This document shows, piece by piece, positions 1 through 64,000 of a DNA stretch of 64,000 nucleotides. The notes beneath the pieces were generated by a model that was not told the origin of the DNA, made no database searches, and worked only from the letters and a program-made list of their open reading frames with translations. Position 1 is the first letter of the stretch, and every line of letters begins with the position of its first letter. The DNA comes from Kangiella aquimarina DSM 16071 (GTDB taxonomy: Bacteria > Pseudomonadota > Gammaproteobacteria > Enterobacterales > Kangiellaceae), in contig NZ_KB893651.1 in NCBI RefSeq assembly GCF_000374105.1, positions 87,838-151,837 of the forward strand, in the 5' to 3' direction. Both the position numbers and the translations under genes were made by a program.

Positions 1-64
1 ATCAAAGTTCTGTAAGCGCTATACTTCTGAACAGTTGCTGGAACTATTGATGAGTTCCCAGTAA
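1..64 (+). CDS. C-terminal end of a CDS, probably DNA mismatch repair protein MutL (partial)
   Basis: A frame open from the window edge (first full codon at base 2) ends with TAA at 62-64 and gives 20 residues, with a leucine-rich end. It carries no diagnostic motif. The assignment to mutL rests only on position: in many gammaproteobacteria mutL lies directly upstream of miaA-hfq-hflX. The 32-bp gap to miaA fits co-transcription. Confidence 0.4.
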   Translation, partial: SKFCKRYTSEQLLELLMSSQ

Positions 65-96
65 TTTTTGTTATTTGAAGTTACAACCCTCTCAAT

Positions 97-1065
97 ATGC
101 CAGGCCAATCAATGCACTCATCCAATAACACTCAAACAAAACCACTAGCCATTTTTATTATGGGGCCAACTGCTTCAGGCAAAACCGATTTGGCTATTGA
201 ACTTGTGGAGCGTCTTAATGCTGAGATCATCAGTGTAGATTCGGCCATGGTTTATAAAGGAATGGATATTGGCTCTGCTAAACCGTCAGCAGAAGAGTTG
301 GCCCGAGCTCCTCACCGATTGATAGATATTTGCGATCCTGCCGATCCCTATTCTGCTGCGCGCTTTCGTGATGATGCCTTGCGTGAAATGGAGGATATTG
401 TAAGCCAGGGCAAGACTCCGTTGTTAGTTGGCGGAACCATGTTGTATTACAAGGCGCTATTGGAAGGGATGCACAACCTGCCGGACTCAAATCCGGAAGT
501 GCGTGCTAACTTACAGCAACGACTGGAAAGCGAAGGTTTAGCCAGTTTGCATCAGGAGTTAGCCAAAATCGATCCTGAGTCGGCCAGCCGTATCCATGAA
601 AATGATCCGCAACGGACTCTTCGAGCGTTGGAAGTTTATGAAATTACCGGCAAGCCTTTGAGTCAATTGCATGCTGAACAGGAACAGAATGATTTCCCAT
701 ATCAAACCCTGCAGATTGCGCTGGCCCCTGACGATAGAAGCTATTTACACCAAAGAATTGAAAAGCGCTTTCACCAGATGATGGAGCAGGGATTCTTGCA
801 GGAAGTTGAGTCGCTTTATGAGCGTGGCGATTTGCATCCTGACTTACCCTCTATTAAATCAGTAGGCTATCGGCAGATGTGGCAATACCTGGAAGGTGAG
901 CTGCCCCTTGAAGAAGCTATTGAGCGCGGCATTATTGCGACCCGTCAGTTGGCCAAGCGTCAGTTTACCTGGCTCAGAAGTTGGAAAAACCTGAATTGGA
1001 TAGAGTCCAGGCAACCTATAGAGAGCCTATATAAAGAAACTGTCCAATTGTTAAATTCTATGTAA
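97..1065 (+). CDS. miaA: tRNA dimethylallyltransferase MiaA
   Basis: Transfers the dimethylallyl group of DMAPP to N6 of A37 in tRNAs that read UNN codons, the first step to ms2i6A. The P-loop GPTASGKT is at residues 23-30, followed by the family segment [14 protein letters not shown] and by [13 protein letters not shown]; 322 aa is normal for the family. The first five codons are poorly supported: a second ATG at 112 (residue 6) is nearer the usual family start, and neither has a strong ribosome binding site. It is the first gene of the conserved miaA-hfq-hflX-hflK-hflC order. Confidence 0.97.
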
Positions 1066-1249
1066 TGTGATGCTATCCTATTGATATACCTCGATCTGGG
1101 TGTTTAATTCGTGTACACTTTTAGCGAGCTTGAGCTTCAATGAGCTCGACTAAGATTTGATTTGTAGATATATAAATGAATTATTGATAAAGGCCTGAGT
1201 TAGAAGTGGCCCCAATAATGAAAATACATAAAACACACAGGAGAGAGCT

Positions 1250-1597
1250 ATGTCAAAAGGGCAATCACTACAAGACCCTTTCTTGAACGCATTACGTCGT
1301 GAGAAAGTGCCTGTCTCAATTTACCTCGTTAACGGCATTAAACTTCAAGGCCAGATTGAATCTTTCGATCAATTTGTCATTTTATTGAAAAATACTGTTA
1401 GCCAGATGGTTTACAAGCACGCAGTTTCAACGGTTGTTCCGATTCGCAATGTTCGTGGTCATTATGGCCAGAATGGCGATAACGGCAACGGTGGTCCAGG
1501 TAACGATCACAACATGGGTCCTCAGGGTGGCGGTATGGGCCCCGGTCCTATGACTGGTGGTGGCGGCTACGGTAGTGGACCAATGGGCGGAATGTAG
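1250..1597 (+). CDS. hfq: RNA chaperone Hfq
   Basis: Hexameric Sm-like protein that pairs small RNAs with mRNAs. The Sm1 core ([20 protein letters not shown]) and the Sm2 segment [10 protein letters not shown] are intact within the first 70 residues. From about residue 72 to 115 there is a tail made almost only of Gly, Asn, Met, Pro and Gln, as in other long-tailed Hfq proteins. A GGAGAG ribosome binding site lies just before the ATG. It sits 185 bp after miaA, which leaves room for its own promoter. Confidence 0.98.
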
Positions 1598-1631
1598 TTC
1601 TTAATTCCTACCAAAGCTAGCTGTTCTATAT

Positions 1632-1672
1632 AAAAGCCATCTGCCGATTAATATCGGCCGGTGGCTTTGTTG
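1632..1672 (+). terminator. Hairpin between hfq and hflX
   Basis: AAAGCCA (1633-1639) pairs with TGGCTTT (1662-1668), and an inner CCGAT/ATCGG pair sits inside. The following bases are T- and G-rich rather than a clean T run, so it is a weak terminator or a processing hairpin. Confidence 0.45.
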
Positions 1673-1756
1673 TGTTAAATTCTTTATGATTTATTCATCA
1701 ATTCCTTTCTTTACTTTGTATTCACAGCGAACAGGTTCGCATGTTGAGGTGATTTC

Positions 1757-3055
1757 TTGTTTGACCGACACAGTGGTGGCGAATCCGCCATTTTGGTACA
1801 TATTGATTTTCAGCAGTCTCTAAGCCAGGAGAAAAACCAGGAAGATTTACAGGAGTTTGTGGAGCTGGTTCGCTCCGCTGGTCTGGAAGTCATGGATATT
1901 ATCACTGCTAAACGTTCCAGCCCTGATCCCAAATTCTTTATTGGTAGCGGCAAAATTGATGAAATCAAAAGTGCCAAGCAGGCAACCAATGCCAATGTCA
2001 TAATTTTCAATCATAACCTTTCGCCAGCGCAGGAGCGTAACATTGAGCGCGCTGTTGAGGCGCGGGTGATTGACCGTATTGGTCTGATTCTGGATATCTT
2101 TGCCCAGCGAGCCTCGACCTTTGAAGGTAAGTTGCAGGTTGAGCTGGCACAGCTGCGTCATTTATCGACACGCCTGATTCGAGGCTGGACTCACCTGGAG
2201 CGACAAAAAGGTGGTATTGGTTTACGTGGCCCAGGTGAAACCCAGCTGGAAACGGACCGTCGCTTACTGCGTGAAAGAATAAAATATATCGATAAACGTC
2301 TGGAAAAAGTTTCCAAACAACGTGAGCAGGGGCGTCGCTCAAGAAAGCGTGCCAATATCAAAACAATTTCCATTGTTGGTTACACCAATGCGGGAAAATC
2401 CACATTATTCAACTACTTAACTACTGCTGGAGTGCTTGCAGAAGATAAGTTGTTTGCGACGCTGGATCCTACTTTGCGACGTATTAGCTTGCCTCAGGGT
2501 ACTGATGTCATTATCGCAGACACGGTAGGGTTTATTCGCCACTTGCCACACGAACTGGTAGCGGCTTTCCGTGCGACCCTTGAAGAATCAGTCGAAGCGG
2601 ACGTTTTGCTGCATGTGATTGATGCCGCCAGTGAACGTCGTGAAGAAAACATGGAGCAGGTAGAGGAAGTACTGAGTGAAATTGGCGCTACCGATATTCC
2701 AAGGCTCGAAGTTTATAACAAGATTGACCTGATTGAAGGTGCTGAGCCCCATGTGGATCGTGACGATAAAGGACGTCCAATTCGAATATGGATTTCGGTT
2801 CTAAAGGAACAGGGCATTGAGCTGCTAAGAGAAGCCATTGAAGAGTTGGCGCAAGAAGAGCAATTTAATGCTGAGCTACGGATCCCTCCCCATCAAGGAA
2901 GGTTGCGTGGTCTGCTTTATGAATTGCAGGCGGTAGAATCGGAAAATACCAGTGACAATGGCGACATTTTATTGACAGTCAGCCTGCCAAAATCAGATTG
3001 GATTCGTCTTGGGCGTCAGCTGGAAAAAGACCTGAGTCCATTTGTTGTGAGTTAG
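1757..3055 (+). CDS. hflX: GTPase HflX, ribosome rescue / heat-shock splitting factor
   Basis: Ribosome-associated GTPase that splits stalled 70S ribosomes under stress. The N-terminal HflX domain ends in the glycine-rich GGIGLRGPGETQLE segment, followed by a basic coiled region. G1 motif GYTNAGKST is at about residues 208-216, G3 is DTVGF and G4 is NKID. The start is TTG with GAGGT seven bases upstream. Length of 432 aa matches the E. coli protein. It precedes hflK and hflC as in most gammaproteobacteria. Confidence 0.96.
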   Translation: MFDRHSGGESAILVHIDFQQSLSQEKNQEDLQEFVELVRSAGLEVMDIITAKRSSPDPKFFIGSGKIDEIKSAKQATNANVIIFNHNLSPAQERNIERAVEARVIDRIGLILDIFAQRASTFEGKLQVELAQLRHLSTRLIRGWTHLERQKGGIGLRGPGETQLETDRRLLRERIKYIDKRLEKVSKQREQGRRSRKRANIKTISIVGYTNAGKSTLFNYLTTAGVLAEDKLFATLDPTLRRISLPQGTDVIIADTVGFIRHLPHELVAAFRATLEESVEADVLLHVIDAASERREENMEQVEEVLSEIGATDIPRLEVYNKIDLIEGAEPHVDRDDKGRPIRIWISVLKEQGIELLREAIEELAQEEQFNAELRIPPHQGRLRGLLYELQAVESENTSDNGDILLTVSLPKSDWIRLGRQLEKDLSPFVVS

Positions 3056-3148
3056 TAATTGTAACAGAATGCCCGATTTACCTTGAAAGGGGGGCTAGTG
3101 CTCCCTACAATTCGGGATAGATTTTTTAATAGTGAACTGGAGATGACT

Positions 3149-4210
3149 ATGGCCTGGAATGAACCGGGTAATAATAATGATCAAGACCCATGGGGCAAAA
3201 AGCGCCCGAATAACAACAATGACCTTGATAAGTTACTGAAGCAAGCCAGTGAAAAGTTCGGTGGAATCTTCGGTGGCGGTAAAGGCAATGGTAAAGGTAG
3301 TTCTGGCGGTAATGCCTCATTTATCATTGGCTTATTAGTGTTGGTGGCTATCTACCTATTCAAATCTGCCTACACCGTGGATGAGAAGCAAAACGCACTT
3401 GTTTTGACTTTAGGTAAGCATACTCGAACCGATACAGCTGGCTTACATTTTGCATTCCCTCCTATTCAGCAGGTTTATCTAATCGATGTTGAGAGTATCA
3501 AGGATATTGAAGTTGAAGGCTTGATGTTGACCAAAGACGATAATGTAGCAACAGTTAAAGTTAAGGTTCAGTACCGTGTGAATGATCCATTGGATTATAA
3601 ATTCAACGTGGTTGATCCTGTCGAGACGCTGAAGCATGCCACTGAAGCGGCCCTCCGTCAGGTAATCGGACATACTCGTTTACAAGATGCTCGTACTGAT
3701 AAAAAAGAAGAAGTACGTAAGAATGTCGAGAATGAGTTGAAATCAATTCTTAAGCCTTACAATGCGGGTATTGAAATTTTCCGTTTGAACCTTATTGGCA
3801 ACGTAGATGTTCCTCCGTCAGTTAAGCCGGCATTTGATGATGCGATTAAAGCGGAAGAAGATCAACGCGCTTATCTTGAACAGGGTCAGGCTTATCGCAG
3901 TAAGCAGATTCCATTGGCAGAGGGTGAAGCACAGAAGCTTATCCAGCAAGCCAATGCTTATCGCGCTCGAGTAATTGAGAAAGCGGCTGGTGAAGTTGCA
4001 CGTTTTGAAAAGCTTCTACCCGAATATATCGCTGCGCCAGTGGTAACTCGTCAACGTTTATACATTGAAACTATAGAAAGTGTATTGAGTAAATCTAGCA
4101 AAGTAATGTTAGACGTGGAGGGTGGTAATAATATGACCTATATACCACTTGATAGTATTTTGAAGCGCAACAAAACTTCAAATTCTGACAGCAACCAGCA
4201 AAAGCAGTAA
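3149..4210 (+). CDS. hflK: FtsH protease activity modulator HflK (SPFH/band 7)
   Basis: Membrane-anchored subunit of the HflKC complex, which encloses and regulates the FtsH protease. The start is set at 3149 because MAWNEPGNNN matches the family N terminus and GGAG stands six bases upstream; the frame is open 22 codons further up, but without family similarity. A Gly/Asn/Lys-rich cytoplasmic leader is followed by one membrane segment (about residues 54-72) and an SPFH domain, then an Ala/Glu/Gln-rich helix. The C terminus is rich in Ser, Asn and Gln. Length is 353 aa. Confidence 0.95.
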   Translation: MAWNEPGNNNDQDPWGKKRPNNNNDLDKLLKQASEKFGGIFGGGKGNGKGSSGGNASFIIGLLVLVAIYLFKSAYTVDEKQNALVLTLGKHTRTDTAGLHFAFPPIQQVYLIDVESIKDIEVEGLMLTKDDNVATVKVKVQYRVNDPLDYKFNVVDPVETLKHATEAALRQVIGHTRLQDARTDKKEEVRKNVENELKSILKPYNAGIEIFRLNLIGNVDVPPSVKPAFDDAIKAEEDQRAYLEQGQAYRSKQIPLAEGEAQKLIQQANAYRARVIEKAAGEVARFEKLLPEYIAAPVVTRQRLYIETIESVLSKSSKVMLDVEGGNNMTYIPLDSILKRNKTSNSDSNQQKQ

Positions 4211-4222
4211 TAGGAGAAAGAC

Positions 4223-5107
4223 ATGAATAAGTTAATTTCATTAATTGTAGTGCTTATTATTGCTGCTATCGTAATCATTACCTGTACTTTCAAAGTGAAA
4301 GAATGGGAAACTGCCATTGTTCTGCAGTTTGGTGATATCAAGAAAAATGAGGATGGTGGTGCAAAAGTTTATCAACGTGGTTTCCATTTCAAATGGCCTA
4401 TCGCTGATAAGGTCATCACTATGGACAAGCGTATCCAGACCTTTGACGGTGAATCAGATCGAATTGCAACTTCTGAGCAGAAAGACTTGATAGTAGATAG
4501 TTACATCAAATGGCGTATTAAGGACTTTGATCATTTCTATCGTCGTACTGGTGCTAACTATCGTGTCGCAGAGCGTTTATTGGATAATACGGTTGAGAAT
4601 GCGTTGCGTGAAGAGTTTGGTAAGCGTACCCGCACTCAGGTCGTTTCTGGTGAGCGTGAAGAAGTCATGGGCTTGATGTTGACGGAAACACAAAAGATCG
4701 CGCCAGATTTGGGTATTGAGGTAGTCGATATTCGCGTCAAAACTATCAACTTGCCAACTGAAGTGAGTGAGTCCATTTATAACCGTATGCGTAACGAGCG
4801 GGTAAAGATTGCCAACAGTCATCGTGCTGAAGGTGAGAAAGACCGTCAGATTATCATTGCTGAGACGGATGCTGAGATTCAGCGGATTTTGGCAGAAGCT
4901 GATCGTAAGGCTCGTGAAATTCGAGGCCAGGCTGACGCGGAAGCAACCGAAATATACGCTAAAACTTATGGTAAGAACCCAGAGTTCTATGCATTTTTGC
5001 GCAGTCTGGATGCTTACAAAGAATCCTTTAAAAGCGAAGATGACGTGATTGTCATCAAGCCTGATAGTGAATTCTTTAAGTATTTCAAAGACATGGATGG
5101 TAAATAA
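4223..5107 (+). CDS. hflC: Protease modulator HflC (SPFH/band 7)
   Basis: Partner of HflK in the complex around FtsH. An N-terminal membrane segment (residues 4-22) leads into an SPFH domain; the C-terminal half has the long Ala/Glu/Arg helix with repeated EADRKAREIRGQADAEA-like segments typical of HflC. The ATG has AGGAGAAAG before it and lies 12 bp after hflK, so the two are cotranslated. Length is 294 aa. Confidence 0.97.
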   Translation: MNKLISLIVVLIIAAIVIITCTFKVKEWETAIVLQFGDIKKNEDGGAKVYQRGFHFKWPIADKVITMDKRIQTFDGESDRIATSEQKDLIVDSYIKWRIKDFDHFYRRTGANYRVAERLLDNTVENALREEFGKRTRTQVVSGEREEVMGLMLTETQKIAPDLGIEVVDIRVKTINLPTEVSESIYNRMRNERVKIANSHRAEGEKDRQIIIAETDAEIQRILAEADRKAREIRGQADAEATEIYAKTYGKNPEFYAFLRSLDAYKESFKSEDDVIVIKPDSEFFKYFKDMDGK

Positions 5108-5126
5108 TATTTTCCATCAAGGCAAG

Positions 5127-5150
5127 GGCCAGCTTAGCTGGCCTTTTTTA
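5127..5150 (+). terminator. Rho-independent terminator after hflC
   Basis: GGCCAGC (5127-5133), loop TTA, GCTGGCC (5137-5143), then six T. A seven-bp perfect GC-rich stem with a T run, placed 20 bp after the hflC stop. Confidence 0.9.
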
Positions 5151-5189
5151 ATGGTTTGAAGATTGACGGCGGATATAGCGGGTAAGCTT

Positions 5190-5375
5190 ATGTCACAGGA
5201 ATTTATGATAGCGTTAGGTCTGTTACTGGTATTTGAAGGCTTCATGCCAGCGGTCATGCCAAAAGCGTGGAAGCGCATGATGTGGGAAGTGATGAAACGA
5301 CCTGATACCAGCGTTCGAATCGGTGGTTTTTTGACAATGCTTGCAGGCCTGATCTGGGTTCTGTGGGTATTGTAG
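5190..5375 (+). CDS. DUF2065 family small membrane protein (YjeT-like)
   Basis: Small inner-membrane protein of unknown function, 61 aa. Two hydrophobic helices (about residues 5-20 and 43-60) flank a basic stretch PKAWKRMMWEV, the hallmark of DUF2065. E. coli YjeT occupies the same place between hflC and purA. The start is taken at ATG 5190; an upstream in-frame TTG at 5163 would add nine residues without family support. It lies after the hflC terminator. Confidence 0.85.
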   Translation: MSQEFMIALGLLLVFEGFMPAVMPKAWKRMMWEVMKRPDTSVRIGGFLTMLAGLIWVLWVL

Positions 5376-5576
5376 GATAATGCTTCATATCCGAAAGTTA
5401 GAATCTGTGGGGCTTTTTGCGCTAACTTGTTGATATTCAAAGACAGGGCTCCAGTTTCTATCATAGAGTTCGATTTTTTCAAAAAAAGGGGGATTTTCGC
5501 GTTTTTTGACGGTAAAATGCGCGGTTTCCTGTCCTTTTTCGTGGCAATAAACCCATCAATCTACTAAGTAGAGTAA

Positions 5577-6887
<1,311 letters not shown>

Positions 6888-6902
6888 TTAAGAAAGTTTA
6901 GA

Positions 6903-6926
6903 AGCGACCTGCGGGTCGCTTTTTTT
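6903..6926 (+). terminator. Rho-independent terminator after purA
   Basis: AGCGACC (6903-6909), a four-base loop, GGTCGCT (6914-6920), then a run of T. Lies 16 bp after the purA stop. Confidence 0.9.
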
Positions 6927-6946
6927 ATGTCAAAAGAGAAAATAGC

Positions 6947-7159
6947 ATGATTCCCAGAGGAAAATATAAGCACTACAAAGGAAAGTATTATGAGGTGCTA
7001 GATGTTGCCCGTCATTCTGAAACCCTGGAATACTTCGTGGTCTATAAAACGCTTTATGGCGATTTTGATACCTGGATAAGACCACTGGAGATGTTCACTG
7101 AGACAGTTGAAGTTGATGGGAAATTAGTTAAACGATTTGAGCTAGTCGAAGAAAACTAA
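6947..7159 (+). CDS. DUF1653 family protein
   Basis: Seventy-residue protein that fits DUF1653, a compact all-beta family of unknown function. Visible are the GKYKHYKGKYYEVLDVARHSE opening and the core YKTLYGDFDTWIRPLEMF, both typical. It follows the purA terminator by about 20 bp and is convergent with the dioxygenase gene, whose end is 9 bp away. Confidence 0.85.
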   Translation: MIPRGKYKHYKGKYYEVLDVARHSETLEYFVVYKTLYGDFDTWIRPLEMFTETVEVDGKLVKRFELVEEN

Positions 7160-7168
7160 TCTATCTAA

Positions 7169-7990
7169 CTAGCTCCAAATGAAGCAGCTGGCTCTTTTCC
7201 CCATGACATCAAAACTAAGTCGCTTACCGGCTGCCTTCTGAGCAAAGCCATAACAGATATGCAACGGTATCAGATGCTCTTCACGAGGGTGACAATAGAG
7301 TGCACCGGGAGCATTCTGCCACTCCATCAAACGTTCCGCTCGTTCAAATTCATGCAGTGAAGCACTCATGCACGTTTCAGTCAGCCAGTCGTCGAAAGAC
7401 TCATTGAGCTGTCGAGACTGCTGGTCACTGGCACCAAAAAACGCTTTCAGATTATGAAAAGAGAAACCGGAGCCAAGAATTAATATGTTTTCTGATAGTA
7501 GACTCCTGAGTGCACGTCCAAGCTGTATATGTTTTTCCGGATCCAGGCCGTTCAATAAAGATATTTGGATGACCGGGATATCAGCCTCAGGATACATAAG
7601 CTTCAAGGGAACAAAGACGCCATGATCAAGGCCTCGAGCATTCTCCATTTTAGTAGGAATATGTTTCTGCGACAGTAGCGATTGAATTTTATTTGCTAAT
7701 GAAGGATTGCCCGAAACTGGATACTGAATATGATAAGACTCTTCTGGAAAGCCATAATAATCATAATATAGTGAAGGGCGAGCATTAGAAATAATGCTCA
7801 CTTCAGGCTCTTCCCAATGAGCACTGAAAACGACTATGGCTTCAGGTTTGCGTAACTCTTTGGCTAATGATTGAAGACTACCAACCATCTCCTGATGAGC
7901 TGGATCGCCCAGTAAAGGAAGGGGGCCACCGCCATGAGAAATAAATGCAATCGTTGCTTTTTGCTCAGCCATATTCAATCCATTAATCAA
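7169..7990 (-). CDS. Class III extradiol dioxygenase (LigB / 4,5-DOPA dioxygenase YgiD family)
   Basis: Probable non-haem iron ring-cleavage enzyme of the small monomeric LigB/DODA group. The SHGGGPLPLLGD segment near the N terminus carries the first metal-ligand His, and HWEEPEVSI, GLDHGVFVPLKLMYP and GSGFSFHNL follow in family order. Length of 273 aa is usual. The frame opens at a TTG with GAGGG four bases upstream; ATG at 7972 (MAEQK) is an alternative start. The natural substrate cannot be read from sequence. Confidence 0.88.
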   Translation of the reverse strand: MINGLNMAEQKATIAFISHGGGPLPLLGDPAHQEMVGSLQSLAKELRKPEAIVVFSAHWEEPEVSIISNARPSLYYDYYGFPEESYHIQYPVSGNPSLANKIQSLLSQKHIPTKMENARGLDHGVFVPLKLMYPEADIPVIQISLLNGLDPEKHIQLGRALRSLLSENILILGSGFSFHNLKAFFGASDQQSRQLNESFDDWLTETCMSASLHEFERAERLMEWQNAPGALYCHPREEHLIPLHICYGFAQKAAGKRLSFDVMGKRASCFIWS

Positions 7991-8063
7991 GTTACCCTCA
8001 ATGGTATCTGACTGAAGGTTGGATAGACTATAACCTAATGCACATAGTCACTGTGCGCTATTG

Positions 8064-8732
8064 TTATAATTGAAGATATTTATGAATCAATTGAGACATT
8101 GCTTCTGGTTGTGTTTGCAAAAGCATATGCGTCGCTTCGACAATTTCAACCTGTAGATTGCTGCACAGTTCCTCAAAAGTTTTGAGGTTATAAGCGCTTA
8201 CAAGGTTATCCATAGTCGCTTGCACATAAACACAGGGCACATCAATAACCTGACTTGGCTTTTGAACAGTAGCGATAGTTTTAAAACGCTTTTTTATATT
8301 TGAAAAGTTAATGCTCTGGATCGCTTGGCTTAGTAATTGATTGAGCTCAGGTGATGACCACCGATTAAACAGAATATGAGCCAGCACTTTACTAGGAATT
8401 ATGTTCAGAAGTCGTACCGGAAGAAAGCGACCAATCTTACCAATCAAACTGGGTGGCTGCAGGAAGCAGCCAAAGAAAAAGATTTGATTAATCTGTATCT
8501 TGTTACGCTTCGCCAGCTCATAAGCCAGCAAACCCGAATAAGACTCAACAATCAGAATAACTTCTTCATCGCCCACCGCATTCTCAATAATCGAAACCTG
8601 ATTCAAAATACTTTGATCAGATTCTTGTGTTAGCGGCATCACTTCAACCGGTACTTCAGATTTGAATACCTTAATGAAGGGCTCAAACAAAATTCCTGAA
8701 CCATCAACACCGGGAAGCAGAATAATTTTCAT
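8064..8732 (-). CDS. Alpha/beta hydrolase family protein
   Basis: Small alpha/beta hydrolase of 222 aa. LLPGVDGSG near the N terminus resembles the oxyanion-hole strand, IVESYSGLLA (Ser64) is the nucleophile elbow in its ESYSG variant, and an Asp in QATMDNLVSA and a His in EATHMLLQ are in place to finish a triad. Its start overlaps the DoxX-like gene by 4 bp, so it is the last gene of the operon that begins at 10711. Substrate unknown. Confidence 0.75.
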   Translation of the reverse strand: MKIILLPGVDGSGILFEPFIKVFKSEVPVEVMPLTQESDQSILNQVSIIENAVGDEEVILIVESYSGLLAYELAKRNKIQINQIFFFGCFLQPPSLIGKIGRFLPVRLLNIIPSKVLAHILFNRWSSPELNQLLSQAIQSINFSNIKKRFKTIATVQKPSQVIDVPCVYVQATMDNLVSAYNLKTFEELCSNLQVEIVEATHMLLQTQPEAMSQLIHKYLQL

Positions 8733-9133
8733 ATTGCCTTCCTAGTAGATGAGTCATTGGGTAAGTTGTAAAGAATCAAGATTAGCATAATTATAGGAAT
8801 ATTTTTGCTCACTGGACCAAAAGGATGCAACCAGTAAGAGGGTTCTATGATAGTCAGCAGGATGGTATAACTTACTATGACCATGATTTGAATGACATAA
8901 CATTGCTTCATCTTTTTGTTGCTAAGTATCCAGAGTCCTAAGCCAATATCTAAAATAGCGCCACTATAAATTAAAGCACGAGTAATAGGTTCATTAAAGC
9001 CGAAATTAATCAGGAGCTCATATCCCGTTTGATAATCAAAAAAGGTAGAAGTTAACCCTGTGAATATCCAGAGAAGGGCTAGCGAATAACGCGCTAAAGT
9101 GAGTAATGTATGGTCGTTCATCTGCTTAATCAT
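8729..9133 (-). CDS. DoxX-like family membrane protein
   Basis: Protein of 134 aa with four predicted membrane helices. The first helix pair, YSLALLWIFTGLTSTFFD and ALIYSGAILDIGLGLWIL, follows the DoxX-like pattern. Function unknown in this family; members often sit beside NAD(P)-dependent reductases. Start overlaps the DUF2269 gene by 4 bp and its stop overlaps the hydrolase by 4 bp, so translation is coupled on both sides. Confidence 0.75.
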   Translation of the reverse strand: MIKQMNDHTLLTLARYSLALLWIFTGLTSTFFDYQTGYELLINFGFNEPITRALIYSGAILDIGLGLWILSNKKMKQCYVIQIMVIVSYTILLTIIEPSYWLHPFGPVSKNIPIIMLILILYNLPNDSSTRKAI

Positions 9134-9603
9134 ACGACTGGGAATGGCTTAAAAACCATAATATAAAGCAACCCTAAAATAGTAAGGAATGCTGGGATGC
9201 CAAGACTGATCCACCATCTCATATATTGATTAAACTTGTCGGTAAGTTGACCTTGAGACAATGAAATCTGTGCTTGCGTAAATAGTAAGTACTGGATGCG
9301 AATAACAGGAATCCAGCAAGCACCGATAAACGCAAACAGGCCAATAACCCAATAGAACCAGATAGAGGAGAAAGAGTAATTGAGTTTTGCCATTAATAAT
9401 AAACCAGTCACAAACTGTGTTATTACCGCCGGGAAGGTAAATAACCAGTCACCTAAGATAACATGTCTGGCTGTTACAGTTATCGCATTAATATTTTTTG
9501 AGCGATAAGCCATGAACATAAAAAAAGCAATGCCTGCACCAGTTCCCATGACAATAATTGCTGACAATATGTGTAGTAATCTTAGTAAAAAGTAGCTATC
9601 CAA
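9130..9603 (-). CDS. DUF2269 family membrane protein
   Basis: Protein of 157 aa with four hydrophobic helices. The opening LLRLLHILSAIIVMGTGAGIAFFMF with an early His in helix one, and WLFTFPAVITQFVTGLLL, are typical of DUF2269, an uncharacterised inner-membrane family. Start overlaps the upstream dehydrogenase-like gene by 8 bp. Context links it to the DoxX-like protein and the saccharopine-dehydrogenase-like protein. Confidence 0.78.
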   Translation of the reverse strand: MDSYFLLRLLHILSAIIVMGTGAGIAFFMFMAYRSKNINAITVTARHVILGDWLFTFPAVITQFVTGLLLMAKLNYSFSSIWFYWVIGLFAFIGACWIPVIRIQYLLFTQAQISLSQGQLTDKFNQYMRWWISLGIPAFLTILGLLYIMVFKPFPVV

Positions 9604-10711
9604 TTGCTTGCTCCCTAATTTGAAGACCTAATTGTTTTGCATAGGGTGAAAATTCATCGAGAGTATATAGCCCCAAGCAAGGCATGGCGCCTCGAGTATC
9701 CAGCTGATTGTTTATCAACTTTTTTGCAATGATTATAGCTGAAAGAGTTGGGATGTAAGGGCCAACACCTTTATCAGCGGTAAGAGTCCATTCAACTGCC
9801 TTTGGCTTTAAACGTAGATCTTTCCCTTCAATGAGGACTCGCATATAACCTCGGTCGGTACCAAATGGTTTCAGTAGGTTGCTGGTTTTCATGATCGGCT
9901 TAGTCAGAGGAGCCCAATTCTTAATAATTTTCTTTTTCGCAAGCCAGGCCATAAACACCATGGTTTGGTGTAGCAGAGTAAGCTCAAGACCAGCCTGGAA
10001 CTTCACTGTATCTTTTACTGAATATCGTTTAGGGAAAAGCTCTAAATCAGGCACGTCCACATTCGCTAGTTGCCTTGCATCATCATTAAAGTTAATCCTG
10101 CGTGAGTCCATCCAGCCATAAGCATTTACCCATTGTCTACTTCTAAACACAGGGAAAGGGTGTCCAGTATAGGAAAGGATACCACGAATGGTTGCTTCAC
10201 CTCTTTCAGCTTTGTTTCCCGGTGCAATTGAAATATCAATAGTGTAGATTTGTGAAAACTCAGGATAATAATGGTCAAGAATAACCGATGACAAACCAGG
10301 TACCGAGCTGGCACCGCTAACAGCTAATACATGGTTATTATTTGCTTTGATATCGAGCTGTGTAATATCACAAACAAAGCGGCGATCATCCGCTAAGTCA
10401 ATGTAATGCGCACCTATATCAATACAGGCTTCAGGTACGCGGTAGTCCTGTCCCTGAAATGGCCCGCTGGTATGAATGACTAAGAAGGGTTTTATTGCTT
10501 GTAGTTGCTCTTGGAAGTTAGAAGCCGTTATATCAATAGATAAAGGCAATAATTCTGCCTTGGACTGGTTTAAAAGCTTCTCTATAAGATGGTTGGCTTT
10601 TTGTACATTCCGTCCAGCGATGTATATTGCTATGCCTGTTAGTTGAGAAAGCTCCTCAACGATGCGCTTACCAAAATTACCATAGCCACCCAGAACAACA
10701 ATTTTCTTCAT
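9596..10711 (-). CDS. Saccharopine dehydrogenase NADP-binding domain protein
   Basis: Protein of 371 aa with an N-terminal Rossmann fold; the dinucleotide motif VLGGYGNFG is at residues 6-14. The segments HTSGPFQGQDYRVPEACIDIGAHYIDLADD and SGASSVPGLSSVI are typical of the saccharopine-dehydrogenase-like family. True saccharopine dehydrogenases act in lysine metabolism, but this subgroup is uncharacterised, and the membrane-protein partners argue for another role. First gene of a four-gene operon running to 8064. Confidence 0.78.
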   Translation of the reverse strand: MKKIVVLGGYGNFGKRIVEELSQLTGIAIYIAGRNVQKANHLIEKLLNQSKAELLPLSIDITASNFQEQLQAIKPFLVIHTSGPFQGQDYRVPEACIDIGAHYIDLADDRRFVCDITQLDIKANNNHVLAVSGASSVPGLSSVILDHYYPEFSQIYTIDISIAPGNKAERGEATIRGILSYTGHPFPVFRSRQWVNAYGWMDSRRINFNDDARQLANVDVPDLELFPKRYSVKDTVKFQAGLELTLLHQTMVFMAWLAKKKIIKNWAPLTKPIMKTSNLLKPFGTDRGYMRVLIEGKDLRLKPKAVEWTLTADKGVGPYIPTLSAIIIAKKLINNQLDTRGAMPCLGLYTLDEFSPYAKQLGLQIREQAIG

Positions 10712-10766
10712 TAGAAATTATGTGTATCAATGTAAAGGAGACATCCTACACTAGTTAATGTCGGAA

Positions 10767-10793
10767 TAAAAAAAGCGCGGAATTAATCCGCGC
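10767..10793 (-). terminator. Terminator overlapping the end of efpL
   Basis: Read on the minus strand: GCGCGG, seven-base loop containing the TAA stop, CCGCGC, then seven T. The 5' arm of the stem is formed by the last sense codons of efpL, so coding sequence and terminator overlap. Confidence 0.85.
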
Positions 10794-11352
10794 GGCTCAT
10801 GAATTTCTTTTCTTCGACGTTGATTTTAACTTTCTCGCCATTGGCGATGTATTCTGGAACCTGAATAGTTAGGCCTGTGGAGAATGTGGCAGGTTTGGTT
10901 CGAGCAGTGGCTGAAGCGCCTTTGATCGAAGGGTCGGTTTGCTCGATGACCATTTCCACAGACTGTGGTAATTCCAGGCCAATCACTTTGTCGTTAACCA
11001 GCACAACGCGCAGATCTTCGATGTCTTCTGTAATAAACAGTAATTCGTCTTCGATGTCTTCTTTATTGAAGGTGTATTGGCTGTAGTCTTCGCTGTCCAT
11101 GAAAATAACGCTATCGCCTTCGGTATAGGAGAAAGTCGCTGGACGCTTGGTTAAGTCAACGGTAGTGATCTGGTCATCACCCTTGAAACGCTCTTCGACT
11201 TTTAAACCGGTTTGAACATCGGTAAAGCGCATTTTGTATAGTGTGGCAGCTCCACGTGCGCTCGGACTGCTGACTTCAATATTCTTCACAACCAACAACT
11301 TGCCGTTGTATTCAACCGCCATGTTGCGCTTGATATCACTTGCTTTTGCCAT
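10783..11352 (-). CDS. efpL: Elongation factor P-like protein EfpL (YeiP)
   Basis: EF-P paralogue of 189 aa that relieves ribosome stalling. The N-terminal KOW-like domain carries [14 protein letters not shown], with Arg33 at the loop tip where EF-P has a modified lysine; this marks the EfpL/YeiP branch. [12 protein letters not shown], DKEDxxxYTF-like and the C-terminal [18 protein letters not shown] also match E. coli YeiP closely. No modification enzyme is encoded nearby. Monocistronic, with its terminator built into the 3' end. Confidence 0.95.
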
Positions 11353-11450
11353 GATTGACTCTCAATTTATAGAGGTTAAAAATTGGGCATATTGTATGAG
11401 GATGTCAGGATATTGGGAATAGGGGGATGGAAATAAATGGGGAAATGTAA

Positions 11451-11535
11451 GGGCGACCTAATATGGTCGCCCAAGATCCTGAATAAATTTCAGGATGACA
11501 GCTTGTTAGGTAGGGGCGGACCTGTGTGTCCGCCC
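11451..11535. repeat. Cluster of three intergenic hairpin elements
   Basis: Three adjacent inverted repeats fill the spacer: GGGCGACC/GGTCGCCC (11451-11472); GATCCTGAA paired with TTCAGGATGAC (11475-11499), a relative of the GTCAT elements at 33300 and 45035; and GGGCGGAC/GTCCGCCC (11514-11535). None ends in a T run, so they look like extragenic palindromes rather than terminators. Confidence 0.65.
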
Positions 11536-11561
11536 GGTTGCTCTTAATAAACAGGAGCTTT

Positions 11562-13052
11562 TTACAGCGACTTCTTAAAGAACTCGGTTAAATCTTTTTT
11601 CAATTTAATCAGATCAAACTCACGGATATACATCATATGGCCTGACTCATAGTAGTACATGTGTACATTGTCTTTGAGCTGTTCTGGCAGGCCCATATGC
11701 GAGAAGGTGTATTCTGTGGCGAAGAATGGTGTTGCGAAATCGTAATAGCCATTACCGACATAAACCTGCATGTCTGGATTACGCAACATGGCTGAGGTTA
11801 GCTTGTCGCTGATATCGCGGTTCTGACGATAAAAATCTTCATAATTCCAGCTTTTAACACCGCCACCCAAAATATAATAAGGCAGGTCAGATTTATAATT
11901 AAGCTCTGTAGAAAGATAGGTCATCAGGTTTTCGGTATAGGTGCCATGGATTGCCATATAGCTCGGATCGCGATAACCAGGCTTGTTCAAGGCATCCAGT
12001 TCCGGAGTGGTAAAACGACTATCCAGACGACCAATGGTTTCACCTTCTTTGCGCTTAATATTATGCACAAAATCGTCTAATGAAATTCTTAAGTCATTTT
12101 CCATGACTAAATCAACTGAAAGGCCGGTAAAGTCCGCAACTCTCTCTGCGATCGCGCGCTTCTTGCGAGGCTCAAGGTTATCACCCTGCAGTAATGCCAG
12201 GGCATATTCATTCAGGGCAAACTCTTTTGCCTGTTCAATAGCGTTCTGCAGATTGGCATCTAAAGGCGCTTTGAGTTTCTTGTGATACCAGGCGGCGGCA
12301 GTATAGCTGGGCAACATGGTAATTGGTGGCAGCAAATCCATCTGATCATTAAAGTCGTCCAGCTGGAAGTTAAGCACGCTGGATACCAGCATGATGCCAT
12401 TGAAATATACTCCGTGGTTTTGACCCATGTGATAGGCGATACCGGCTGAGCGAGTGGTGCCATAGCTCTCACCGATCAGGAACTTAGGCGAGCTCCAGCG
12501 CTCATTGCGAGTCATGTACAGGCGAATAAATTCAGAAACGGTGCGGATATCCTCCCAGACACCGTGGAAGTCTTCGTTAGTACCTTTGTCATGCGCGCGG
12601 CTGTAGCCAGTGCCAACCGGATCAATAAACACGATATCGGTTAAATCCAGTAGTGAATATTCATTGTCGACCATCTCGAATGGTGGTTTTAATGGAAAGC
12701 CTTCTTTATCCATCACCACACGTTTAGGTCCTAAAGTACCCATGTGCAACCAGACCGATGCCGAACCTGGGCCACCGTTATAAGCAAAAGTGATTGGACG
12801 TTTTTTCGGGTTAGCGCCTTTCTGGGTATAGGCTGTGAAGAAAATCGAACCGATGACTTCATTGTTTTCGTTATACACAAAGGAATTACCGGTTTCGGCC
12901 TTGTAGTTGATGGTTTTACCGCCAACTTTGGTCGAATGTTCGGTAACAACGGTTTTCTCTTCAGGATACGGATTCGTTGCTTCTGACTTTTCTTCAGCGG
13001 CAAATGCGCTAAAGGATAAGCTCATACTCAATAACAGGACTGCAATTTTCAT
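11562..13052 (-). CDS. Secreted serine carboxypeptidase, family S10
   Basis: Peptidase of 496 aa with a signal peptide (residues 1-18, ending SFAAFA-like before AEEKSE). The alpha/beta hydrolase triad is visible: Ser196 in GESYG, Asp438 in NGYYDFATP and His472 in ESGHMMY; AYNGGPGSASVWLHMG supplies the oxyanion region typical of S10. It probably acts in the periplasm or outside the cell on C-terminal residues of peptides. It is monocistronic, and divergent from ccoN. Confidence 0.9.
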   Translation of the reverse strand: MKIAVLLLSMSLSFSAFAAEEKSEATNPYPEEKTVVTEHSTKVGGKTINYKAETGNSFVYNENNEVIGSIFFTAYTQKGANPKKRPITFAYNGGPGSASVWLHMGTLGPKRVVMDKEGFPLKPPFEMVDNEYSLLDLTDIVFIDPVGTGYSRAHDKGTNEDFHGVWEDIRTVSEFIRLYMTRNERWSSPKFLIGESYGTTRSAGIAYHMGQNHGVYFNGIMLVSSVLNFQLDDFNDQMDLLPPITMLPSYTAAAWYHKKLKAPLDANLQNAIEQAKEFALNEYALALLQGDNLEPRKKRAIAERVADFTGLSVDLVMENDLRISLDDFVHNIKRKEGETIGRLDSRFTTPELDALNKPGYRDPSYMAIHGTYTENLMTYLSTELNYKSDLPYYILGGGVKSWNYEDFYRQNRDISDKLTSAMLRNPDMQVYVGNGYYDFATPFFATEYTFSHMGLPEQLKDNVHMYYYESGHMMYIREFDLIKLKKDLTEFFKKSL

Positions 13053-13310
13053 TAAATTTCCCCAAATAACAACACATGAAAAAAACTTAACTCAACAGCC
13101 TAGCAATATTGCGTAATTGAGCAAGCGGGGATTTGTAAGAAATGTTATCGATTTGAGTGATATGGGTTAATAATTCTCGTGCGAATAGTGGCCTGTAAAA
13201 ATGCCAATACAATACTTCTTATATTAAAATCTTATGTTATCCTGATATGCGATGGTGATAACTCGACTACGCTTAGGGATATTTCTTTATGAAAGAGTGA
13301 CTTAAGGTTC

Positions 13311-13442
13311 ATGTATGGATTCGGTAGAGGCGCGTTTTTCGGTGCTATAGTTATTACCTATCACTTCATATATGAATTAAAACAGGCCTTTATGGATTCG
13401 CTTGATCCAGATCAAGTATTCAATATCGGTCCTTCCTTATGA
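13311..13442 (+). CDS. Possible 43-aa small membrane protein upstream of ccoN
   Basis: ATG at 13311 opens a 43-codon frame ending in TGA at 13440-13442. The product would have one hydrophobic helix (GAFFGAIVITYHFIYEL, about residues 7-23) followed by an acidic tail. AAGG lies three bases before the ATG, which is close. The frame contains the FNR box and ends at the -10 of the ccoN promoter, so it would come from an earlier start. It may be chance; small cbb3 subunits such as CcoM are of this size. Confidence 0.35.
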   Translation: MYGFGRGAFFGAIVITYHFIYELKQAFMDSLDPDQVFNIGPSL

Positions 13443-13443
13443 T
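13402..13443 (+). promoter_or_regulatory. FNR/Anr-dependent class II promoter of ccoN
   Basis: TTGATCCAGATCAA at 13402-13415 is a perfect FNR-family palindrome (TTGAT-N4-ATCAA). A TATGAT -10 hexamer lies at 13438-13443, which places the box centre at about -41.5 from a start near 13450: the geometry of an FNR class II activated promoter. The regulator itself is encoded at 30902. Confidence 0.9.
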
Positions 13444-13497
13444 CACACTGCTAAAACACCCTGAGTTTTTGTAAGTCCTTGGTTTATAAGGAAGGTT

Positions 13498-14931
13498 ATG
13501 ATGAGTGAGCTAAAAAAAGATAATTATAACTATAAGGTCATAAGGCAGTTTGCCGTTATGTCTGTAGTTTGGGGAATTGTTGGTATGGCGGTTGGGGTTT
13601 TAATCGCTGCCCAGTTGATGTTCCCGGCATTGAATTTTGATACCTCATGGCTGTCTTTCGGCCGTCTTCGTCCATTGCACACTAACGCGGTTATTTTCGC
13701 TTTTGGCGGCTGTGTGTTGATGGCAACTTCACTTCACTGCGTTCAACGTACCAGTTATGCACGCTTGATCAGCGATAAGCTGGCAGCGTTTGTGTTCTGG
13801 GGTTGGCAGCTGGTTATTCTATTGGCAGCAATTACTTTGCCAATGGGTTACACCTCAGCCAAAGAATACGCGGAATTAGAATGGCCGATTGATATTCTAA
13901 TCGCTATCGTCTGGGTTGCTTATGCGGTGTTGTTCTTCGGCACCATCATGAAGCGCAAGGTTTCGCACATTTATGTAGCGAACTGGTTCTTTGGGGCATT
14001 CATTATCACCATTGCAGTGCTGCACATTGTTAACAGTGCCGCGCTTCCGATTGACTGGACTTCGTGGAAGTCTTACTCAGCTTACTCAGGTGCGATTGAT
14101 GCAATGGTTCAATGGTGGTACGGCCATAACGCGGTTGGCTTCTATCTGACAGCTGGCTTCCTCGGCATCATGTATTACTATGTTCCAAAGCAGGCCGGTC
14201 GCCCGATTTATTCCTACCGTTTATCGATTGTCCACTTCTGGGCATTGATTGCGATTTATATGTGGGCTGGTCCTCACCACTTGCACTACAGTTCATTACC
14301 TGATTGGGCACAGTCTTTGGGTATGGTCTTCTCATTGATTCTGCTTGCGCCATCATGGGGTGGCATGATCAACGGTATCATGACTCTATCTGGTGCATGG
14401 CATAAGTTGCGTACCGACCCAATCATCAAGTTCCTAATCGTGTCTCTATCCTTCTACGGCATGTCGACATTCGAAGGCCCAATGATGTCCATCAAAACTG
14501 TGAATGCGTTGTCGCATAACACTGACTGGACAGTGGGTCACGTACACGCCGGTGCTTTGGGCTGGGTTGCGATGGTTTCGATTGGTGCGCTTTACGCCAT
14601 GATTCCTTCTATCTTCGGCAAAGAAAAGATGCACAGCATCAGCTTGATTAACATGCACTTCTGGTTATCGACAATCGGTGTGGTGCTTTACATTGCAGCG
14701 ATGTGGATTGCGGGTGTCACTCAAGGTCTAATGTGGCGTGCTACTAACTCTGACGGTACTTTGACTTACTCTTTCGTGCAGAGTCTAGAAGCGACCTATC
14801 CTTACTATGGTATTCGTTTGCTTGGCGGCATCATCTTCCTGGCCGGTATGTTTGTTATGGCATACAACGTAATGAAGACGATTTCCGGCGCGAAAAATGC
14901 GGATACTCGTATCCCACAACCAGCGCACTAG
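13498..14931 (+). CDS. ccoN: cbb3-type cytochrome c oxidase subunit I (CcoN)
   Basis: Catalytic haem-copper subunit of the high-affinity cbb3 terminal oxidase. Protein of 477 aa with about twelve membrane helices; [14 protein letters not shown] carries a haem-ligand His, [17 protein letters not shown] and [17 protein letters not shown] hold the Cu-B/haem b3 region, and [11 protein letters not shown] another ligand His. Transcribed from the FNR-type promoter, first gene of ccoNOQP-ccoG-ccoH-ccoI-ccoS. Confidence 0.98.
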
Positions 14932-14943
14932 GAGGGCACACAG

Positions 14944-15567
14944 ATGAATCATGAAAAAGTCGAAAAGAATGTTGGTTTAATGGGTATTCTGATTGTGGTC
15001 GCCATCAGTTTTGGTGGCCTCGCTGAAATCGTGCCCTTGTTTTTCCTAAAAGATACAACGCAACCGATTTCAACCTTGCGTCCTTATACCGCGCTTGAGC
15101 TTGAAGGGCGCGATATCTATATCCGTGAAGGTTGCCACGTTTGCCACACTCAGATGGTACGTCCGTTCCGAGCTGAAACCGAGCGCTATGGTCACTATTC
15201 TGTAGCAGGCGAGGACGTTTATGAATTCCCATTTCTATGGGGTTCAAAGCGAACTGGGCCTGACCTGGCTCGCGTCGGCGGTCGCTATTCGGATGAATGG
15301 CACTATGTTCACCTGATGAATCCTCGTGACCCGGTCCCTGAGTCGAACATGCCAGCTTTCCCATGGCTAGATGAAAACATTATGGATGGTGAAAAAACCG
15401 CATCCAAAATGGAAACCATGCGTAAGTTAGGCGTTCCTTATACTGATGAAGAAATTGCAGCTGCCAAAGAGCAGGTCGCAGGCAAAAAAGAAATTACTGC
15501 CTTGATTGCCTATTTGCAGTCTTTAGGCCATGAGCATGGCACAGTACAGAATTCAGGAGGTGAATAA
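14944..15567 (+). CDS. ccoO: cbb3-type cytochrome c oxidase subunit II (CcoO)
   Basis: Membrane-anchored mono-haem cytochrome c of the cbb3 oxidase, 207 aa. One N-terminal membrane helix (about residues 10-32); haem motif C64-H-V-C67-H68; a family segment [13 protein letters not shown] supplies the axial Met. Passes electrons from CcoP to CcoN. Starts 12 bp after ccoN behind GGAGGGCACACAG, and its TAA overlaps the ccoQ start. Confidence 0.98.
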
Positions 15568-15752
15568 TGGATATCAATATTTTCCGCGGAGTTATGACCC
15601 TGATAATTATGCTGCTCTTTATCGGCCTCTGTATTTGGGTGTATTCAAAAAAACGTAAGCCAATGTATGACCAGGCGGCGCGTATGGCTCTTGATGAAGA
15701 TGATAAGGAGTCAACAGCCAACAATCGTAAAGAGGTGATGAGTCATGAGTAA
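15567..15752 (+). CDS. ccoQ: cbb3-type oxidase subunit CcoQ (FixQ)
   Basis: Small 61-aa subunit with a single N-terminal membrane helix (MTLIIMLLFIGLCIWVYS, residues 9-26) and a charged cytoplasmic tail. Stabilises the cbb3 complex. The ATG overlaps the ccoO stop and its end overlaps ccoP by 8 bp, a tight translational chain. Size and place identify it as CcoQ. Confidence 0.93.
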   Translation: MDINIFRGVMTLIIMLLFIGLCIWVYSKKRKPMYDQAARMALDEDDKESTANNRKEVMSHE

Positions 15753-16656
15753 TGCATTAAGTTTTTATATTATTCTGATCGTTGCCATCAATATTCTTGG
15801 TTGTGTGGCGCTTCTTTATTTCACACGCAAGAAAAAGCAAAGTGGTGAACAGGGCAAAACAACTGGCCATGTCTATGACGGTATTGAAGAGTATGACAAC
15901 CCAATGCCTCGCTGGTGGTTGTGGATGTTCTACATCACGATTGTGTTTGCGATTGTGTACCTGATTTTGTATCCAGGCCTGGGCAAGTTCAAAGGCGTAC
16001 TAGGCTGGACACAAATCAGTCAGTATGAAGAAGAAGTTGCCGAAGCAGATGCTAAATATATGCCGCTTTTTGAAAAGTATGCGGCCATGTCTGTGAAAGA
16101 TTTACAGAATGAACCTGAAGCATTACAGATGGGGCAATCGATTTTTGCCAACACCTGTTTTGGTTGTCATGGTGCTGATGGTCGTGGCGGTATTGGTTTC
16201 CCAAATCTGACTGACGATGACTGGTTATATGGCGGTACACCTGATGACATCATGTATTCAATCATGGAAGGTCGTAAAGGTGCGATGCCTGCCTGGGGAT
16301 CTGCTTTAGGTGAAGAGGGTGTTTCGCAAGTTGTGCACTATATCTTAAGTCAAAATGAAGTGGAGCGTACCTTTAAGCCGAACCTTGTTGACGAAGGTAA
16401 AGTGAAATATGAAGCCATGTGTGCTGCGTGTCATGGTAAAGACCTGAGTGGTAACACCGCAATGGGTGCACCAAACCTGAAAGACACAACCTGGTTGCAT
16501 GGTGGTTCAATCAGCATGATTAAAGATGTGATTGAAAATGGTATTCAGGCCAATATGCCAGCCCACGATAAAATCTTAGGTAAAGAAAAGGCACACCTGG
16601 TTACTGCTTATGTGTATAGCTTGTCTCATTCAAATGATGAGCAAAGCAAAGAGTAG
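15745..16656 (+). CDS. ccoP: cbb3-type cytochrome c oxidase subunit III (CcoP), dihaem
   Basis: Membrane-anchored dihaem cytochrome c, 303 aa. Two N-terminal membrane helices (about 5-24 and 56-78) precede two class I cytochrome c domains with haem motifs C138-F-G-C141-H142 and C226-A-A-C229-H230. The segment YDGIEEYDNPMPRWW before helix two is a CcoP signature. It is the electron entry subunit. Confidence 0.98.
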   Translation: MSNALSFYIILIVAINILGCVALLYFTRKKKQSGEQGKTTGHVYDGIEEYDNPMPRWWLWMFYITIVFAIVYLILYPGLGKFKGVLGWTQISQYEEEVAEADAKYMPLFEKYAAMSVKDLQNEPEALQMGQSIFANTCFGCHGADGRGGIGFPNLTDDDWLYGGTPDDIMYSIMEGRKGAMPAWGSALGEEGVSQVVHYILSQNEVERTFKPNLVDEGKVKYEAMCAACHGKDLSGNTAMGAPNLKDTTWLHGGSISMIKDVIENGIQANMPAHDKILGKEKAHLVTAYVYSLSHSNDEQSKE

Positions 16657-16698
16657 TTATTAGTAATATTGGTCCAAACATTAATACAGGTTTGAGCA

Positions 16699-18108
16699 AT
16701 GAGTGAACAACACGATACTTACGTAGTAGGCGACGAACAGGATCTCTACGTAAAGCGAAAAAAAGTTTTTTCGAAGAAAGTATCAGGACGATTTAACAAT
16801 CTCCGAGTCTTGTCTGTTTGGTTGTTGCTTGGCCTGTATTATGGTTTACCCTGGATTAGCTGGAACGGTCAACAGGCCGTTCTATTTGATCTGCCAGCTC
16901 GAAAATTTCATTTATTTGGTCTGACTTTTTTCCCACAGGATTTTATTTTCCTGACCTTGCTGTTAATTATCGCGGCAATGGCACTGTTCTTCTTCACAAC
17001 CGTTGCAGGACGTCTCTGGTGTGGTTATGCCTGTCCGCAAACCGTGTGGACTGAAGTCTTTATCTGGATGGAGCGTTTAGCGGAAGGGGATAGAAATAAG
17101 CAGCTTAAGCTTGATAAGCAGCCGTGGAACTTTGAGAAAATTCGTAAGCGACTCTTTAAGCATAGTTTATGGATAGTCTTTGCGCTGTTTACCGGTTACA
17201 CCTTCGTCGGATACTTCACACCGATTACAGAACTCACCGATAAAATTCTGACCTTAAGCACAGGTCCGTGGGAAACCTTCTGGGTTCTATTCTATAGTTT
17301 CGCCACCTGGGGCAATGCGGGCATGCTGCGTGAGCAGGTCTGTATTTATATGTGTCCTTATGCACGCTTCCAAAGTTCCATGTTCGACAAAGATACCTTG
17401 ATCATTGCCTATGATGAACAGCGTGGTGAGCAGCGTGGTCCACGTAAAAAAGATATGCCCAAGGAAGAGTATGAAGCAAAAGGCTTAGGAGACTGTATTG
17501 ACTGCATGCAGTGTGTTCATGTTTGCCCAACCGGTATCGATATTCGAGACGGATTACAGTATGAGTGTATTGCCTGCGCTGCCTGTATTGATGCCTGCGA
17601 TGAAGTGATGGACAAGATGGGCTATGAACCAGGACTGATTCGCTACACCACGGAAAATCGTGATAATGGCAAAGAGGTCAAACTGATTCGCGGTAAGACC
17701 ATAGGTTACGGTTCCATTCTAATATTGATCAGCTTAATTTTTGTCTTATCGGTATGGCTTCGCACACCGTTGGAATTGGATATCATCAAAGATCGAAACC
17801 GTTTATATTTGACCACTGCGGAAGGATTCATCGAAAATATTTATAACTTGCGAATCGTTAATAAGGACCAGCAGGCACATACCTATGCGATTGATATCAC
17901 AGGTCATTCTGAATTGGTTTATCAGGGGCCGGAAACGATAACAGTGGCGGCAGGCGCTGTCATTACGGTTCCAGTTCGAGTGTCGATAGATCCTTTTAAC
18001 TTAACGGGAACTACCGAAAAGCTAAACGTTCGCTTGCAAAGCGTGGATGATGAATCCATTGCTATCAACCAAGGAACCAATTTTATTGGTCCAGTTCAAA
18101 GACGCTAA
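16699..18108 (+). CDS. ccoG: Cytochrome c oxidase accessory protein CcoG (FixG/RdxA)
   Basis: Membrane protein of 469 aa with about five helices and polyferredoxin-type clusters. GDCIDCMQCVHVCPTG and ECIACAACIDACDE each supply a Cys quartet; RLWCGYACPQTVWTE and REQVCIYMCPYARFQ are further family motifs. CcoG reduces Cu(II) to Cu(I) for cbb3 assembly. It follows ccoP by 42 bp. Confidence 0.96.
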   Translation: MSEQHDTYVVGDEQDLYVKRKKVFSKKVSGRFNNLRVLSVWLLLGLYYGLPWISWNGQQAVLFDLPARKFHLFGLTFFPQDFIFLTLLLIIAAMALFFFTTVAGRLWCGYACPQTVWTEVFIWMERLAEGDRNKQLKLDKQPWNFEKIRKRLFKHSLWIVFALFTGYTFVGYFTPITELTDKILTLSTGPWETFWVLFYSFATWGNAGMLREQVCIYMCPYARFQSSMFDKDTLIIAYDEQRGEQRGPRKKDMPKEEYEAKGLGDCIDCMQCVHVCPTGIDIRDGLQYECIACAACIDACDEVMDKMGYEPGLIRYTTENRDNGKEVKLIRGKTIGYGSILILISLIFVLSVWLRTPLELDIIKDRNRLYLTTAEGFIENIYNLRIVNKDQQAHTYAIDITGHSELVYQGPETITVAAGAVITVPVRVSIDPFNLTGTTEKLNVRLQSVDDESIAINQGTNFIGPVQRR

Positions 18109-18123
18109 TCGCGCGGAATATCC

Positions 18124-18636
18124 ATGAATCAAATGCAAGAACAAGATACTAAACCCTGGTACAAACAATTTTGGCCCTGGTTTGTTATTGCCATTCCAGC
18201 CAGCTCAGTGGTGACTGGAATTTTGTTGGTAACGATTGCAGTGAACAATCCAGCCAGTATGGTTAAAGATGATTATTACAAAGAAGGGCTGGCCATCAAT
18301 CAGATCCTGGAAAAGCGGCAATTGGCCAAAGAGATGGGAATTCGAGCGGATGTTGATTTAAGTGGCACTCGACTAGAGATCATGCTTCAGTCTAAGCAAC
18401 CTATTAATGACAGTTTGTTCCTTGATTTTCGTCATGCCACTTTGGCTGATCGCGATTTTTCACTGGCCTTAAAAAAGAATGCTAATGGCGTTTACTTTGC
18501 TGAACTGATGGCCGACGGTTCGACAAAAGATACTCAGGGAAAGTGGCACGTAACCTTGCGTCCTTATGGAGATGAATGGGAACTTGAGCAAATATGGACA
18601 TTACCTACCAAGCGTGAATTGACCTTAGGTTATTAA
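18124..18636 (+). CDS. ccoH: FixH / CcoH family cbb3 assembly protein
   Basis: Protein of 170 aa with one N-terminal membrane helix (WPWFVIAIPASSVVTGILLVTIAV, about residues 17-40) and a periplasmic beta-rich domain. The motif VKDDYYKEGLAINQ right after the helix identifies FixH/CcoH. Needed for stable cbb3 oxidase in other proteobacteria. Between ccoG and ccoI, with one base to the next gene. Confidence 0.93.
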   Translation: MNQMQEQDTKPWYKQFWPWFVIAIPASSVVTGILLVTIAVNNPASMVKDDYYKEGLAINQILEKRQLAKEMGIRADVDLSGTRLEIMLQSKQPINDSLFLDFRHATLADRDFSLALKKNANGVYFAELMADGSTKDTQGKWHVTLRPYGDEWELEQIWTLPTKRELTLGY

Positions 18637-18637
18637 G

Positions 18638-21082
18638 ATGGACGCAAAAGTCCGTAGCGAGTGTTTTCATTGTGGTTTGCCAGTACCGGCAAATTATCAT
18701 CAGACACTGGAAGTACTGGGCAAGGAACGCGAGTTTTGTTGCGTTGGCTGTTATTCCGTGGCAGAAACCATCGTTAGCAATGGACTCACTGACTATTATC
18801 AGTTTAGAACCGAACAGGCGATTCGTCCCGATCAGGAGTTGCCTCCCGAATTAGTGGCTTTTGATGAAGAAGATATTCAGGCTGAATACCGAGTATCTCA
18901 ACCAGACTCAGCAACAACTGATCAACCTTCCTCAATTATTTTATTATCAGAATCCATCCGTTGTAGTGCCTGCGCCTGGCTGATCGAGCGAACCCTGAGA
19001 AAGATATCAGGCGTGACAGGAGTACAGGTTAATGTGGCCGCGCAAACGATTAACCTTCAATGGCAGCCTGAATCGATCGAGCTGAGTAAAATCTTAAAAC
19101 GCTTACATCAGCTGGGTTATGCAGCGCTGCCTTATAAACCTGAGCAGGCTTTAGCCATTAATGTTAAGCAACAGAAAAGCTGGCTGCGCCGTTTAGGACT
19201 GGCGGGACTGGGCATGATGCAGGTGATGATGTATGCAGTCGGCTTATATCTCGGCGCGTGGGACGACATCAATCAACAGCATGGACACTTCTTACGACTG
19301 GTAAGTTTTTTGATTGCTACGCCCGTTTTATTTTATGCAGGGTTTCCATTTTATTTTAGTGCCATTCAATCATTGAGACAGCTGCGATTGAATATGGATG
19401 TGCCCATAACATTGGCACTTTTCCTTGCCTATGGAGCCAGTATCTGGGCTGTGCTGACTCAGAGCGGCGAAGTCTATTTTGATTCGGTCACCATGTTTGT
19501 GTTCTTCCTGTTAATCGGGCGCTACCTCGAGTTCAGAGCACGTCAGCAAGTGAGTGAAAAAGTCTACAAAGGGCAAAATAGCTTGCCAGTTTATGCCGAG
19601 CGGGTGAACATCAGTGAAACACAGGGCAAAATGGTGTCATTGAAAAAATTGCAGCAAGGCGATGAGATTTTGATTCGTCCTGGTGCCACAGTACCGATTG
19701 ATGGTGAACTTATCAGCGAACAGGCTGAAGTCAATGAGGCCATGCTTAATGGAGAGTTTCTGCCAAGACAAAAACTTCAGGGACAGATGGTGATGGCTGG
19801 TAGCGTTAATACCCATCAGGCGATTCGGCTTAAAGTTTGTGGCACTTTAGATAATAGTTACTGGGCTAAATTATTAAGCATGCAGGAAGCAGCACTACTG
19901 GAAAAGCCACGCATCGGATTGCTGGCAGATACCGTTGCTCGTTATTTTGTTTTATTTATTTTGCTGCTGGCAGCGACTGTCGCATGGTATTGGCTGCGCC
20001 ATGACCCACAGGAAGCGCTGTGGATTACGCTTTCAGTACTGGTGGTGAGCTGTCCTTGTGCACTGGGTTTGGCAACGCCGATCGCCATGACCTGTGGTGC
20101 ACTGGCTCATAATCAACGGAACGTACTAATCAAAGGCCAGCATTTTCTGCAAAATACCAGCCACATTACGGATGTGATTTTTGATAAGACTGGAACTTTG
20201 ACTGAAGGCGCATTTGTGGTCGATAAGGTGGAATTATTTTCAGAGCAAAGCAAGCAGGACGTTCTAGCTATTATCGCTGCGCTGGAGTCACAGTCGGAGC
20301 ATCCAATTGCTCAGGCTTTCTACGAGTATCAAAATAATGAAGTAACTGCGACTGATATTAAGCATCACTCGTTTGCGGGCGTATCAGGCTCCATCAAGGG
20401 CGATACTTTCTATTTTGGTAATCGTCAATTTATTGAATCTTGTGGTGCTCAGTTTGAACAGGTTGAGTCTCAATCAGAAAATTCGGGTTTGTGGCTTTAT
20501 GATGGTCAGAGACTTCTTGCTCATGTGCAATTAACTGATAAGGTTCGAGAGCAGGCTAAATCTATGGTCATGCAATTAAAATCGAAAGGTTATAGATTGC
20601 ATATTCTAAGCGGTGATCCCAGCGAACAAACCGAACACTTGGCAAAGCAATTAGGTATTCAAAGCTGGGCAAACGGCATGACTCCCGAGCAGAAGCTGTC
20701 TTATGTCAAATCGTTGCAGTCCACAGGAGCGCGCGTAATGATGGTTGGTGATGGCCTCAATGACGCGCCAGTGATGTCTGCCGCTGATTCCTCAGTGGCG
20801 ATGGCAAAAGCCTCCGATTTGACGCGCACCACTGCAGATTCTTACTTGTTATCTGAAAACTTACTGGACATTCCTTTTATCTTGCAGAAAAGTCGTCAGA
20901 CTCAATCGGTTATTAAACAAAATATATCCTGGGCTTTGATCTATAACGCAGTGATGATACCGTTTGCTGCCATGGGCTATATACCGCCATACCTTGCCGC
21001 TATCGGCATGTCGCTTAGCTCCATAGTAGTGGTAGTCAATTCATTGAAGCTCAAACGTGAACAGAAGCAGGTTGTAAACTAA
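18638..21082 (+). CDS. ccoI: Copper-exporting P1B-type ATPase CcoI (FixI)
   Basis: Heavy-metal P-type ATPase of 814 aa that delivers copper for cbb3 assembly. N terminus has a Cys-rich module (CFHCGLPVP, FCCVGCYSVAE) and an HMA domain with CSACAW; the membrane ion site is C472-P-C474 in SCPCALGLATP; the phosphorylated residue is Asp516 in DKTGTLTEG, and the hinge is GDGLNDAPVM. The N-terminal Cys-rich extension is typical of CcoI rather than of general copper-efflux ATPases. Confidence 0.97.
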   Translation: MDAKVRSECFHCGLPVPANYHQTLEVLGKEREFCCVGCYSVAETIVSNGLTDYYQFRTEQAIRPDQELPPELVAFDEEDIQAEYRVSQPDSATTDQPSSIILLSESIRCSACAWLIERTLRKISGVTGVQVNVAAQTINLQWQPESIELSKILKRLHQLGYAALPYKPEQALAINVKQQKSWLRRLGLAGLGMMQVMMYAVGLYLGAWDDINQQHGHFLRLVSFLIATPVLFYAGFPFYFSAIQSLRQLRLNMDVPITLALFLAYGASIWAVLTQSGEVYFDSVTMFVFFLLIGRYLEFRARQQVSEKVYKGQNSLPVYAERVNISETQGKMVSLKKLQQGDEILIRPGATVPIDGELISEQAEVNEAMLNGEFLPRQKLQGQMVMAGSVNTHQAIRLKVCGTLDNSYWAKLLSMQEAALLEKPRIGLLADTVARYFVLFILLLAATVAWYWLRHDPQEALWITLSVLVVSCPCALGLATPIAMTCGALAHNQRNVLIKGQHFLQNTSHITDVIFDKTGTLTEGAFVVDKVELFSEQSKQDVLAIIAALESQSEHPIAQAFYEYQNNEVTATDIKHHSFAGVSGSIKGDTFYFGNRQFIESCGAQFEQVESQSENSGLWLYDGQRLLAHVQLTDKVREQAKSMVMQLKSKGYRLHILSGDPSEQTEHLAKQLGIQSWANGMTPEQKLSYVKSLQSTGARVMMVGDGLNDAPVMSAADSSVAMAKASDLTRTTADSYLLSENLLDIPFILQKSRQTQSVIKQNISWALIYNAVMIPFAAMGYIPPYLAAIGMSLSSIVVVVNSLKLKREQKQVVN

Positions 21083-21084
21083 TC

Positions 21085-21396
21085 ATGGATGCCATTTATT
21101 TACTGATACCTCTGACTTTAATTTTCCTGGCAATCGCCGTTGGTATTTTCTTCTGGGCGGTTAATTCCGATCAGTATTCTGATCTGGATAAAGAGGCGAG
21201 TCGCATTCTATTCGAAGAGAAAAGGTTTGAAGAGAAATGTTTCGAAGAGAAAGGGTTTGAAGAGAAAGGGTTTGAAGAGAAAGGTTTCGAAGACGAAGAG
21301 TTTGAAGAGATAGGCTCCAAGGAGAAATTCTCTGAAAACAACACAGCAGATCAGTCTTCAAAAGAGAATAAAGAGCAATCAGGATCGAAGCAATGA
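21085..21396 (+). CDS. ccoS: cbb3-type oxidase assembly protein CcoS with a repeat-extended tail
   Basis: One membrane helix (residues 3-26, LLIPLTLIFLAIAVGIFFWAV) followed by NSDQYSDLDKEASRILFEE, the CcoS signature. CcoS is normally about 45-70 aa; this one is 103 aa because a 15-bp unit coding for a FEEKG-like pentapeptide is repeated seven times (21211-21315). CcoS is required for haem/copper insertion into CcoN. Its end overlaps the next gene by 4 bp. Confidence 0.92.
   Translation: MDAIYLLIPLTLIFLAIAVGIFFWAVNSDQYSDLDKEASRILFEEKRFEEKCFEEKGFEEKGFEEKGFEDEEFEEIGSKEKFSENNTADQSSKENKEQSGSKQ
21211..21315 (+). repeat. Seven tandem 15-bp repeats inside ccoS
   Basis: Units start at 21211, 21226, 21241, 21256, 21271, 21286 and 21301 and follow TTYGAAGAGAAAGGN. 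They code for FEEKR, FEEKC, FEEKG three times, FEDEE and FEEIG. The middle units are nearly identical in DNA, which points to recent slippage; the outer ones have diverged. Confidence 0.95.
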
Positions 21397-22121
21397 TTAG
21401 CGATCAGGTTTTAACCGCACTGGTATCAGCTTTTGCCATGGGCTTTCTGGGATCGACGCATTGCATCGGTATGTGCGGTGGCTTAACAGTTGCGCTCAAT
21501 ACCGGTACTGCCAAGGAAAAGTCATTGCGCCTGTCTTTCACTTACCAGATATTCCGAGTACTCAGTTACGGTATCCTTGGAGCTTTAGTTGGTGGCTTTG
21601 GCTATCTTTTTAGCAAGTGGACCAACTTTCCGGTCTTGATTGTTCTTGGCGGCATCATGCTAATCATGATGGGATTCTATCTCTTAAGCTGGCAAAACTT
21701 ACTGATTTATTTTGAAAGTATCGGCCGTAAGGTGTGGAAGAAAGTCTCCCCAGTGCAAAGCCGTTTCTTACCCATCAAAAAGTTTCACCAGGCAGCTGTG
21801 GTCGGGTTGTTATGGGGCTTATTACCGTGTGGCTTAGTCTATAGCGCGCTGGCAATGGCCAGTACTTCGGGAACAGCAATCGGCGGATTTGCCAGTATGG
21901 TTGCCTTTGGACTTGGGACTTTACCAGCCATGTTCGCGGTAGGTGTGTTCAGTAACAAGCTGGTAAATTTCTTTCGCAACCCAAAGGTTCGCGCTGTATT
22001 CGGTTTGCTGTTCATACTCTGGGGAAGCTTTTATATTTATCAAGCAGTTACTAAGTTTTCGAGCGGTCAGGCTGGACACCAGCATCATCAGATGCAAACA
22101 GAAATGAGTCATGCCCACTAG
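21393..22121 (+). CDS. Sulfite exporter TauE/SafE family-like membrane protein (cco-linked)
   Basis: Membrane protein of 242 aa with about six helices. FLGSTHCIGMCGGL near the N terminus and GLLWGLLPCGLVYSALAMA in the middle are the paired Cys-containing motifs of the cco-linked TauE/SafE-like family, which resembles DsbD-like transporters. A role in copper or redox handling for cbb3 assembly is likely from context only. The C-terminal HQHHQMQTEMSHAH is His- and Met-rich and could bind metal. Last gene of the cco operon; overlaps ccoS by 4 bp. Confidence 0.85.
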   Translation: MISDQVLTALVSAFAMGFLGSTHCIGMCGGLTVALNTGTAKEKSLRLSFTYQIFRVLSYGILGALVGGFGYLFSKWTNFPVLIVLGGIMLIMMGFYLLSWQNLLIYFESIGRKVWKKVSPVQSRFLPIKKFHQAAVVGLLWGLLPCGLVYSALAMASTSGTAIGGFASMVAFGLGTLPAMFAVGVFSNKLVNFFRNPKVRAVFGLLFILWGSFYIYQAVTKFSSGQAGHQHHQMQTEMSHAH

Positions 22122-22151
22122 AGTTTATGACTAAATAATTTTAAAAAAAGG

Positions 22152-22180
22152 TTTACACCCCACAAGTATCGTTGTAGATT
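22152..22180 (+). promoter_or_regulatory. Predicted sigma-70 promoter of the arginine cluster
   Basis: TTTACA at 22152-22157 (5 of 6 to consensus), a 17-bp spacer, and TAGATT at 22175-22180 (4 of 6). Transcription would start near 22187, about 30 bases before the leader peptide. This is the only promoter-like sequence found between the cco operon and argF'. Confidence 0.6.
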
Positions 22181-22217
22181 TGCCTGCACTGAACAGCACT
22201 TTTAGTCAATTTTATAC

Positions 22218-22298
22218 ATGAAACATACTTTAGTTTTAACAGCACAATTACGACGTCGCAGCTTTCGTATTCGGAAGGCTGGGGTCTATAGCGCGTAA
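22218..22298 (+). CDS. Arginine-rich leader peptide of the arg cluster
   Basis: A 26-codon frame from ATG 22218 to TAA 22296-22298. Five of the eight residues 12-19 are Arg: R12, R13, R14 (CGA CGT CGC at 22251-22259), R17 (CGT) and R19 (CGG). This is the pattern of a regulatory leader peptide for an amino-acid operon. The ribosome binding site is weak. It overlaps the first two strands of the attenuator described at 22260-22347. Its likely job is to sense charged tRNA-Arg by ribosome stalling. Confidence 0.78.
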   Translation: MKHTLVLTAQLRRRSFRIRKAGVYSA

Positions 22299-22347
22299 AA
22301 AAGTATGTAACTAGATTTTGAAACCCAGCCAACGGCTGGGTTTTTTT
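22260..22347 (+). promoter_or_regulatory. Transcription attenuator of the arginine cluster
   Basis: Mutually exclusive pairings are visible. Strand 1 (22260-22266) pairs with strand 2 (22274-22280) by seven bp with one G-T. Strand 2, extended as GGCTGGG (22277-22283), can instead pair with CCCAGCC of strand 3 (22324-22330). Strand 3 can pair with GGCTGGG of strand 4 (22334-22340), which is followed by seven T. A ribosome stalled on the Arg codons would block strand 1 and favour the 2:3 antiterminator; a ribosome that reaches the stop at 22298 covers strand 2 and allows the terminator. This is the trp/his logic with arginine codons. Confidence 0.78.
22322..22347 (+). terminator. Rho-independent terminator in the arg leader
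   Basis: AACCCAGCC, loop AAC, GGCTGGGTT, continuing into a T run (22341-22347). A strong stem 48 bases before argF'. It also sits 200 bases after the cco operon, but its complementarity to the upstream GGCTGGG and the Arg-rich leader make it the terminator of an attenuator. Confidence 0.9.
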
Positions 22348-22394
22348 ATGCCTGCATAAAAACCTGCCGCTGGCTCTGAGCGAAGGTATTTATT

Positions 22395-23402
22395 ATGCAG
22401 CACTTTCTCACAACAGAGACCTGGTCGAAACCGAATCTGCAAAAGATTCTGGACTTTGCCAAAGATCTGAAACAATCACCGATCCAACCCTTATTAAAAA
22501 ACAAAAGCATAGCACTGTTGTTTTTTAATCCTTCACTAAGAACGCGTACCAGCTTTGAAATTGGAATTGAACAGCTCGGAGGCCATGCAGTTGTATTGCA
22601 GCCGGGAAAAGATGCCTGGCCAATAGAGTTTGAGTTAGGTTCAGTAATGGACGGCGAAGCAGAAGAACATGTTAAAGAAGTTGCTCAGGTGCTTTCCAGT
22701 TATTGTGACCTTATTGCCATTAGAGCTTTTCCTAAGTTTGTGGATTGGCAAAAAGACAAGCTGGATACGTTATTAAATAGCTTCGCACAATATGCAAGCG
22801 TGCCAGTTATAAACATGGAAACAATCACTCATCCCTGTCAGGAACTGGCACACATTATGACCCTGCAGGAAAAACTTGGCGACCTGCAAGGAAAGAAATA
22901 TCTTCTGACCTGGACCTATCATCCTAAACCTTTGAATACAGCAGTGGCTAATTCCGCACTGATGATCGCCAGCAAATTCGGCATGGATGTCACACTACTT
23001 TGCCCAACCGAAGAGTATGTGCTTGATGAGCACTATATGCAGTCGGCCCGGAGTAACTGCAGTCAGAATAATCAGAACTTAACGGTAACGCACAATATAG
23101 AAGAGGCCTATAGCGGTGCGGAAATTGTTTACGCCAAAAGCTGGGGGGCACTGCCATATTTTGGGCAGTGGGAAAAAGAAAAACTCATCCGAGATCAGTA
23201 CAAACACTTTATTGTCGATGAAAAAAAGATGGCCATGACCAATCAAGGTCTCTTCAGTCACTGCTTACCATTAAGACGTAATGTTAAGGCCACGGATGCT
23301 GTTATGGACTCAGAGTATTGCGTTGCCATTCAGGAAGCTGAGAACCGTCTTCATGTTCAAAAATCATTAATGAATTTTTTAGCCAATCAACATTCCTCTT
23401 GA
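22395..23402 (+). CDS. argF': N-acetylornithine carbamoyltransferase (ArgF')
   Basis: Carbamoylates N-acetylornithine to N-acetylcitrulline, in place of the usual ornithine carbamoyltransferase. The 335-aa sequence follows the Xanthomonas enzyme closely: FFNPSLRTRTSFE for carbamoyl phosphate, LQPGKDAWPIEF with Trp75, MDGEAEEH (Glu at the site that separates N-acetyl- from N-succinylornithine enzymes), HPCQELAH, TWTYHPKPLNTAV and HCLPLRRNVKATD. AAGG lies eight bases before the ATG. First structural gene after the attenuator. Confidence 0.95.
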   Translation: MQHFLTTETWSKPNLQKILDFAKDLKQSPIQPLLKNKSIALLFFNPSLRTRTSFEIGIEQLGGHAVVLQPGKDAWPIEFELGSVMDGEAEEHVKEVAQVLSSYCDLIAIRAFPKFVDWQKDKLDTLLNSFAQYASVPVINMETITHPCQELAHIMTLQEKLGDLQGKKYLLTWTYHPKPLNTAVANSALMIASKFGMDVTLLCPTEEYVLDEHYMQSARSNCSQNNQNLTVTHNIEEAYSGAEIVYAKSWGALPYFGQWEKEKLIRDQYKHFIVDEKKMAMTNQGLFSHCLPLRRNVKATDAVMDSEYCVAIQEAENRLHVQKSLMNFLANQHSS

Positions 23403-23425
23403 ATGAATAGCCATAGGTAATAGTC

Positions 23426-24637
23426 ATGAGTCAAAAGAAAGTCGTTCTAGCATTTTCAGGTGGTTTAGATACCAGTTTTTGTGTGCCATATTTGATGGAT
23501 AAAGGATATGAAGTTCATACCTTGTTCGTAAACACAGGTGGTGTCGGTGATGATAAATGTCTTCACATTAAAGAACGTGCATTGCAATTAGGTGCTAAGC
23601 AGCACTGGCAAGTTGATGCGCAACAGATGTTATGGAATGAAATTGTAACACCGTTGGTTTGGGGGAATTCTAAATATCAGGGTCAGTACCCTCTACTCTG
23701 TGCGGATCGGTATCTTATTGTGAGAGAGTCGATCAAGCTTTGTCAGCAGTTGGGTACCAATGCGGTTGCGCATGGATGCACTGGCATGGGTAATGACCAA
23801 GTTAGATTTGATATTTCTATTAAAGCATTAGGTGACTATAAGATTTTGTCACCAATTAGGGATATTCAGCAGCAGGTAAAGGACGTAAGACAATATGAAA
23901 TCGAGTATCTAATGCAGAAGGGTTTTGAAACCAGCTTGGAGCATAAAAAATACAGCATTAATGAAAATCTGCTTGGTGTAACCATTTCCGGTTCAGAAAT
24001 TGATCAATGGCAGGAACCACAAGATGATACCTATTTTTTAACCAATCATTATCAAGACTTTCCAAAAGAACCGTTGAAGCTCACCATTGAATTTAAGCAA
24101 GGTGAAGCGGTCGCGATTAATGGTGAGTTTAAAACTGGCGTTGAGATCATGCAATCTCTTAATCAAAAGCTTGGAGAGTATGGTGTGGGGAGAGGCATCT
24201 ATACCGGTGACACCGTCATTGGTCTAAAAGGACGTATTGTGTTTGAGGCTCCTGCGCTGTTTGGGTTACTCAAAGCACACCAGGCCTTAGAAGAAGTTGT
24301 ACTGACGCAGCAGCAAAACCAGTTCAAACCAGTGGTTTCCGACAAATGGACAGAGCTGGTTTACAAAGGGTTTTATTTTGATCCTTTATGTCAGGGACTT
24401 CATCAGTTTCTGGCCTCAACTCAGCAGTATGTTAATGGCACGGTGGAGCTTTTAGTTTATTCAGGCCAGCTGCAGATCATAGCGATTAATAGTCCCTCGC
24501 TGCTGGTTAGTAAAGAAGCCAGTTACGCTCAGACTGCCAGTTGGGGAATTGAGCAAGCGGAAGGCTTCATCAAACTATTTAGTCATAGTACTGCCACCTG
24601 GGCACAGGTTAATCTTCAAGGTGGCAGCAATGAATAA
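23426..24637 (+). CDS. argG: Argininosuccinate synthase
   Basis: Joins citrulline and aspartate with ATP to argininosuccinate. The N-type ATP pyrophosphatase motif AFSGGLDTS is at residues 9-17; HGCTGMGNDQVRFD and the KYSINENLLGVTISGSEID region are in family order. Length of 403 aa is standard. It lies 23 bp after argF' and overlaps the next gene by 8 bp. In this pathway the citrulline it uses is released from N-acetylcitrulline by the argE' product. Confidence 0.96.
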   Translation: MSQKKVVLAFSGGLDTSFCVPYLMDKGYEVHTLFVNTGGVGDDKCLHIKERALQLGAKQHWQVDAQQMLWNEIVTPLVWGNSKYQGQYPLLCADRYLIVRESIKLCQQLGTNAVAHGCTGMGNDQVRFDISIKALGDYKILSPIRDIQQQVKDVRQYEIEYLMQKGFETSLEHKKYSINENLLGVTISGSEIDQWQEPQDDTYFLTNHYQDFPKEPLKLTIEFKQGEAVAINGEFKTGVEIMQSLNQKLGEYGVGRGIYTGDTVIGLKGRIVFEAPALFGLLKAHQALEEVVLTQQQNQFKPVVSDKWTELVYKGFYFDPLCQGLHQFLASTQQYVNGTVELLVYSGQLQIIAINSPSLLVSKEASYAQTASWGIEQAEGFIKLFSHSTATWAQVNLQGGSNE

Positions 24638-25769
24638 TTTCACAAACAAAAAAAATGTTAACTCGGATTTATTGCTGGAAAAAACTCTACTGCATCTTAA
24701 GGCATTAGTTGGATTTGATACCACCAACCCACCCAGGAAGATTGCCGAGTCAGGTATTGTTGAATATTTGTGTCAGCAGTTGAAAGATGCAAATGTTGAA
24801 GTTATGAACTATGGAGAGGGCTCCATTAATGTTTATGCAGTGAAAGGCAAGCCTAAATACCTATTTAACTTTCATATTGATACGGTTCCAGTTGCACTGG
24901 GTTGGGATAGCGATCCCTTTACACTAATCGTTAAACTGGGAAAAGCTTATGGCTTAGGATGTTGTGATACCAAAGGCGCGGCTGCCTGCTTTTTGGCGTG
25001 TGTTGAACAGGGATTGGATGATTATGCGGTTTTATTTTCTTCTGATGAAGAATATGGCAACAGCCTCTGTGTTAAATCTTTCTTACAGCAAACACATGAC
25101 TATGATGGCGTCATCGTTGCAGAACCCACTCAATGCAAAGCGGTCTTGGCGCACCGCGGAGTAGCAACAGCAGAAATAACTTTTAAGGCAACAAGTGGTC
25201 ACAGTTCAGAGGCAAGAGCGTTAAAAGATAATGCTATTCACCAAGCTGCGAGCTGGATGACACAGGCACTTGAGTGGGCAACAGCTGAGTTGCAGTGCAG
25301 CTTCGAAAATCTACAAGGCGTTTGTCTGAATCTAGGTAAGATCGAAGGTGGAATTAAACCTAACATTATTGCATCTGACGTCACTTTGCAGATGGGAATT
25401 AGGCCATTGCCTGGTGATGTGCCCGAGCAGAAACTACAAGAGATGGTTAGCTCAATTGAAATTAGTCAGCCGGTTACCGTAACCCCAAAGTTTATAGCAC
25501 CTTCATTTCCTTCCACAAAGTCTAAGGAGCACTCTGAACATCCTAAAACTGATAATGAGGAACTAGCAAAAACATTAGGCTTAGAAGTCAGCCCTGCTGT
25601 TAACTTCTGGACCGAAGCTGCGCTTTTCTCAGAAGCTGGATATCAGGCGATTGTTTATGGTCCTGGCAATATTGATAAAGCTCATACTGCTAATGAGTGG
25701 GTGGCACTCAATGATCTAGAAACAGTTGTTACCAATTACTGGAGGATTCTTGGCAATGACAAATCATAA
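24630..25769 (+). CDS. argE': M20 deacetylase, predicted N-acetylcitrulline deacetylase (ArgE')
   Basis: Di-zinc amidohydrolase of 379 aa. Metal ligands and catalytic residues are visible: His82 and Asp84 (FHIDTVP), Asp113 (CCDTKG), catalytic Glu140 with Glu141 (SSDEEYG), and the late His in IDKAHTANEW. The start at ATG 24630 has AAGGTGG just upstream. By family it could be an acetylornithine deacetylase or DapE-like; the argF' partner implies N-acetylcitrulline as the substrate, as in xanthomonads. Overlaps argG and the next gene. Confidence 0.88.
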   Translation: MNNFTNKKNVNSDLLLEKTLLHLKALVGFDTTNPPRKIAESGIVEYLCQQLKDANVEVMNYGEGSINVYAVKGKPKYLFNFHIDTVPVALGWDSDPFTLIVKLGKAYGLGCCDTKGAAACFLACVEQGLDDYAVLFSSDEEYGNSLCVKSFLQQTHDYDGVIVAEPTQCKAVLAHRGVATAEITFKATSGHSSEARALKDNAIHQAASWMTQALEWATAELQCSFENLQGVCLNLGKIEGGIKPNIIASDVTLQMGIRPLPGDVPEQKLQEMVSSIEISQPVTVTPKFIAPSFPSTKSKEHSEHPKTDNEELAKTLGLEVSPAVNFWTEAALFSEAGYQAIVYGPGNIDKAHTANEWVALNDLETVVTNYWRILGNDKS

Positions 25770-27078
25770 AGTCAAAGAAACCATCATACGATTACTTAAT
25801 AATATGGGTAGCGAGAATGAAATCCGTAAATACCTGAAGCGGTTCTCCAGTAATGAAGGGATGAAATTTGCCATCATTAAAGTTGGTGGAGCCATTTTAA
25901 AAGATGACATAGATAACCTGGTGTCATCCTTATCGTTTCTACAGCAGGTCGGATTAACGCCAATTGTGGTGCATGGTGCAGGACCACAGCTCAATGAACA
26001 GCTGGAACAGGAAAGAATAGAGGCTCAATTTATTGAAGGTAAACGCGTAACCAATTCAGAAGTGCTTAAGGTGGCGCGCAAGGTATTCATTTCTGAGAAT
26101 CATAATCTGGTCAACGCCTTAAAGAATACCGGGGTCGATGCCGCATCATTCTATTCAGGTGTTTTCGAGTGTGCTCTTGAAAGCGAAAGCCTAGGTTTGG
26201 TTGGCTCAATTCAATCAGTACATGCTCATGATTTGATTGAGAGTGTTAGAAATGGAGCAATTCCTGTAGTAAGTCCTTTAGGAGAAACAGAGCAAGGCCA
26301 AATAGTAAACATCAATGCAGATACGGCGACGCTTGCCTTAGCAAAAACCATCGAACCCTATAAGGTCGTTTTTTTAACTTCGACAGGCGGCATTTTGGAT
26401 GCTGATGAAAAATTGATTCCAGCTATCAGTTTACAAAATGACTACCACTACCTTATGCAACAGAGCTGGTTGTATTCAGGAATGAAATTAAAGCTGCAAC
26501 AAATTTATCAACTCCTAAACCATGTATCTAGTGCTACCTCGGTTTCAATCACCAAGCCCAGCCTGGTAGCAAAAGAGTTGTTTACCGACCGTGGTTCAGG
26601 AACCTTGGTCAACAAAGGTGAAAAGATTTATCAGTTTGATAACTGGCAAGAACTTTCAAAGGTTAAATTGACCAACTTAATTGAGTCATCTTTTGGCTAT
26701 CATTTGCAACCAAACTATTTTCAAAAAACACAGCTACACAAAGCTTATGTTACTGAATGCTATAGAGCAGCAACCATAGTCACCAATGATTATGCCATCC
26801 CATATCTCGATAAATTTGTGGTGGAAGACTCAGCAAAAGGGGAGGGATTAGGTACCGCAGTCTGGAATAGGATGCTACTCGACAATCCACAGTTATTCTG
26901 GCGAGCTTCTGCTAATAATCCGATCAATAAATTTTACTTCTCTATGGCTGATGGTTTTATCCGTGGCAAGCTGTGGAATGTTTTCTGGCGTGGCATCAAT
27001 GAACACTCATTGATTCATTCCTGTGTGCAACAGGCTATGAGCAGACCTCGCACTGTTATTTCAGGTGAATTGTCATGA
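25756..27078 (+). CDS. argB: Bifunctional N-acetylglutamate kinase / N-acetylglutamate synthase (ArgB-ArgA fusion)
   Basis: Fusion of 440 aa that carries out the first two steps of arginine synthesis. Residues about 30-290 are an amino-acid kinase domain (KVGGAILKDD, VVHGAGPQLN, NINADTATLALA); residues about 295-440 are a GNAT acetyltransferase of the vertebrate-like NAGS type (FVVEDSAKGEGLGTAVW, FYFSMADGFIRG). The start at 25756 has GGAGG ten bases upstream; it overlaps argE' by 14 bp and argC by 4 bp. The same fusion is known from Xanthomonas. Confidence 0.93.
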   Translation: MTNHKVKETIIRLLNNMGSENEIRKYLKRFSSNEGMKFAIIKVGGAILKDDIDNLVSSLSFLQQVGLTPIVVHGAGPQLNEQLEQERIEAQFIEGKRVTNSEVLKVARKVFISENHNLVNALKNTGVDAASFYSGVFECALESESLGLVGSIQSVHAHDLIESVRNGAIPVVSPLGETEQGQIVNINADTATLALAKTIEPYKVVFLTSTGGILDADEKLIPAISLQNDYHYLMQQSWLYSGMKLKLQQIYQLLNHVSSATSVSITKPSLVAKELFTDRGSGTLVNKGEKIYQFDNWQELSKVKLTNLIESSFGYHLQPNYFQKTQLHKAYVTECYRAATIVTNDYAIPYLDKFVVEDSAKGEGLGTAVWNRMLLDNPQLFWRASANNPINKFYFSMADGFIRGKLWNVFWRGINEHSLIHSCVQQAMSRPRTVISGELS

Positions 27079-28025
27079 GCACCGTAAAGAAAACATCAAT
27101 TAGCGTTGCCATAGTTGGCGCCAGAGGCTATGTCGGTGATGAGTTGATCAAACTATTGAATCAGCATCCTGTTTTTGAATTAGAGTTAGCAGTGTCACGT
27201 AGTAAGCAAGGACAGCTTATCGATGGTTACAGCAAAAAAGAGCTGTATTATCAGGACGCGACACCAGAGCAAGTTGGCGAAGGCGAATATGACCTGATTT
27301 TCCTGGCACTACCCAATGGTCTGGCTCAACCCTATGTAAATGAAATTGATAAAACTTCCAGCCTGTCGGTGATTGTTGATTTAAGTGCCGATTACCGATT
27401 TGACAAGAATTGGCATTATAGCTTACCTGAGCTGAATCAAGTAACTGCACAAACTCGGATCAGTAACCCTGGTTGTTACGCTACCGCCATGCAGCTGTCA
27501 CTAGCACCTCTGACTCCAGTTCTGGATGGTGCGGTGCATTGCTTTGGCGTGTCTGGATATAGTGGCGCGGGAACCAATCCGAGTGATAAGAATAATCCTG
27601 TACTGCTAGACAATAACCTTATTCCTTATCAATTGTCAGAGCATTTGCACGAAAAAGAAGTGAGTCTTCATTTGAGTACAGAAGTGAAGTTCACGCCTCA
27701 CGTCGCCAGTTTCTTTCGAGGCATTTCCATGACGACTCATATAAGCTTACAGCAAACCATGTCGCTTAATCTTGTGATCGACCTGTTCCAAAAATTCTAT
27801 CAAAAGCATCCATTGATTGAAGTGCGCGAGACTATTCCTCTAGTTAAAGACATTCAGGGCAAGGTCGGAGCAATTATTGGTGGATTTAAGCTTGATCGAA
27901 GCGGTAAGCATTTAGTTCTGTGCTGTGTTATCGACAACCTGCTTAAAGGCGCTGCGGTGCAGGCACTGCAAAATGCAAATCGTGCTTTTAATCTTAATTC
28001 TTTAGAGGCTATTAATTATGACTAA
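27075..28025 (+). CDS. argC: N-acetyl-gamma-glutamyl-phosphate reductase
   Basis: NADPH-dependent reduction of acetylglutamyl phosphate to the semialdehyde. The dinucleotide motif VGARGYVGDEL is near residue 14, the catalytic Cys134 stands in SNPGCYATAM, and FGVSGYSGAG and HVASFFRGISMT follow. Length of 316 aa is at the short end, like the xanthomonad type. Overlaps argB by 4 bp and argH by 8 bp. Confidence 0.95.
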   Translation: MSTVKKTSISVAIVGARGYVGDELIKLLNQHPVFELELAVSRSKQGQLIDGYSKKELYYQDATPEQVGEGEYDLIFLALPNGLAQPYVNEIDKTSSLSVIVDLSADYRFDKNWHYSLPELNQVTAQTRISNPGCYATAMQLSLAPLTPVLDGAVHCFGVSGYSGAGTNPSDKNNPVLLDNNLIPYQLSEHLHEKEVSLHLSTEVKFTPHVASFFRGISMTTHISLQQTMSLNLVIDLFQKFYQKHPLIEVRETIPLVKDIQGKVGAIIGGFKLDRSGKHLVLCCVIDNLLKGAAVQALQNANRAFNLNSLEAINYD

Positions 28026-29322
28026 GCCAAAACAATTGTGGGCAACCAAAAATTCTGAAAAGAACGAGTTGCAACAGAGAGTCGAACAATTCATGTCCGG
28101 CCAAGATGTAATGCTTGATCACTATCTTTTTGAGTTTGATATTCAGGCCAGTAAAGTTCATGCACAAGGATTGCAACGTATTGATATTTTATCCCAGACT
28201 GAGCTTGATCAAATAACAGCAAGTCTGGATGAATTATTATCGCAATTTAAAAGTGGTAAGTTTGTTCTGGATCAATCATTCGAAGATGGGCATTCGGCGA
28301 TCGAATACTTTTTGACTGAACAGCTGGGTGACCTTGGCAAGAAAATTCACACAGGTCGTAGCCGAAATGATCAGGTTATGGTGGCTACTCGGTTGTATTG
28401 TAAGCAGGCTTTAGTGGAGCTTAAACAAAGCTGCATCGACATTGCAAAAGCATGTTTAACTCAGGCAGAGCAGAATAAAAATAGCGTCATGCCGGGATAC
28501 ACTCATATTCAAAGGGCAGTGGTATCCAGCTGGGGATTATGGTTTGCCAGTTTTGCAGAGTCGTTTTGTGATAATGCTCTTTTGGTTCAACAGACCCTGG
28601 ACTGGATTGATGCTAATCCATTAGGTACTGCCGCAGGCTATGGTGTTAATTTGCAGCTTGATAGAGATTACACCACTGAAGCTCTCGGTTTTGGCAGGAT
28701 GCAAATCAATCCGATGTACGTGCAAAATAGCCGTGGTAAATTTGAGTTGCAGATTTTAATGGCTTTTAAGCAGGCAATGTTGGATATCAGGCGTTTGGCC
28801 TGGGATTTGAGCCTGTTTACCAGCGCTGAATTTAATCTGGTGAAATTACCCGATTTGTTTAGTACCGGCTCATCGATTATGCCGAACAAGCGTAATCCAG
28901 ACACAGTAGAGTTGATGCGAGCGCAATATGCCAAGTTGGTCGGCGTCTTTAATGAAATTGAATCATTGTTATCATTGCCCAGTGGCTATCAGCGCGATCT
29001 TCAGAATACAAAGGCACCATTAATCAATGGCATAACGGAAGCTTTGTCATGTCTGGCATTAGTGCCTGAGCTGCTGTCAGGTATTGATATTTGTCATAGG
29101 AATTGTGAAAAAGCCATTGAGCCGGCAATGTTTGCTACGGATAAGGCGGTTGAGTTGGCTCGGGAGGGAGTTCCTTTCAGGCAAGCTTATCAGCAATTAA
29201 AAGACAATTATCAAGATCTTGCCAGTAGATCTCCGAACCAGTCCCTGGAGGAACGCGTTTCACCTGGTGCCTGTGCTAACTTAAAGTTATCTGAAATGGC
29301 TAATCGATTAGAAAATGTGTGA
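28018..29322 (+). CDS. argH: Argininosuccinate lyase
   Basis: Cleaves argininosuccinate to arginine and fumarate. Family motifs: LTEQLGDLGKKIHTGRSRNDQV, MPGYTHIQRAVVSSWG with the catalytic His, and GSSIMPNKRNPD with the catalytic Ser loop. Length of 434 aa is normal; no fused NAGS domain is present. Last gene of the arginine cluster. argD, needed for the aminotransferase step, is not in the window. Confidence 0.95.
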   Translation: MTKPKQLWATKNSEKNELQQRVEQFMSGQDVMLDHYLFEFDIQASKVHAQGLQRIDILSQTELDQITASLDELLSQFKSGKFVLDQSFEDGHSAIEYFLTEQLGDLGKKIHTGRSRNDQVMVATRLYCKQALVELKQSCIDIAKACLTQAEQNKNSVMPGYTHIQRAVVSSWGLWFASFAESFCDNALLVQQTLDWIDANPLGTAAGYGVNLQLDRDYTTEALGFGRMQINPMYVQNSRGKFELQILMAFKQAMLDIRRLAWDLSLFTSAEFNLVKLPDLFSTGSSIMPNKRNPDTVELMRAQYAKLVGVFNEIESLLSLPSGYQRDLQNTKAPLINGITEALSCLALVPELLSGIDICHRNCEKAIEPAMFATDKAVELAREGVPFRQAYQQLKDNYQDLASRSPNQSLEERVSPGACANLKLSEMANRLENV

Positions 29323-29378
29323 AAAATACATCTTTTTAACTGATTGAGATTATTGAATTAAATATGACTGAGGGCGGG

Positions 29379-29420
29379 TTGATCTAGATCAATCCGCTTG
29401 CTCATTAAATTGCCTATCCT
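29379..29420 (+). promoter_or_regulatory. FNR/Anr-dependent promoter of hemN
   Basis: TTGATCTAGATCAA at 29379-29392 is a perfect FNR-family palindrome, and TATCCT at 29415-29420 is in the right place for a -10 (box centre about -41.5 from a start near 29427). Same geometry as the ccoN promoter at 13402. Confidence 0.88.
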
Positions 29421-29452
29421 GTATACATCGTAAAGTAAAACAGGTGAAAGTC

Positions 29453-30829
29453 ATGCCTCAATCATCAATCTGGAACCGCGAACTTGTTGAAAAATATAAC
29501 ATCGCAGGTCCTCGCTACACTTCCTATCCGACTGCATTGCAATTCAGCGATGATTTTGGCGTTGAGGATTTTAAAAAGACATTAAAAACTTCAAATATTG
29601 GCAAGCCATTATCGCTCTATTTGCACATCCCTTTTTGTGAAAATATCTGTTACTACTGTGCCTGCAATAAAGTCATTACCAAAGACAAATCAAAAGCCGA
29701 TCGCTACCTGGTCGCACTGGTTAAAGAAGCGGAAATGATCGCGCCTTATGTGAAAGGCCGTAAAGTTACACAGATTCACTGGGGTGGCGGTACGCCAACC
29801 TTCCTGTCAAACGAACAGATTGAAGGTTTGGTTAATAAATTAAGAGAACTGTTTGAGTTTGACGATGACAATGGAGAATTCTCAATTGAGATTGATCCAC
29901 GAAGCGTGGACAACAAAACCATGGCCAGTCTGGCTCATGCAGGCTTTAATCGCTTAAGCATGGGTGTGCAGGATTTCAATCCTGAAGTGCAAAAAGCGGT
30001 AAATCGAATCCAGCCGGAAGAAGATACTCGCCATCTGTTATTACAGGCGCGTCGTCATGGCTTCGATTCAATCAATATCGATTTGATTTATGGTCTGCCA
30101 CATCAGACGGTCGAAAGTTTTAATGAAACGATTGATAAAATTATCACTATGGCGCCAGATCGTTTGTCGGTATTTAACTACGCACACTTACCGCATCGCT
30201 TTAAGCCGCAACGTCGCATCAATGCATATGATTTACCATCGCCACAAGAGAAGCTGCGTATCCTTGAGTCTGCGATCAAAAAGCTGACTGAAGCGGGCTA
30301 TGTTTACATCGGCATGGATCACTTTGCCTTACCACATGATGAGTTGACTCAGGCTCAGGAACATGGCGATTTGCATCGTAATTTCCAGGGCTACACCACT
30401 CACGCGGAATGTGACCTGGTGGGATTGGGTGTTTCATCCATCAGTCAGGTTGGCAATAGTTACAGCCAAAGCATGCGTGGCCTTGATGAGTATTACGAAA
30501 GAGTCGAAGCGGGTGAGCTGGCTGTATGGCGTGGCTGTTATCTGGAAGACGATGATCTGTTACGTCGTGAAGTGATTATGCAATTGATTTGTCACTTTAA
30601 ACTGGATTTCAGTGATATCGAAAAAGCCTTTAATATCAACTTTAAAGAATACTTCGCCGAAGAGCTTGAGTCGCTGATTCGTTTCGAAGAAGATGGCCTG
30701 CTCAACCTGACGGATACTGGTATTCAGGTTAATGACGCAGGTAGATTGTTAATTCGTAACATTTGCATGGCTTTTGATGCATATTTCAAAGAAGTTAACA
30801 TTATTCCGACGTATTCTAAAGCTATATAG
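29453..30829 (+). CDS. hemN: Oxygen-independent coproporphyrinogen III oxidase
   Basis: Radical SAM enzyme that makes protoporphyrinogen IX for haem under low oxygen. The 4Fe-4S motif is C62-x3-C66-x2-C69 in FCENICYYCACNK, with WGGGTPTFL as the SAM segment, and GxDHFALP-like and YTTHAECDLVGLGVSSI typical of HemN. The ATG at 29453 is preferred over an upstream GTG because AGGTG lies six bases before it. Length is 458 aa. Controlled by the FNR box at 29379. Confidence 0.97.
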   Translation: MPQSSIWNRELVEKYNIAGPRYTSYPTALQFSDDFGVEDFKKTLKTSNIGKPLSLYLHIPFCENICYYCACNKVITKDKSKADRYLVALVKEAEMIAPYVKGRKVTQIHWGGGTPTFLSNEQIEGLVNKLRELFEFDDDNGEFSIEIDPRSVDNKTMASLAHAGFNRLSMGVQDFNPEVQKAVNRIQPEEDTRHLLLQARRHGFDSINIDLIYGLPHQTVESFNETIDKIITMAPDRLSVFNYAHLPHRFKPQRRINAYDLPSPQEKLRILESAIKKLTEAGYVYIGMDHFALPHDELTQAQEHGDLHRNFQGYTTHAECDLVGLGVSSISQVGNSYSQSMRGLDEYYERVEAGELAVWRGCYLEDDDLLRREVIMQLICHFKLDFSDIEKAFNINFKEYFAEELESLIRFEEDGLLNLTDTGIQVNDAGRLLIRNICMAFDAYFKEVNIIPTYSKAI

Positions 30830-30901
30830 ATTCTCCTAAATTCGTTTGAAAAAAGGGCAGAATGTACTAAACTGGGATAAATTTTCAGGTGTGTGAATCT
30901 T

Positions 30902-31615
30902 ATGGCGTTGCCATCAATTAAGTGTCAAAGTTGCAGTATCAACCAGTTATGTTTACCGGTGATGCTGGCCGAGTCCGAAGTAGAACATTTGGACAGTATT
31001 ATTCAGCGCAAAAAGCCTCTCAATAAGAATGAGATGCTTTTTCGTTCTGGTGAAGAATTCCAGGCTATTTATGCAGTCCGTTCGGGCTGTATCAAGTCGT
31101 ATACCATTTCCGAAAGTGGCGAAGAGCAGATCACTGGCTTTCATCTAGCCGGTGAAATCATTGGTCTTGATGCCATCAGTTCTGGAAAACATCCCAGTAT
31201 GGCAAAAGCCTTGGAAACTTCGATGGTATGCACTATTCCATATCACAAGCTGGAAATGTTATCGGGCGAAATCCCTGGTTTGAGACAGCAGCTTGTACGC
31301 GTCATGAGTCGTGAAATTCATGATGATCAGGAATTAATGCTATTACTCAACAAGAAAAGTGCCGACGAGCGTCTGGCAGCTTTTCTGGTGAACCTATCCA
31401 GCCGCTTCGGCAAACGTGGTTTATCACGCACCTGTTTTAACCTGGTCATGACGCGTGGCGACATAGCTAACTATTTAGGTCTGGCAGTGGAAACTGTTAG
31501 CCGTCTTTTCACTAAGCTTCAACAAAATGGTTTGATTACAATAAAAGATAAAGAAGTGACGATTACCGATTTCAATCAATTGAACGTTCTAGCCGGGAGT
31601 AAGTGTCACCACTAA
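30902..31615 (+). CDS. fnr: Fnr/Anr family oxygen-sensing transcription regulator
   Basis: Crp-Fnr regulator of 237 aa. The N-terminal Cys8, Cys11 and Cys17 and the internal Cys110 match the four ligands of the oxygen-labile 4Fe-4S cluster. The C-terminal helix-turn-helix contains [15 protein letters not shown], with Glu, Ser and Arg for reading TTGAT-N4-ATCAA. It is closer to Anr of Pseudomonas in sequence pattern. Start taken at ATG 30902 with AGGT eleven bases upstream. It probably acts on the two boxes at 13402 and 29379. Confidence 0.95.
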
Positions 31616-31660
31616 AGTCTAGAGACTAAAAAGAACCGGAAAGGACAAGGGGGCAGGGCA

Positions 31661-32257
31661 ATGAAAAATCGTTTTAACGTTCTATATAATCCAGCAAAGG
31701 CCTGGGAGCAGTTAAGAGAAGAAAACTTTTCTGTTAAACAGGCTTATATACGAATGGTTATCTGGATGGCGTTACTGCCACCAGTTTTCGCATTTATTGG
31801 CGCAGTGTATAGCGGTTGGCGAATCGGCTACGAAGAGCCGGTCAAGCTGACCTGGCAAAGTGCGCTGACTATTTCAATCGCAGCCTATTTAGCCATTCTG
31901 GTCGGTCTTTACATTTTTGCCCGCCTGGTTCATTGGATGGCGCAAACCTACGATTCAAATGCGACGGTCAATGATGCTTTCGTACTGGTGGCCTATTCCT
32001 GCATGCCACTATTCCTTATCAGTATAACCAGTGCCTATCCATTATTATGGCTTAACACACTGCTGACCTTGGTTGCCGTTGCTTTAGCGTTGAGAATCCT
32101 CTTCGCAGGAACCCCAATCATGATGGGTATTGATAAAGACCGCGGTATTTTATTTACCAACTCGATACTCACAGTTGCCCTGGTACTGATTGTTGCAGTT
32201 CTTGCCATCAGTGTTATCTTCTGGGCCAACGGTATGGGCCCTGTCTTTACCCGTTAA
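31661..32257 (+). CDS. Yip1 family membrane protein
   Basis: Inner-membrane protein of 198 aa with about five hydrophobic helices. The opening RFNVLYNPAKAWEQLREE, then a helix set with a central NDAFVLVAYSCMPLFL, is the bacterial Yip1-domain pattern. Function unknown. AAGGACAAGGGGG precedes the ATG. It lies 45 bp after fnr and may be co-transcribed. Confidence 0.8.
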   Translation: MKNRFNVLYNPAKAWEQLREENFSVKQAYIRMVIWMALLPPVFAFIGAVYSGWRIGYEEPVKLTWQSALTISIAAYLAILVGLYIFARLVHWMAQTYDSNATVNDAFVLVAYSCMPLFLISITSAYPLLWLNTLLTLVAVALALRILFAGTPIMMGIDKDRGILFTNSILTVALVLIVAVLAISVIFWANGMGPVFTR

Positions 32258-32419
32258 TAAACTTATAAGTTAGTAACGCAGCGATCGATATTCTTAAGTG
32301 GGTCTTCAGGACCCACCATAATACCTTTTGAAATTATTCAGCTTCCGCGCTATTCTAGGCCTTGTCGTCTTTGAAATAATGCAGGCGACATATCCAGGGG
32401 AATAGGAGTGGGGTATACG

Positions 32420-33181
32420 ATGGAATCTGTATATAAAGGATTTAATTTCTCTTCAAATGCCGAAAACTATCGGCGCTATCGTCCGGACTATCCGGATGAC
32501 CTTTTTCATTATCTGGCCATGTTAAGTGATAATCATGAAAACGCATGGGATGTGGCAACCGGTAATGGTCAGGCAGCTATTGGTCTCGCGCAGCATTTCA
32601 CCAAAGTTTATGCCTCCGACATCAGCACCCGTCAGTTAGAAAACGCCCATCAGCGTAAAAACATTAAATACTTCGTGGGTAGTGCCGAACAATGTAAATT
32701 CCCCGATGAAAGCATGGATATCATCACCGTCGCCCAAGCCTTGCATTGGCTGGATATCGAAAAATTCTTTTCTGAAGCAAAACGAATCTTGCGTCCCGGT
32801 GGGATTTTAGCGGTTTGGAACTATCAGCTTCTGGAAATTAATCTAGAGGTCGATGCCGTAATCAGGCACCTTTATGGTCATGTGCTAGGCGACTATTGGC
32901 CTATGCAACGCAAAACACTGGAAAATCATTTCTCTGAATTCCAGTTCCCATTCCAGACCATACCTGCGCCAGACTTTAAAGTTGAAAAAACCTGGACCTT
33001 CGATCAAGTCATCGGCTACCTTAATAGCTGGTCAGCAACGCAAAATTATATTCAGCAGGAACAGAAAAACCCAATTAGCCAGTTGTCGCAAAAACTCATC
33101 TTCGCCTGGTGCGATACCAACCATATGAAAAAAGTGCGCTGGCCGATAAAACTTACTGTATGTCGTAAGCCAGAGAGTTAA
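32420..33181 (+). CDS. Class I SAM-dependent methyltransferase
   Basis: Protein of 253 aa with a methyltransferase type 11-like fold. Motif I is AWDVATGNGQAAIGLA, followed by VYASDIS (acidic end of strand 2), IITVAQALHWLDIEKFF and LRPGGILAVWNY. The HWLDI segment and the opening FNFSSNAENYRRYRPDYP resemble the trans-aconitate / small-molecule methyltransferase group. Substrate unknown. An upstream GTG at 32408 is an alternative start. Confidence 0.85.
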   Translation: MESVYKGFNFSSNAENYRRYRPDYPDDLFHYLAMLSDNHENAWDVATGNGQAAIGLAQHFTKVYASDISTRQLENAHQRKNIKYFVGSAEQCKFPDESMDIITVAQALHWLDIEKFFSEAKRILRPGGILAVWNYQLLEINLEVDAVIRHLYGHVLGDYWPMQRKTLENHFSEFQFPFQTIPAPDFKVEKTWTFDQVIGYLNSWSATQNYIQQEQKNPISQLSQKLIFAWCDTNHMKKVRWPIKLTVCRKPES

Positions 33182-33299
33182 TCATCGTTGGATGATTTGC
33201 GTTGAAGTGAAAGGATTGTCATTCAGCAATAGTGACCAAGGGATATACCTTTAAGTGATGCGGTATCTGCCTTGCCCCCACCAACTTCCAACAAATTCT

Positions 33300-33330
33300 G
33301 TCATTGTCGGGCTTGACCCGACAATCCAGT
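33300..33330. repeat. GTCAT-type 31-bp palindromic element
   Basis: GTCAT, stem TGTCGGG, loop CTTGA, stem CCCGACA, then ATCCAGT. The same 31-bp architecture, outer sequences and loop recur at 45035 and, inverted, at 45243, with another stem sequence that keeps pairing. Lies in the 285-bp spacer after the methyltransferase, in which nothing else was recognised. Confidence 0.8.
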
Positions 33331-33466
33331 GCTTTTAAAGCAGGTCTAAACAGATACCCGAGTCATTGAAGCCATTGAAATATCTCGAAACACGTCTATT
33401 ATAAATTTAAATCATGAGATAAATTTTTATCTAGTCATAATTCTTTTGGTAAATAGGAACTAAACT

Positions 33467-33886
33467 ATGCCGGACATAAGCTCAATATCAGTAGGATTGC
33501 AATCAATAAAAACAGCCCTCGACATCACAAAGGAGTTGAGAAGTATCAATTCTTCACTAAAAGATGCTGAAGTAAAATTAAAGCTTGCCGAATTAATAGA
33601 AGCATTATCTGAAGCCAAAATTCAGCTATCTGAAGCTCGGGAAGAGAATCAAGAGCTTAAAGAAACTATTAAAGCTTTAGAGAAGGAATTAAATAAAGAA
33701 AACGAGGTGGTTTTTAAGGAGAGCTTCTATTACTTAAAAGATTCAATTGAAGGAAAAGCTGGGGGACCTTTTTGTGCGAAGTGCTATAGTGACGAACATA
33801 AATTGATATTAGTTACTGAGCTACCCAAGCAATTCCAAGATTTTGGACGGTATAAATGCCCTAAGTGTGGGGACATAGGTGGCTAA
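33467..33886 (+). CDS. Hypothetical protein: coiled coil plus zinc-ribbon-like end
   Basis: Protein of 139 aa, function not recognised. Residues about 25-90 form a strongly charged Leu/Glu/Lys heptad pattern, a likely coiled coil. The C terminus has two Cys pairs, FCAKC and KCPKC, about 30 residues apart, consistent with a zinc ribbon. Codon use looks more AT-rich than neighbouring genes, which with the lack of conserved neighbours suggests acquisition. ATG has no strong ribosome binding site (AAATAGGAACTAAACT upstream). Confidence 0.7.
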   Translation: MPDISSISVGLQSIKTALDITKELRSINSSLKDAEVKLKLAELIEALSEAKIQLSEAREENQELKETIKALEKELNKENEVVFKESFYYLKDSIEGKAGGPFCAKCYSDEHKLILVTELPKQFQDFGRYKCPKCGDIGG

Positions 33887-33938
33887 AAAAGGTCAGAAAC
33901 TTAAGGGTTAACAGTAGTATTTTGGAACATCATATGAG

Positions 33939-34475
33939 ATGAAAGATATATATCCTGAGGTAATAGGTTATGGGGGTTGGGAGGCTGAAGATTTTGAGGA
34001 ATATTACAAACGTTGGCCAGATGAATTAAAGACTATTCCTAAGTCTATCGTTGAACATTGGATTCATAGACATTGGCAAGATTTTCAAGATTGGATAGTT
34101 CTTAAACCTCATACTTGGAAGTTTGAGTTATGTGAATTCGATAATGAAGAAGTCCTAAAGGTTGATCACTTTGGAGATTGGCCGGAGACGTTTAATGGCT
34201 GGGGAAGAGAGTTAGTAGAGTTAAAGCCTAGAAGTGAAACATGGCTTGGGCAATATATGCTGGAGAATGGAACATCCCCAGAGCCCATTATCGTAGCAAA
34301 GAATTGCGGTCATGTAGTACATCCAAAGGGATTCAAAGATGACTATATGAAAGAACCATATCATTTAATAGAAGGTCACTTCAGAATTTCGTACTTATGG
34401 GGAATGATTCAAGCTAATCACCATACTCTCAAGAGTGAACACCAAGTTTGGCTAATTAGTATTCCAACTAGCTAA
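33939..34475 (+). CDS. Hypothetical protein with a ParB-like motif
   Basis: Protein of 178 aa, not recognised as a whole. The C-terminal part holds PYHLIEGHFRISYLWGM, which resembles the (I/L)-(E/D)-G-H-x-R box of ParB-like nuclease and Srx-fold domains, though other ParB motifs are not obvious. The N-terminal half is rich in Trp, Asp and Glu. It follows the coiled-coil gene by 52 bp and ends before a terminator. Probably accessory. Confidence 0.65.
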   Translation: MKDIYPEVIGYGGWEAEDFEEYYKRWPDELKTIPKSIVEHWIHRHWQDFQDWIVLKPHTWKFELCEFDNEEVLKVDHFGDWPETFNGWGRELVELKPRSETWLGQYMLENGTSPEPIIVAKNCGHVVHPKGFKDDYMKEPYHLIEGHFRISYLWGMIQANHHTLKSEHQVWLISIPTS

Positions 34476-34491
34476 TTATGATAGTTACCGT

Positions 34492-34528
34492 AACCTCGAA
34501 AGAGCAATCGAGACTTCGAGGTTTTGCT
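34492..34528 (+). terminator. Terminator after the accessory gene pair
   Basis: AACCTCGAA (34492-34500) pairs with TTCGAGGTT (34515-34523) across a 14-base loop, followed by TTTGCTTT. Lies 17 bp after the stop of the ParB-like gene and 25 bp before the convergent hldE end. Confidence 0.7.
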
Positions 34529-34552
34529 TTAGGGAGCTCTACAAACAGTAAA

Positions 34553-35971
34553 CTACCCTCGCGCCTTTTCAATTATCTTCGTCGTCGAAACCCCATCCAC
34601 AAAATCGAGAATGATCACTTGGCCACCGTTGTTCATAACGGCATCGCCGCCGGCAATTTGGTCAGGTTTGTAATCGCCACCTTTGACTAAAATGTCGGGA
34701 AGGCATTCTCCAATGAGTCGTGCTGGGGTGTCTTCGTTAAACTCAACAACCCAATCGACGCTGGCAAGTCCGGCGAGGACTTCCATGCGTTGGTCAACAG
34801 GATTCACCGGTCTACCTTCGCCTTTAAGCCTGCGTACAGAGTCGTCGCTGTTGACGGCAACTATCAGTCGATCACCAAGCGCGGCGGCTTGTTTGAGGTA
34901 GGTGACGTGGCCCGCATGCAAAATGTCGAAACAGCCGTTGGTCATTACGATGGTTTCGCCGCTGGCCTTGGATTTCTGAAGCAACTCCAATAACTCTGAC
35001 TCACTGACCACACCTTGCGATAGTGGCTGATGTTGCAACATGACGTTGAGCAGTTCCTGACGGGTGGCGGTTGCGGTGCCCAGTTTGGCGACTACAATGC
35101 CAGCGGCAAGATTGGCTATCTGGGTTGCGGTTTTAAGGTCAAGACCACTTGCGAGGCTGGTGGCCAGAGCCGCAACAACGGTGTCACCCGCACCGGTCAC
35201 ATCAAAGACTTCACGTGCCTGAGTGGGTTGTAAAAATGGCTCATGACTTTCTTCGAACAGGGCCATGCCTTTTTCGCTACGAGTCACTAATAATGCATCG
35301 AGCTGCAAGGCTTCTCTTTGTGTTTGACCTTTGCTTAGGAATTCTTCCTCATTAGCGCTACTACCAGCAATTAAATCAAACTCAGACTGATTCGGCGTTA
35401 TGACGGTGGCATTCTGGTATTTAGAGAAGTCTGAACCTTTGGGATCAACCACGACCGGTTTGCCTGCTTTTCTGGCAGCCTGAATGATCGACTGAGGATC
35501 CTGCAGAGTGCCTTTGCCGTAGTCTGACAATACGATTAAGTCATGTTGGCTGATAAGGTCTGCGGCCAGTTCAAGGTTCACCCCTGACTGTAGTGAAAAG
35601 TCTTTTTCGAAATCAAGGCGAATCAGTTGTTGGTGACGGCTGATGATTCGCAGTTTTGTGATAGTGTTCTGGTGTGCTCTTTGATCAAAGGCACACTGGA
35701 TATTATGACCATCGAGCAATTTGCTGAGACTGTCAGCAGCTTCGTCCTGACCCGTGATGCCACATAAGGTCACCTGACTGCCCAACGCTGAAATATTAAG
35801 TGCTACGTTGCCTGCGCCCCCAGCTCTATCTTCGGTTTCCTGCACATTGACTACGGGCACCGGCGCTTCCGGGGAAATACGTGAAGTCCCTCCATGCCAG
35901 TAGCGATCCAGCATAATGTCGCCAATTACTAAAATCTTTGCTTTGGAAAAGTCAGGTAGCGTTACTTTCAA
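34553..35971 (-). CDS. hldE: Bifunctional heptose 7-phosphate kinase / heptose 1-phosphate adenylyltransferase HldE
   Basis: Makes ADP-heptose for the LPS inner core. The N-terminal ribokinase-like domain (about residues 1-320) has GDIMLDRYWHGGTSRISPEAPVPV and DVTGAGDTVVA; the C-terminal nucleotidyltransferase has TNGCFDILHAGH and VNSDDSVRRLKG. Start set at a TTG (35971) that gives the family opening KVTLPDF; the frame also opens at ATG 36016, which would add 15 residues with no similarity. Neither has a good ribosome binding site. Length is 472 aa. Confidence 0.95.
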   Translation of the reverse strand: MKVTLPDFSKAKILVIGDIMLDRYWHGGTSRISPEAPVPVVNVQETEDRAGGAGNVALNISALGSQVTLCGITGQDEAADSLSKLLDGHNIQCAFDQRAHQNTITKLRIISRHQQLIRLDFEKDFSLQSGVNLELAADLISQHDLIVLSDYGKGTLQDPQSIIQAARKAGKPVVVDPKGSDFSKYQNATVITPNQSEFDLIAGSSANEEEFLSKGQTQREALQLDALLVTRSEKGMALFEESHEPFLQPTQAREVFDVTGAGDTVVAALATSLASGLDLKTATQIANLAAGIVVAKLGTATATRQELLNVMLQHQPLSQGVVSESELLELLQKSKASGETIVMTNGCFDILHAGHVTYLKQAAALGDRLIVAVNSDDSVRRLKGEGRPVNPVDQRMEVLAGLASVDWVVEFNEDTPARLIGECLPDILVKGGDYKPDQIAGGDAVMNNGGQVIILDFVDGVSTTKIIEKARG

Positions 35972-36121
35972 GGGGCAAACCCAGTCATTGCTTGATGTTG
36001 CGGTAATAATACCCATTTGTGAGCAGGCATGTAAGAGTTAATCAGAAAATTGTGAAGAGTGTATTTGCGGAGTCTAGTGGTTGGGCTATAGTAACTTCAT
36101 ACACAAAACTGGAGATATGCG

Positions 36122-36412
36122 ATGAAAGTATTGATTCAATGTTCAGTAATATCGTTAGTGAGTTTGACTCTATTAGCCTGCGCTGGAGCGCCAAAGAAAG
36201 AAAGTGCTTCAACCTGCCGTGCTGCACTAGATGTAGCCTATGAAGAGCTTAGCTTTGCTGAAAGCGAAGGGTTCGCAGGTAGCGTGAACTACACCAAGGC
36301 AGCCAGTTTATTGACCGCGGCTAAAACCAATCAAACCTTTGAGTCGTATGATGCTTGCGTCAAAAATGCGACCAAGGCTCGATACTACATTGCCGAGTCG
36401 AAGAAAGGTTAG
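36122..36412 (+). CDS. Small hypothetical lipoprotein
   Basis: Protein of 96 aa with a signal peptide and lipobox LLAC (Cys20). The mature part is Ala-rich and likely helical, with a Cys pair (TCRAALD and DACVKNA). Charged and helical with YTKAASLLTAAKT. GGAGATATGCG stands before the ATG. Family not assigned; could be a short DUF4398-like outer-membrane lipoprotein. Confidence 0.78.
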   Translation: MKVLIQCSVISLVSLTLLACAGAPKKESASTCRAALDVAYEELSFAESEGFAGSVNYTKAASLLTAAKTNQTFESYDACVKNATKARYYIAESKKG

Positions 36413-36431
36413 TCTGTAGACCATCAGTATC

Positions 36432-36457
36432 AAAGGCGACTTTAAGTCGCCTTTTTG
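36432..36457 (+). terminator. Rho-independent terminator after the lipoprotein gene
   Basis: AAAGGCGACTT (36432-36442), one-base loop plus closing pairs, AAGTCGCCTTT (36444-36454), then T residues. Lies 20 bp after the stop. Confidence 0.85.
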
Positions 36458-36557
36458 CTATCTGGAGATATTCATTGGGATTGATTGGCCTTGCTTCGGA
36501 TAACCGTTACAATGGCTTAGAGCTATTATTTGATAGCTCTGTAACTAGGAATACTCT

Positions 36558-38972
36558 ATGTCAAAAAGAAAGAATCAGGACCCTCAAGCTGAGCTAGAAG
36601 CCCAGCGTTATCAAAACCCTATCGCAAGCCGTCAGTTTATTCTGCGCCAGCTAGAAGAGGCCAATGAGCCTGTCTCTTTGGATCAGCTGGCTAAGCGATT
36701 AGAGATGAAGGAGCCTGAACAGGTCGAAGCGTTACAGAAACGCTTAAACGCCATGGAGCGTGATGGCCAATTAATTTGTAATCGAAAAGGGCGTTATTGC
36801 CTGGTAGATGCTACTGATCTGGTGCGAGGCAAAGTACTGGCGCACAGAGATGGCTACGGCTACCTGGCGCTGGAAAAAGGTGGTGATGACTGGTATTTGT
36901 CACCACGAGAAATGCAGACCGTTTTTCATGGCGATAAGGTTCTCGCACGAGTGCGTAATGTTGATCGTCGTGGCCGCACCGAAGGCGCAATTGTTGAAAT
37001 TCTTGACGGCTCAACCAGCCACATCGTCGGCCGCCTGCACGAAGAAAACGGAATGAAGTTTGTCACTTCAGAAGATCCACGAATTTTACATGACTTAATC
37101 ATTGCTCCTGACGACTGCATGAATGCAGAAATCGGTCAGGTCGTTGTTGCACAAATTGTGCAAAGACCAAAACGTAATCAACACGCACGTGGCATCATCA
37201 CCGAAGTTCTAGGTGACTATTTATCTGCCGGAATGGAAATCGAAATTGCCATTCGTAATCATCAAATCCCACACGAATGGCCTGATGATGTGCTGTCGGA
37301 AGTGGGTGAGTTACCAGTTGATGTTAGCGAAAAAGACTGGCAGGGTCGGGTTGATTTACGTCAGTTACCATTGGTCACCATCGATGGTGAAGATGCACGC
37401 GACTTTGATGATGCGGTGTATTGTCGTCGCAAGGCGAAAGGCGGCTGGACTTTATGGGTGGCGATTGCTGATGTCAGTCATTATGTTCGTCCCGGATCAG
37501 CGTTAGATCAGGAAGCGCTTGAGCGCGGTAATTCGGTTTACTTCCCAGAATTTGTGGTGCCGATGCTACCAGAGTTATTATCCAATGGACTGTGCTCATT
37601 AAAGCCCAAAGTAGACCGCCTGTGCATGGTAGCCGAGATGTCTTTAACGGCAACTGGTCAAGTGACGGCCTCTAAATTCTACCCAGCAGTGATGCATTCT
37701 CATGCCCGATTTACATATGACAAAGTATGGGGCATCTTAAGTGGCGACGAAGCCTTACAAAAAGAATATGCTCCATTAGTTGGTGACCTAAAAGAACTGC
37801 ACGAATTATTTAAAGCCAGACTCAAGTTAAAAGAAGCCCGTGGTGCCATTGAGTTTGAAACCACTGAAACGCAAATTATCTTCGATGAAAATAAAAAGAT
37901 TGAGAAAATTGTTGGCCGAGTCAGAAATGATGCCCACAAGATTATTGAAGAATGCATGATCTGCGCCAATGTGGCAGCGGCTGAGTTTATTGAGAAATAT
38001 GAGAAGCCGGGTGTGTACCGAGTGCACGAGGGGCCGTCCGAGGAACGTCTGGAAAAGTTCAGAGCGTTTTTGGGTGAATTAGGAATCTTCCTGTTTGGCG
38101 GCTCAACACCAGAGCCCCGTCACTATCGTGAGTTGCACGATGCGATCGCTGAACGCCCGGATCAAGAACTGATTCAAACCATGATGCTGCGTTCAATGAT
38201 GCAGGCGGTATACAGTCCTGATAATCAGGGACACTTTGGTCTGGCGTTTGACTCCTATACCCACTTTACGTCACCTATTCGTCGTTATCCTGACCTATTA
38301 GTTCACCGCATTATTAAGTCAATTCTGGCGCGTGAATTTGATATGGCCGGTACTGATGGTGGGCTAGGGTACGAAGAAAAAGAGCTGGTTACATTTACCG
38401 AGCATAGCTCCATGACCGAGCGTCGGGCTGATTTAGCAACGCGTGATGTGGTTGACTGGCTTAAGTGTGAATACATGCTGACCCGTGTTGGCGAAGAGTA
38501 TTGGGGCACCATTTCCAGTGTCACCAGTTTCGGTATTTTCGTAGCACTCGATGAACTATTCGTCGAAGGTCTGATTCATATCAGTGAGCTGGGTGATGAT
38601 TATTATCACTTCGATGCCTTGAAGATGCGACTGATTGGCGAGCATAAACGTCAGTCTTATCGTGTTGGCGACCGGGTTAAGATTAAAGTTGCCAATGTCG
38701 ATATGGAGCAGCGAAATATTGATTTTGCGTTAATTGAGCGTGAGTACGTTAAACGTGAAGAACCCAAGGGACAGGAACGAAAAAAACTCTACGCTAAAGC
38801 AAAAAAATCAGGCTCTCTAAGTGGTGACGGAAAAAAAGGAAAAGACGGTAAGAAACGCCGTGATTACCGAAAGGGCGCAAGTAAAGGTGCTAAACCTGAG
38901 TCCGGTAGTGCTAAGAAAGGGGCGAAGAATACCAAACCTAAGCGTGGTAAAAACGGTAAGAAAAAACGTTAA
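36558..38972 (+). CDS. rnr: Ribonuclease R
   Basis: Processive 3'-5' exoribonuclease that degrades structured RNA. Order of domains: winged helix (about 25-90), cold-shock domains, RNB catalytic domain with DGEDARDFDDAVY, S1 domain (WGTISSVTSFGIFVALDELFVEGLIHISEL, about 640-720), and a basic Lys/Gly-rich tail (about 735-804). Length of 804 aa matches E. coli RNase R. Followed 72 bp later by rlmB, the conserved pair. Confidence 0.97.
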   Translation: MSKRKNQDPQAELEAQRYQNPIASRQFILRQLEEANEPVSLDQLAKRLEMKEPEQVEALQKRLNAMERDGQLICNRKGRYCLVDATDLVRGKVLAHRDGYGYLALEKGGDDWYLSPREMQTVFHGDKVLARVRNVDRRGRTEGAIVEILDGSTSHIVGRLHEENGMKFVTSEDPRILHDLIIAPDDCMNAEIGQVVVAQIVQRPKRNQHARGIITEVLGDYLSAGMEIEIAIRNHQIPHEWPDDVLSEVGELPVDVSEKDWQGRVDLRQLPLVTIDGEDARDFDDAVYCRRKAKGGWTLWVAIADVSHYVRPGSALDQEALERGNSVYFPEFVVPMLPELLSNGLCSLKPKVDRLCMVAEMSLTATGQVTASKFYPAVMHSHARFTYDKVWGILSGDEALQKEYAPLVGDLKELHELFKARLKLKEARGAIEFETTETQIIFDENKKIEKIVGRVRNDAHKIIEECMICANVAAAEFIEKYEKPGVYRVHEGPSEERLEKFRAFLGELGIFLFGGSTPEPRHYRELHDAIAERPDQELIQTMMLRSMMQAVYSPDNQGHFGLAFDSYTHFTSPIRRYPDLLVHRIIKSILAREFDMAGTDGGLGYEEKELVTFTEHSSMTERRADLATRDVVDWLKCEYMLTRVGEEYWGTISSVTSFGIFVALDELFVEGLIHISELGDDYYHFDALKMRLIGEHKRQSYRVGDRVKIKVANVDMEQRNIDFALIEREYVKREEPKGQERKKLYAKAKKSGSLSGDGKKGKDGKKRRDYRKGASKGAKPESGSAKKGAKNTKPKRGKNGKKKR

Positions 38973-39044
38973 TTTACTCTTTATAAAAAGAGTTACAAAG
39001 ACAGTTATAGAAAAGTTACAGCAAGAGAATAGAAAGAGTATCCA

Positions 39045-39785
39045 ATGTCAGAATTAGTGTATGGCCTTCATGCCGTTGAAGTTTTATTAAAGCGCAGTAG
39101 TGAGCGAGTTGAACGACTGTATATTCAAAGTAATCGTCATGATCAGCGTTCGCATAAAGTGGTCAAGCTTGCGCAGGATAAAAACATCCCCGTCATTCAA
39201 AAAGATCGTGATGAGCTGGATGAAATGACCGACCAACGTCACCAGGGCGTAATTGCGGTGTGTCGTCCTGAAAAGAAAAAAAGCTTTCATGAAAAGCATA
39301 TCCCAGAATTGCTCAATCAAATTGATGAAGCGCCACTTATTCTGATCCTTGATGGCGTGACCGATCCGCATAATCTTGGGGCTTGTTTACGAAGTGCCGA
39401 TGCCGCCGGAGTACACATGGTTATTGCTCCCAAGGATAATGCTGCCAGCATTACCGATGTGGTGCGTAAAGTTGCCTGTGGTGCGGCAGAAACCGTTCCA
39501 TTTATCCCTGTAACCAATCTAGTTCGAACCATGAAGCAGTTACAGGAGGCAGGAGTCTGGATTGCAGGAACCGCTGGTGAAGCAGAGCAGGATATCTATC
39601 AGGCCAATCTAAAAGGCCCATTGGCCATTGTCATGGGAGCTGAGGGCGAGGGTATGCGTCGTCTGACTCGTGAAAACTGTGACTACCTGATTAAAATCCC
39701 TATGGCTGGCGAAGTGTCCAGTTTAAATGTCTCGGTAGCTACTGGAGTAACCTTATTTGAGGCGGTGCGACAAAGATTAAAGTAA
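39045..39785 (+). CDS. rlmB: 23S rRNA (guanosine-2251-2'-O)-methyltransferase RlmB
   Basis: SpoU-family methyltransferase of 246 aa. The N-terminal substrate-binding domain (YGLHAVEVLLKRSSERVERLYI) precedes the knotted catalytic domain with LILDGVTDPHNLGACLRSADAAGVHMV (motif 1, Asn-Leu-Gly), VMGAEGEGMRRLT and PMAGEVSSLNVSVATGV. Downstream of rnr as in E. coli. Confidence 0.97.
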   Translation: MSELVYGLHAVEVLLKRSSERVERLYIQSNRHDQRSHKVVKLAQDKNIPVIQKDRDELDEMTDQRHQGVIAVCRPEKKKSFHEKHIPELLNQIDEAPLILILDGVTDPHNLGACLRSADAAGVHMVIAPKDNAASITDVVRKVACGAAETVPFIPVTNLVRTMKQLQEAGVWIAGTAGEAEQDIYQANLKGPLAIVMGAEGEGMRRLTRENCDYLIKIPMAGEVSSLNVSVATGVTLFEAVRQRLK

Positions 39786-39814
39786 TTGTATTAATTGAAG
39801 GGAAGGAAATAATA

Positions 39815-40492
39815 ATGAATAAAGTTGTTTATGTTTTATTGGGTTTATCTTTAGCGGCAAATGGTTATTTCTTAATAAATAACGACGCGCAAAAAGAAAA
39901 AGTGATCGTTAAAGAAGTCACTACACAAAAAGTTAAAGCTAAAGCCGGAGCTGAAGAAAAAATTGAAAAGCAAGAAGTAGCCAAGGAAGTCGAAAATATC
40001 AATCAAGAACAATTATATCTTGATAAAATTGCTGAACTTGAAAGTGAAATTGCACTGCTAAAACAACAGCAAGCTGATGCGTCCTCAAAACCGACTGGTG
40101 CAATAACTTTTAAAACAAGCAAGGCGATGGATAAAGAGTTGGTGGAAAAGCTCAGACTGGATATGAACCAACCAAAGGAGGACTTTGACAAAGAATCTGT
40201 TGATCCTGCATGGGCATTTAAGCACCAAGATGAAGTTTATGAGTTATTTGCCAATTCCGACATTACCAATCAATTAAATCTTAAAGATGTTACCTGTAAA
40301 ACAACTGTCTGCAAAGTCACGCTGGAAACCTTTGATGATAAGCAGTCCAGTAGAATGATGGCAATGATGGATGCTTCTCAATTATTCGATAGCAGTGATT
40401 TGTTAAAGAACTTAAGTAACCAAGCCACTTTTGATGAGGAAACAAATGAAATCTTTATGTATCTGTATCAAGAAGATGAAGAGTCAGATTAA
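39815..40492 (+). CDS. Hypothetical membrane-anchored coiled-coil protein (paralogue A)
   Basis: Protein of 225 aa, not recognised. One N-terminal membrane helix (residues 4-21) is followed by a Lys/Glu coiled coil (about 28-90) and a C-terminal domain with VDPAWAFKHQDE and CKTTVCKVTLE. The same C-terminal layout (VDPSWAYKVQDD, CKTTKCRVSIT, an EIFMYLY/EMYVYLS end) is found in the 44252 gene, so the two are paralogues. The conserved Cys pair suggests a disulfide and thus a periplasmic domain. Its stop codon overlaps that of pxpC on the other strand. Confidence 0.75.
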   Translation: MNKVVYVLLGLSLAANGYFLINNDAQKEKVIVKEVTTQKVKAKAGAEEKIEKQEVAKEVENINQEQLYLDKIAELESEIALLKQQQADASSKPTGAITFKTSKAMDKELVEKLRLDMNQPKEDFDKESVDPAWAFKHQDEVYELFANSDITNQLNLKDVTCKTTVCKVTLETFDDKQSSRMMAMMDASQLFDSSDLLKNLSNQATFDEETNEIFMYLYQEDEESD

Positions 40493-41418
40493 ACACCGAG
40501 TAATTGCTTCATCAAGTTTGTTTTTGCTTTAAACAAGTCAATCGCATCTTCAACATCTATCTTCTGAAAGCTAATCGAGTCATTAGCTTTCAGTTGTCCT
40601 AAAATTGGTAAATCTGCTGTGATAACCTGTCCAATTCTCGGATAACCACCGGTTGTTTGGCCATCAGCTAACGTAACGATAGGTTGGCCATCAGGAGGAA
40701 TCTGGATAGTGCCGGGCGTGATAGGGACGGTGGTCATCGACAAAGGCATTTCTGTTTTTATAGCTTCGCCCTTCAAGCGCATTCCCATACGATTACTTTG
40801 GCTGGTGACCTGGTAGGCTGTTTGAAGAAATTGTTGCTTCATATCTTTAGAAAAGCATGACCATTCTCTGCCTTCATTAAAACGTATTTGATAATTATCG
40901 CTGAACTGAAGTTGGAGTCCTTTTGGGGTTTTTCTGGTTTTGGGAATAACGATGTTGGTTAATGGAATCGTGTCATTATTCTTAAGGGCTTTTCCTTCAT
41001 AACCCCCAAACTGAGCCATTAAGTTTGTTGAGTAACTTTCCATGATTTTGGGCATATCTGGTTCTGCAGAAAACGCCAGATAAGCTCTGGCGCCATTGAC
41101 TAACTTACCAAAGGTTAACCGTTCCCCTTTGTTTACCAAAAGTGTCTGATGCATATCCACTGGTAAATCATCAATCGAAAGTTCGAAGTGAGCTCCCGTC
41201 ACAGCTATGGCCATGTCCTGAGTGAATTCAATAACTGGGCCAGCCTGGGTTATTTCAAGACAAGCTGAGTTCAAGGGTTTGCTGACTAGCCAGTTGGCGA
41301 TTTGCAGACTAACTGGATCAAGAGCGCCATTATTGGGAATTCCAAACCGTCTAAAACCTGGGCGCCCCAGATCTTGCAGGCTGGTTTGCAGGCCAGCTTT
41401 GATGAAGTTAATACTCAT
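40489..41418 (-). CDS. pxpC: 5-oxoprolinase subunit PxpC
   Basis: Biotin-carboxylase-carboxyltransferase-like subunit of ATP-dependent 5-oxoprolinase, which opens pyroglutamate to glutamate. Family segments: IKAGLQTSLQDLGRPGFRRFGIPNNGALD, NRMGMRLKGE, and PGTIQIPPDGQPIVTLADGQTTGGYPRI. Start set at ATG 41418, with GAGG eight bases upstream, which gives the family N terminus; an in-frame start at 41517 would lie inside pxpB. Length 309 aa. Overlaps pxpB by 11 bp. Confidence 0.93.
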   Translation of the reverse strand: MSINFIKAGLQTSLQDLGRPGFRRFGIPNNGALDPVSLQIANWLVSKPLNSACLEITQAGPVIEFTQDMAIAVTGAHFELSIDDLPVDMHQTLLVNKGERLTFGKLVNGARAYLAFSAEPDMPKIMESYSTNLMAQFGGYEGKALKNNDTIPLTNIVIPKTRKTPKGLQLQFSDNYQIRFNEGREWSCFSKDMKQQFLQTAYQVTSQSNRMGMRLKGEAIKTEMPLSMTTVPITPGTIQIPPDGQPIVTLADGQTTGGYPRIGQVITADLPILGQLKANDSISFQKIDVEDAIDLFKAKTNLMKQLLGV

Positions 41419-42106
41419 TCGCTGGCCTCGTAAGTTGTTCGAACTCTTCATAGCTAATTGGTACGAAGCGCGCTTTGTCCAATGGATTGGCAACAGATGG
41501 TGGTGACTTTGTGACATCCAACATTGCCATAGGAGTGCGGCCTATGATTTGCCAACCACCAGGGCTGGCAATCGGGTAGACACCTGTTTGGCTGCCTCCA
41601 ATACCAACAGAGCCAGCTTCGATTTTGGTACGTGGGTTATCGAGGCGAGGGCAGTGCAGTCGCTCATCAAGACCACCTAAATAAAGAAAACCTGGCAGGA
41701 AGCCAAGCATATAAACCGTATAGTCCTGGCTGCTGTGGGCTTCAATCAATTCTGCTACGGACATGCCGCAGTACGCTGCAACATGCTCGATATCATTAGC
41801 AACTCTTTTGTCGTAGCAGACTGGGATTTCGATGGTTCGACTATTGCTGGCATCTGCTGGTTTTGCTTTCTCGATTGCTTTATGTATTTGAGACGAAGCA
41901 TGTTCCGGCTGAAACTCTAGCGGTTCAAAAATTATGAGTAGAGTGTTGTAGGCAGGAACTAATTCGATAAATCCTGTTGGTGGACTTTGCTCAATAGATT
42001 CAGCGACGCCTAGAATGTAACGTAAAAGGTCTTCTGAAATATCACCATTAAATTCGATAAGAATAGAATGGTCACTGTTGATGAAGAGTTGGTAATTAAA
42101 TGGCAT
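41408..42106 (-). CDS. pxpB: 5-oxoprolinase subunit PxpB
   Basis: Protein of 232 aa of the KipI/PxpB family. SDHSILIEFNGDISEDLL near the N terminus, then EIPVCYDKRVANDIEHVA, the segment YTVYMLGFLPGFLYLGGLDERLHCPR and PKTKIEAGSVGIGGSQTGVYP-like end are typical. Forms the active oxoprolinase with PxpA and PxpC. Twelve bp after pxpA. Confidence 0.95.
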   Translation of the reverse strand: MPFNYQLFINSDHSILIEFNGDISEDLLRYILGVAESIEQSPPTGFIELVPAYNTLLIIFEPLEFQPEHASSQIHKAIEKAKPADASNSRTIEIPVCYDKRVANDIEHVAAYCGMSVAELIEAHSSQDYTVYMLGFLPGFLYLGGLDERLHCPRLDNPRTKIEAGSVGIGGSQTGVYPIASPGGWQIIGRTPMAMLDVTKSPPSVANPLDKARFVPISYEEFEQLTRPANEY

Positions 42107-42118
42107 GAATAAAGTTAA

Positions 42119-42877
42119 TTAGCTGATCTCAATGTCATGTTCGCGCAGCAACTGATAGAGTCGCTGTGCAATATCTTTGGCATTGGGGTTGTCACCATGC
42201 AAACAAATGGTATCCACTTTCAAAGTCAATGGCGTGCCTTCAATCGAATTAATTGCTTGCCCTTTTGCCAAGTTAAGTGCCTGGGTGAGACTTTCTTCAA
42301 GCGTTTTATGTAACGCCTGCATGTGGCCCCTTGGGACGAGGTGAGTATTGGCATGGTAGTTTCTGTCCATGAAGCCTTCGTGTAGAAAGTCTAACTCCAG
42401 CTCCTGAGCTGCTGAATAGAGATTGGAATGAGCCAGCCCCATCAACTTGATATGCGCATCAAAATGTTTAATTTCTTCGGCAATGATAAAAGCCAGTTCT
42501 TTATTGGCAGCTGCATCATTGTATAAAGCACCATGCGGTTTGATATGGTGTAACTTGGTGTTTTGTCGCTGGCATTCTTCGGCAATCGATTCGATTTGCT
42601 GACGCAAAGTCTGTCTTAATTCCTGTTCGCCAATCGTCATTGAAACGCGGCCAAAATTATCTTTATCTGGATAAGAGGGATGTGCGCCAATTTTCAACTG
42701 ATTGTGAACCGCATTGGCAACAGTCACTTTGATGCTCTCAGAATTACCGGCGTGACCACCGCAGGCAATATTACAGGAAGAAATGTAGGGCATCAGGTGC
42801 GAATCAGCTTCCCATTGTTGTGGGTTGATGCTTTCGCCCAGATCGCAATTAATATCGATAGAATGTTTGGTCATCAT
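42119..42877 (-). CDS. pxpA: 5-oxoprolinase subunit PxpA (LamB/YcsF family)
   Basis: Protein of 252 aa. Opening IDINCDLGES, then SSCNIACGGHAGN, GAHPSYPDKDNFGR, IKPHGALYN and the C-terminal TICLHGDNPNA are the conserved YcsF motifs. Acts with PxpB and PxpC in ATP-dependent cleavage of 5-oxoproline, a by-product of glutamine/glutamate cyclisation. Lies 38 bp after the Nramp-like transporter gene. Confidence 0.96.
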   Translation of the reverse strand: MMTKHSIDINCDLGESINPQQWEADSHLMPYISSCNIACGGHAGNSESIKVTVANAVHNQLKIGAHPSYPDKDNFGRVSMTIGEQELRQTLRQQIESIAEECQRQNTKLHHIKPHGALYNDAAANKELAFIIAEEIKHFDAHIKLMGLAHSNLYSAAQELELDFLHEGFMDRNYHANTHLVPRGHMQALHKTLEESLTQALNLAKGQAINSIEGTPLTLKVDTICLHGDNPNAKDIAQRLYQLLREHDIEIS

Positions 42878-42915
42878 AATGGCTTATTTTAGCACACTCT
42901 TGTATCGAGGCTGTG

Positions 42916-44148
42916 TTAATTCAATAGACCAAACGCTGACATCAAGCTGCGCGCGCTAAGCATTAAGGTTACCAGAACCACTAGACCGCCAAGAATGTTT
43001 TGCAATAAAGAGTTTTTGTGTTTCCCCAGAAAAGACTGGTTCATGGTCCATAGTAGGAAAATCGCAACGATCGGAAGCAAGATGCCATTAGCGATTTGTG
43101 CAAACCAGATAATCGAAATTGGTTTAAAGCCAATCGAGGCAAGGATGACTCCGGTAATCAAAATACTGATCCAGACTGCACGAAACTTTATCGAGCGCAT
43201 ATCATTGCCCAGCTGCATCAAGCCTGCCAAAGCATAAGCCGAGGCTAATGGAGCAGTAATTGCTGAAGTAATACCGGCGGAGAATAATCCCAGCGCCATC
43301 AGGTATTTGGCACTAGCACCAAACAAAGGCTCCAGACTGAGCGCCATATCCGCTGCTGAGTTGATCTCAATTTGTTTAGCGAAGAATGCGCTGGCTGCGG
43401 TAGAAATAATGGCCATGGTAATCAGGCCACCAAGCGGAATCGATATTAATAAGTCCCGACGAGCTTCTGGTAAATCATTTTCATCATGCCACTTCTTTTT
43501 AGCGCTACTGGCGTGTAGGAATAAGTTGTAGGGAACCACTGTGGTGCCGATTAAGGCGATGACCGTTAGCGTAGCGCCATCGGGTAAAGTGGGAATAAAC
43601 AGGCCGGAAAATAGTTCGCTAAAATCGGGTTTGGTAATAATAAAGGTCAGCAGGAAAGACACGCTCATCAACAGTACGATGGCAATCAGGAAGCGCTCAA
43701 TGAGTTTATAACTTCCAGTCCAGAGCAGAGTAAACGCAATGATGCCAATGAGTAAGGCCCAGCCGTTGAGACTACCAGCCAGAAACCATTCACCAAAGAC
43801 TGCATCAATGCCAAGCGTTGCCCCCGCAATGTTGCCTCCTTCGTAAGCCGCATTGCCGATGACAATCGCACTGATGACTAGAATAACTGCCACGCCTCTA
43901 GCCAGAGGATTAGTAAACTGCTCTCGGATTGATTCGCCAAGACCTTTGCGACCAACCACGCCGAGGCGTGCCGTCATCTCCTGCAGAATCATGGTCGCGA
44001 GAACTGAAAACACCAGTGCCCATAACAGTACAAAACCAAAGCTGGCTCCAGCCTTGGTGGCAACCGTCACTGTACCGGGGCCGATAAAAGCAGCCGTGAC
44101 TAAGGTAGCAGGCCCAAAAGAAAATTTACGTTTTGTCATATAGTCCAC
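42916..44148 (-). CDS. Nramp-family transporter lacking the usual metal ligands (YcsG-like)
   Basis: Integral membrane protein of 410 aa with about eleven helices. Where metal-transporting Nramps have DPGN in helix 1, this has GPGT (AAFIGPGTVTVATKAG); where they have MPHN in helix 6, it has VPYN (GTTVVPYNLFLHASS). So the Asp, Asn and Met that hold the metal are all missing. It precedes pxpABC, as B. subtilis ycsG lies with ycsF and kipI-kipA. A role in uptake of 5-oxoproline or a related compound is inferred from this context. The start may be ATG 44148 or the Met three codons later. Confidence 0.88.
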   Translation of the reverse strand: MDYMTKRKFSFGPATLVTAAFIGPGTVTVATKAGASFGFVLLWALVFSVLATMILQEMTARLGVVGRKGLGESIREQFTNPLARGVAVILVISAIVIGNAAYEGGNIAGATLGIDAVFGEWFLAGSLNGWALLIGIIAFTLLWTGSYKLIERFLIAIVLLMSVSFLLTFIITKPDFSELFSGLFIPTLPDGATLTVIALIGTTVVPYNLFLHASSAKKKWHDENDLPEARRDLLISIPLGGLITMAIISTAASAFFAKQIEINSAADMALSLEPLFGASAKYLMALGLFSAGITSAITAPLASAYALAGLMQLGNDMRSIKFRAVWISILITGVILASIGFKPISIIWFAQIANGILLPIVAIFLLWTMNQSFLGKHKNSLLQNILGGLVVLVTLMLSARSLMSAFGLLN

Positions 44149-44251
44149 ATTTCGTTTTATATGAGCCTACATCTATTTGATTTGTCAGGCAATTATTTGC
44201 ATGAGGAATTGCCATGGGGTATAAACGCATAGCGAATAATTTTGATAAAAC

Positions 44252-44956
44252 ATGGAGTTAATAATGAAAAAAATCCTTACCGTATGCCTGATTTTGTCTT
44301 TAGCAGTAAATGCATATTTGTTTTTTTATCATAACGATCAGAGCATGACACAGGTTATGAGCACTCCGACAAAAGAGCAGACAAATCAGAATAATAAAAA
44401 TCAAGCAACTGACTCTGAAAAAATATTGGCTCTTGAGGCAAAAATTAAAGAGTTAGAAATAACAGTTGCTGAAACTTCTTCTAAAAATAAAATTGACCAG
44501 GCACGAATTAAAGAGTTGGAAGCATTATTAGAAAGTAATGATGGTAATTCATCATTTACCCAGTCGACAACGATCGGCAGTATTAATGACTTGCCAGAAA
44601 GTAAGGACTTTAAAGAAGCAATTCAAGACAGGGAGTCTGTTATTGAGCAATTTGAAGCAGAAAAGGTAGACCCAAGCTGGGCTTATAAAGTGCAGGACGA
44701 TATTACTGATATGATTCATGAGTCTGATTTACTTTTAAGTATGAGCTTTAATGGGATTGAATGTAAAACTACCAAATGTAGAGTTTCAATAACCCCAAAC
44801 GAGCAAGGGATGGGCCACAAGGTAACAGCATTTTTTGATGTCTCATCACAACTCAGAGAAACCGAATACAGTAAATATGTGACTATTTCTGACAATATGG
44901 GCGATGAGTCAGGGGAGATGTATGTTTATCTTTCAAGACCCGACACTGAAGAATGA
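44252..44956 (+). CDS. Hypothetical membrane-anchored coiled-coil protein (paralogue B)
   Basis: Protein of 234 aa, a paralogue of the 39815 gene. N-terminal helix (about residues 7-24), Lys/Glu/Asn coiled coil (about 45-95), and C-terminal VDPSWAYKVQDD, then ECKTTKCRVSITPN with the same Cys pair. A possible earlier Met starts it at 44252; the next ATG at 44264 (MKKILTV) fits better with the paralogue opening and is preceded by GGAG. Function unknown. Confidence 0.72.
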   Translation: MELIMKKILTVCLILSLAVNAYLFFYHNDQSMTQVMSTPTKEQTNQNNKNQATDSEKILALEAKIKELEITVAETSSKNKIDQARIKELEALLESNDGNSSFTQSTTIGSINDLPESKDFKEAIQDRESVIEQFEAEKVDPSWAYKVQDDITDMIHESDLLLSMSFNGIECKTTKCRVSITPNEQGMGHKVTAFFDVSSQLRETEYSKYVTISDNMGDESGEMYVYLSRPDTEE

Positions 44957-44972
44957 TTCTACATAATTCTTC

Positions 44973-45000
44973 GGGCAGGCACGCAGGCACTGCCCCTACC
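44973..45000 (-). repeat. GTAGGGGC-type hairpin element
   Basis: Read on the minus strand it begins GGTAGGGGCAG and ends CTGCCC, with an inner CCTGCGTG. The copy at 11510-11535 (plus strand) has the same GTAGGGGC start, an inner CCTGTGTG and a GCCC end. Confidence 0.65.
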
Positions 45001-45034
45001 GGAATCCTGTGCTATGGGTTTTACCAAACTGTAC

Positions 45035-45273
45035 GTCATCCCGCGGCTTGACCGCGGGATCCAGTAAACTGTGTATAGGCTTGCTAAATATGTAGGTTCA
45101 GATAGGCGTAATTACCATGTATAAGCAGGTCATTAAATGGGGCTACTGAAGCGAGTATTACTTTCACTGACTATATTAAGAACCTGTTACTTTAATATGG
45201 TGGTTAATTCCTGAGGTTGCAGTTGTAATTGTTTATAAAGTCACTGGATCCCGCGGTCAAGCCGCGGGATGAC
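45035..45273. repeat. Inverted pair of perfect 31-bp palindromic elements
   Basis: Copy 1 (45035-45065): GTCAT, stem CCCGCGG, loop CTTGA, stem CCGCGGG, ATCCAGT. Copy 2 (45243-45273) is its exact reverse complement. With 177 bp between, the pair looks like a BIME/REP doublet or a small non-autonomous element with long terminal inverted repeats. Confidence 0.9.
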
Positions 45274-45306
45274 ACCATTTTGTTTTGTCATAGAGCGTTC
45301 ATTGCT

Positions 45307-46299
45307 CTACAACAATCCCACCGCGACTTCATCGGGCCAGACGCTGAACTGTACTTGCCCAATGTGAGCTTTCATCAACAGCAGCATGATTAAACGTGAT
45401 TGTCCGATTCCGCCTCCTATGGTTAAAGGCAGTTGATCCTGTACCAGCTTTTGATGCCATGGCATATGCAGGCGATATTGGCACTGGCGCAGTTCGAGCT
45501 GTCGAATGAGTGCATTCTTACACACCCGAATCCCCATGGAAGACACTTCGAATGCATCTTTAAGGATTGGATTCCAGACCAGAATATCACCGTTCAAACC
45601 CTGCAGGCCTTCGCTGGTTGGTGTGCTCCAGTCATCATAGTCTGGCGCGCGGCCATCATGGATGCTGCCGTCCGCTAACTGACCGCCAATTCCCATTAGG
45701 AAGACAGCGCCATACTCTTTACAAATTTCGTGTTCGCGCTGCTTGGCAGTCAATTCAGGATAGCGCTGGCGAAGTGTTTCACTGTGAATAAAAGTGATGT
45801 CTTCTGGCAGAATGGGTTCGCGTCCCATCTGCTGCGCGATAGTTAAATCAATAGAACGCATGGCTACATAAATCTGTTTGACTGTCTGTTGCAGATAGTC
45901 AGTGGTTCTGTCTGATGCGGTAATCACTTTCTCCCAGTCCCATTGATCCACATATAAGGAATGGCGTTCGCTCAATGCTTCTTCGTCGGGGCGCAAAGCG
46001 CGCATCTGCGCAACAATGCCATGACCTGGTAAAAATCCTCCTCGCGCCAATATCAGTCGTTTCCATTTTGCTAAAGACTGAACTATCTCTAACTGCTTAT
46101 TAAGCGTTTTGCTGGATACCGACACGGGCCGTTCGATGCCATTCAGATCATCCTGCACGCCATCACCTTTGATGGTCAAAATCGGTGCCTGAACTTCGAT
46201 CAGGGAAAGTGCTTGGCATAAAGCATCTGTGAATTGACATTTAATGGCTTGAATGAGCTTTTGATCTTGAACAAAAGCCTGGTGTGGTAACTGTTGCAT
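45307..46299 (-). CDS. asnA: Aspartate--ammonia ligase
   Basis: Ammonia-dependent asparagine synthetase of 330 aa. Motifs are QDDLNGIERPVSV, LYVDQWDWEKVI, TFIHSETLRQRYPELTAKQRE, GIGGQLADGSIHDGRAPDYDDW and the C-terminal GGGIGQSRLIMLLL, all conserved in AsnA. Divergent from asnC across 166 bp, as in E. coli, where AsnC activates asnA when asparagine is scarce. Confidence 0.97.
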   Translation of the reverse strand: MQQLPHQAFVQDQKLIQAIKCQFTDALCQALSLIEVQAPILTIKGDGVQDDLNGIERPVSVSSKTLNKQLEIVQSLAKWKRLILARGGFLPGHGIVAQMRALRPDEEALSERHSLYVDQWDWEKVITASDRTTDYLQQTVKQIYVAMRSIDLTIAQQMGREPILPEDITFIHSETLRQRYPELTAKQREHEICKEYGAVFLMGIGGQLADGSIHDGRAPDYDDWSTPTSEGLQGLNGDILVWNPILKDAFEVSSMGIRVCKNALIRQLELRQCQYRLHMPWHQKLVQDQLPLTIGGGIGQSRLIMLLLMKAHIGQVQFSVWPDEVAVGLL

Positions 46300-46352
46300 G
46301 GTGAGCCCCTTATTGTGAATTGTTGATATATTTGCTGTCCGAGCTTGTATTT

Positions 46353-46451
46353 ATCTAATTATTAGGCTTACTATTCAATACTCATCTAATAAAAGTCTTA
46401 TTTGTGAATATTAATATTAAATAAACTGTGTTTTGTTAGAAGATATCTAAT
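46353..46451. promoter_or_regulatory. Three phased ATCTAAT repeats in the asnA-asnC spacer
   Basis: Direct repeats ATCTAAT at 46353-46359, 46384-46390 and 46445-46451. The start-to-start distances are 31 and 61 bp, about three and six helical turns. The spacer is AT-rich. Lrp/AsnC regulators bind phased sites, so these are candidate AsnC operators; the last lies 14 bp before the asnC start. Confidence 0.5.
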
Positions 46452-46465
46452 AAAGGGGCTAAAAA

Positions 46466-46936
46466 TTGCAGAAGGATTATCAAATCGACAATCTGGATAA
46501 ATCGATACTGTCGGAATTGTTACGCGAAGCACGTACACCCTATGCCAAAATTGCTGAGCAGTTAAATGTCAGTCCGGGCACCATTCATGTGCGAATTGAG
46601 AAGATGCGTCAGGCGGGGATCATTAAAGGTACCAAAGTGCGTATCGAACCCAAGGCTCTGGGCTTTGATGTGTGTTGCTTTGTCGGGATTTATCTAAAGA
46701 GTGCCAAGGATTATCAGCCGGTAGCAGCATTATTGGAGCAAATACCGGAAGTCATTGAAGCCTATTACACCACGGGTCAGTACAGTATTCTGACCAAGGT
46801 GGTGACACCCAATATAGAAACCTTTCAGGACGTTCTGATTAATAAATTGCAGGCCATTGAGCAGGTTCGCTCGACGGAAACCATGATATCCCTGCAAAAC
46901 CCAATCCACAGGGATATTGATGGCTTGTTAACTTGA
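46466..46936 (+). CDS. asnC: Transcriptional regulator AsnC (Lrp/AsnC family)
   Basis: Regulator of 156 aa. N-terminal helix-turn-helix DNLDKSILSELLREARTPYAKIAEQLNVSPGTIHVRIEKM, then a RAM/ACT-like ligand domain with YYTTGQYSILTKVVTPN. The position opposite asnA and the length support AsnC rather than a generic Lrp. Start is TTG with AAGGGG nine bases upstream; no better start was found. Confidence 0.93.
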   Translation: MQKDYQIDNLDKSILSELLREARTPYAKIAEQLNVSPGTIHVRIEKMRQAGIIKGTKVRIEPKALGFDVCCFVGIYLKSAKDYQPVAALLEQIPEVIEAYYTTGQYSILTKVVTPNIETFQDVLINKLQAIEQVRSTETMISLQNPIHRDIDGLLT

Positions 46937-46944
46937 TACTTTGA

Positions 46945-47424
46945 TTAGCGGCAGCTTGAAGGTAGATACTTGGCTTCAATTGTGGTCTTGTTCTCGCCAG
47001 CCGCGCTCATACCTTCTGGTGGCTCATCGCCCCCACAGACCCAAGAGATTGGGCTAGTAGGATTCGCTGTCACGTAAATCGGACGGATACTCAAGACCTT
47101 ACCTTCCAATGGCTGATTAACCTTGTTACCCAGCGTTACATGAATCGCGCCATTTTCAACTTCAATACCAGTCACATAATTGCCTAGCAGATGCTCTGGT
47201 TTAGGTGCTCCAGCTTCCAGGTTATCCGCCGGAAACTTAGTGTGGTATTTGTAATATTCTTTAACCGTGCTTTGAACTTCGCTGGCCAGAGTGATGCTCT
47301 CAGCAATTTTTGCGCGGACGATATAATCCTGATATGCCGGTAAAGAAATGGCGGCGAGAATGCCGATGATGGCCACGACCACCATTAATTCGAGTAGGGT
47401 GAATGCTTTTATTGTGTGTTTCAT
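46945..47424 (-). CDS. Type IV pilin-like protein
   Basis: Prepilin of 159 aa. Short leader MKHTIKA, then FTLLELMVVVAIIGILAAISLP, the class III signal with Glu5 of the mature chain. The residue before the cleavage site is Ala, where Gly is usual. The C terminus carries two Cys (WVCGG and PSSCR), the normal pilin disulfide loop. Overall it is PilA-like. It follows the PilC-like gene by 2 bp. No pilB or pilD is present in the window. Confidence 0.9.
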   Translation of the reverse strand: MKHTIKAFTLLELMVVVAIIGILAAISLPAYQDYIVRAKIAESITLASEVQSTVKEYYKYHTKFPADNLEAGAPKPEHLLGNYVTGIEVENGAIHVTLGNKVNQPLEGKVLSIRPIYVTANPTSPISWVCGGDEPPEGMSAAGENKTTIEAKYLPSSCR

Positions 47425-47426
47425 AA

Positions 47427-48407
47427 TTAAAATCCTGAACCCATCTGGAAAATTGGTAAATAAATTGAAAGAACAACCTGGAAGACGATGGCGATGACCA
47501 GCAAGTGCATAATAATAGCCATCATGCCAGTTTTACGATGTGTCGACTCAATTGCCTGTGTTTCCAGTGTGTTGATTAAAGTAGGGCTTTCTTCAGCAAA
47601 GGTCTGTAGCTTGAAAAGAGCCAGCAGCTGTTCTTTTTCCTGTGCATAGAAAATATGATCAAACGTCAGTTGCTCTGACTGACTGAAGAAAGGCGAGTTT
47701 AGCGCATTTAAACGCTCGGCCTGATTCTCGGGTAAGCGCTCGTAAAATGCATTGAGATTATGAATAAAACGAACACGACTGAGCTGCATCATAATGCCGC
47801 GCATAATCGGCAGCTTGGTAAGAAGTTTGCTTTGTGTGTATGACTCAACAGTTGTTAAGTTGGCTAATATAAACAGGGTAATAATTAAAACAGGTGGCAC
47901 ATAAAGAAGCAGCGACCACCAGGATTTAAACTGTAGTACATCCATACGATGCTGGAAACTGGTGGAGTACATTTGATCATCGAAGAAAAGTATGTTGTAG
48001 AGCGGTATTAACTTGAGACTAAATACTGCAAGCACCAGCAAGGCAATCACGCTCAGGAGCGCCGCATAGCCGGTACTTCGCAGGATACGACTTTTAATGA
48101 TCTGCGCAACCTGCATTTCGCTGGAGTTGGCTTCGGTATAGTGCTGCAGGACCTCAAGCTCATTAAGCCCCAGCTCTTTGCCGCGGCGAAGCTGCTCGGT
48201 AATCGGTGAACCTTTGATATTCAGCTTTTCAAAGGCTCGCTCAAGGCTTTGCGTCGCCTCATAGATTGTGTGCGCCTGCTGCCAGCGGTCACGTTGCTCT
48301 GCAGGAACTTCATTCACCATGATATTGAAGGCGGTTCGGGGCTCTTCGCCTTTGGCCATCAGATGTACGAACTGGCGCAAGTAAAAGTGTGAGTTGTTGT
48401 TTTTCAT
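47427..48407 (-). CDS. Type II secretion F / PilC-like inner-membrane platform protein
   Basis: Protein of 326 aa, shorter than PilC (about 400 aa). Membrane segments at about residues 110-132, 160-182 and 300-320 separate two soluble parts, the T2SF layout; the ending VFQVVLSIYLPIFQMGSGF is typical of PilC/GspF. Sequence elsewhere is diverged. It lies between a single-pass protein and the pilin gene, all on the minus strand. Could be the platform of a small, divergent pilus. Confidence 0.75.
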   Translation of the reverse strand: MKNNNSHFYLRQFVHLMAKGEEPRTAFNIMVNEVPAEQRDRWQQAHTIYEATQSLERAFEKLNIKGSPITEQLRRGKELGLNELEVLQHYTEANSSEMQVAQIIKSRILRSTGYAALLSVIALLVLAVFSLKLIPLYNILFFDDQMYSTSFQHRMDVLQFKSWWSLLLYVPPVLIITLFILANLTTVESYTQSKLLTKLPIMRGIMMQLSRVRFIHNLNAFYERLPENQAERLNALNSPFFSQSEQLTFDHIFYAQEKEQLLALFKLQTFAEESPTLINTLETQAIESTHRKTGMMAIIMHLLVIAIVFQVVLSIYLPIFQMGSGF

Positions 48408-48431
48408 AATGATGTATTCGATTAGCTTATT

Positions 48432-48959
48432 TTATTTTTGCTTGTTTACTGATGACTTAGTTAAAAAGTTCTCTTTACAGACAAAAGGCATCAGGTGGAA
48501 CGTTTCATCCTGTTTAACGGTACACACAGGGTTTATAACCGAGTTATGGCTATCATCCAGCATGAATGTCACTTGTGTCGAGGGATATTGCTGAAAAGGC
48601 TGCATAACCAAATTGAATTTAGCAAATTGTGCATAAAGCTGATCAATTTTGGGTGAATTATCGCCAAATTTGAACCACTCATAATCTTTTCTTTGCTGGT
48701 TAAAATTACCATGCCAAGCATAATATTCCTGCTGTTCAAGGCGGTATTCGATAAACTGGTGGCTTATGGGCGCTACAATCGCAACTTTATAGAAATAGTC
48801 TGCAGTGATTTTTATACCCCAAAAGGTAAGAGTCGTAATAATCGCCAGCACAGAAATCACCTCAAGGCTCAACCAGGAATCGGCCTTAAAGAAGCTCTTA
48901 CCGAGCTGGAAAGGGTATTTTTTGCGCAGAGAGTCCAAAGTTATAATTCTAAAATCCAT
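48432..48959 (-). CDS. Hypothetical single-pass membrane protein upstream of the PilC-like gene
   Basis: Protein of 175 aa, not recognised. One hydrophobic segment (about residues 32-52, VISVLAIITTLTFWGIKITA), followed by a periplasmic region with two Cys (NPVCTVKQ and PFVCKEN), which may form a disulfide. Start at ATG 48959 preferred over an upstream TTG at 49013 that lies in the rpsF promoter. It has the layout of a minor pilus assembly component, which is inference from location. Confidence 0.6.
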   Translation of the reverse strand: MDFRIITLDSLRKKYPFQLGKSFFKADSWLSLEVISVLAIITTLTFWGIKITADYFYKVAIVAPISHQFIEYRLEQQEYYAWHGNFNQQRKDYEWFKFGDNSPKIDQLYAQFAKFNLVMQPFQQYPSTQVTFMLDDSHNSVINPVCTVKQDETFHLMPFVCKENFLTKSSVNKQK

Positions 48960-49004
48960 GTTGGGGTCGATACTAATACAGCCGGCTGGTAAGGTCAATT
49001 TACC

Positions 49005-49033
49005 TTGACCCAAAGGGCTAAAATCCTTAAAAT
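49005..49033 (+). promoter_or_regulatory. Predicted sigma-70 promoter of rpsF-rpsR-rplI
   Basis: TTGACC at 49005-49010 (5 of 6), a 17-bp spacer and TAAAAT at 49028-49033 (5 of 6). A GC-rich discriminator (ACGCGCCC) follows directly, as at stringently controlled ribosomal protein promoters. Start expected near 49040, giving a leader of about 110 bases. Confidence 0.75.
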
Positions 49034-49041
49034 ACGCGCCC

Positions 49042-49065
49042 TTAGTGGCTATCCACTAATTTTTT
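49042..49065 (+). promoter_or_regulatory. Hairpin with T run at the start of the rpsF leader
   Basis: TTAGTGG (49042-49048), loop CTAT, CCACTAA (49053-49059), then six T. It stands directly after the expected transcription start and resembles a weak attenuator. Whether it takes part in the S6:S18 feedback known for rpsF leaders cannot be told from one sequence. Confidence 0.5.
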
Positions 49066-49150
49066 GACAATCTGGTTTACTCCTTGTTGCCTTTAACTTT
49101 TTATACAAATCAAAGAGTTACTGGTGGCTGGAAACCGAAAGGAGACTTTA

Positions 49151-49549
49151 ATGAGACACTACGAAATCGTATTCCTAGTGCATCCTGACCAATCTGATCA
49201 GGTGCCTGGCATGATCGAACGTTACACAAAGATGATCACAGACGCGGCTGGCACAGTTCACCGCCTAGAAGACTGGGGTCGTCGTCAACTAGCCTACCCA
49301 ATCAACAAACTTCATAAAGCGCACTACGTTTTAATGAACGTTGAAACTACAGGCGAAATCATCGAAGAGCTTGAAGATGCATTCCGTTTCAATGACGCAA
49401 TCTTGCGTAACATGGTAATGCGTCGTAAAGAAGCTGTTACCGAAGCCTCTCCTATGGCTGCTGCTAAAAAAGACGAGAAAGCTGAAAAGCCTCGTAAAGA
49501 AGCCAAAGAAGAGAAATCTGAATCAACTGAAGAAGCTTCGGCTGAGTAA
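49151..49549 (+). CDS. rpsF: 30S ribosomal protein bS6
   Basis: Binds 16S rRNA with bS18 in the central domain of the small subunit. [25 protein letters not shown], then [23 protein letters not shown] and [12 protein letters not shown] are conserved. The C-terminal tail from about residue 105 is Glu/Lys/Ala-rich. The start is at 49151, with AGGAG eight bases upstream, not the open frame from 49124. Length is 132 aa. First gene of rpsF-rpsR-rplI. Confidence 0.97.
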
Positions 49550-49563
49550 TAAGGAGACATATC

Positions 49564-49791
49564 ATGGCACGTTTTAATCGTCGTCGTAAGTTCTGCCGTT
49601 TCTCGGCTGAAGGTGTTGTTGAGATCGATTACAAAGATACAGCAACTTTGAAAAACTACATCACAGAAACAGGCAAAATTGTACCTAGCCGTATCACAGG
49701 CACAAGCGCAAAATACCAACGTCAATTGGCGTCTGCAGTAAAACGCGCTCGTTTCTTGGCTTTGTTGCCTTACACTGACAGCCACGAATAA
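49564..49791 (+). CDS. rpsR: 30S ribosomal protein bS18
   Basis: Basic protein of 75 aa that pairs with bS6. [22 protein letters not shown] and [28 protein letters not shown] are the signature. It follows rpsF by 14 bp with AAGGAG before the ATG. No priB gene lies between rpsF and rpsR, in contrast to E. coli. Confidence 0.98.
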
Positions 49792-49816
49792 GCGGCATTT
49801 TTAAGAGGAAATAACG

Positions 49817-50272
49817 ATGAACGTCATTCTACTTGAAAAAATCCGCAATCTTGGTGACTTAGGTGATAGCGTAACTGTAGCTGCCGGCTATGGTCGTAAC
49901 TTCCTGATTCCACAAGGTAAAGCGGTTCCTGCAACTAAGGAAAACATCAAACATTTCGAAGAGCGTCGTGCTGAACTACAAGCTGCCGCTGACGAGAAAT
50001 TGGCTAAAGCACAAGCGCGTGCAGAGCAGCTAGCTGGCTTAACAGTTACTATCCCAGCTAACGCTGGTGACGAAGGTAAATTGTTCGGTTCTGTTGGTAC
50101 AGCTGACATCGCTGACGCAGTTACAGCCCAAGGCGTTGAACTTGAGAAAAAAGAAGTTCGTATGCCAGAAGGCGCAATTCGTCAAACTGGCGAATTCACT
50201 TTTGAAGTGCACTTGCACCCAGAAGTTGAAGCTAACATCAAAGTTGTTGTTGTTGGCGAAGAACAAGCTTAA
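49817..50272 (+). CDS. rplI: 50S ribosomal protein bL9
   Basis: Protein of 151 aa with the N-terminal [36 protein letters not shown] signature, a long connecting helix (about residues 42-75) and a C-terminal rRNA-binding domain ([14 protein letters not shown]). Third gene of the operon, 25 bp after rpsR. Confidence 0.98.
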
Positions 50273-50293
50273 TAGTTTTAAAGCTTATGTAAG

Positions 50294-50322
50294 AAAGGCA
50301 CCTTCGGGTGCCTTTTCTTTTT
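50294..50322 (+). terminator. Rho-independent terminator after rplI
   Basis: AAAGGCACC (50294-50302), tetraloop TTCG, GGTGCCTTTT (50307-50316), then a T-rich end. Stable UUCG loop; lies 21 bp after the stop of rplI. Confidence 0.92.
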
Positions 50323-50412
50323 TCTGGCATTTGATCGTTGCCAATGCTTTGTTAAAACTCTTCTCGAAATGCTCATGGACCCAAAGTCCACTCCGCTTTC
50401 TCGAATCTGGTT

Positions 50413-51243
50413 TTAATTCTTATCTTTTACTTCCTCTATATCCCCATCAATAACTGTCCATAAACCTAATGAGGTGGCTACATAAAGAGGGTAGTCATAA
50501 CTTAAACTGGTGAAGACATGAACCGGAGAGGGGATTTCATCAACAATATGAGTCATCATCAGTGCGTCAACATCGTCCCCCTGGGGTTGGAGGTTCATAC
50601 AGCTTTTAGAGTAGTGTTCATGTTCCAAAACTGATTTACCGTCTTGCGAAACCAATAGTCTTTGTGCGCCACCAATTGGAATAACGCCAGGCTCAGTGGG
50701 GGGTGTCAAAAAGAATACATTCCACCCATCATCATCCTCAAGTACAACACTGTTTAAGTTTTCTGAACAAGCTTCGGTAATACTGTTTCCAGCGCTAGAG
50801 AGTGCGGTAAGCATGATTATTTCGTCTTCGGCAACTGCTCGTTTGGGATGAGCTTCAAAACCAGAAATTTCGAAACTGTCGTTATAGTACACATCCGCGA
50901 ATGAAAAGATTTCTCCATCACTAGCAGAACGATAAAAACTCACTCTATGATTGCCTTCAGGATCAAGATGTACAAGCCAGCCTAGTGGGTTATCAATAGT
51001 GCTTAGATCCAACTCTTCACGTACTTTGTCGGTTGCCGTCCAGGCAAGAGAGTCTTTAATCCAGATGAGGTAGCCAGCTTGCTCGCTGAACTGTAATTTC
51101 TGAATTTGTTCAGGTGTATAGAACAATGGCTTTTGCGACTCCTCAGAAGTAGTGACATTGTTCCTTTGGTTTGTACTTTGTTTTTGGTTTGTCTGGCAGC
51201 CACATATCACCAGTACAAGTACAGTAACAAAAAGTTTTTTCAT
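50413..51243 (-). CDS. Hypothetical lipoprotein
   Basis: Protein of 276 aa with a lipoprotein signal (VLVICGC, Cys16). The rest is a soluble domain without recognised motifs, with alternating hydrophobic strands and many Ser, Asp and Glu, which could be beta-rich. First of a series of small minus-strand genes (50413-53622). Function unknown. Confidence 0.75.
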   Translation of the reverse strand: MKKLFVTVLVLVICGCQTNQKQSTNQRNNVTTSEESQKPLFYTPEQIQKLQFSEQAGYLIWIKDSLAWTATDKVREELDLSTIDNPLGWLVHLDPEGNHRVSFYRSASDGEIFSFADVYYNDSFEISGFEAHPKRAVAEDEIIMLTALSSAGNSITEACSENLNSVVLEDDDGWNVFFLTPPTEPGVIPIGGAQRLLVSQDGKSVLEHEHYSKSCMNLQPQGDDVDALMMTHIVDEIPSPVHVFTSLSYDYPLYVATSLGLWTVIDGDIEEVKDKN

Positions 51244-51266
51244 TATTAGTTCCTTATTAAGTTTTA

Positions 51267-51665
51267 TTATTGGGGAAGGGCAGGAAATCGTTTGGTATTT
51301 TCTAACGCATCTTCCCAGCTTGCTCTGTCATCACAAAATATATGAGCCGTCGGATTGATCGTTGGAGAGGTGTCCAAGCTTCCGGCTGGAACGATGACCA
51401 GCTTATCTTTAATTTCGGTGGGTACAGGCGAGCCACATTCTGTGCAAAAGCTTTTGGTGAAACGTGTGTTTGGCAAATTGAATGCTTTTACCAGTTCCTG
51501 ACCTTGGATCCAGTTTAAAGTAGCCTCAGTCGCAAACAGGTTTGCCGCGTGAGCCGTTCCGGTTGCTTTTCGACATCTGGAACAATGGCAAAGATAAAAG
51601 CTATTAAAATTATCGCTGATATCAAATTGAACGCTGCCGCAAAGACATGACCCTGAAATTTGCAT
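51267..51665 (-). CDS. GFA family (glutathione-dependent formaldehyde-activating enzyme-like) protein
   Basis: Zinc protein of 132 aa. The Cys-rich motifs are visible in family order: SCLCGSVQF, CHCSRCRKATG and SFCTECGSPVP. Members of the GFA/CENP-V family bind zinc through these residues; few have a known substrate, and formaldehyde activation should not be assumed. Monocistronic, between two minus-strand genes. Confidence 0.9.
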   Translation of the reverse strand: MQISGSCLCGSVQFDISDNFNSFYLCHCSRCRKATGTAHAANLFATEATLNWIQGQELVKAFNLPNTRFTKSFCTECGSPVPTEIKDKLVIVPAGSLDTSPTINPTAHIFCDDRASWEDALENTKRFPALPQ

Positions 51666-51715
51666 AATACCCCTCTAAACCTATTTAACCGAATTTAGTA
51701 TCTGACTATAAACCT

Positions 51716-52138
51716 CTAAGACGTTTTAGCACGAAAGTGATTCTTTGCAAAAAACAAGGGAAGTAAAAAGAGAATTAAAACTCCCCCATTCAGATAAAGA
51801 TGCGCAAAAACATTATTAGCGATGGAAAAGGCCGTGTCTAATACTGCCCAGACTAGAGCCGCAGAAACTAATAACCACCAATCTTTTCGAGTCTGGCTCT
51901 CAAAAGCCTTCCCAATAGCGTAGAAAAATAACAAACCCCAGCTGGCGACAGTAGGCCCAAAGACACCAATCAGAAATTGTAATGACTGTGGGTTACTGTT
52001 CGTAAAAGCGGCTTGCAGGTGTTCGAAGTAGGGGGTAGCTAGCGGAGTGTAAACCATGATGGGTAACAGCAGGCCACCAATGATATGAAAAATGGCTAAT
52101 GTCTGTAACCAGCGTTTGGCGAGTGAAATGCTCATCAT
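51716..52138 (-). CDS. Hypothetical four-helix membrane protein
   Basis: Protein of 140 aa with four hydrophobic helices: about residues 10-30, 53-75, 86-108 and 112-132. Family not recognised. The ATG overlaps the stop of the DCC-family gene by 4 bp, so the two are coupled and probably act together. Confidence 0.7.
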   Translation of the reverse strand: MMSISLAKRWLQTLAIFHIIGGLLLPIMVYTPLATPYFEHLQAAFTNSNPQSLQFLIGVFGPTVASWGLLFFYAIGKAFESQTRKDWWLLVSAALVWAVLDTAFSIANNVFAHLYLNGGVLILFLLPLFFAKNHFRAKTS

Positions 52139-52533
52139 AAAAAGCGGTCCATAATTTCTTTGCTCGGAAGCATACAGTAAGTGTGTTTACCAAATAGCTT
52201 GTAGCGATTCAGCGCAATGCGGTCATAACACCAATCACGAAAGGCTAAGGGAAATATACGCAACACGGTAAGCCATGGCCAAGGCTTTTTAAGTCGTCTG
52301 ATAATCTTAAAGAAAGCTTCCGAGCGGAAATTAGCAACACCGTCATCAATTAAAACCATGGTCTCAAAATTGTCAGTATCAAGACCTAGCTCAGTCAAAA
52401 GTTCCTGACCTTTGGGCGACTGAACCGAACAGAATTTAAAGACCGCATCAGGCTCACGCTTGATCACAAACGGCACCCACGCAGAGCAGAGCTTGCATTC
52501 ACCGTCGAAGAGTATGATTGGATGGGTATGCAT
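52135..52533 (-). CDS. Thiol-disulfide oxidoreductase, DCC family (DUF393)
   Basis: Protein of 132 aa with the DCC signature ILFDGECKLCSAWVPFV (Asp-x-x-Cys-x-x-Cys), thioredoxin-like in prediction. SVQSPKGQELL and FRSEAFFKIIRRLKKPWPWL are further family features. Substrate unknown. Its end overlaps the next membrane protein gene by 4 bp. Confidence 0.88.
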   Translation of the reverse strand: MHTHPIILFDGECKLCSAWVPFVIKREPDAVFKFCSVQSPKGQELLTELGLDTDNFETMVLIDDGVANFRSEAFFKIIRRLKKPWPWLTVLRIFPLAFRDWCYDRIALNRYKLFGKHTYCMLPSKEIMDRFL

Positions 52534-52548
52534 TGGTTGATTAAATGC

Positions 52549-52803
52549 TTAGTCTTGGCTCGAATGACTTCGAGAGTGTTTTCGTTTGATCAGTAGCAAA
52601 ATTGGTAGAGATAATATGGCATAAAGAACACTACCCACTAGTGCTACTGATAAAAAGTTATAAACAATTACCGATATAACAGATGTAAAGGTATTGAAGA
52701 CTGTTTCAGCTTCCAGAAATAGCGCGAGAGCAGTTCCAATTATGTAGATTGAGCCTGCTGTCCACCAGAACCATTTTGTCCATTTTTCAAATGCTTTACT
52801 CAT
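52549..52803 (-). CDS. Small hypothetical membrane protein
   Basis: Protein of 84 aa with two hydrophobic helices (about residues 11-29 and 36-70, the second long enough to cross twice) and a basic C terminus. No family recognised. It lies 15 bp before the DCC gene in the same direction and may be the first gene of that small operon. Confidence 0.6.
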   Translation of the reverse strand: MSKAFEKWTKWFWWTAGSIYIIGTALALFLEAETVFNTFTSVISVIVYNFLSVALVGSVLYAILSLPILLLIKRKHSRSHSSQD

Positions 52804-52933
52804 TTTCTTTGTCCGTAGCCTCGATTAGTATCAGCGCACCAATGGTACTTCCGATGTTTGAAATCGAGGTATATTCAATACAAACCCCGAAGTCACTTTT
52901 TTCCTTTACATAAGGTCTTGCTAATCACCTTTA

Positions 52934-53290
52934 TTAAATATCCTCTATACTCAAAACCCAAAGTATATAGTCGCTTGAACACATAGTGCTCAAATTTCGT
53001 GCCTCGACTTTGTACGTGAGAACATCTTGTGGGACCTTGTAATTTGATAAAGCTTTACCTTTGACTATTACCTTTGTGTTCTCTTCTTTGTATTGAGAAA
53101 GTTGTTTGCTATCAAGTGCGAGAGGTACGCAGTATTTTCCTAAGTCTAAAATTGCTGTTGGAACCGGTGGGGTGTAACTCACCTGTATTTCTCCAACTAA
53201 AATGCACTCATCACCAACTGAGCATTCTTTTTTGGCTGATTCAACACTAGCCATAAGGGATAATAATATTGTTGCTAGGTAGGGTAGCAT
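52934..53290 (-). CDS. Hypothetical secreted protein
   Basis: Protein of 118 aa. A signal peptide (about residues 1-18, LPYLATILLSLMASVES) is followed by a mature part with four or five Cys (KECSVGDECILVG, GKYCVPL, LSTMCSS). Start at 53290, which lies within the upstream gene and has GGAG ten bases before it; longer frame from 53314 is less likely. Periplasmic location is inferred. Confidence 0.6.
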   Translation of the reverse strand: MLPYLATILLSLMASVESAKKECSVGDECILVGEIQVSYTPPVPTAILDLGKYCVPLALDSKQLSQYKEENTKVIVKGKALSNYKVPQDVLTYKVEARNLSTMCSSDYILWVLSIEDI

Positions 53291-53622
53291 GGATCTTTTT
53301 CTCCGAATGACCACAAAGGTGATACTGATTGTAATTTATTGTTTTCATCAAACTTTAAACCTAATTTACCAACCCAAGTACAGCCATCCTTTTCAAACAC
53401 TTGTTGCTTAGTATATTTACTCGCAGCCTTGATTATTTCTTCCTTGGTTGTGTTTTTAGTCACATCAGGGAGTATGGACATAAGTTGCTCCCTAGTTTCC
53501 TCTAAGGCTTCAATATGCTGATCACGATATGATAGCGTTACCTTTGCATCAATAACTTGATAGAACCAAAAGACATTTGTGATTATTAAAGCAAGTACGA
53601 GAATTGAAATTGTAATTTTCAT
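53275..53622 (-). CDS. Hypothetical single-pass protein
   Basis: Protein of 115 aa with an N-terminal hydrophobic segment (ISILVLALIITNVFWFYQV, residues 4-22), a short coiled-coil stretch (about 30-50) and two Cys (DGCTWVG, KDPCYPT). Family not recognised. It overlaps the secreted-protein gene by 16 bp, so they are a pair. Confidence 0.6.
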   Translation of the reverse strand: MKITISILVLALIITNVFWFYQVIDAKVTLSYRDQHIEALEETREQLMSILPDVTKNTTKEEIIKAASKYTKQQVFEKDGCTWVGKLGLKFDENNKLQSVSPLWSFGEKDPCYPT

Positions 53623-53737
53623 TTTATAAAGGAAGTTTGTAATAAATGAGTGCCTAAGACTTTATTATCATTGGTCTTTCATTACAACTGACAGTACTCT
53701 TTCATGACATGGGAGTAGTTGAATCTATAACTCCAGT

Positions 53738-53790
53738 CGCGTCATTCACCGCGGGTATTTCCGTTGGTCACCTTCGCGGGAGTGACGGAG
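53738..53790. repeat. GCGTCATTCACC-type intergenic repeat
   Basis: Begins GCGTCATTCACCGCGGG and ends CGCGGGAGTGACGG; CGTCA and CCGCG at one end can pair with CGCGG and TGACG at the other. A related copy begins GCGTCATTCACC at about 63466. Not coding. Confidence 0.55.
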
Positions 53791-53822
53791 ACTTTATGTT
53801 TTCGCCAGTTTATCGGTGACAC

Positions 53823-53842
53823 TTATCCACAACTTATCCTCA
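53823..53842 (+). promoter_or_regulatory. DnaA-box pair upstream of dnaB
   Basis: TTATCCACA at 53823-53831 is a perfect consensus DnaA box; TTATCCTCA at 53834-53842 differs by one base, and starts 11 bp later. They lie about 145 bp before dnaB. A local DnaA effect on dnaB transcription is possible; the cluster is too small for an origin. Confidence 0.55.
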
Positions 53843-53985
53843 AGTCATCCAAAGCTTTATTGTATTGCTGTTGATTGCATAAGAGTTAAAATGGCTTACG
53901 TGGTAAACTCTTGTGGTTTATGAATGGGTGCGTGTTCTGTGTTTTGAATGCGGCCAAAACTTATTGTTAACGCTAGAACCTTAAA

Positions 53986-55371
53986 ATGCTTACAGCCAAT
54001 CAATCAGATAATAAAATCAAAGACTTAAAAGTTCCTCCGCATTCTATCGAGGCCGAGCAGTCGGTGCTTGGTGGTGTCATGCTGGATAATGAAGTGTGGG
54101 AGATGGTGTCTGAGATGCTGTTGTCCACGGACTTTTATGTGAAGAACCATCGCGAGATTTTCAAGGCGATGGAAGAGCTGGCCAATATGGCGAAGCCGAT
54201 GGATGTGATTACTTTGTCGGAGCACCTTGAGCATAAGGGTGAGTCGGATATTGGTCTTGCATTTCTGGGTGATTTGGCGCAAAACACGCCAAGTACCGCT
54301 AATATTCGGGCTTATGCTGAGATCGTGCGTGAAAAGGCGATTATGCGCCAGTTGATTTCGGCATCGAATGAAATTGCTGATGCTAGTTTCAATCCAAAGG
54401 GTCGTAGCCTGGCGGAGTTGATGGATATGGCGGAGCGTAAGGTATTTGCCATTTCGCAGGCTCGCGAAGCCAGCGGCGAAGGTCCGAGCAAGGTTGAGGA
54501 CATTCTTAAAAGTACGATTCAACGGATTGAGACTATCCAAAAGACCAAAGGCGGTATCACAGGTCTGGCGACTGGATTCACCGACCTTGATAAGATGACC
54601 TCCGGTTTGCAGGCGGGTGATCTGGTGATTGTGGCGGCTCGTCCGTCGATGGGTAAAACCACCTTTGCCATGAATATCGTAGAAAATGTGGCTCTGAATC
54701 AGGAAAAGCCTGTTTTAGTGTTTAGTCTTGAGATGCCGAGTGAGTCGATCATCATGCGTTCAATCTCCTCATTGGGTCGACTGGAGCAGAACAAGATTCG
54801 TTCTGGTCAAATTCAGTCAAGTGAAGACTGGGACAAATTCAATAGCGGCGTATTGCAGCTGAAAAACCATACCAAATTATTAATTGACGATGCGGGCGGT
54901 CTGTCGCCAGCGGAGATGCGCTCGCGTTCACGCCGTGTGGCGCGCGAGTACGGAAGTGTGGGTCTGATTATGGTCGATTACTTGCAGTTGATGCAGGTGC
55001 CAGGCATGAGTGACAACCGTACACTGGAGGTCAGTGAGATTTCCCGATCATTGAAAGCGCTGGCCAAAGAGCTGGAAGTTCCGGTGATTGCATTGTCACA
55101 GCTTAACCGCTCCTTGGAGCAACGAAGCGATCGTCGTCCGGTGATGTCGGATTTGCGTGAATCGGGTGCGATTGAGCAGGATGCGGATTTGATTCTATTC
55201 ATTTACCGCGACGAGGTGTATCACCCTGAAACGGAACGAAAAGGCATTGCCGAAATCAAAATTGGTAAGCAGCGTAACGGTCCAATTGGTAGCGTCGAGC
55301 TCAGCTTCCAGGGGCAGTTCTGTCGATTTGATAACCTCGCGCATCAAGATTACGAAGCGCAAGGCTATTAA
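53986..55371 (+). CDS. dnaB: Replicative DNA helicase DnaB
   Basis: Hexameric helicase that unwinds DNA at the fork. The N-terminal DnaB domain (PPHSIEAEQSVLGGVMLDN, about residues 15-120) interacts with DnaG; the RecA-like domain has the Walker A box ARPSMGKTTFAMNI (about 217-230), and Walker B VDYLQLM, followed by SRSLKALAKEL and DLRESGAIEQDADLI. Length is 461 aa. 14 bp before alr. Confidence 0.98.
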   Translation: MLTANQSDNKIKDLKVPPHSIEAEQSVLGGVMLDNEVWEMVSEMLLSTDFYVKNHREIFKAMEELANMAKPMDVITLSEHLEHKGESDIGLAFLGDLAQNTPSTANIRAYAEIVREKAIMRQLISASNEIADASFNPKGRSLAELMDMAERKVFAISQAREASGEGPSKVEDILKSTIQRIETIQKTKGGITGLATGFTDLDKMTSGLQAGDLVIVAARPSMGKTTFAMNIVENVALNQEKPVLVFSLEMPSESIIMRSISSLGRLEQNKIRSGQIQSSEDWDKFNSGVLQLKNHTKLLIDDAGGLSPAEMRSRSRRVAREYGSVGLIMVDYLQLMQVPGMSDNRTLEVSEISRSLKALAKELEVPVIALSQLNRSLEQRSDRRPVMSDLRESGAIEQDADLILFIYRDEVYHPETERKGIAEIKIGKQRNGPIGSVELSFQGQFCRFDNLAHQDYEAQGY

Positions 55372-55385
55372 TAGCGGGTGACTTT

Positions 55386-56480
55386 ATGCGCTCAACCAAA
55401 GCAGTAATTGATCTTGCGGCTCTGCGCCACAATCTCAGAACCATTAAATCCATTGCCAGCGGCAGCCGTGTCATGGCGGTGGTCAAGGCCAATGCCTATG
55501 GGCATGGTCTGGTACAGATTGCCAAAGCACTGACCAAAGACGCGGATATGTTCGCGGTGGCGACGGTGCAGGAAGCGCTTTCTTTGCGCAAAGCGGACAT
55601 AAAAACGCCAATCCTTTTGCTCGAAGGCATTTTCAATGCCAAAGATCTGGAGCTGGTGGTGGAGCATGATCTTGAAGTGGTTCTGCATCATTGGCCACAA
55701 ATTGAAGCGTTGCAAAATTTCAAAACCGATAAGCAGATTAAAGTCTGGGTCAAACTGGATTCAGGCATGCATCGTTTAGGTTTTGCTTTGCAGGATTTGG
55801 CGCTGATTGAATCAACCCTGTCTAACATTAGCTGTCTGGCCAATCCTATTCGACTGATGTCTCACTTCGCATCGGCAGATGATCCGGAAGATGATTTCTC
55901 AGCCACTCAGCTGGAAGCGTTTGATCAGGCGACCAAACACATCACTACCGAAAAATCGATGGCCAACTCGGCTGGTATTCTGACGCAAAAAGACGCGCAT
56001 TATGATTGGGTGCGACCAGGCCTATTGCTGTACGGTTGCTCACCTTTAATTGGCAGCGAAGCGTCTGAGTATGATTTAAAGCCGGTTATGTCATTAGAGT
56101 CGCAGGTACTGGCGATAAAGCCCATAAAAAAGGGCGAGTCGACCGGCTATGGCCGCCACTGGTTTGCAGATCGCGATACCAATTTAGGCTTGGTTGCGAT
56201 TGGCTATGGTGATGGCTATCCGCGTCATGCCAAAAACGGCACGCCGGTCTGGGTTAATGGTCGCACGGTGCCATTGGTTGGCCGAGTGTCCATGGATATG
56301 CTGGCGGTAGATTTAGGGCCAGACTGTCAGGATGTGGTCGGTGACAGGGTAGTACTGTGGGGCAAAGAATTACCTGCCGAGCGCGTGGCTCCCCATGCCG
56401 ATACCATTCCCTATACTTTATTCTGCGGAGTGACCAAGCGAGTCAGGTTCTACTACAAAGATAAATCCAACGAGATGTGA
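55386..56480 (+). CDS. alr: Alanine racemase
   Basis: PLP enzyme that makes D-alanine for peptidoglycan. Lys34 in VVKANAYGHG binds PLP; the second catalytic base Tyr lies in IGYGDGYPRHA; VKLDSGMHRLGF and RVSMDMLAVDL are further signatures. Length of 364 aa is usual. The dnaB-alr order is common in gammaproteobacteria. Confidence 0.97.
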   Translation: MRSTKAVIDLAALRHNLRTIKSIASGSRVMAVVKANAYGHGLVQIAKALTKDADMFAVATVQEALSLRKADIKTPILLLEGIFNAKDLELVVEHDLEVVLHHWPQIEALQNFKTDKQIKVWVKLDSGMHRLGFALQDLALIESTLSNISCLANPIRLMSHFASADDPEDDFSATQLEAFDQATKHITTEKSMANSAGILTQKDAHYDWVRPGLLLYGCSPLIGSEASEYDLKPVMSLESQVLAIKPIKKGESTGYGRHWFADRDTNLGLVAIGYGDGYPRHAKNGTPVWVNGRTVPLVGRVSMDMLAVDLGPDCQDVVGDRVVLWGKELPAERVAPHADTIPYTLFCGVTKRVRFYYKDKSNEM

Positions 56481-56481
56481 C

Positions 56482-56895
56482 ATGGGCTTTTCTGAAACAC
56501 TAACCGTTAAAACGAGTGGCCAAGCTCTGCATGAATTTACTCGTGAGCTGGAGGCGGTGGTCAGAAAGGCTAACAAGAGTATTGGCATCTGTCATATCTT
56601 TGTACGCCATACGTCCTGTAGTTTGTTGATTCAGGAAAATGCCGATCCCAGCGCCAGGCATGATCTGGAAAACTGGCTCAATCGCCTGGTCCCCGAAAAT
56701 GATCCTCTTTATACTCATATTTACGAAGGCGCAGACGACATGCCTGCGCACATCAAAGCAGCACTGACTGCTACTATACTAAGTATCCCAATTGTGGATG
56801 GACGGTTAGCACTTGGAACCTGGCAGGGTACTTATCTCTGGGAACACAGACACGGTAGTCATACTCGACAGCTGGTTATCCATATCAGCGATTAA
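56482..56895 (+). CDS. YjbQ family protein (UPF0047, secondary thiamine-phosphate synthase enzyme)
   Basis: Protein of 137 aa with FVRHTSCSLLIQENADPSARHDLENWLNRLVP and YEGADDMPAHIKAALT, the conserved YjbQ signatures. Members can rescue thiamine-phosphate synthesis when overproduced, which is why they carry that name; the physiological role is not settled. Separated from alr by one base. Confidence 0.93.
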   Translation: MGFSETLTVKTSGQALHEFTRELEAVVRKANKSIGICHIFVRHTSCSLLIQENADPSARHDLENWLNRLVPENDPLYTHIYEGADDMPAHIKAALTATILSIPIVDGRLALGTWQGTYLWEHRHGSHTRQLVIHISD

Positions 56896-56925
56896 ATTTA
56901 CTATTTTTTCTATAAGTGATTCTTT

Positions 56926-57639
56926 ATGAAACCGATTGTTTTTTTCCGTAAATTCCACAAATGGCTTGGTTTGGTTATAGGTATTCAGGTGTTGTTCTGG
57001 GCAGCTGGCGGCTTTGTAATGACCTTTTTCGATATCGAAAAAGTGCGCGGCGAGCACACCATGGCACAACCAGCGGCCTATACTCTGAATAGCGATATTT
57101 CAATTACAGCCACCCAGGCACTGCAGCAGATTGATTTCGAGCCAGAGAGCATGACTTTGAAAGGTTTACTGGGAAATCCAGTGTGGGTTGCCCAGTCTGA
57201 AGGTAAACAGGCTATCGTCGATGCCACTACCGGACAGAAACTTTCGCCATTGGATGAGTCGATGGCACGTCAGGTTGCTTTGGCTGATTTTAGCGGAGAA
57301 GGGGAGCTGGCTAGTATCCAGTTGCTATCAGAAGAGTTGGGCGAGGTGCGAGGCAAAGATCTGCCCATCTGGCAGGCGCAGTTTAACGACAGCGATAATA
57401 CCCGAGTCTATATTTCGCCACAGAGCGGGGATGTGGTTGCCAGACGCAATGACACTTGGCGAGTGTTTGATTTCTTTTGGATGCTACACATTATGGACTA
57501 CAAAAATCGTACTGACTTCAACCATCCGTTAGTGGTGTTCGCAGCCTTCTTAGCATTATTCATGACCCTGAGCGGACTCTACCTTGTCATTAAAATGGTA
57601 TTCCTCAAGCCAAAAAGAAACAGAGTTGTTAAAGCCTGA
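56926..57639 (+). CDS. PepSY domain membrane protein
   Basis: Protein of 237 aa. One membrane helix near the N terminus (about residues 12-35) starts with FFRKFHKWLGLVIGIQVLFWAAGGF; a periplasmic PepSY-like region follows (YISPQSGDVVARRNDTWRVFDFFWMLHIMDY), and a second helix is at about 200-225. The motif pattern is shared with PepSY-TM proteins involved in siderophore reduction. Exact role unknown. Confidence 0.8.
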   Translation: MKPIVFFRKFHKWLGLVIGIQVLFWAAGGFVMTFFDIEKVRGEHTMAQPAAYTLNSDISITATQALQQIDFEPESMTLKGLLGNPVWVAQSEGKQAIVDATTGQKLSPLDESMARQVALADFSGEGELASIQLLSEELGEVRGKDLPIWQAQFNDSDNTRVYISPQSGDVVARRNDTWRVFDFFWMLHIMDYKNRTDFNHPLVVFAAFLALFMTLSGLYLVIKMVFLKPKRNRVVKA

Positions 57640-57674
57640 TTGAACTGAGCCTATGCAGAACTTTTTTACCTAGT

Positions 57675-57779
57675 ATGTCTAAATGGAGCAAAAACAATAA
57701 GCTTATCCTGCTCATCCTGCTAGCAGCGATAGGGTTTTATTGGTTAATTAAGTTATTGATATTTAATTATTTGTTGTAG
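57675..57779 (+). CDS. Possible 34-aa small membrane protein
   Basis: ATG 57675 to TAG 57777-57779, 34 codons. The product starts with MSKWSKNNK and has one hydrophobic stretch (residues 10-34, LILLILLAAIGFYWLIKLLI). No ribosome binding site is evident, and it is in the spacer after the PepSY gene. The composition is that of a real small membrane peptide, but chance is not excluded. Confidence 0.35.
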   Translation: MSKWSKNNKLILLILLAAIGFYWLIKLLIFNYLL

Positions 57780-57906
57780 GTTTATACTTATTTACAACTT
57801 AACCGATTGATTGACTCTAAATTGACTTGTGTATTGCTATAAAATCCCAATATAGTAGTCATCAGTGTGTGCTCAACCTGAGCAGTTTTATTTTACGGAG
57901 AAACAC

Positions 57907-58803
57907 ATGTTACGAATTGGTTTATTTCTGTTAACCAACTTTGCCATTTTAGCGTTGGCTGGTACGGTACTTAACCTTATTGGCTTCAATGGCATCATGG
58001 CTGAAAACGGCGTTGATCTTAACCTCAATGCTTTATTGATTTTCTGTGGTATTTTTGGCTTCGCAGGCTCATTTATTTCGTTACTAATGTCGAAATGGAT
58101 GGCCAAGCGTTCGATGCACGTGCAGGTCATCGACAACCCACGCAATGAAACGGAACAGTGGTTGGTCAATACCGTGGCAGATTTAGCGCGTGACGCGAAT
58201 GTGGGCATGCCTGAAGTGGGTATTTTCCCATCACCTCAGTCGAATGCATTTGCTACTGGCTGGAATAAAAACAAATCATTGGTTGCTGTGAGCCAAGGTC
58301 TATTGCAGCGCATGAACCGTGACGAAGTGCGCGCGGTTTTGGCGCATGAGATTGGGCACGTAGCCAATGGCGACATGATTACCTTAACTTTGATTCAAGG
58401 TGTCGTGAATACCTTCGTATTATTCTTCTCGCGTGTGATTGGTCATTTTGTTGATCGTGTAATCCTGAAGAATGAGCGCGGTTATGGCATCGGATACTTT
58501 ATTTCGGTGATGGTCGCGCAGATTATTTTGACTATTCTTGCCAGTATTGTCGTTATGTGGTTCTCGCGTCGTCGTGAGTTCCGTGCTGATGAAGCGGGTG
58601 CAGAGCTGGCTGGAACAGGTGCTATGATTTCAGCACTTGAGAAATTGAAAGTCGAATATGACATGCCTTCTGATATGGGTGAGACATTTACCGCATTCGG
58701 TTTGAAGAATGGTCGTACGGGTTCTTTCCAGGAGAAGTTCGGTAGTTTATTCCTGTCGCATCCTCCGCTGGATCAGCGTATTGAAGCGTTAAGAAATCGT
58801 TAA
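57907..58803 (+). CDS. htpX: Membrane zinc metalloprotease HtpX
   Basis: M48B protease that clears damaged membrane proteins together with FtsH. Two N-terminal helices, then PEVGIFPSPQSNAFATGWNK, the zinc site H147-E-I-G-H151 in VLAHEIGHVANGD, two more helices, and SRRREFRADEAGAEL with the third ligand Glu. The start is at 57907, with GGAG eight bases upstream; the frame opens 14 codons earlier without support. 298 aa. Confidence 0.97.
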   Translation: MLRIGLFLLTNFAILALAGTVLNLIGFNGIMAENGVDLNLNALLIFCGIFGFAGSFISLLMSKWMAKRSMHVQVIDNPRNETEQWLVNTVADLARDANVGMPEVGIFPSPQSNAFATGWNKNKSLVAVSQGLLQRMNRDEVRAVLAHEIGHVANGDMITLTLIQGVVNTFVLFFSRVIGHFVDRVILKNERGYGIGYFISVMVAQIILTILASIVVMWFSRRREFRADEAGAELAGTGAMISALEKLKVEYDMPSDMGETFTAFGLKNGRTGSFQEKFGSLFLSHPPLDQRIEALRNR

Positions 58804-58821
58804 TCAAAAAGTATTGGCGTA

Positions 58822-58851
58822 AAAAAAAACGGGGCTTTGCCCCGTTTTTTT
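58822..58851. terminator. Bidirectional Rho-independent terminator between htpX and the DUF2799 gene
   Basis: A run of A, ACGGGGC, loop TTT, GCCCCGT and a run of T. The symmetric A and T runs mean it works on both strands: for htpX (+) and for the convergent gene at 58860 (-). Confidence 0.92.
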
Positions 58852-58859
58852 GATCAGTC

Positions 58860-59402
58860 TTACCGATACATATCCAACAGGTAATTCACTCGACTAATCT
58901 GATTCTTTGTATTCTGAATCTGCTTATCAATATCATCCAGCTCTAGGCTCAGGCGCTCTTTTTCTTTCTCGTCTTCAATACGACGAATGGCCTGGCGCAG
59001 GATTTCGTGTTCACGCATTAACTCGTCCAACTGAACCTGTAGATTCTCGTGGCGTGAAAATAAGCCATCTTTGTAACTACCTGAATATTCAGGGAAACCT
59101 GCGACGCAGTTTTGATTGGAGTAGTTGCCATTAACACCATGCTGGAAGCCGTTATGAGGTGTGCAATAGACTTCCAGGCCTTTTTGGCGTCCCTGTTCAT
59201 ATTGGTTGCGATCAATTCTTACCCCATATTCGATACAGGCTGATTCATGATTTAGAACATAGTCTGAGTCACGGCCGAATTTACCGTCCTGGTAACCAAT
59301 CTGATACCAGTTACCTGATGCACATTCCGTTTCAGAAAGTGTGGCACAACCATTAAGAATGATGGCTAAAATGCCAAGTGCTGCAAGTCGTATAGTTGTC
59401 AT
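58860..59402 (-). CDS. DUF2799 family lipoprotein
   Basis: Protein of 180 aa with lipobox ILNGC (Cys19). The part after it has four conserved segments with paired GYQDGKFGRD, GVRIDRNQYEQGRQKGLEVYCTPHNGF and EYSGSYKDGLF, typical of DUF2799. The last 60 residues form a charged coiled coil. Function unknown; probably an outer-membrane lipoprotein. Confidence 0.85.
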   Translation of the reverse strand: MTTIRLAALGILAIILNGCATLSETECASGNWYQIGYQDGKFGRDSDYVLNHESACIEYGVRIDRNQYEQGRQKGLEVYCTPHNGFQHGVNGNYSNQNCVAGFPEYSGSYKDGLFSRHENLQVQLDELMREHEILRQAIRRIEDEKEKERLSLELDDIDKQIQNTKNQISRVNYLLDMYR

Positions 59403-59544
59403 GTCTTATCTCCCGCACTCATATCACTGAGCGCCTTCTCATTAAACAGTTGACCCCGACCAATTTGGCCAAAATGCTGGGGTCTTATGGCAAAGGATCA
59501 TATAATAGCGCCCCAAAGTACAATCTCCTAATAGTAATCGAATC

Positions 59545-60543
59545 GTGAGCAAAGCCCTAGACCGCAAAATTTGCATAGCCCCAATGCTGGACTGGACTGA
59601 TCGTCATCAGCGACGATTTATGCGCCTGATCACTAAGCATGCAGTGCTTTACACTGAAATGATTACTACAGGTGCCATTATTCACGGCGGAGCTGAACGT
59701 CACCTGAAATATAATCAGGAAGAGCATCCCGTTGCGGTGCAACTCGGTGGCAGCGATCCTAAGGATTTGGCTCATTGCGCTAAAATCTGCGAAGACTATG
59801 GTTATGACGAAATCAATCTGAATGTTGGTTGTCCCAGCGACCGTGTTCAGAATGGGCGGTTTGGTGCCTGTCTGATGGCAGAACCTGAACTGGTTGCTGA
59901 GTGCATGTCAGCGATGGCCAATGTGGTTGATGTACCGGTTACGGTAAAAAGTCGAATTGGGATTGATGATCTGGACTCGTATGAACACCTGCATCATTTC
60001 ATTAATACGGTACAATCAGCCGGTGTTAAAACCTTTATCATTCATGCACGAAAAGCCTGGCTCAGCGGCCTCAGCCCTAAAGAAAACCGCGAAATCCCAC
60101 CGCTTAGATACGATATTGCTTATCAGGTCAAAAAAGATTTTCCTGAACTGGAGATAATTGTTAATGGTGGAGTCAATACGCTGGAGCAGGCTGAAGAACA
60201 CATGCAACACGCCGATGGCGTCATGATTGGACGCGAGGCATACCACAATCCTTATTTCCTAGCCGAAGTGGATAATCGCTTCTACGGTAAAAATTACTCA
60301 ATCCCATCGCGTATCGAGATTGCCCGAGAATACATGGACTATATACAAAGTCAGTTGGATCAGGATATTTATTTAGGACACATGACCCGCCACATTCTTG
60401 GCCTGTTCTTTGCCCAACCTAAAGGCAAATTATGGCGCCGTTATCTTAGTGAGAACGCCTATAAAAAAGGCGCAGGACTGGAAGTGCTTGAAGGAGCTTT
60501 AGCGATTTATGAAGAAGATCTTGATACTCTTATTATTAATTAG
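59545..60543 (+). CDS. dusA: tRNA-dihydrouridine synthase DusA
   Basis: Flavoenzyme of 332 aa that reduces uridines 20 and 20a in the tRNA D-loop. ICIAPMLDWTDRHQRRFMRL opens the TIM barrel; the active Cys is in NLNVGCPSDRVQNGRFGACLM; FIIHARKAWLSGLSPKENREIPPL and VIVNGGVNT-like and DGVMIGREAYHNPYFL follow, the DusA pattern. Start is GTG at 59545. Its last 35 bp overlap the next gene. Confidence 0.95.
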   Translation: MSKALDRKICIAPMLDWTDRHQRRFMRLITKHAVLYTEMITTGAIIHGGAERHLKYNQEEHPVAVQLGGSDPKDLAHCAKICEDYGYDEINLNVGCPSDRVQNGRFGACLMAEPELVAECMSAMANVVDVPVTVKSRIGIDDLDSYEHLHHFINTVQSAGVKTFIIHARKAWLSGLSPKENREIPPLRYDIAYQVKKDFPELEIIVNGGVNTLEQAEEHMQHADGVMIGREAYHNPYFLAEVDNRFYGKNYSIPSRIEIAREYMDYIQSQLDQDIYLGHMTRHILGLFFAQPKGKLWRRYLSENAYKKGAGLEVLEGALAIYEEDLDTLIIN

Positions 60544-61489
60544 TTTGCTGGTGTTAGCTGCGTTATGGCCCGTACCTGAAAATTTTACTGTCAATCATAA
60601 TTCAACTTCGCAGCATGCCTCTCAGGATACTCAAGATAATCCGTCAAAAGATAATTCTGTTCAGCTTACCCCAACTTCGCAAGAAATTAATGCCACAGAT
60701 GATGAGTCTGGTCTTAAAGGCATTTCGGAAAAACTTCCATCGAATGTGTGTAAAGAGCAATTAGCAGAGCAGTATCCGGAACTGGATAAGCAGTTAAATC
60801 AAACGATTCAGGACTTTTACCTTAGTGAAGATGAGCTGGCAGGAGAGGGGGTGTATCAAGGAATGCCTTTTGAAACATTGAAAACTCTTGCTGATTCAAA
60901 TGATGCTAAGGCTATGATTATTTATGGTTCGGAGAAAATTTGGTTTTCGGCTTTAGGGGTTAGGCTCTCAGGCCCTGACAGTCGTTATCGTAGTTCGGAG
61001 CAAACCAAAGATATTGTGAATAACCATAAAGTGGATCTTGATGGCATTAATGAAGGTGAGAGTTATCTTTATAACGCTGCTATTTTTGGAAAGGTTGGTG
61101 CGATTTTTGAAATGACGCTGTTACTTGATATGGCGGCAAAGAGATTAGACGCAAAGTCGGGTAATCAGAAAGTTATTCAAGAGTTGATTGCAAAAAGTTT
61201 GGCCTATGAAAAGTTGCAAAGGGATATTCATCAAAGCGATCCGGCTTTAAAAAGTATGTTTTTAGATTCGGTCAGTTGGAGAAACAGCATTCAGCGGCTA
61301 TACGCTGATCGAAAAGACTATGATGAAATTAAAAAACAAATAGAATCTGACGCAGAAATTTTATACCAAGAACTCAAGAAGCGTTGGGAACATGACCGAG
61401 AGTATTATGGCTTCGACATTTATCCAGATTACCTACAGGGTGATTTAGAAGAGTACGCTAATGCTTACTTGGAATGTCATTTACGTTAA
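60509..61489 (+). CDS. Hypothetical membrane-anchored protein
   Basis: Protein of 326 aa, not recognised. A hydrophobic N terminus (LILLLLISLLVLAALW, residues 4-19) is followed by a Ser/Thr/Asn linker and a helical domain from about residue 90, with two Cys (SNVCKEQLAEQ, LECHLR). Segments such as LADSNDAKAMIIYGSEK and LYNAAIFGKVGAIFEM hint at Sel1-like or TPR-like helix pairs. Starts within dusA, so it is translationally coupled. Confidence 0.7.
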   Translation: MKKILILLLLISLLVLAALWPVPENFTVNHNSTSQHASQDTQDNPSKDNSVQLTPTSQEINATDDESGLKGISEKLPSNVCKEQLAEQYPELDKQLNQTIQDFYLSEDELAGEGVYQGMPFETLKTLADSNDAKAMIIYGSEKIWFSALGVRLSGPDSRYRSSEQTKDIVNNHKVDLDGINEGESYLYNAAIFGKVGAIFEMTLLLDMAAKRLDAKSGNQKVIQELIAKSLAYEKLQRDIHQSDPALKSMFLDSVSWRNSIQRLYADRKDYDEIKKQIESDAEILYQELKKRWEHDREYYGFDIYPDYLQGDLEEYANAYLECHLR

Positions 61490-61598
61490 ATTCAATCAGC
61501 GCACAGCTGTTCGCTAAAACGTGAACTGTGTCACTAAAGTTGCAAATTTGCATTAGTTTAGGCTAAAGTAGAATTTCTCCCTGAATGTTGGAGGTTCT

Positions 61599-62138
61599 AT
61601 GAAGTTCCTAAAATGGTTACTAATCATTATCGCGGTTCTTGCCGTTGTTCTGGTTGTGGTTGGTTTCCTCCTGCCGCAAACCCGTCATGTCGAGCGTTCT
61701 ATTACTGTGAGCGCTACTAAAGACACAGTTTTCAATCAAGTAAACAATCTTCAAAACTTTAATAATTGGTCGCCGTGGGCGGAAATTGATCCTAATGCAA
61801 GCTATACATTTACTGGGCCGAACAGTGGTGTTGGCGCGACTATGGCATGGGATAGCCAAATGCCGGAAGTGGGTTCAGGAACCTATAAAATTATTGAAAG
61901 TAATTATCCCAATGCGGTTAAGTTCGAGATGAAGTTTGGTCAGGAACAGATGCCTGCCGAGAGCTCTTTCCTGCTTGATGAAATTTCATATGAGGAAACT
62001 CGAGTAACCTGGACCTTTGATGTTGATTTTGGCAACGACCTGATGGGCCGTTATGTCGGGTACTTCCTGATGGAGGGAGCTGTCGGCCCTCAATATGAAA
62101 AAGGTCTGCAAAACCTCAAGCAAGTTGTGGAGGGGTAG
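61599..62138 (+). CDS. SRPBCC family protein, membrane-anchored
   Basis: Protein of 179 aa. One N-terminal helix (residues 5-26) followed by a START-like domain: RHVERSITVSATKDTVFNQVNNLQNFNNWSPWAEIDP and the central GTYKIIESNYP fit the polyketide cyclase/dehydrase SRPBCC fold. Ligand unknown. GGAGG stands before the ATG. Monocistronic. Confidence 0.85.
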   Translation: MKFLKWLLIIIAVLAVVLVVVGFLLPQTRHVERSITVSATKDTVFNQVNNLQNFNNWSPWAEIDPNASYTFTGPNSGVGATMAWDSQMPEVGSGTYKIIESNYPNAVKFEMKFGQEQMPAESSFLLDEISYEETRVTWTFDVDFGNDLMGRYVGYFLMEGAVGPQYEKGLQNLKQVVEG

Positions 62139-62150
62139 TCGATGAGTTAG

Positions 62151-62185
62151 ACAGGTAGCCTCTCAATGAGGTTACCTGTTTGGCT
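62151..62185 (+). terminator. Hairpin after the SRPBCC gene
   Basis: ACAGGTAGCCTC (62151-62162), loop TCAAT, GAGGTTACCTGT (62168-62179), one mismatch in a twelve-bp stem. The T content after it is modest, so termination efficiency is uncertain. Confidence 0.65.
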
Positions 62186-62282
62186 TATTGTCATTGTTCC
62201 CACTTATCATAACAATTCATGTTCTCTTCATTTTTATCTGCTACAATTTTCGTCAATCTTAATCCACATAATCAGTAATCCT

Positions 62283-63446
62283 ATGACATCTAGAGCATTG
62301 CTTTGGTTTGGCGCGACATTACTTCTTTTAAATTCTCATGCGGGCTTTACTGCGGAAGAAGGTGCTCAATCGGTACCTGAATCAGATGAACAAAAAGACA
62401 TTTTCGATCACTCCAAAGAGACTTTGCAGAGCTTTAAGGAAGATTATGATCGTTGTGTGTTACAGGAATTTGATAAGCGAGACAAAGATACTCCAATCTC
62501 AGAAATTCAGGCATATTGCTCTAAAGACAGTAACTTAGCGATTTATAGACCAAGCAAGGAGCTGTTGGCTGAGGATAGTTTTACCGATGAGTCAGGGGAA
62601 GCTTCAGACGAAACTGTGCAGGAAGACTCTGATGTATTGAAAAAGCGTTTAAGACTGGAATACCGCGCCAGCGATAATCGATTTGCGATCCTGCCTCATA
62701 AACCTAACTATCTACTACCGGTCACCTTCAATAATAGGCCCAACCAGGAAAGTCTGGATGCTGTGGGTGAGAATAGAGATGTTGATAATATCGAAGTTAA
62801 GTTCCAGGTAAGCTTTAAAACGCCGATCTGGGAAGAGCCATTTGGAGATAATAGCGCCTTATTTTTTGCCTACACCGGACAGTCATATTGGCAGGCTTAT
62901 AACTCTGATGTATCCAGTCCATTTCGTGAAACCAATCATGAGCCAGAAATTTACGCAGGATGGGCAACCGATTGGAAAATAGGTGGATGGCAGATCCCGG
63001 TATTCTCAGCAGGTGTTTCGCATCAGTCCAATGGACAAAGTGGTCTAAAGTCTAGAAGCTGGAATCGATTGTATGCACGTATGGCATTTGAAAAAGACCG
63101 CTGGGTTGTTCTGTTTAATCCCTGGTGGAGAATTCCTGAAGAAGAGAAAGAAGATCCTGCACAGCCTGATGGCGATGATAATCCTGATATTGATGATTAT
63201 ATGGGATACTTCGAACTTTACACTGCGTATAAATGGGACGATCAGAACTTTGGTGTCATGATTCGAAATAATCTACGCAGTGATAACAAAGGTGCCATTC
63301 AATTGGACTGGACCTTCCCGCTGGATGATGACGGAAAGCTACGGGGTTACGTTCAATATTTTAATGGCTATGGAGAAAGCCTGATTGATTATAACCGTCA
63401 TGTGAATCGCCTTGGGGTTGGTTTTGTGCTGACGGATTGGTTGTGA
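62283..63446 (+). CDS. pldA: Outer-membrane phospholipase A (OMPLA)
   Basis: Beta-barrel phospholipase A of 387 aa. A signal peptide (residues 1-20) and a long acidic plug-like region come before the barrel; the catalytic His247 and Ser249 are in GVSHQSNGQSG, and SWNRLYARM follows with the Asn of the triad. The C terminus ends in a strand finishing with Trp-Leu. Start at 62283, not the frame opening at 62166. E. coli PldA is 289 aa; the extension is the N-terminal acidic part. Confidence 0.93.
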   Translation: MTSRALLWFGATLLLLNSHAGFTAEEGAQSVPESDEQKDIFDHSKETLQSFKEDYDRCVLQEFDKRDKDTPISEIQAYCSKDSNLAIYRPSKELLAEDSFTDESGEASDETVQEDSDVLKKRLRLEYRASDNRFAILPHKPNYLLPVTFNNRPNQESLDAVGENRDVDNIEVKFQVSFKTPIWEEPFGDNSALFFAYTGQSYWQAYNSDVSSPFRETNHEPEIYAGWATDWKIGGWQIPVFSAGVSHQSNGQSGLKSRSWNRLYARMAFEKDRWVVLFNPWWRIPEEEKEDPAQPDGDDNPDIDDYMGYFELYTAYKWDDQNFGVMIRNNLRSDNKGAIQLDWTFPLDDDGKLRGYVQYFNGYGESLIDYNRHVNRLGVGFVLTDWL

Positions 63447-63885
63447 TTGCCTTATTTTATTCCATGCGTCATTCACCACCGGCACTTCCTACGGTCGCCT
63501 GCGAAGGAGGGTGACCAAAGTGAATGCCCTTGGGTAAATCCATGTGCTCCTTAATATCATTCCTTTAATTTCTGCTTTTCGCCCCTCGGCGAGTACCTTT
63601 TCTTTACTTGTCTAAAGAAAAGGTACCAAAAGAAAGGACACCCCATGATTGAGGTTTCGCATTGCGAAACTCCCTTCGTAAAAACCAAGCCATTTAACGC
63701 ACCGTAAAATACGTTCCATCCTTGGCCCGAATTTTACTATTCAAAACTTCCTGTTTTGAATTGCTATGGATTGGTTATTACTCAGCTCAATCAAAAGGGG
63801 GATTTGGGGTGCGAGGCTGAAAGTTTCTACCTTAGCTTATAGGATGGGTTAGCTTAAAAAGCGTAACCCATCAAACAAGGTTAGA
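63447..63885. other. Repeat-rich spacer after pldA
   Basis: A 439-bp gap with several perfect inverted repeats: GTACCTTTTCTTTA at 63593-63606 pairs with 63613-63626 (14 bp, loop CTTGTC); GTTTCGC/GCGAAAC at 63654-63670; GATGGGTTA at 63843-63851 pairs with 63864-63872. A GCGTCATTCACC repeat begins at about 63466. No ORF of interest. Confidence 0.7.
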
Positions 63886-64000
63886 TTACCCCCGCTTGTA
63901 ATGATCAACGATCACCTGAGACACACAGGTGGTGAGTTTTTTAGCGAATGGAATATGCAAAAACTCATTCGGGCCATGGGCATTGGAGTTTGGTCCAAGC
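63886..64000 (-). CDS. M20 family metallopeptidase (C-terminal part)
   Basis: The frame runs in from the window end and stops at TAA (63886-63888), 37 residues. The segment LGPNSNAHGPNEFLHIPF is the C-terminal signature of M20 dipeptidases, with the last zinc-site His in SNAHGP. The rest of the gene lies beyond the window. Confidence 0.85.
   Translation of the reverse strand, partial: LGPNSNAHGPNEFLHIPFAKKLTTCVSQVIVDHYKRG

What the first reader, a model, noticed from the sequence alone, without database searches (positions are those of the whole stretch)
22152..22394. Arginine-codon transcription attenuator in front of a xanthomonad-type arginine cluster
Between a sigma-70-like promoter (22152-22180) and argF' lies a 26-codon leader (22218-22298) with five Arg codons at residues 12-19. 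It is followed by three exclusive pairings: 22260-22266 with 22274-22280; 22277-22283 with 22324-22330 (antiterminator); 22324-22330 with 22334-22340 plus T7 (terminator). Ribosome stalling at Arg codons would free strand 2. This is the logic of trp, his and leu leaders. For arginine in proteobacteria the usual control is ArgR repression; leader attenuation of a whole arg cluster is not something I know as described.
Basis: partly seen in the sequence, partly recalled or inferred. Interest (0 to 1): 0.9.

Follow-up and report, generated by a model that had tools for sequence, protein, structure and literature searches.

The report
Arginine-codon attenuator before arginine genes
In front of a Kangiella arginine-making gene cluster sits an RNA switch that appears to sense arginine by how fast a ribosome crosses a run of arginine codons; the same design, not described as such in anything I could search, stands before the same genes in Xanthomonas and its kin.

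Summary

All 25 ArgF' genomes among 40 sampled Kangiellaceae carry it; ArgR occurs in 6 of the 40, none with ArgF'. A model of the arg leader also finds his-operon leaders in two sister genomes: same anatomy with His codons.

The same anatomy precedes argF' in Xanthomonadales, with a leader peptide ...ARMAxGMTSRARRP...AG*. In 62 loci MTSRARR changes only synonymously, so it is translated and conserved as protein. The published orphan RNA sRNA-Xoo5 (Rfam RF02242) is this leader: its 5' end lies 2 nt before the leader ATG.

Best reading: ribosome-mediated transcription attenuation by arginine, in lineages without ArgR. Arginine response was not testable here. I found no attenuator described for an arg biosynthetic operon (open-licence papers only).

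The parts
22152..22180 (+). sigma-70-like promoter TTTACA-17-TAGATT
   Evidence: 9 of 12 match, weak alone; same hexamers and spacing in 9 of 12 Kangiella upstream regions
22218..22298 (+). leader ORF, 26 codons, MKHTLVLTAQLRRRSFRIRKAGVYSA*
   Evidence: homologous leaders in relatives
22251..22259 (+). three tandem Arg control codons CGA CGT CGC
   Evidence: three or more Arg codons in a row in the 25 aligned leaders
22266..22268 (+). fourth Arg codon CGT
22272..22274 (+). fifth Arg codon CGG
22259..22266 (+). strand 1 (pairs with 22274-22281, protector hairpin)
22274..22283 (+). strand 2 (with strand 1, or 22277-22283 with strand 3)
22324..22330 (+). strand 3 (antiterminator with strand 2, or 5' arm of the terminator)
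22320..22347 (+). intrinsic terminator, 11 bp stem 22320-22330/22334-22344, T7 22341-22347
22395..23402 (+). argF', N-acetylornithine carbamoyltransferase
   Evidence: NF003384, 585 bits against a cut-off of 288
23426..24637 (+). argG, argininosuccinate synthase
   Evidence: NF003385
24630..25769 (+). argE, acetylornithine deacetylase
   Evidence: NF006439; start ATG read from the ORF
25756..27078 (+). argB, acetylglutamate kinase (long form)
   Evidence: NF003387
27075..28025 (+). argC
   Evidence: TIGR01850
28018..29322 (+). argH
   Evidence: TIGR00838

Best explanation
A ribosome-mediated transcription attenuator specific for arginine. Transcription starts behind 22180 and the leader peptide is translated as it is made. 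With enough charged Arg-tRNA the ribosome crosses the Arg codons 22251-22274 and reaches the stop; strand 2 is covered or paired with strand 1, strands 3 and 4 form the terminator and the RNA ends near 22347. When Arg-tRNA runs short the ribosome halts on the Arg codons, covers strand 1, strand 2 pairs with strand 3, the terminator cannot form and argF'GEBCH is transcribed. It serves in lineages that have no ArgR. SHOWN: anatomy, exclusive pairings, conservation with covariation, presence with ArgF', absence of ArgR, amino-acid-level constraint on the Xanthomonadales leader, and (published) a leader RNA in X. oryzae. INFERRED: stalling, arginine-dependent read-through, and control of the whole cluster as one transcript.
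For: Anatomy and folds. Chance 0 of 5000. Leader in 25 of 25 ArgF' genomes of 40 in the family and in 3 of 3 further genomes of the order. Terminator 100% of 225 cells paired, antiterminator 90% of 200 cells with 3 of 8 pairs changed on both sides; slid controls pair at most 66% and 50%. Geometry in 12 Kangiella leaders: strand 2 starts 24-27 nt after the first Arg codon, the stop 36-51 nt after it, strand 3 62-80 nt after it. Model R1 finds, beyond arg leaders, only his leaders (AQNHHHHHTNMMAG* before hisG) in the family at E<=1e-6: a control in which the same frame carries the other amino acid. No ArgR in own genome; 0 overlap of ArgR and ArgF' in 40; 0 overlap of ArgR (8) and the Xanthomonadales leader (149) in 299. 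Xanthomonadales: strand 2 at -6 from the stop in 56 of 61; GCTGGGT with CCCAGC 25, GCCGGGT with CCCGGC 22, G-U 3, mismatch 2 of 52 scorable of 62. sRNA-Xoo5/RF02242 covers the leader, 5' end 2 nt before its ATG.
Against: No RNA or growth data for Kangiella, none on arginine anywhere. No clear Shine-Dalgarno sequence in the window leader. 2:3 is short; in A2 one end pair fails in 14 of 25 and another in 4 of 25, and two of the measures do not beat their shuffles clearly (25 of 500 and 217 of 500). In 23 of 61 Xanthomonadales loci the helix is not better than shuffles at 5% taken singly; L051 and L104 end without the AG* strand. Eight of 80 ArgF' loci showed no such leader in 450 nt upstream. 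Absence of ArgR is common in the class (present in only 35 of 369), so it is no special mark. The cloned 3' end of sRNA-Xoo5 falls about 30 nt short of the terminator.
Confidence: 0.92

Rival explanations
1. The nascent peptide itself is read by the ribosome (arrest peptide that senses arginine or its state in the tunnel, as TnaC or SpeFL do), and not merely the speed at the Arg codons.
For: In 62 Xanthomonadales loci the residues before and at the Arg codons (A-x-x-A-x-G-M-T-S-R-A-R-R) are nearly fixed while third bases vary; a plain attenuator needs only the control codons.
Against: In Kangiellaceae only the Arg run and the AG of strand 2 are shared, flanks vary. The his leader of sister genomes has the same frame with His codons. 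The loci were picked by the motif MTSR, although no locus titled as a xanthomonad failed it.
Confidence: 0.2
2. The terminator is only the 3' end of the upstream gene or a fixed roadblock, and the Arg ORF is a chance ORF.
For: Intrinsic terminators with ACCC..GGGT stems are common in this genome.
Against: Leader and terminator stay together in 25 of 25 family genomes, next to argF'; in Xanthomonadales amino-acid-level constraint and covariation of strand 2 with the terminator arm; 0 of 5000 shuffles.
Confidence: 0.03
3. The leader RNA is chiefly a trans-acting sRNA (as sRNA-Xoo5 was published), the coupling to argF' being secondary.
For: A stable 124-nt RNA with growth-phase-dependent sizes was seen in X. 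oryzae (passages of PMC3039613).
Against: Its whole length is the leader ORF and its flank, before argF' in each of the ten loci where RF02242 matched; codon pattern shows a coding RNA. Both roles could coexist.
Confidence: 0.05

Closest known systems
his operon leader (HisL type attenuator)
   Same: Same order of parts, tandem control codons over strand 1, 1:2 / 2:3 / 3:4 exclusive pairs; in two sister genomes the his leader shares even the frame AQ...AG*.
   Different: Control codons are Arg, the operon makes arginine, and there is one attenuator, not the tandem pair seen before hisG there.
trp, leu, thr, phe, ilv leaders
   Same: Mechanism. Rfam Phe_leader (25.4 bits) and Leu_leader (23.1) are the top sub-threshold matches.
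   Different: Below the gathering scores of 55 and 50; other amino acid.
speF leader orf34/SpeFL of Salmonella
   Same: Consecutive Arg codons of a short leader ORF sense arginine (abstract and passages of PMC6386406).
   Different: Controls ornithine decarboxylase through Rho, RBS release and RNase G; no intrinsic terminator of this kind; leader peptide matches no Pfam model here.
sRNA-Xoo5, Rfam RF02242
   Same: It is the xanthomonad counterpart: 124 positions matching from 2 nt before the leader ATG past the stop codon.
   Different: Catalogued as an sRNA gene; the model stops before the terminator; in the passages I saw neither a leader peptide nor arginine sensing is mentioned for it.
carA leader of Pseudomonas
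   Same: Premature terminator before an arginine-related gene (passages of PMC4997734).
   Different: Linked there to pyrimidines and to ArgR of the AraC kind; no Arg-codon leader reported in those passages for P. syringae.

Membership tests
ribosome-mediated transcription attenuators (trp/his leader type) | short leader ORF with clustered codons for the end product | tested here: met
ribosome-mediated transcription attenuators (trp/his leader type) | intrinsic terminator between leader and first gene | tested here: met
ribosome-mediated transcription attenuators (trp/his leader type) | antiterminator that shares strand 3 and is exclusive with the terminator | tested here: met
   exceptions named
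ribosome-mediated transcription attenuators (trp/his leader type) | protector hairpin 1:2 whose strand 1 lies at the control codons | tested here: met
   window and Kangiellaceae; not scored in Xanthomonadales
ribosome-mediated transcription attenuators (trp/his leader type) | leader is translated | tested here: inconclusive
   synonymous-only change at seven codons in 62 Xanthomonadales loci speaks for it there; no clear SD in the window
ribosome-mediated transcription attenuators (trp/his leader type) | read-through rises when the amino acid is short | not testable with these tools
   needs RNA data
Rfam amino-acid leader families (Phe_leader, Leu_leader and others) | score at or above gathering | tested here: not met
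Rfam RF02242 Xoo5 | score at or above gathering | tested here: not met
   not met in the window; met in 10 of 13 Xanthomonadales loci given (L094, L097, 8 of 11; L036, L064, L053, L105 not)
ArgR-controlled arg operons | ArgR (PF01316) encoded in the genome | tested here: not met
   0 in the own genome, controls ring in E. coli and others
T-box (arginine) | Rfam T-box match | tested here: not met
   no such match in the window at gathering score or locally to E 10
SpeFL / DUF2618 | Pfam match of the leader peptide | tested here: not met
   no family for five leader peptides

The most novel reading that the evidence does not exclude
Arginine attenuation is an ancient, ArgR-replacing control of the acetylornithine-carbamoyltransferase pathway, and in Xanthomonadales it has become a nascent-peptide sensor: the fixed sequence ARMAxGMTSRARRP works inside the ribosome exit tunnel so that the halt on the Arg codons (the third almost always CGA, followed by Pro CCG) is tuned or triggered by arginine itself, with sRNA-Xoo5 as its by-product.
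Probability: 0.3. Interest if true: 0.87.

Novelty: new variant of a known kind. Interest (0 to 1): 0.75.

Why it matters
Attenuation has been the textbook control for his, trp, leu, ilv, thr and phe operons (recalled), with arginine left to ArgR in gammaproteobacteria. A 2005 comparative paper on Actinobacteria lists arginine as RNA-controlled elsewhere only by T-boxes (passage of PMC1262725). If right, a whole amino acid is added to the list, an explanation is given for how ArgR-less lineages, among them xanthomonads, control arginine synthesis, and an orphan Rfam sRNA gets a function. The xanthomonad leader offers a test of whether control codons and nascent chain act together.

Tried and rejected
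Other sites in the own genome: model R1 gave 61 matches at E<=5, but only the argF' leader scores high (77.2 bits; next 32.4); three of the others that I read (L112, L113, L115) lie just behind the 3' ends of genes and have no Arg leader.

L023 first looked like a genome with ArgF' and no leader; the leader lies farther upstream, beyond a repeat-rich insert.

Absence of ArgR as strong evidence: weakened, since ArgR is found in only 35 of 369 sampled genomes of the class. Three distant carbamoyltransferases (37-39% identity, L123-L125) come from ArgR-bearing genomes and had no leader that I recognised.

Viral contigs: no relative of ArgF'. NCBIfam and Pfam: no family for five leader peptides. 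Literature: 10 searches; papers were seen as passages only: PMC8632094, PMC4997734, PMC2965389, PMC5343134, PMC3039613, PMC6386406, PMC1262725; in PMC1183508 the terms sought were not found.

Before counts, dropped rows: L004 and L027 (contig end cuts the upstream region) reading; L024 (near copy of L022) from alignment A2; L072 (no terminator found by that script); 10 of 62 from the two-by-two. The 62 Xanthomonadales-type loci were picked by the motif MTSR; the 18 loci not picked bear other titles (Kangiella, SAR86, planctomycetes and so on). The family model R1 was built from 22 of the 25 family leaders it later found, so for those the hit is by construction; the direct reading is the independent evidence.

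Full report
What is there. Between the gene at 21393-22121 and argF' (22395) lies a complete attenuator. The leader ORF 22218-22298 reads MKHTLVLTAQLRRRSFRIRKAGVYSA*. Three Arg codons stand in a row (22251-22259), two more follow. Strand 1 (22259-22266) overlaps the end of the Arg run and pairs with 22274-22281; strand 2 (22277-22283) can instead pair with 22324-22330; that strand is also the 5' arm of an 11-bp terminator with T7. The genes behind are argF', argG, argE, argB, argC, argH by NCBIfam models above cut-off.

Chance. A script that asks for an ORF of up to 65 codons with three Arg codons in five, ending up to 70 nt before a strong terminator, finds only this site in the window; in 60 dinucleotide shuffles of the window (both strands) it finds one, in 5000 shuffles of 22122-22394 none.

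Conservation in the family. Of 40 genomes of the family 25 encode ArgF'. In 23 of them I read the leader directly (L004 and L027 were cut by contig ends, L023 had none within 400 nt). The covariance model R1 then found it in G012 about 430 nt upstream and in G025 on another contig, and the DNA confirms both. So 25 of 25; none of the 15 genomes without ArgF' has an arg leader. Three further genomes of the order with ArgF' have it too. Peptides differ (LRRRSFRIRKAG, QQRRRSRIMPAG, VIRRRRRTYWAGCDG, INRHDRRRREVACW), but the Arg run, the strand-2 word and the terminator stay.

Structure. On 25 aligned leaders (A2) the terminator pairs in 100% of 225 cells, with two of nine pairs changed on both sides. 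The antiterminator pairs in 90% of 200 cells with three of eight pairs changed on both sides; shuffles never reach the covariation score (0 of 500), but 25 of 500 reach the number of changed pairs and 217 of 500 the number of pair types; slid versions pair at 20-50%. Sequences are related, so these are not probabilities. Each of 22 leaders tested folds into the antiterminator when the 3' arm is left out.

A built-in control. At E<=1e-6 model R1 found two places in the family besides the arg leaders, in G023 and G029, which lack ArgF'. Both are his leaders: MIILKAQNHHHHHTNMMAG* with a second His-rich leader behind it, before hisG. The frame AQ-(codons)-AG*-terminator is the same; the codons fit the operon. 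This is what the attenuation model predicts.

No ArgR. PF01316 finds nothing in the window's genome while it rings in E. coli and eight other controls. In the family ArgR is in 6 of 40, none of them with ArgF'; a plain count gives 0.0013 for such a split, but the genomes cluster by genus and are not independent. In the class ArgR is rare anyway (35 of 369), so its absence is compatible with, not proof of, replacement.

Xanthomonadales. A scan for ArgF' returned 80 named loci. In 62 the upstream region has an ORF ending ...A-R-M-A-x-G-M-T-S-R-A-R-R-P-x(3-6)-AG*. At M-T-S-R-A-R-R there is no amino-acid change in 62, while Thr uses four codons, Ala three and two of the Arg two each; Ser TCG (60 of 62) and the last Arg CGA (61 of 62) hardly vary. 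Strand 2 is the Ala-Gly-stop word itself, at -6 from the stop in 56 of 61, and it follows the terminator arm: GCTGGGT with CCCAGC 25, GCCGGGT with CCCGGC 22, G-U 3, mismatch 2, 10 not scorable. Exceptions: L051 and L104 end without AG*. Of the other 18 loci, 5 are Kangiellaceae with the Arg run, 4 are SAR86 with a 14-codon leader MNNYLTQERRVSAL* and terminator, 1 is a Chromatiales MAG with LRRRNL, and 8 showed none in 450 nt. In 299 genomes of the order of G334 the pattern for MTSRARR-P occurs in 149, once each, with none for the reversed control pattern; in 10 of 10 fetched, ArgF' follows directly. ArgR is in 8 of those 299, all in a family without the pattern, and in 0 of 12 genomes reached from named loci.

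A published RNA explained. sRNA-Xoo5 of X. oryzae PXO99 lies on the + strand between PXO_00354 and PXO_00353; 124 nt by 5' RACE and cloning, about 130 and 100 nt on Northern blots, two bands early in growth and one later; the same paper names PXO_00353 N-acetylornithine carbamoyltransferase (passages). Rfam RF02242 (Xoo5) matches L094 and L097 at 5731-5854, that is -270 to -147 from the argF' start, and 8 of 11 further Xanthomonadales loci. The leader ATG is at -268. So the mapped 5' end lies 2 nt before the leader ATG and the RNA holds the entire leader ORF. Its cloned 3' end is about 30 nt short of the T run (-117 to -111), so either it was trimmed or the clone was; that point is open. X. 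oryzae DNA itself was not in hand.

Verdict. It works like, and by anatomy is, a ribosome-mediated attenuator; the new point is arginine and its biosynthetic operon, in lineages without ArgR, and a xanthomonad form whose peptide is conserved beyond the control codons. What is missing is any measured response to arginine.

Noticed in passing
window 63667-63792 (-): Rfam TwoAYGGAY RNA (RF01731), 48 bits, the only gathering-score match in the window.
   Followed up: no
L136 and L137, upstream of hisG: Two His-rich leader ORFs in tandem, each followed by a terminator: a double his attenuator in two Kangiella-genus genomes without ArgF'; no Rfam family reached gathering there.
   Followed up: partly
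window 22348-22394 and the same place in 11 Kangiella relatives: Downstream of the terminator a word like CCGATGGC is complementary to the terminator tip GCCATCGG, and in several genomes ATGGCA...TGCCAT can close over the argF' start codon: a possible second, translational layer.
   Followed up: partly
Xanthomonadales leaders, e.g. L094: The third Arg codon is CGA in 61 of 62 and is followed by Pro CCG in 59 of 62, a conserved codon pair that may be slow.
   Followed up: no
L138 (G012): Repeat-rich insert of about 400 nt between the attenuator and argF'.
   Followed up: no
L043, 5752-5833: In SAR86 a tRNA gene stands directly before the short Arg leader, so leader transcription may begin at the tRNA promoter.
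   Followed up: no
genus of the window: 7 of 20 sampled genomes of the genus lack ArgF' and may need arginine from outside.
   Followed up: no
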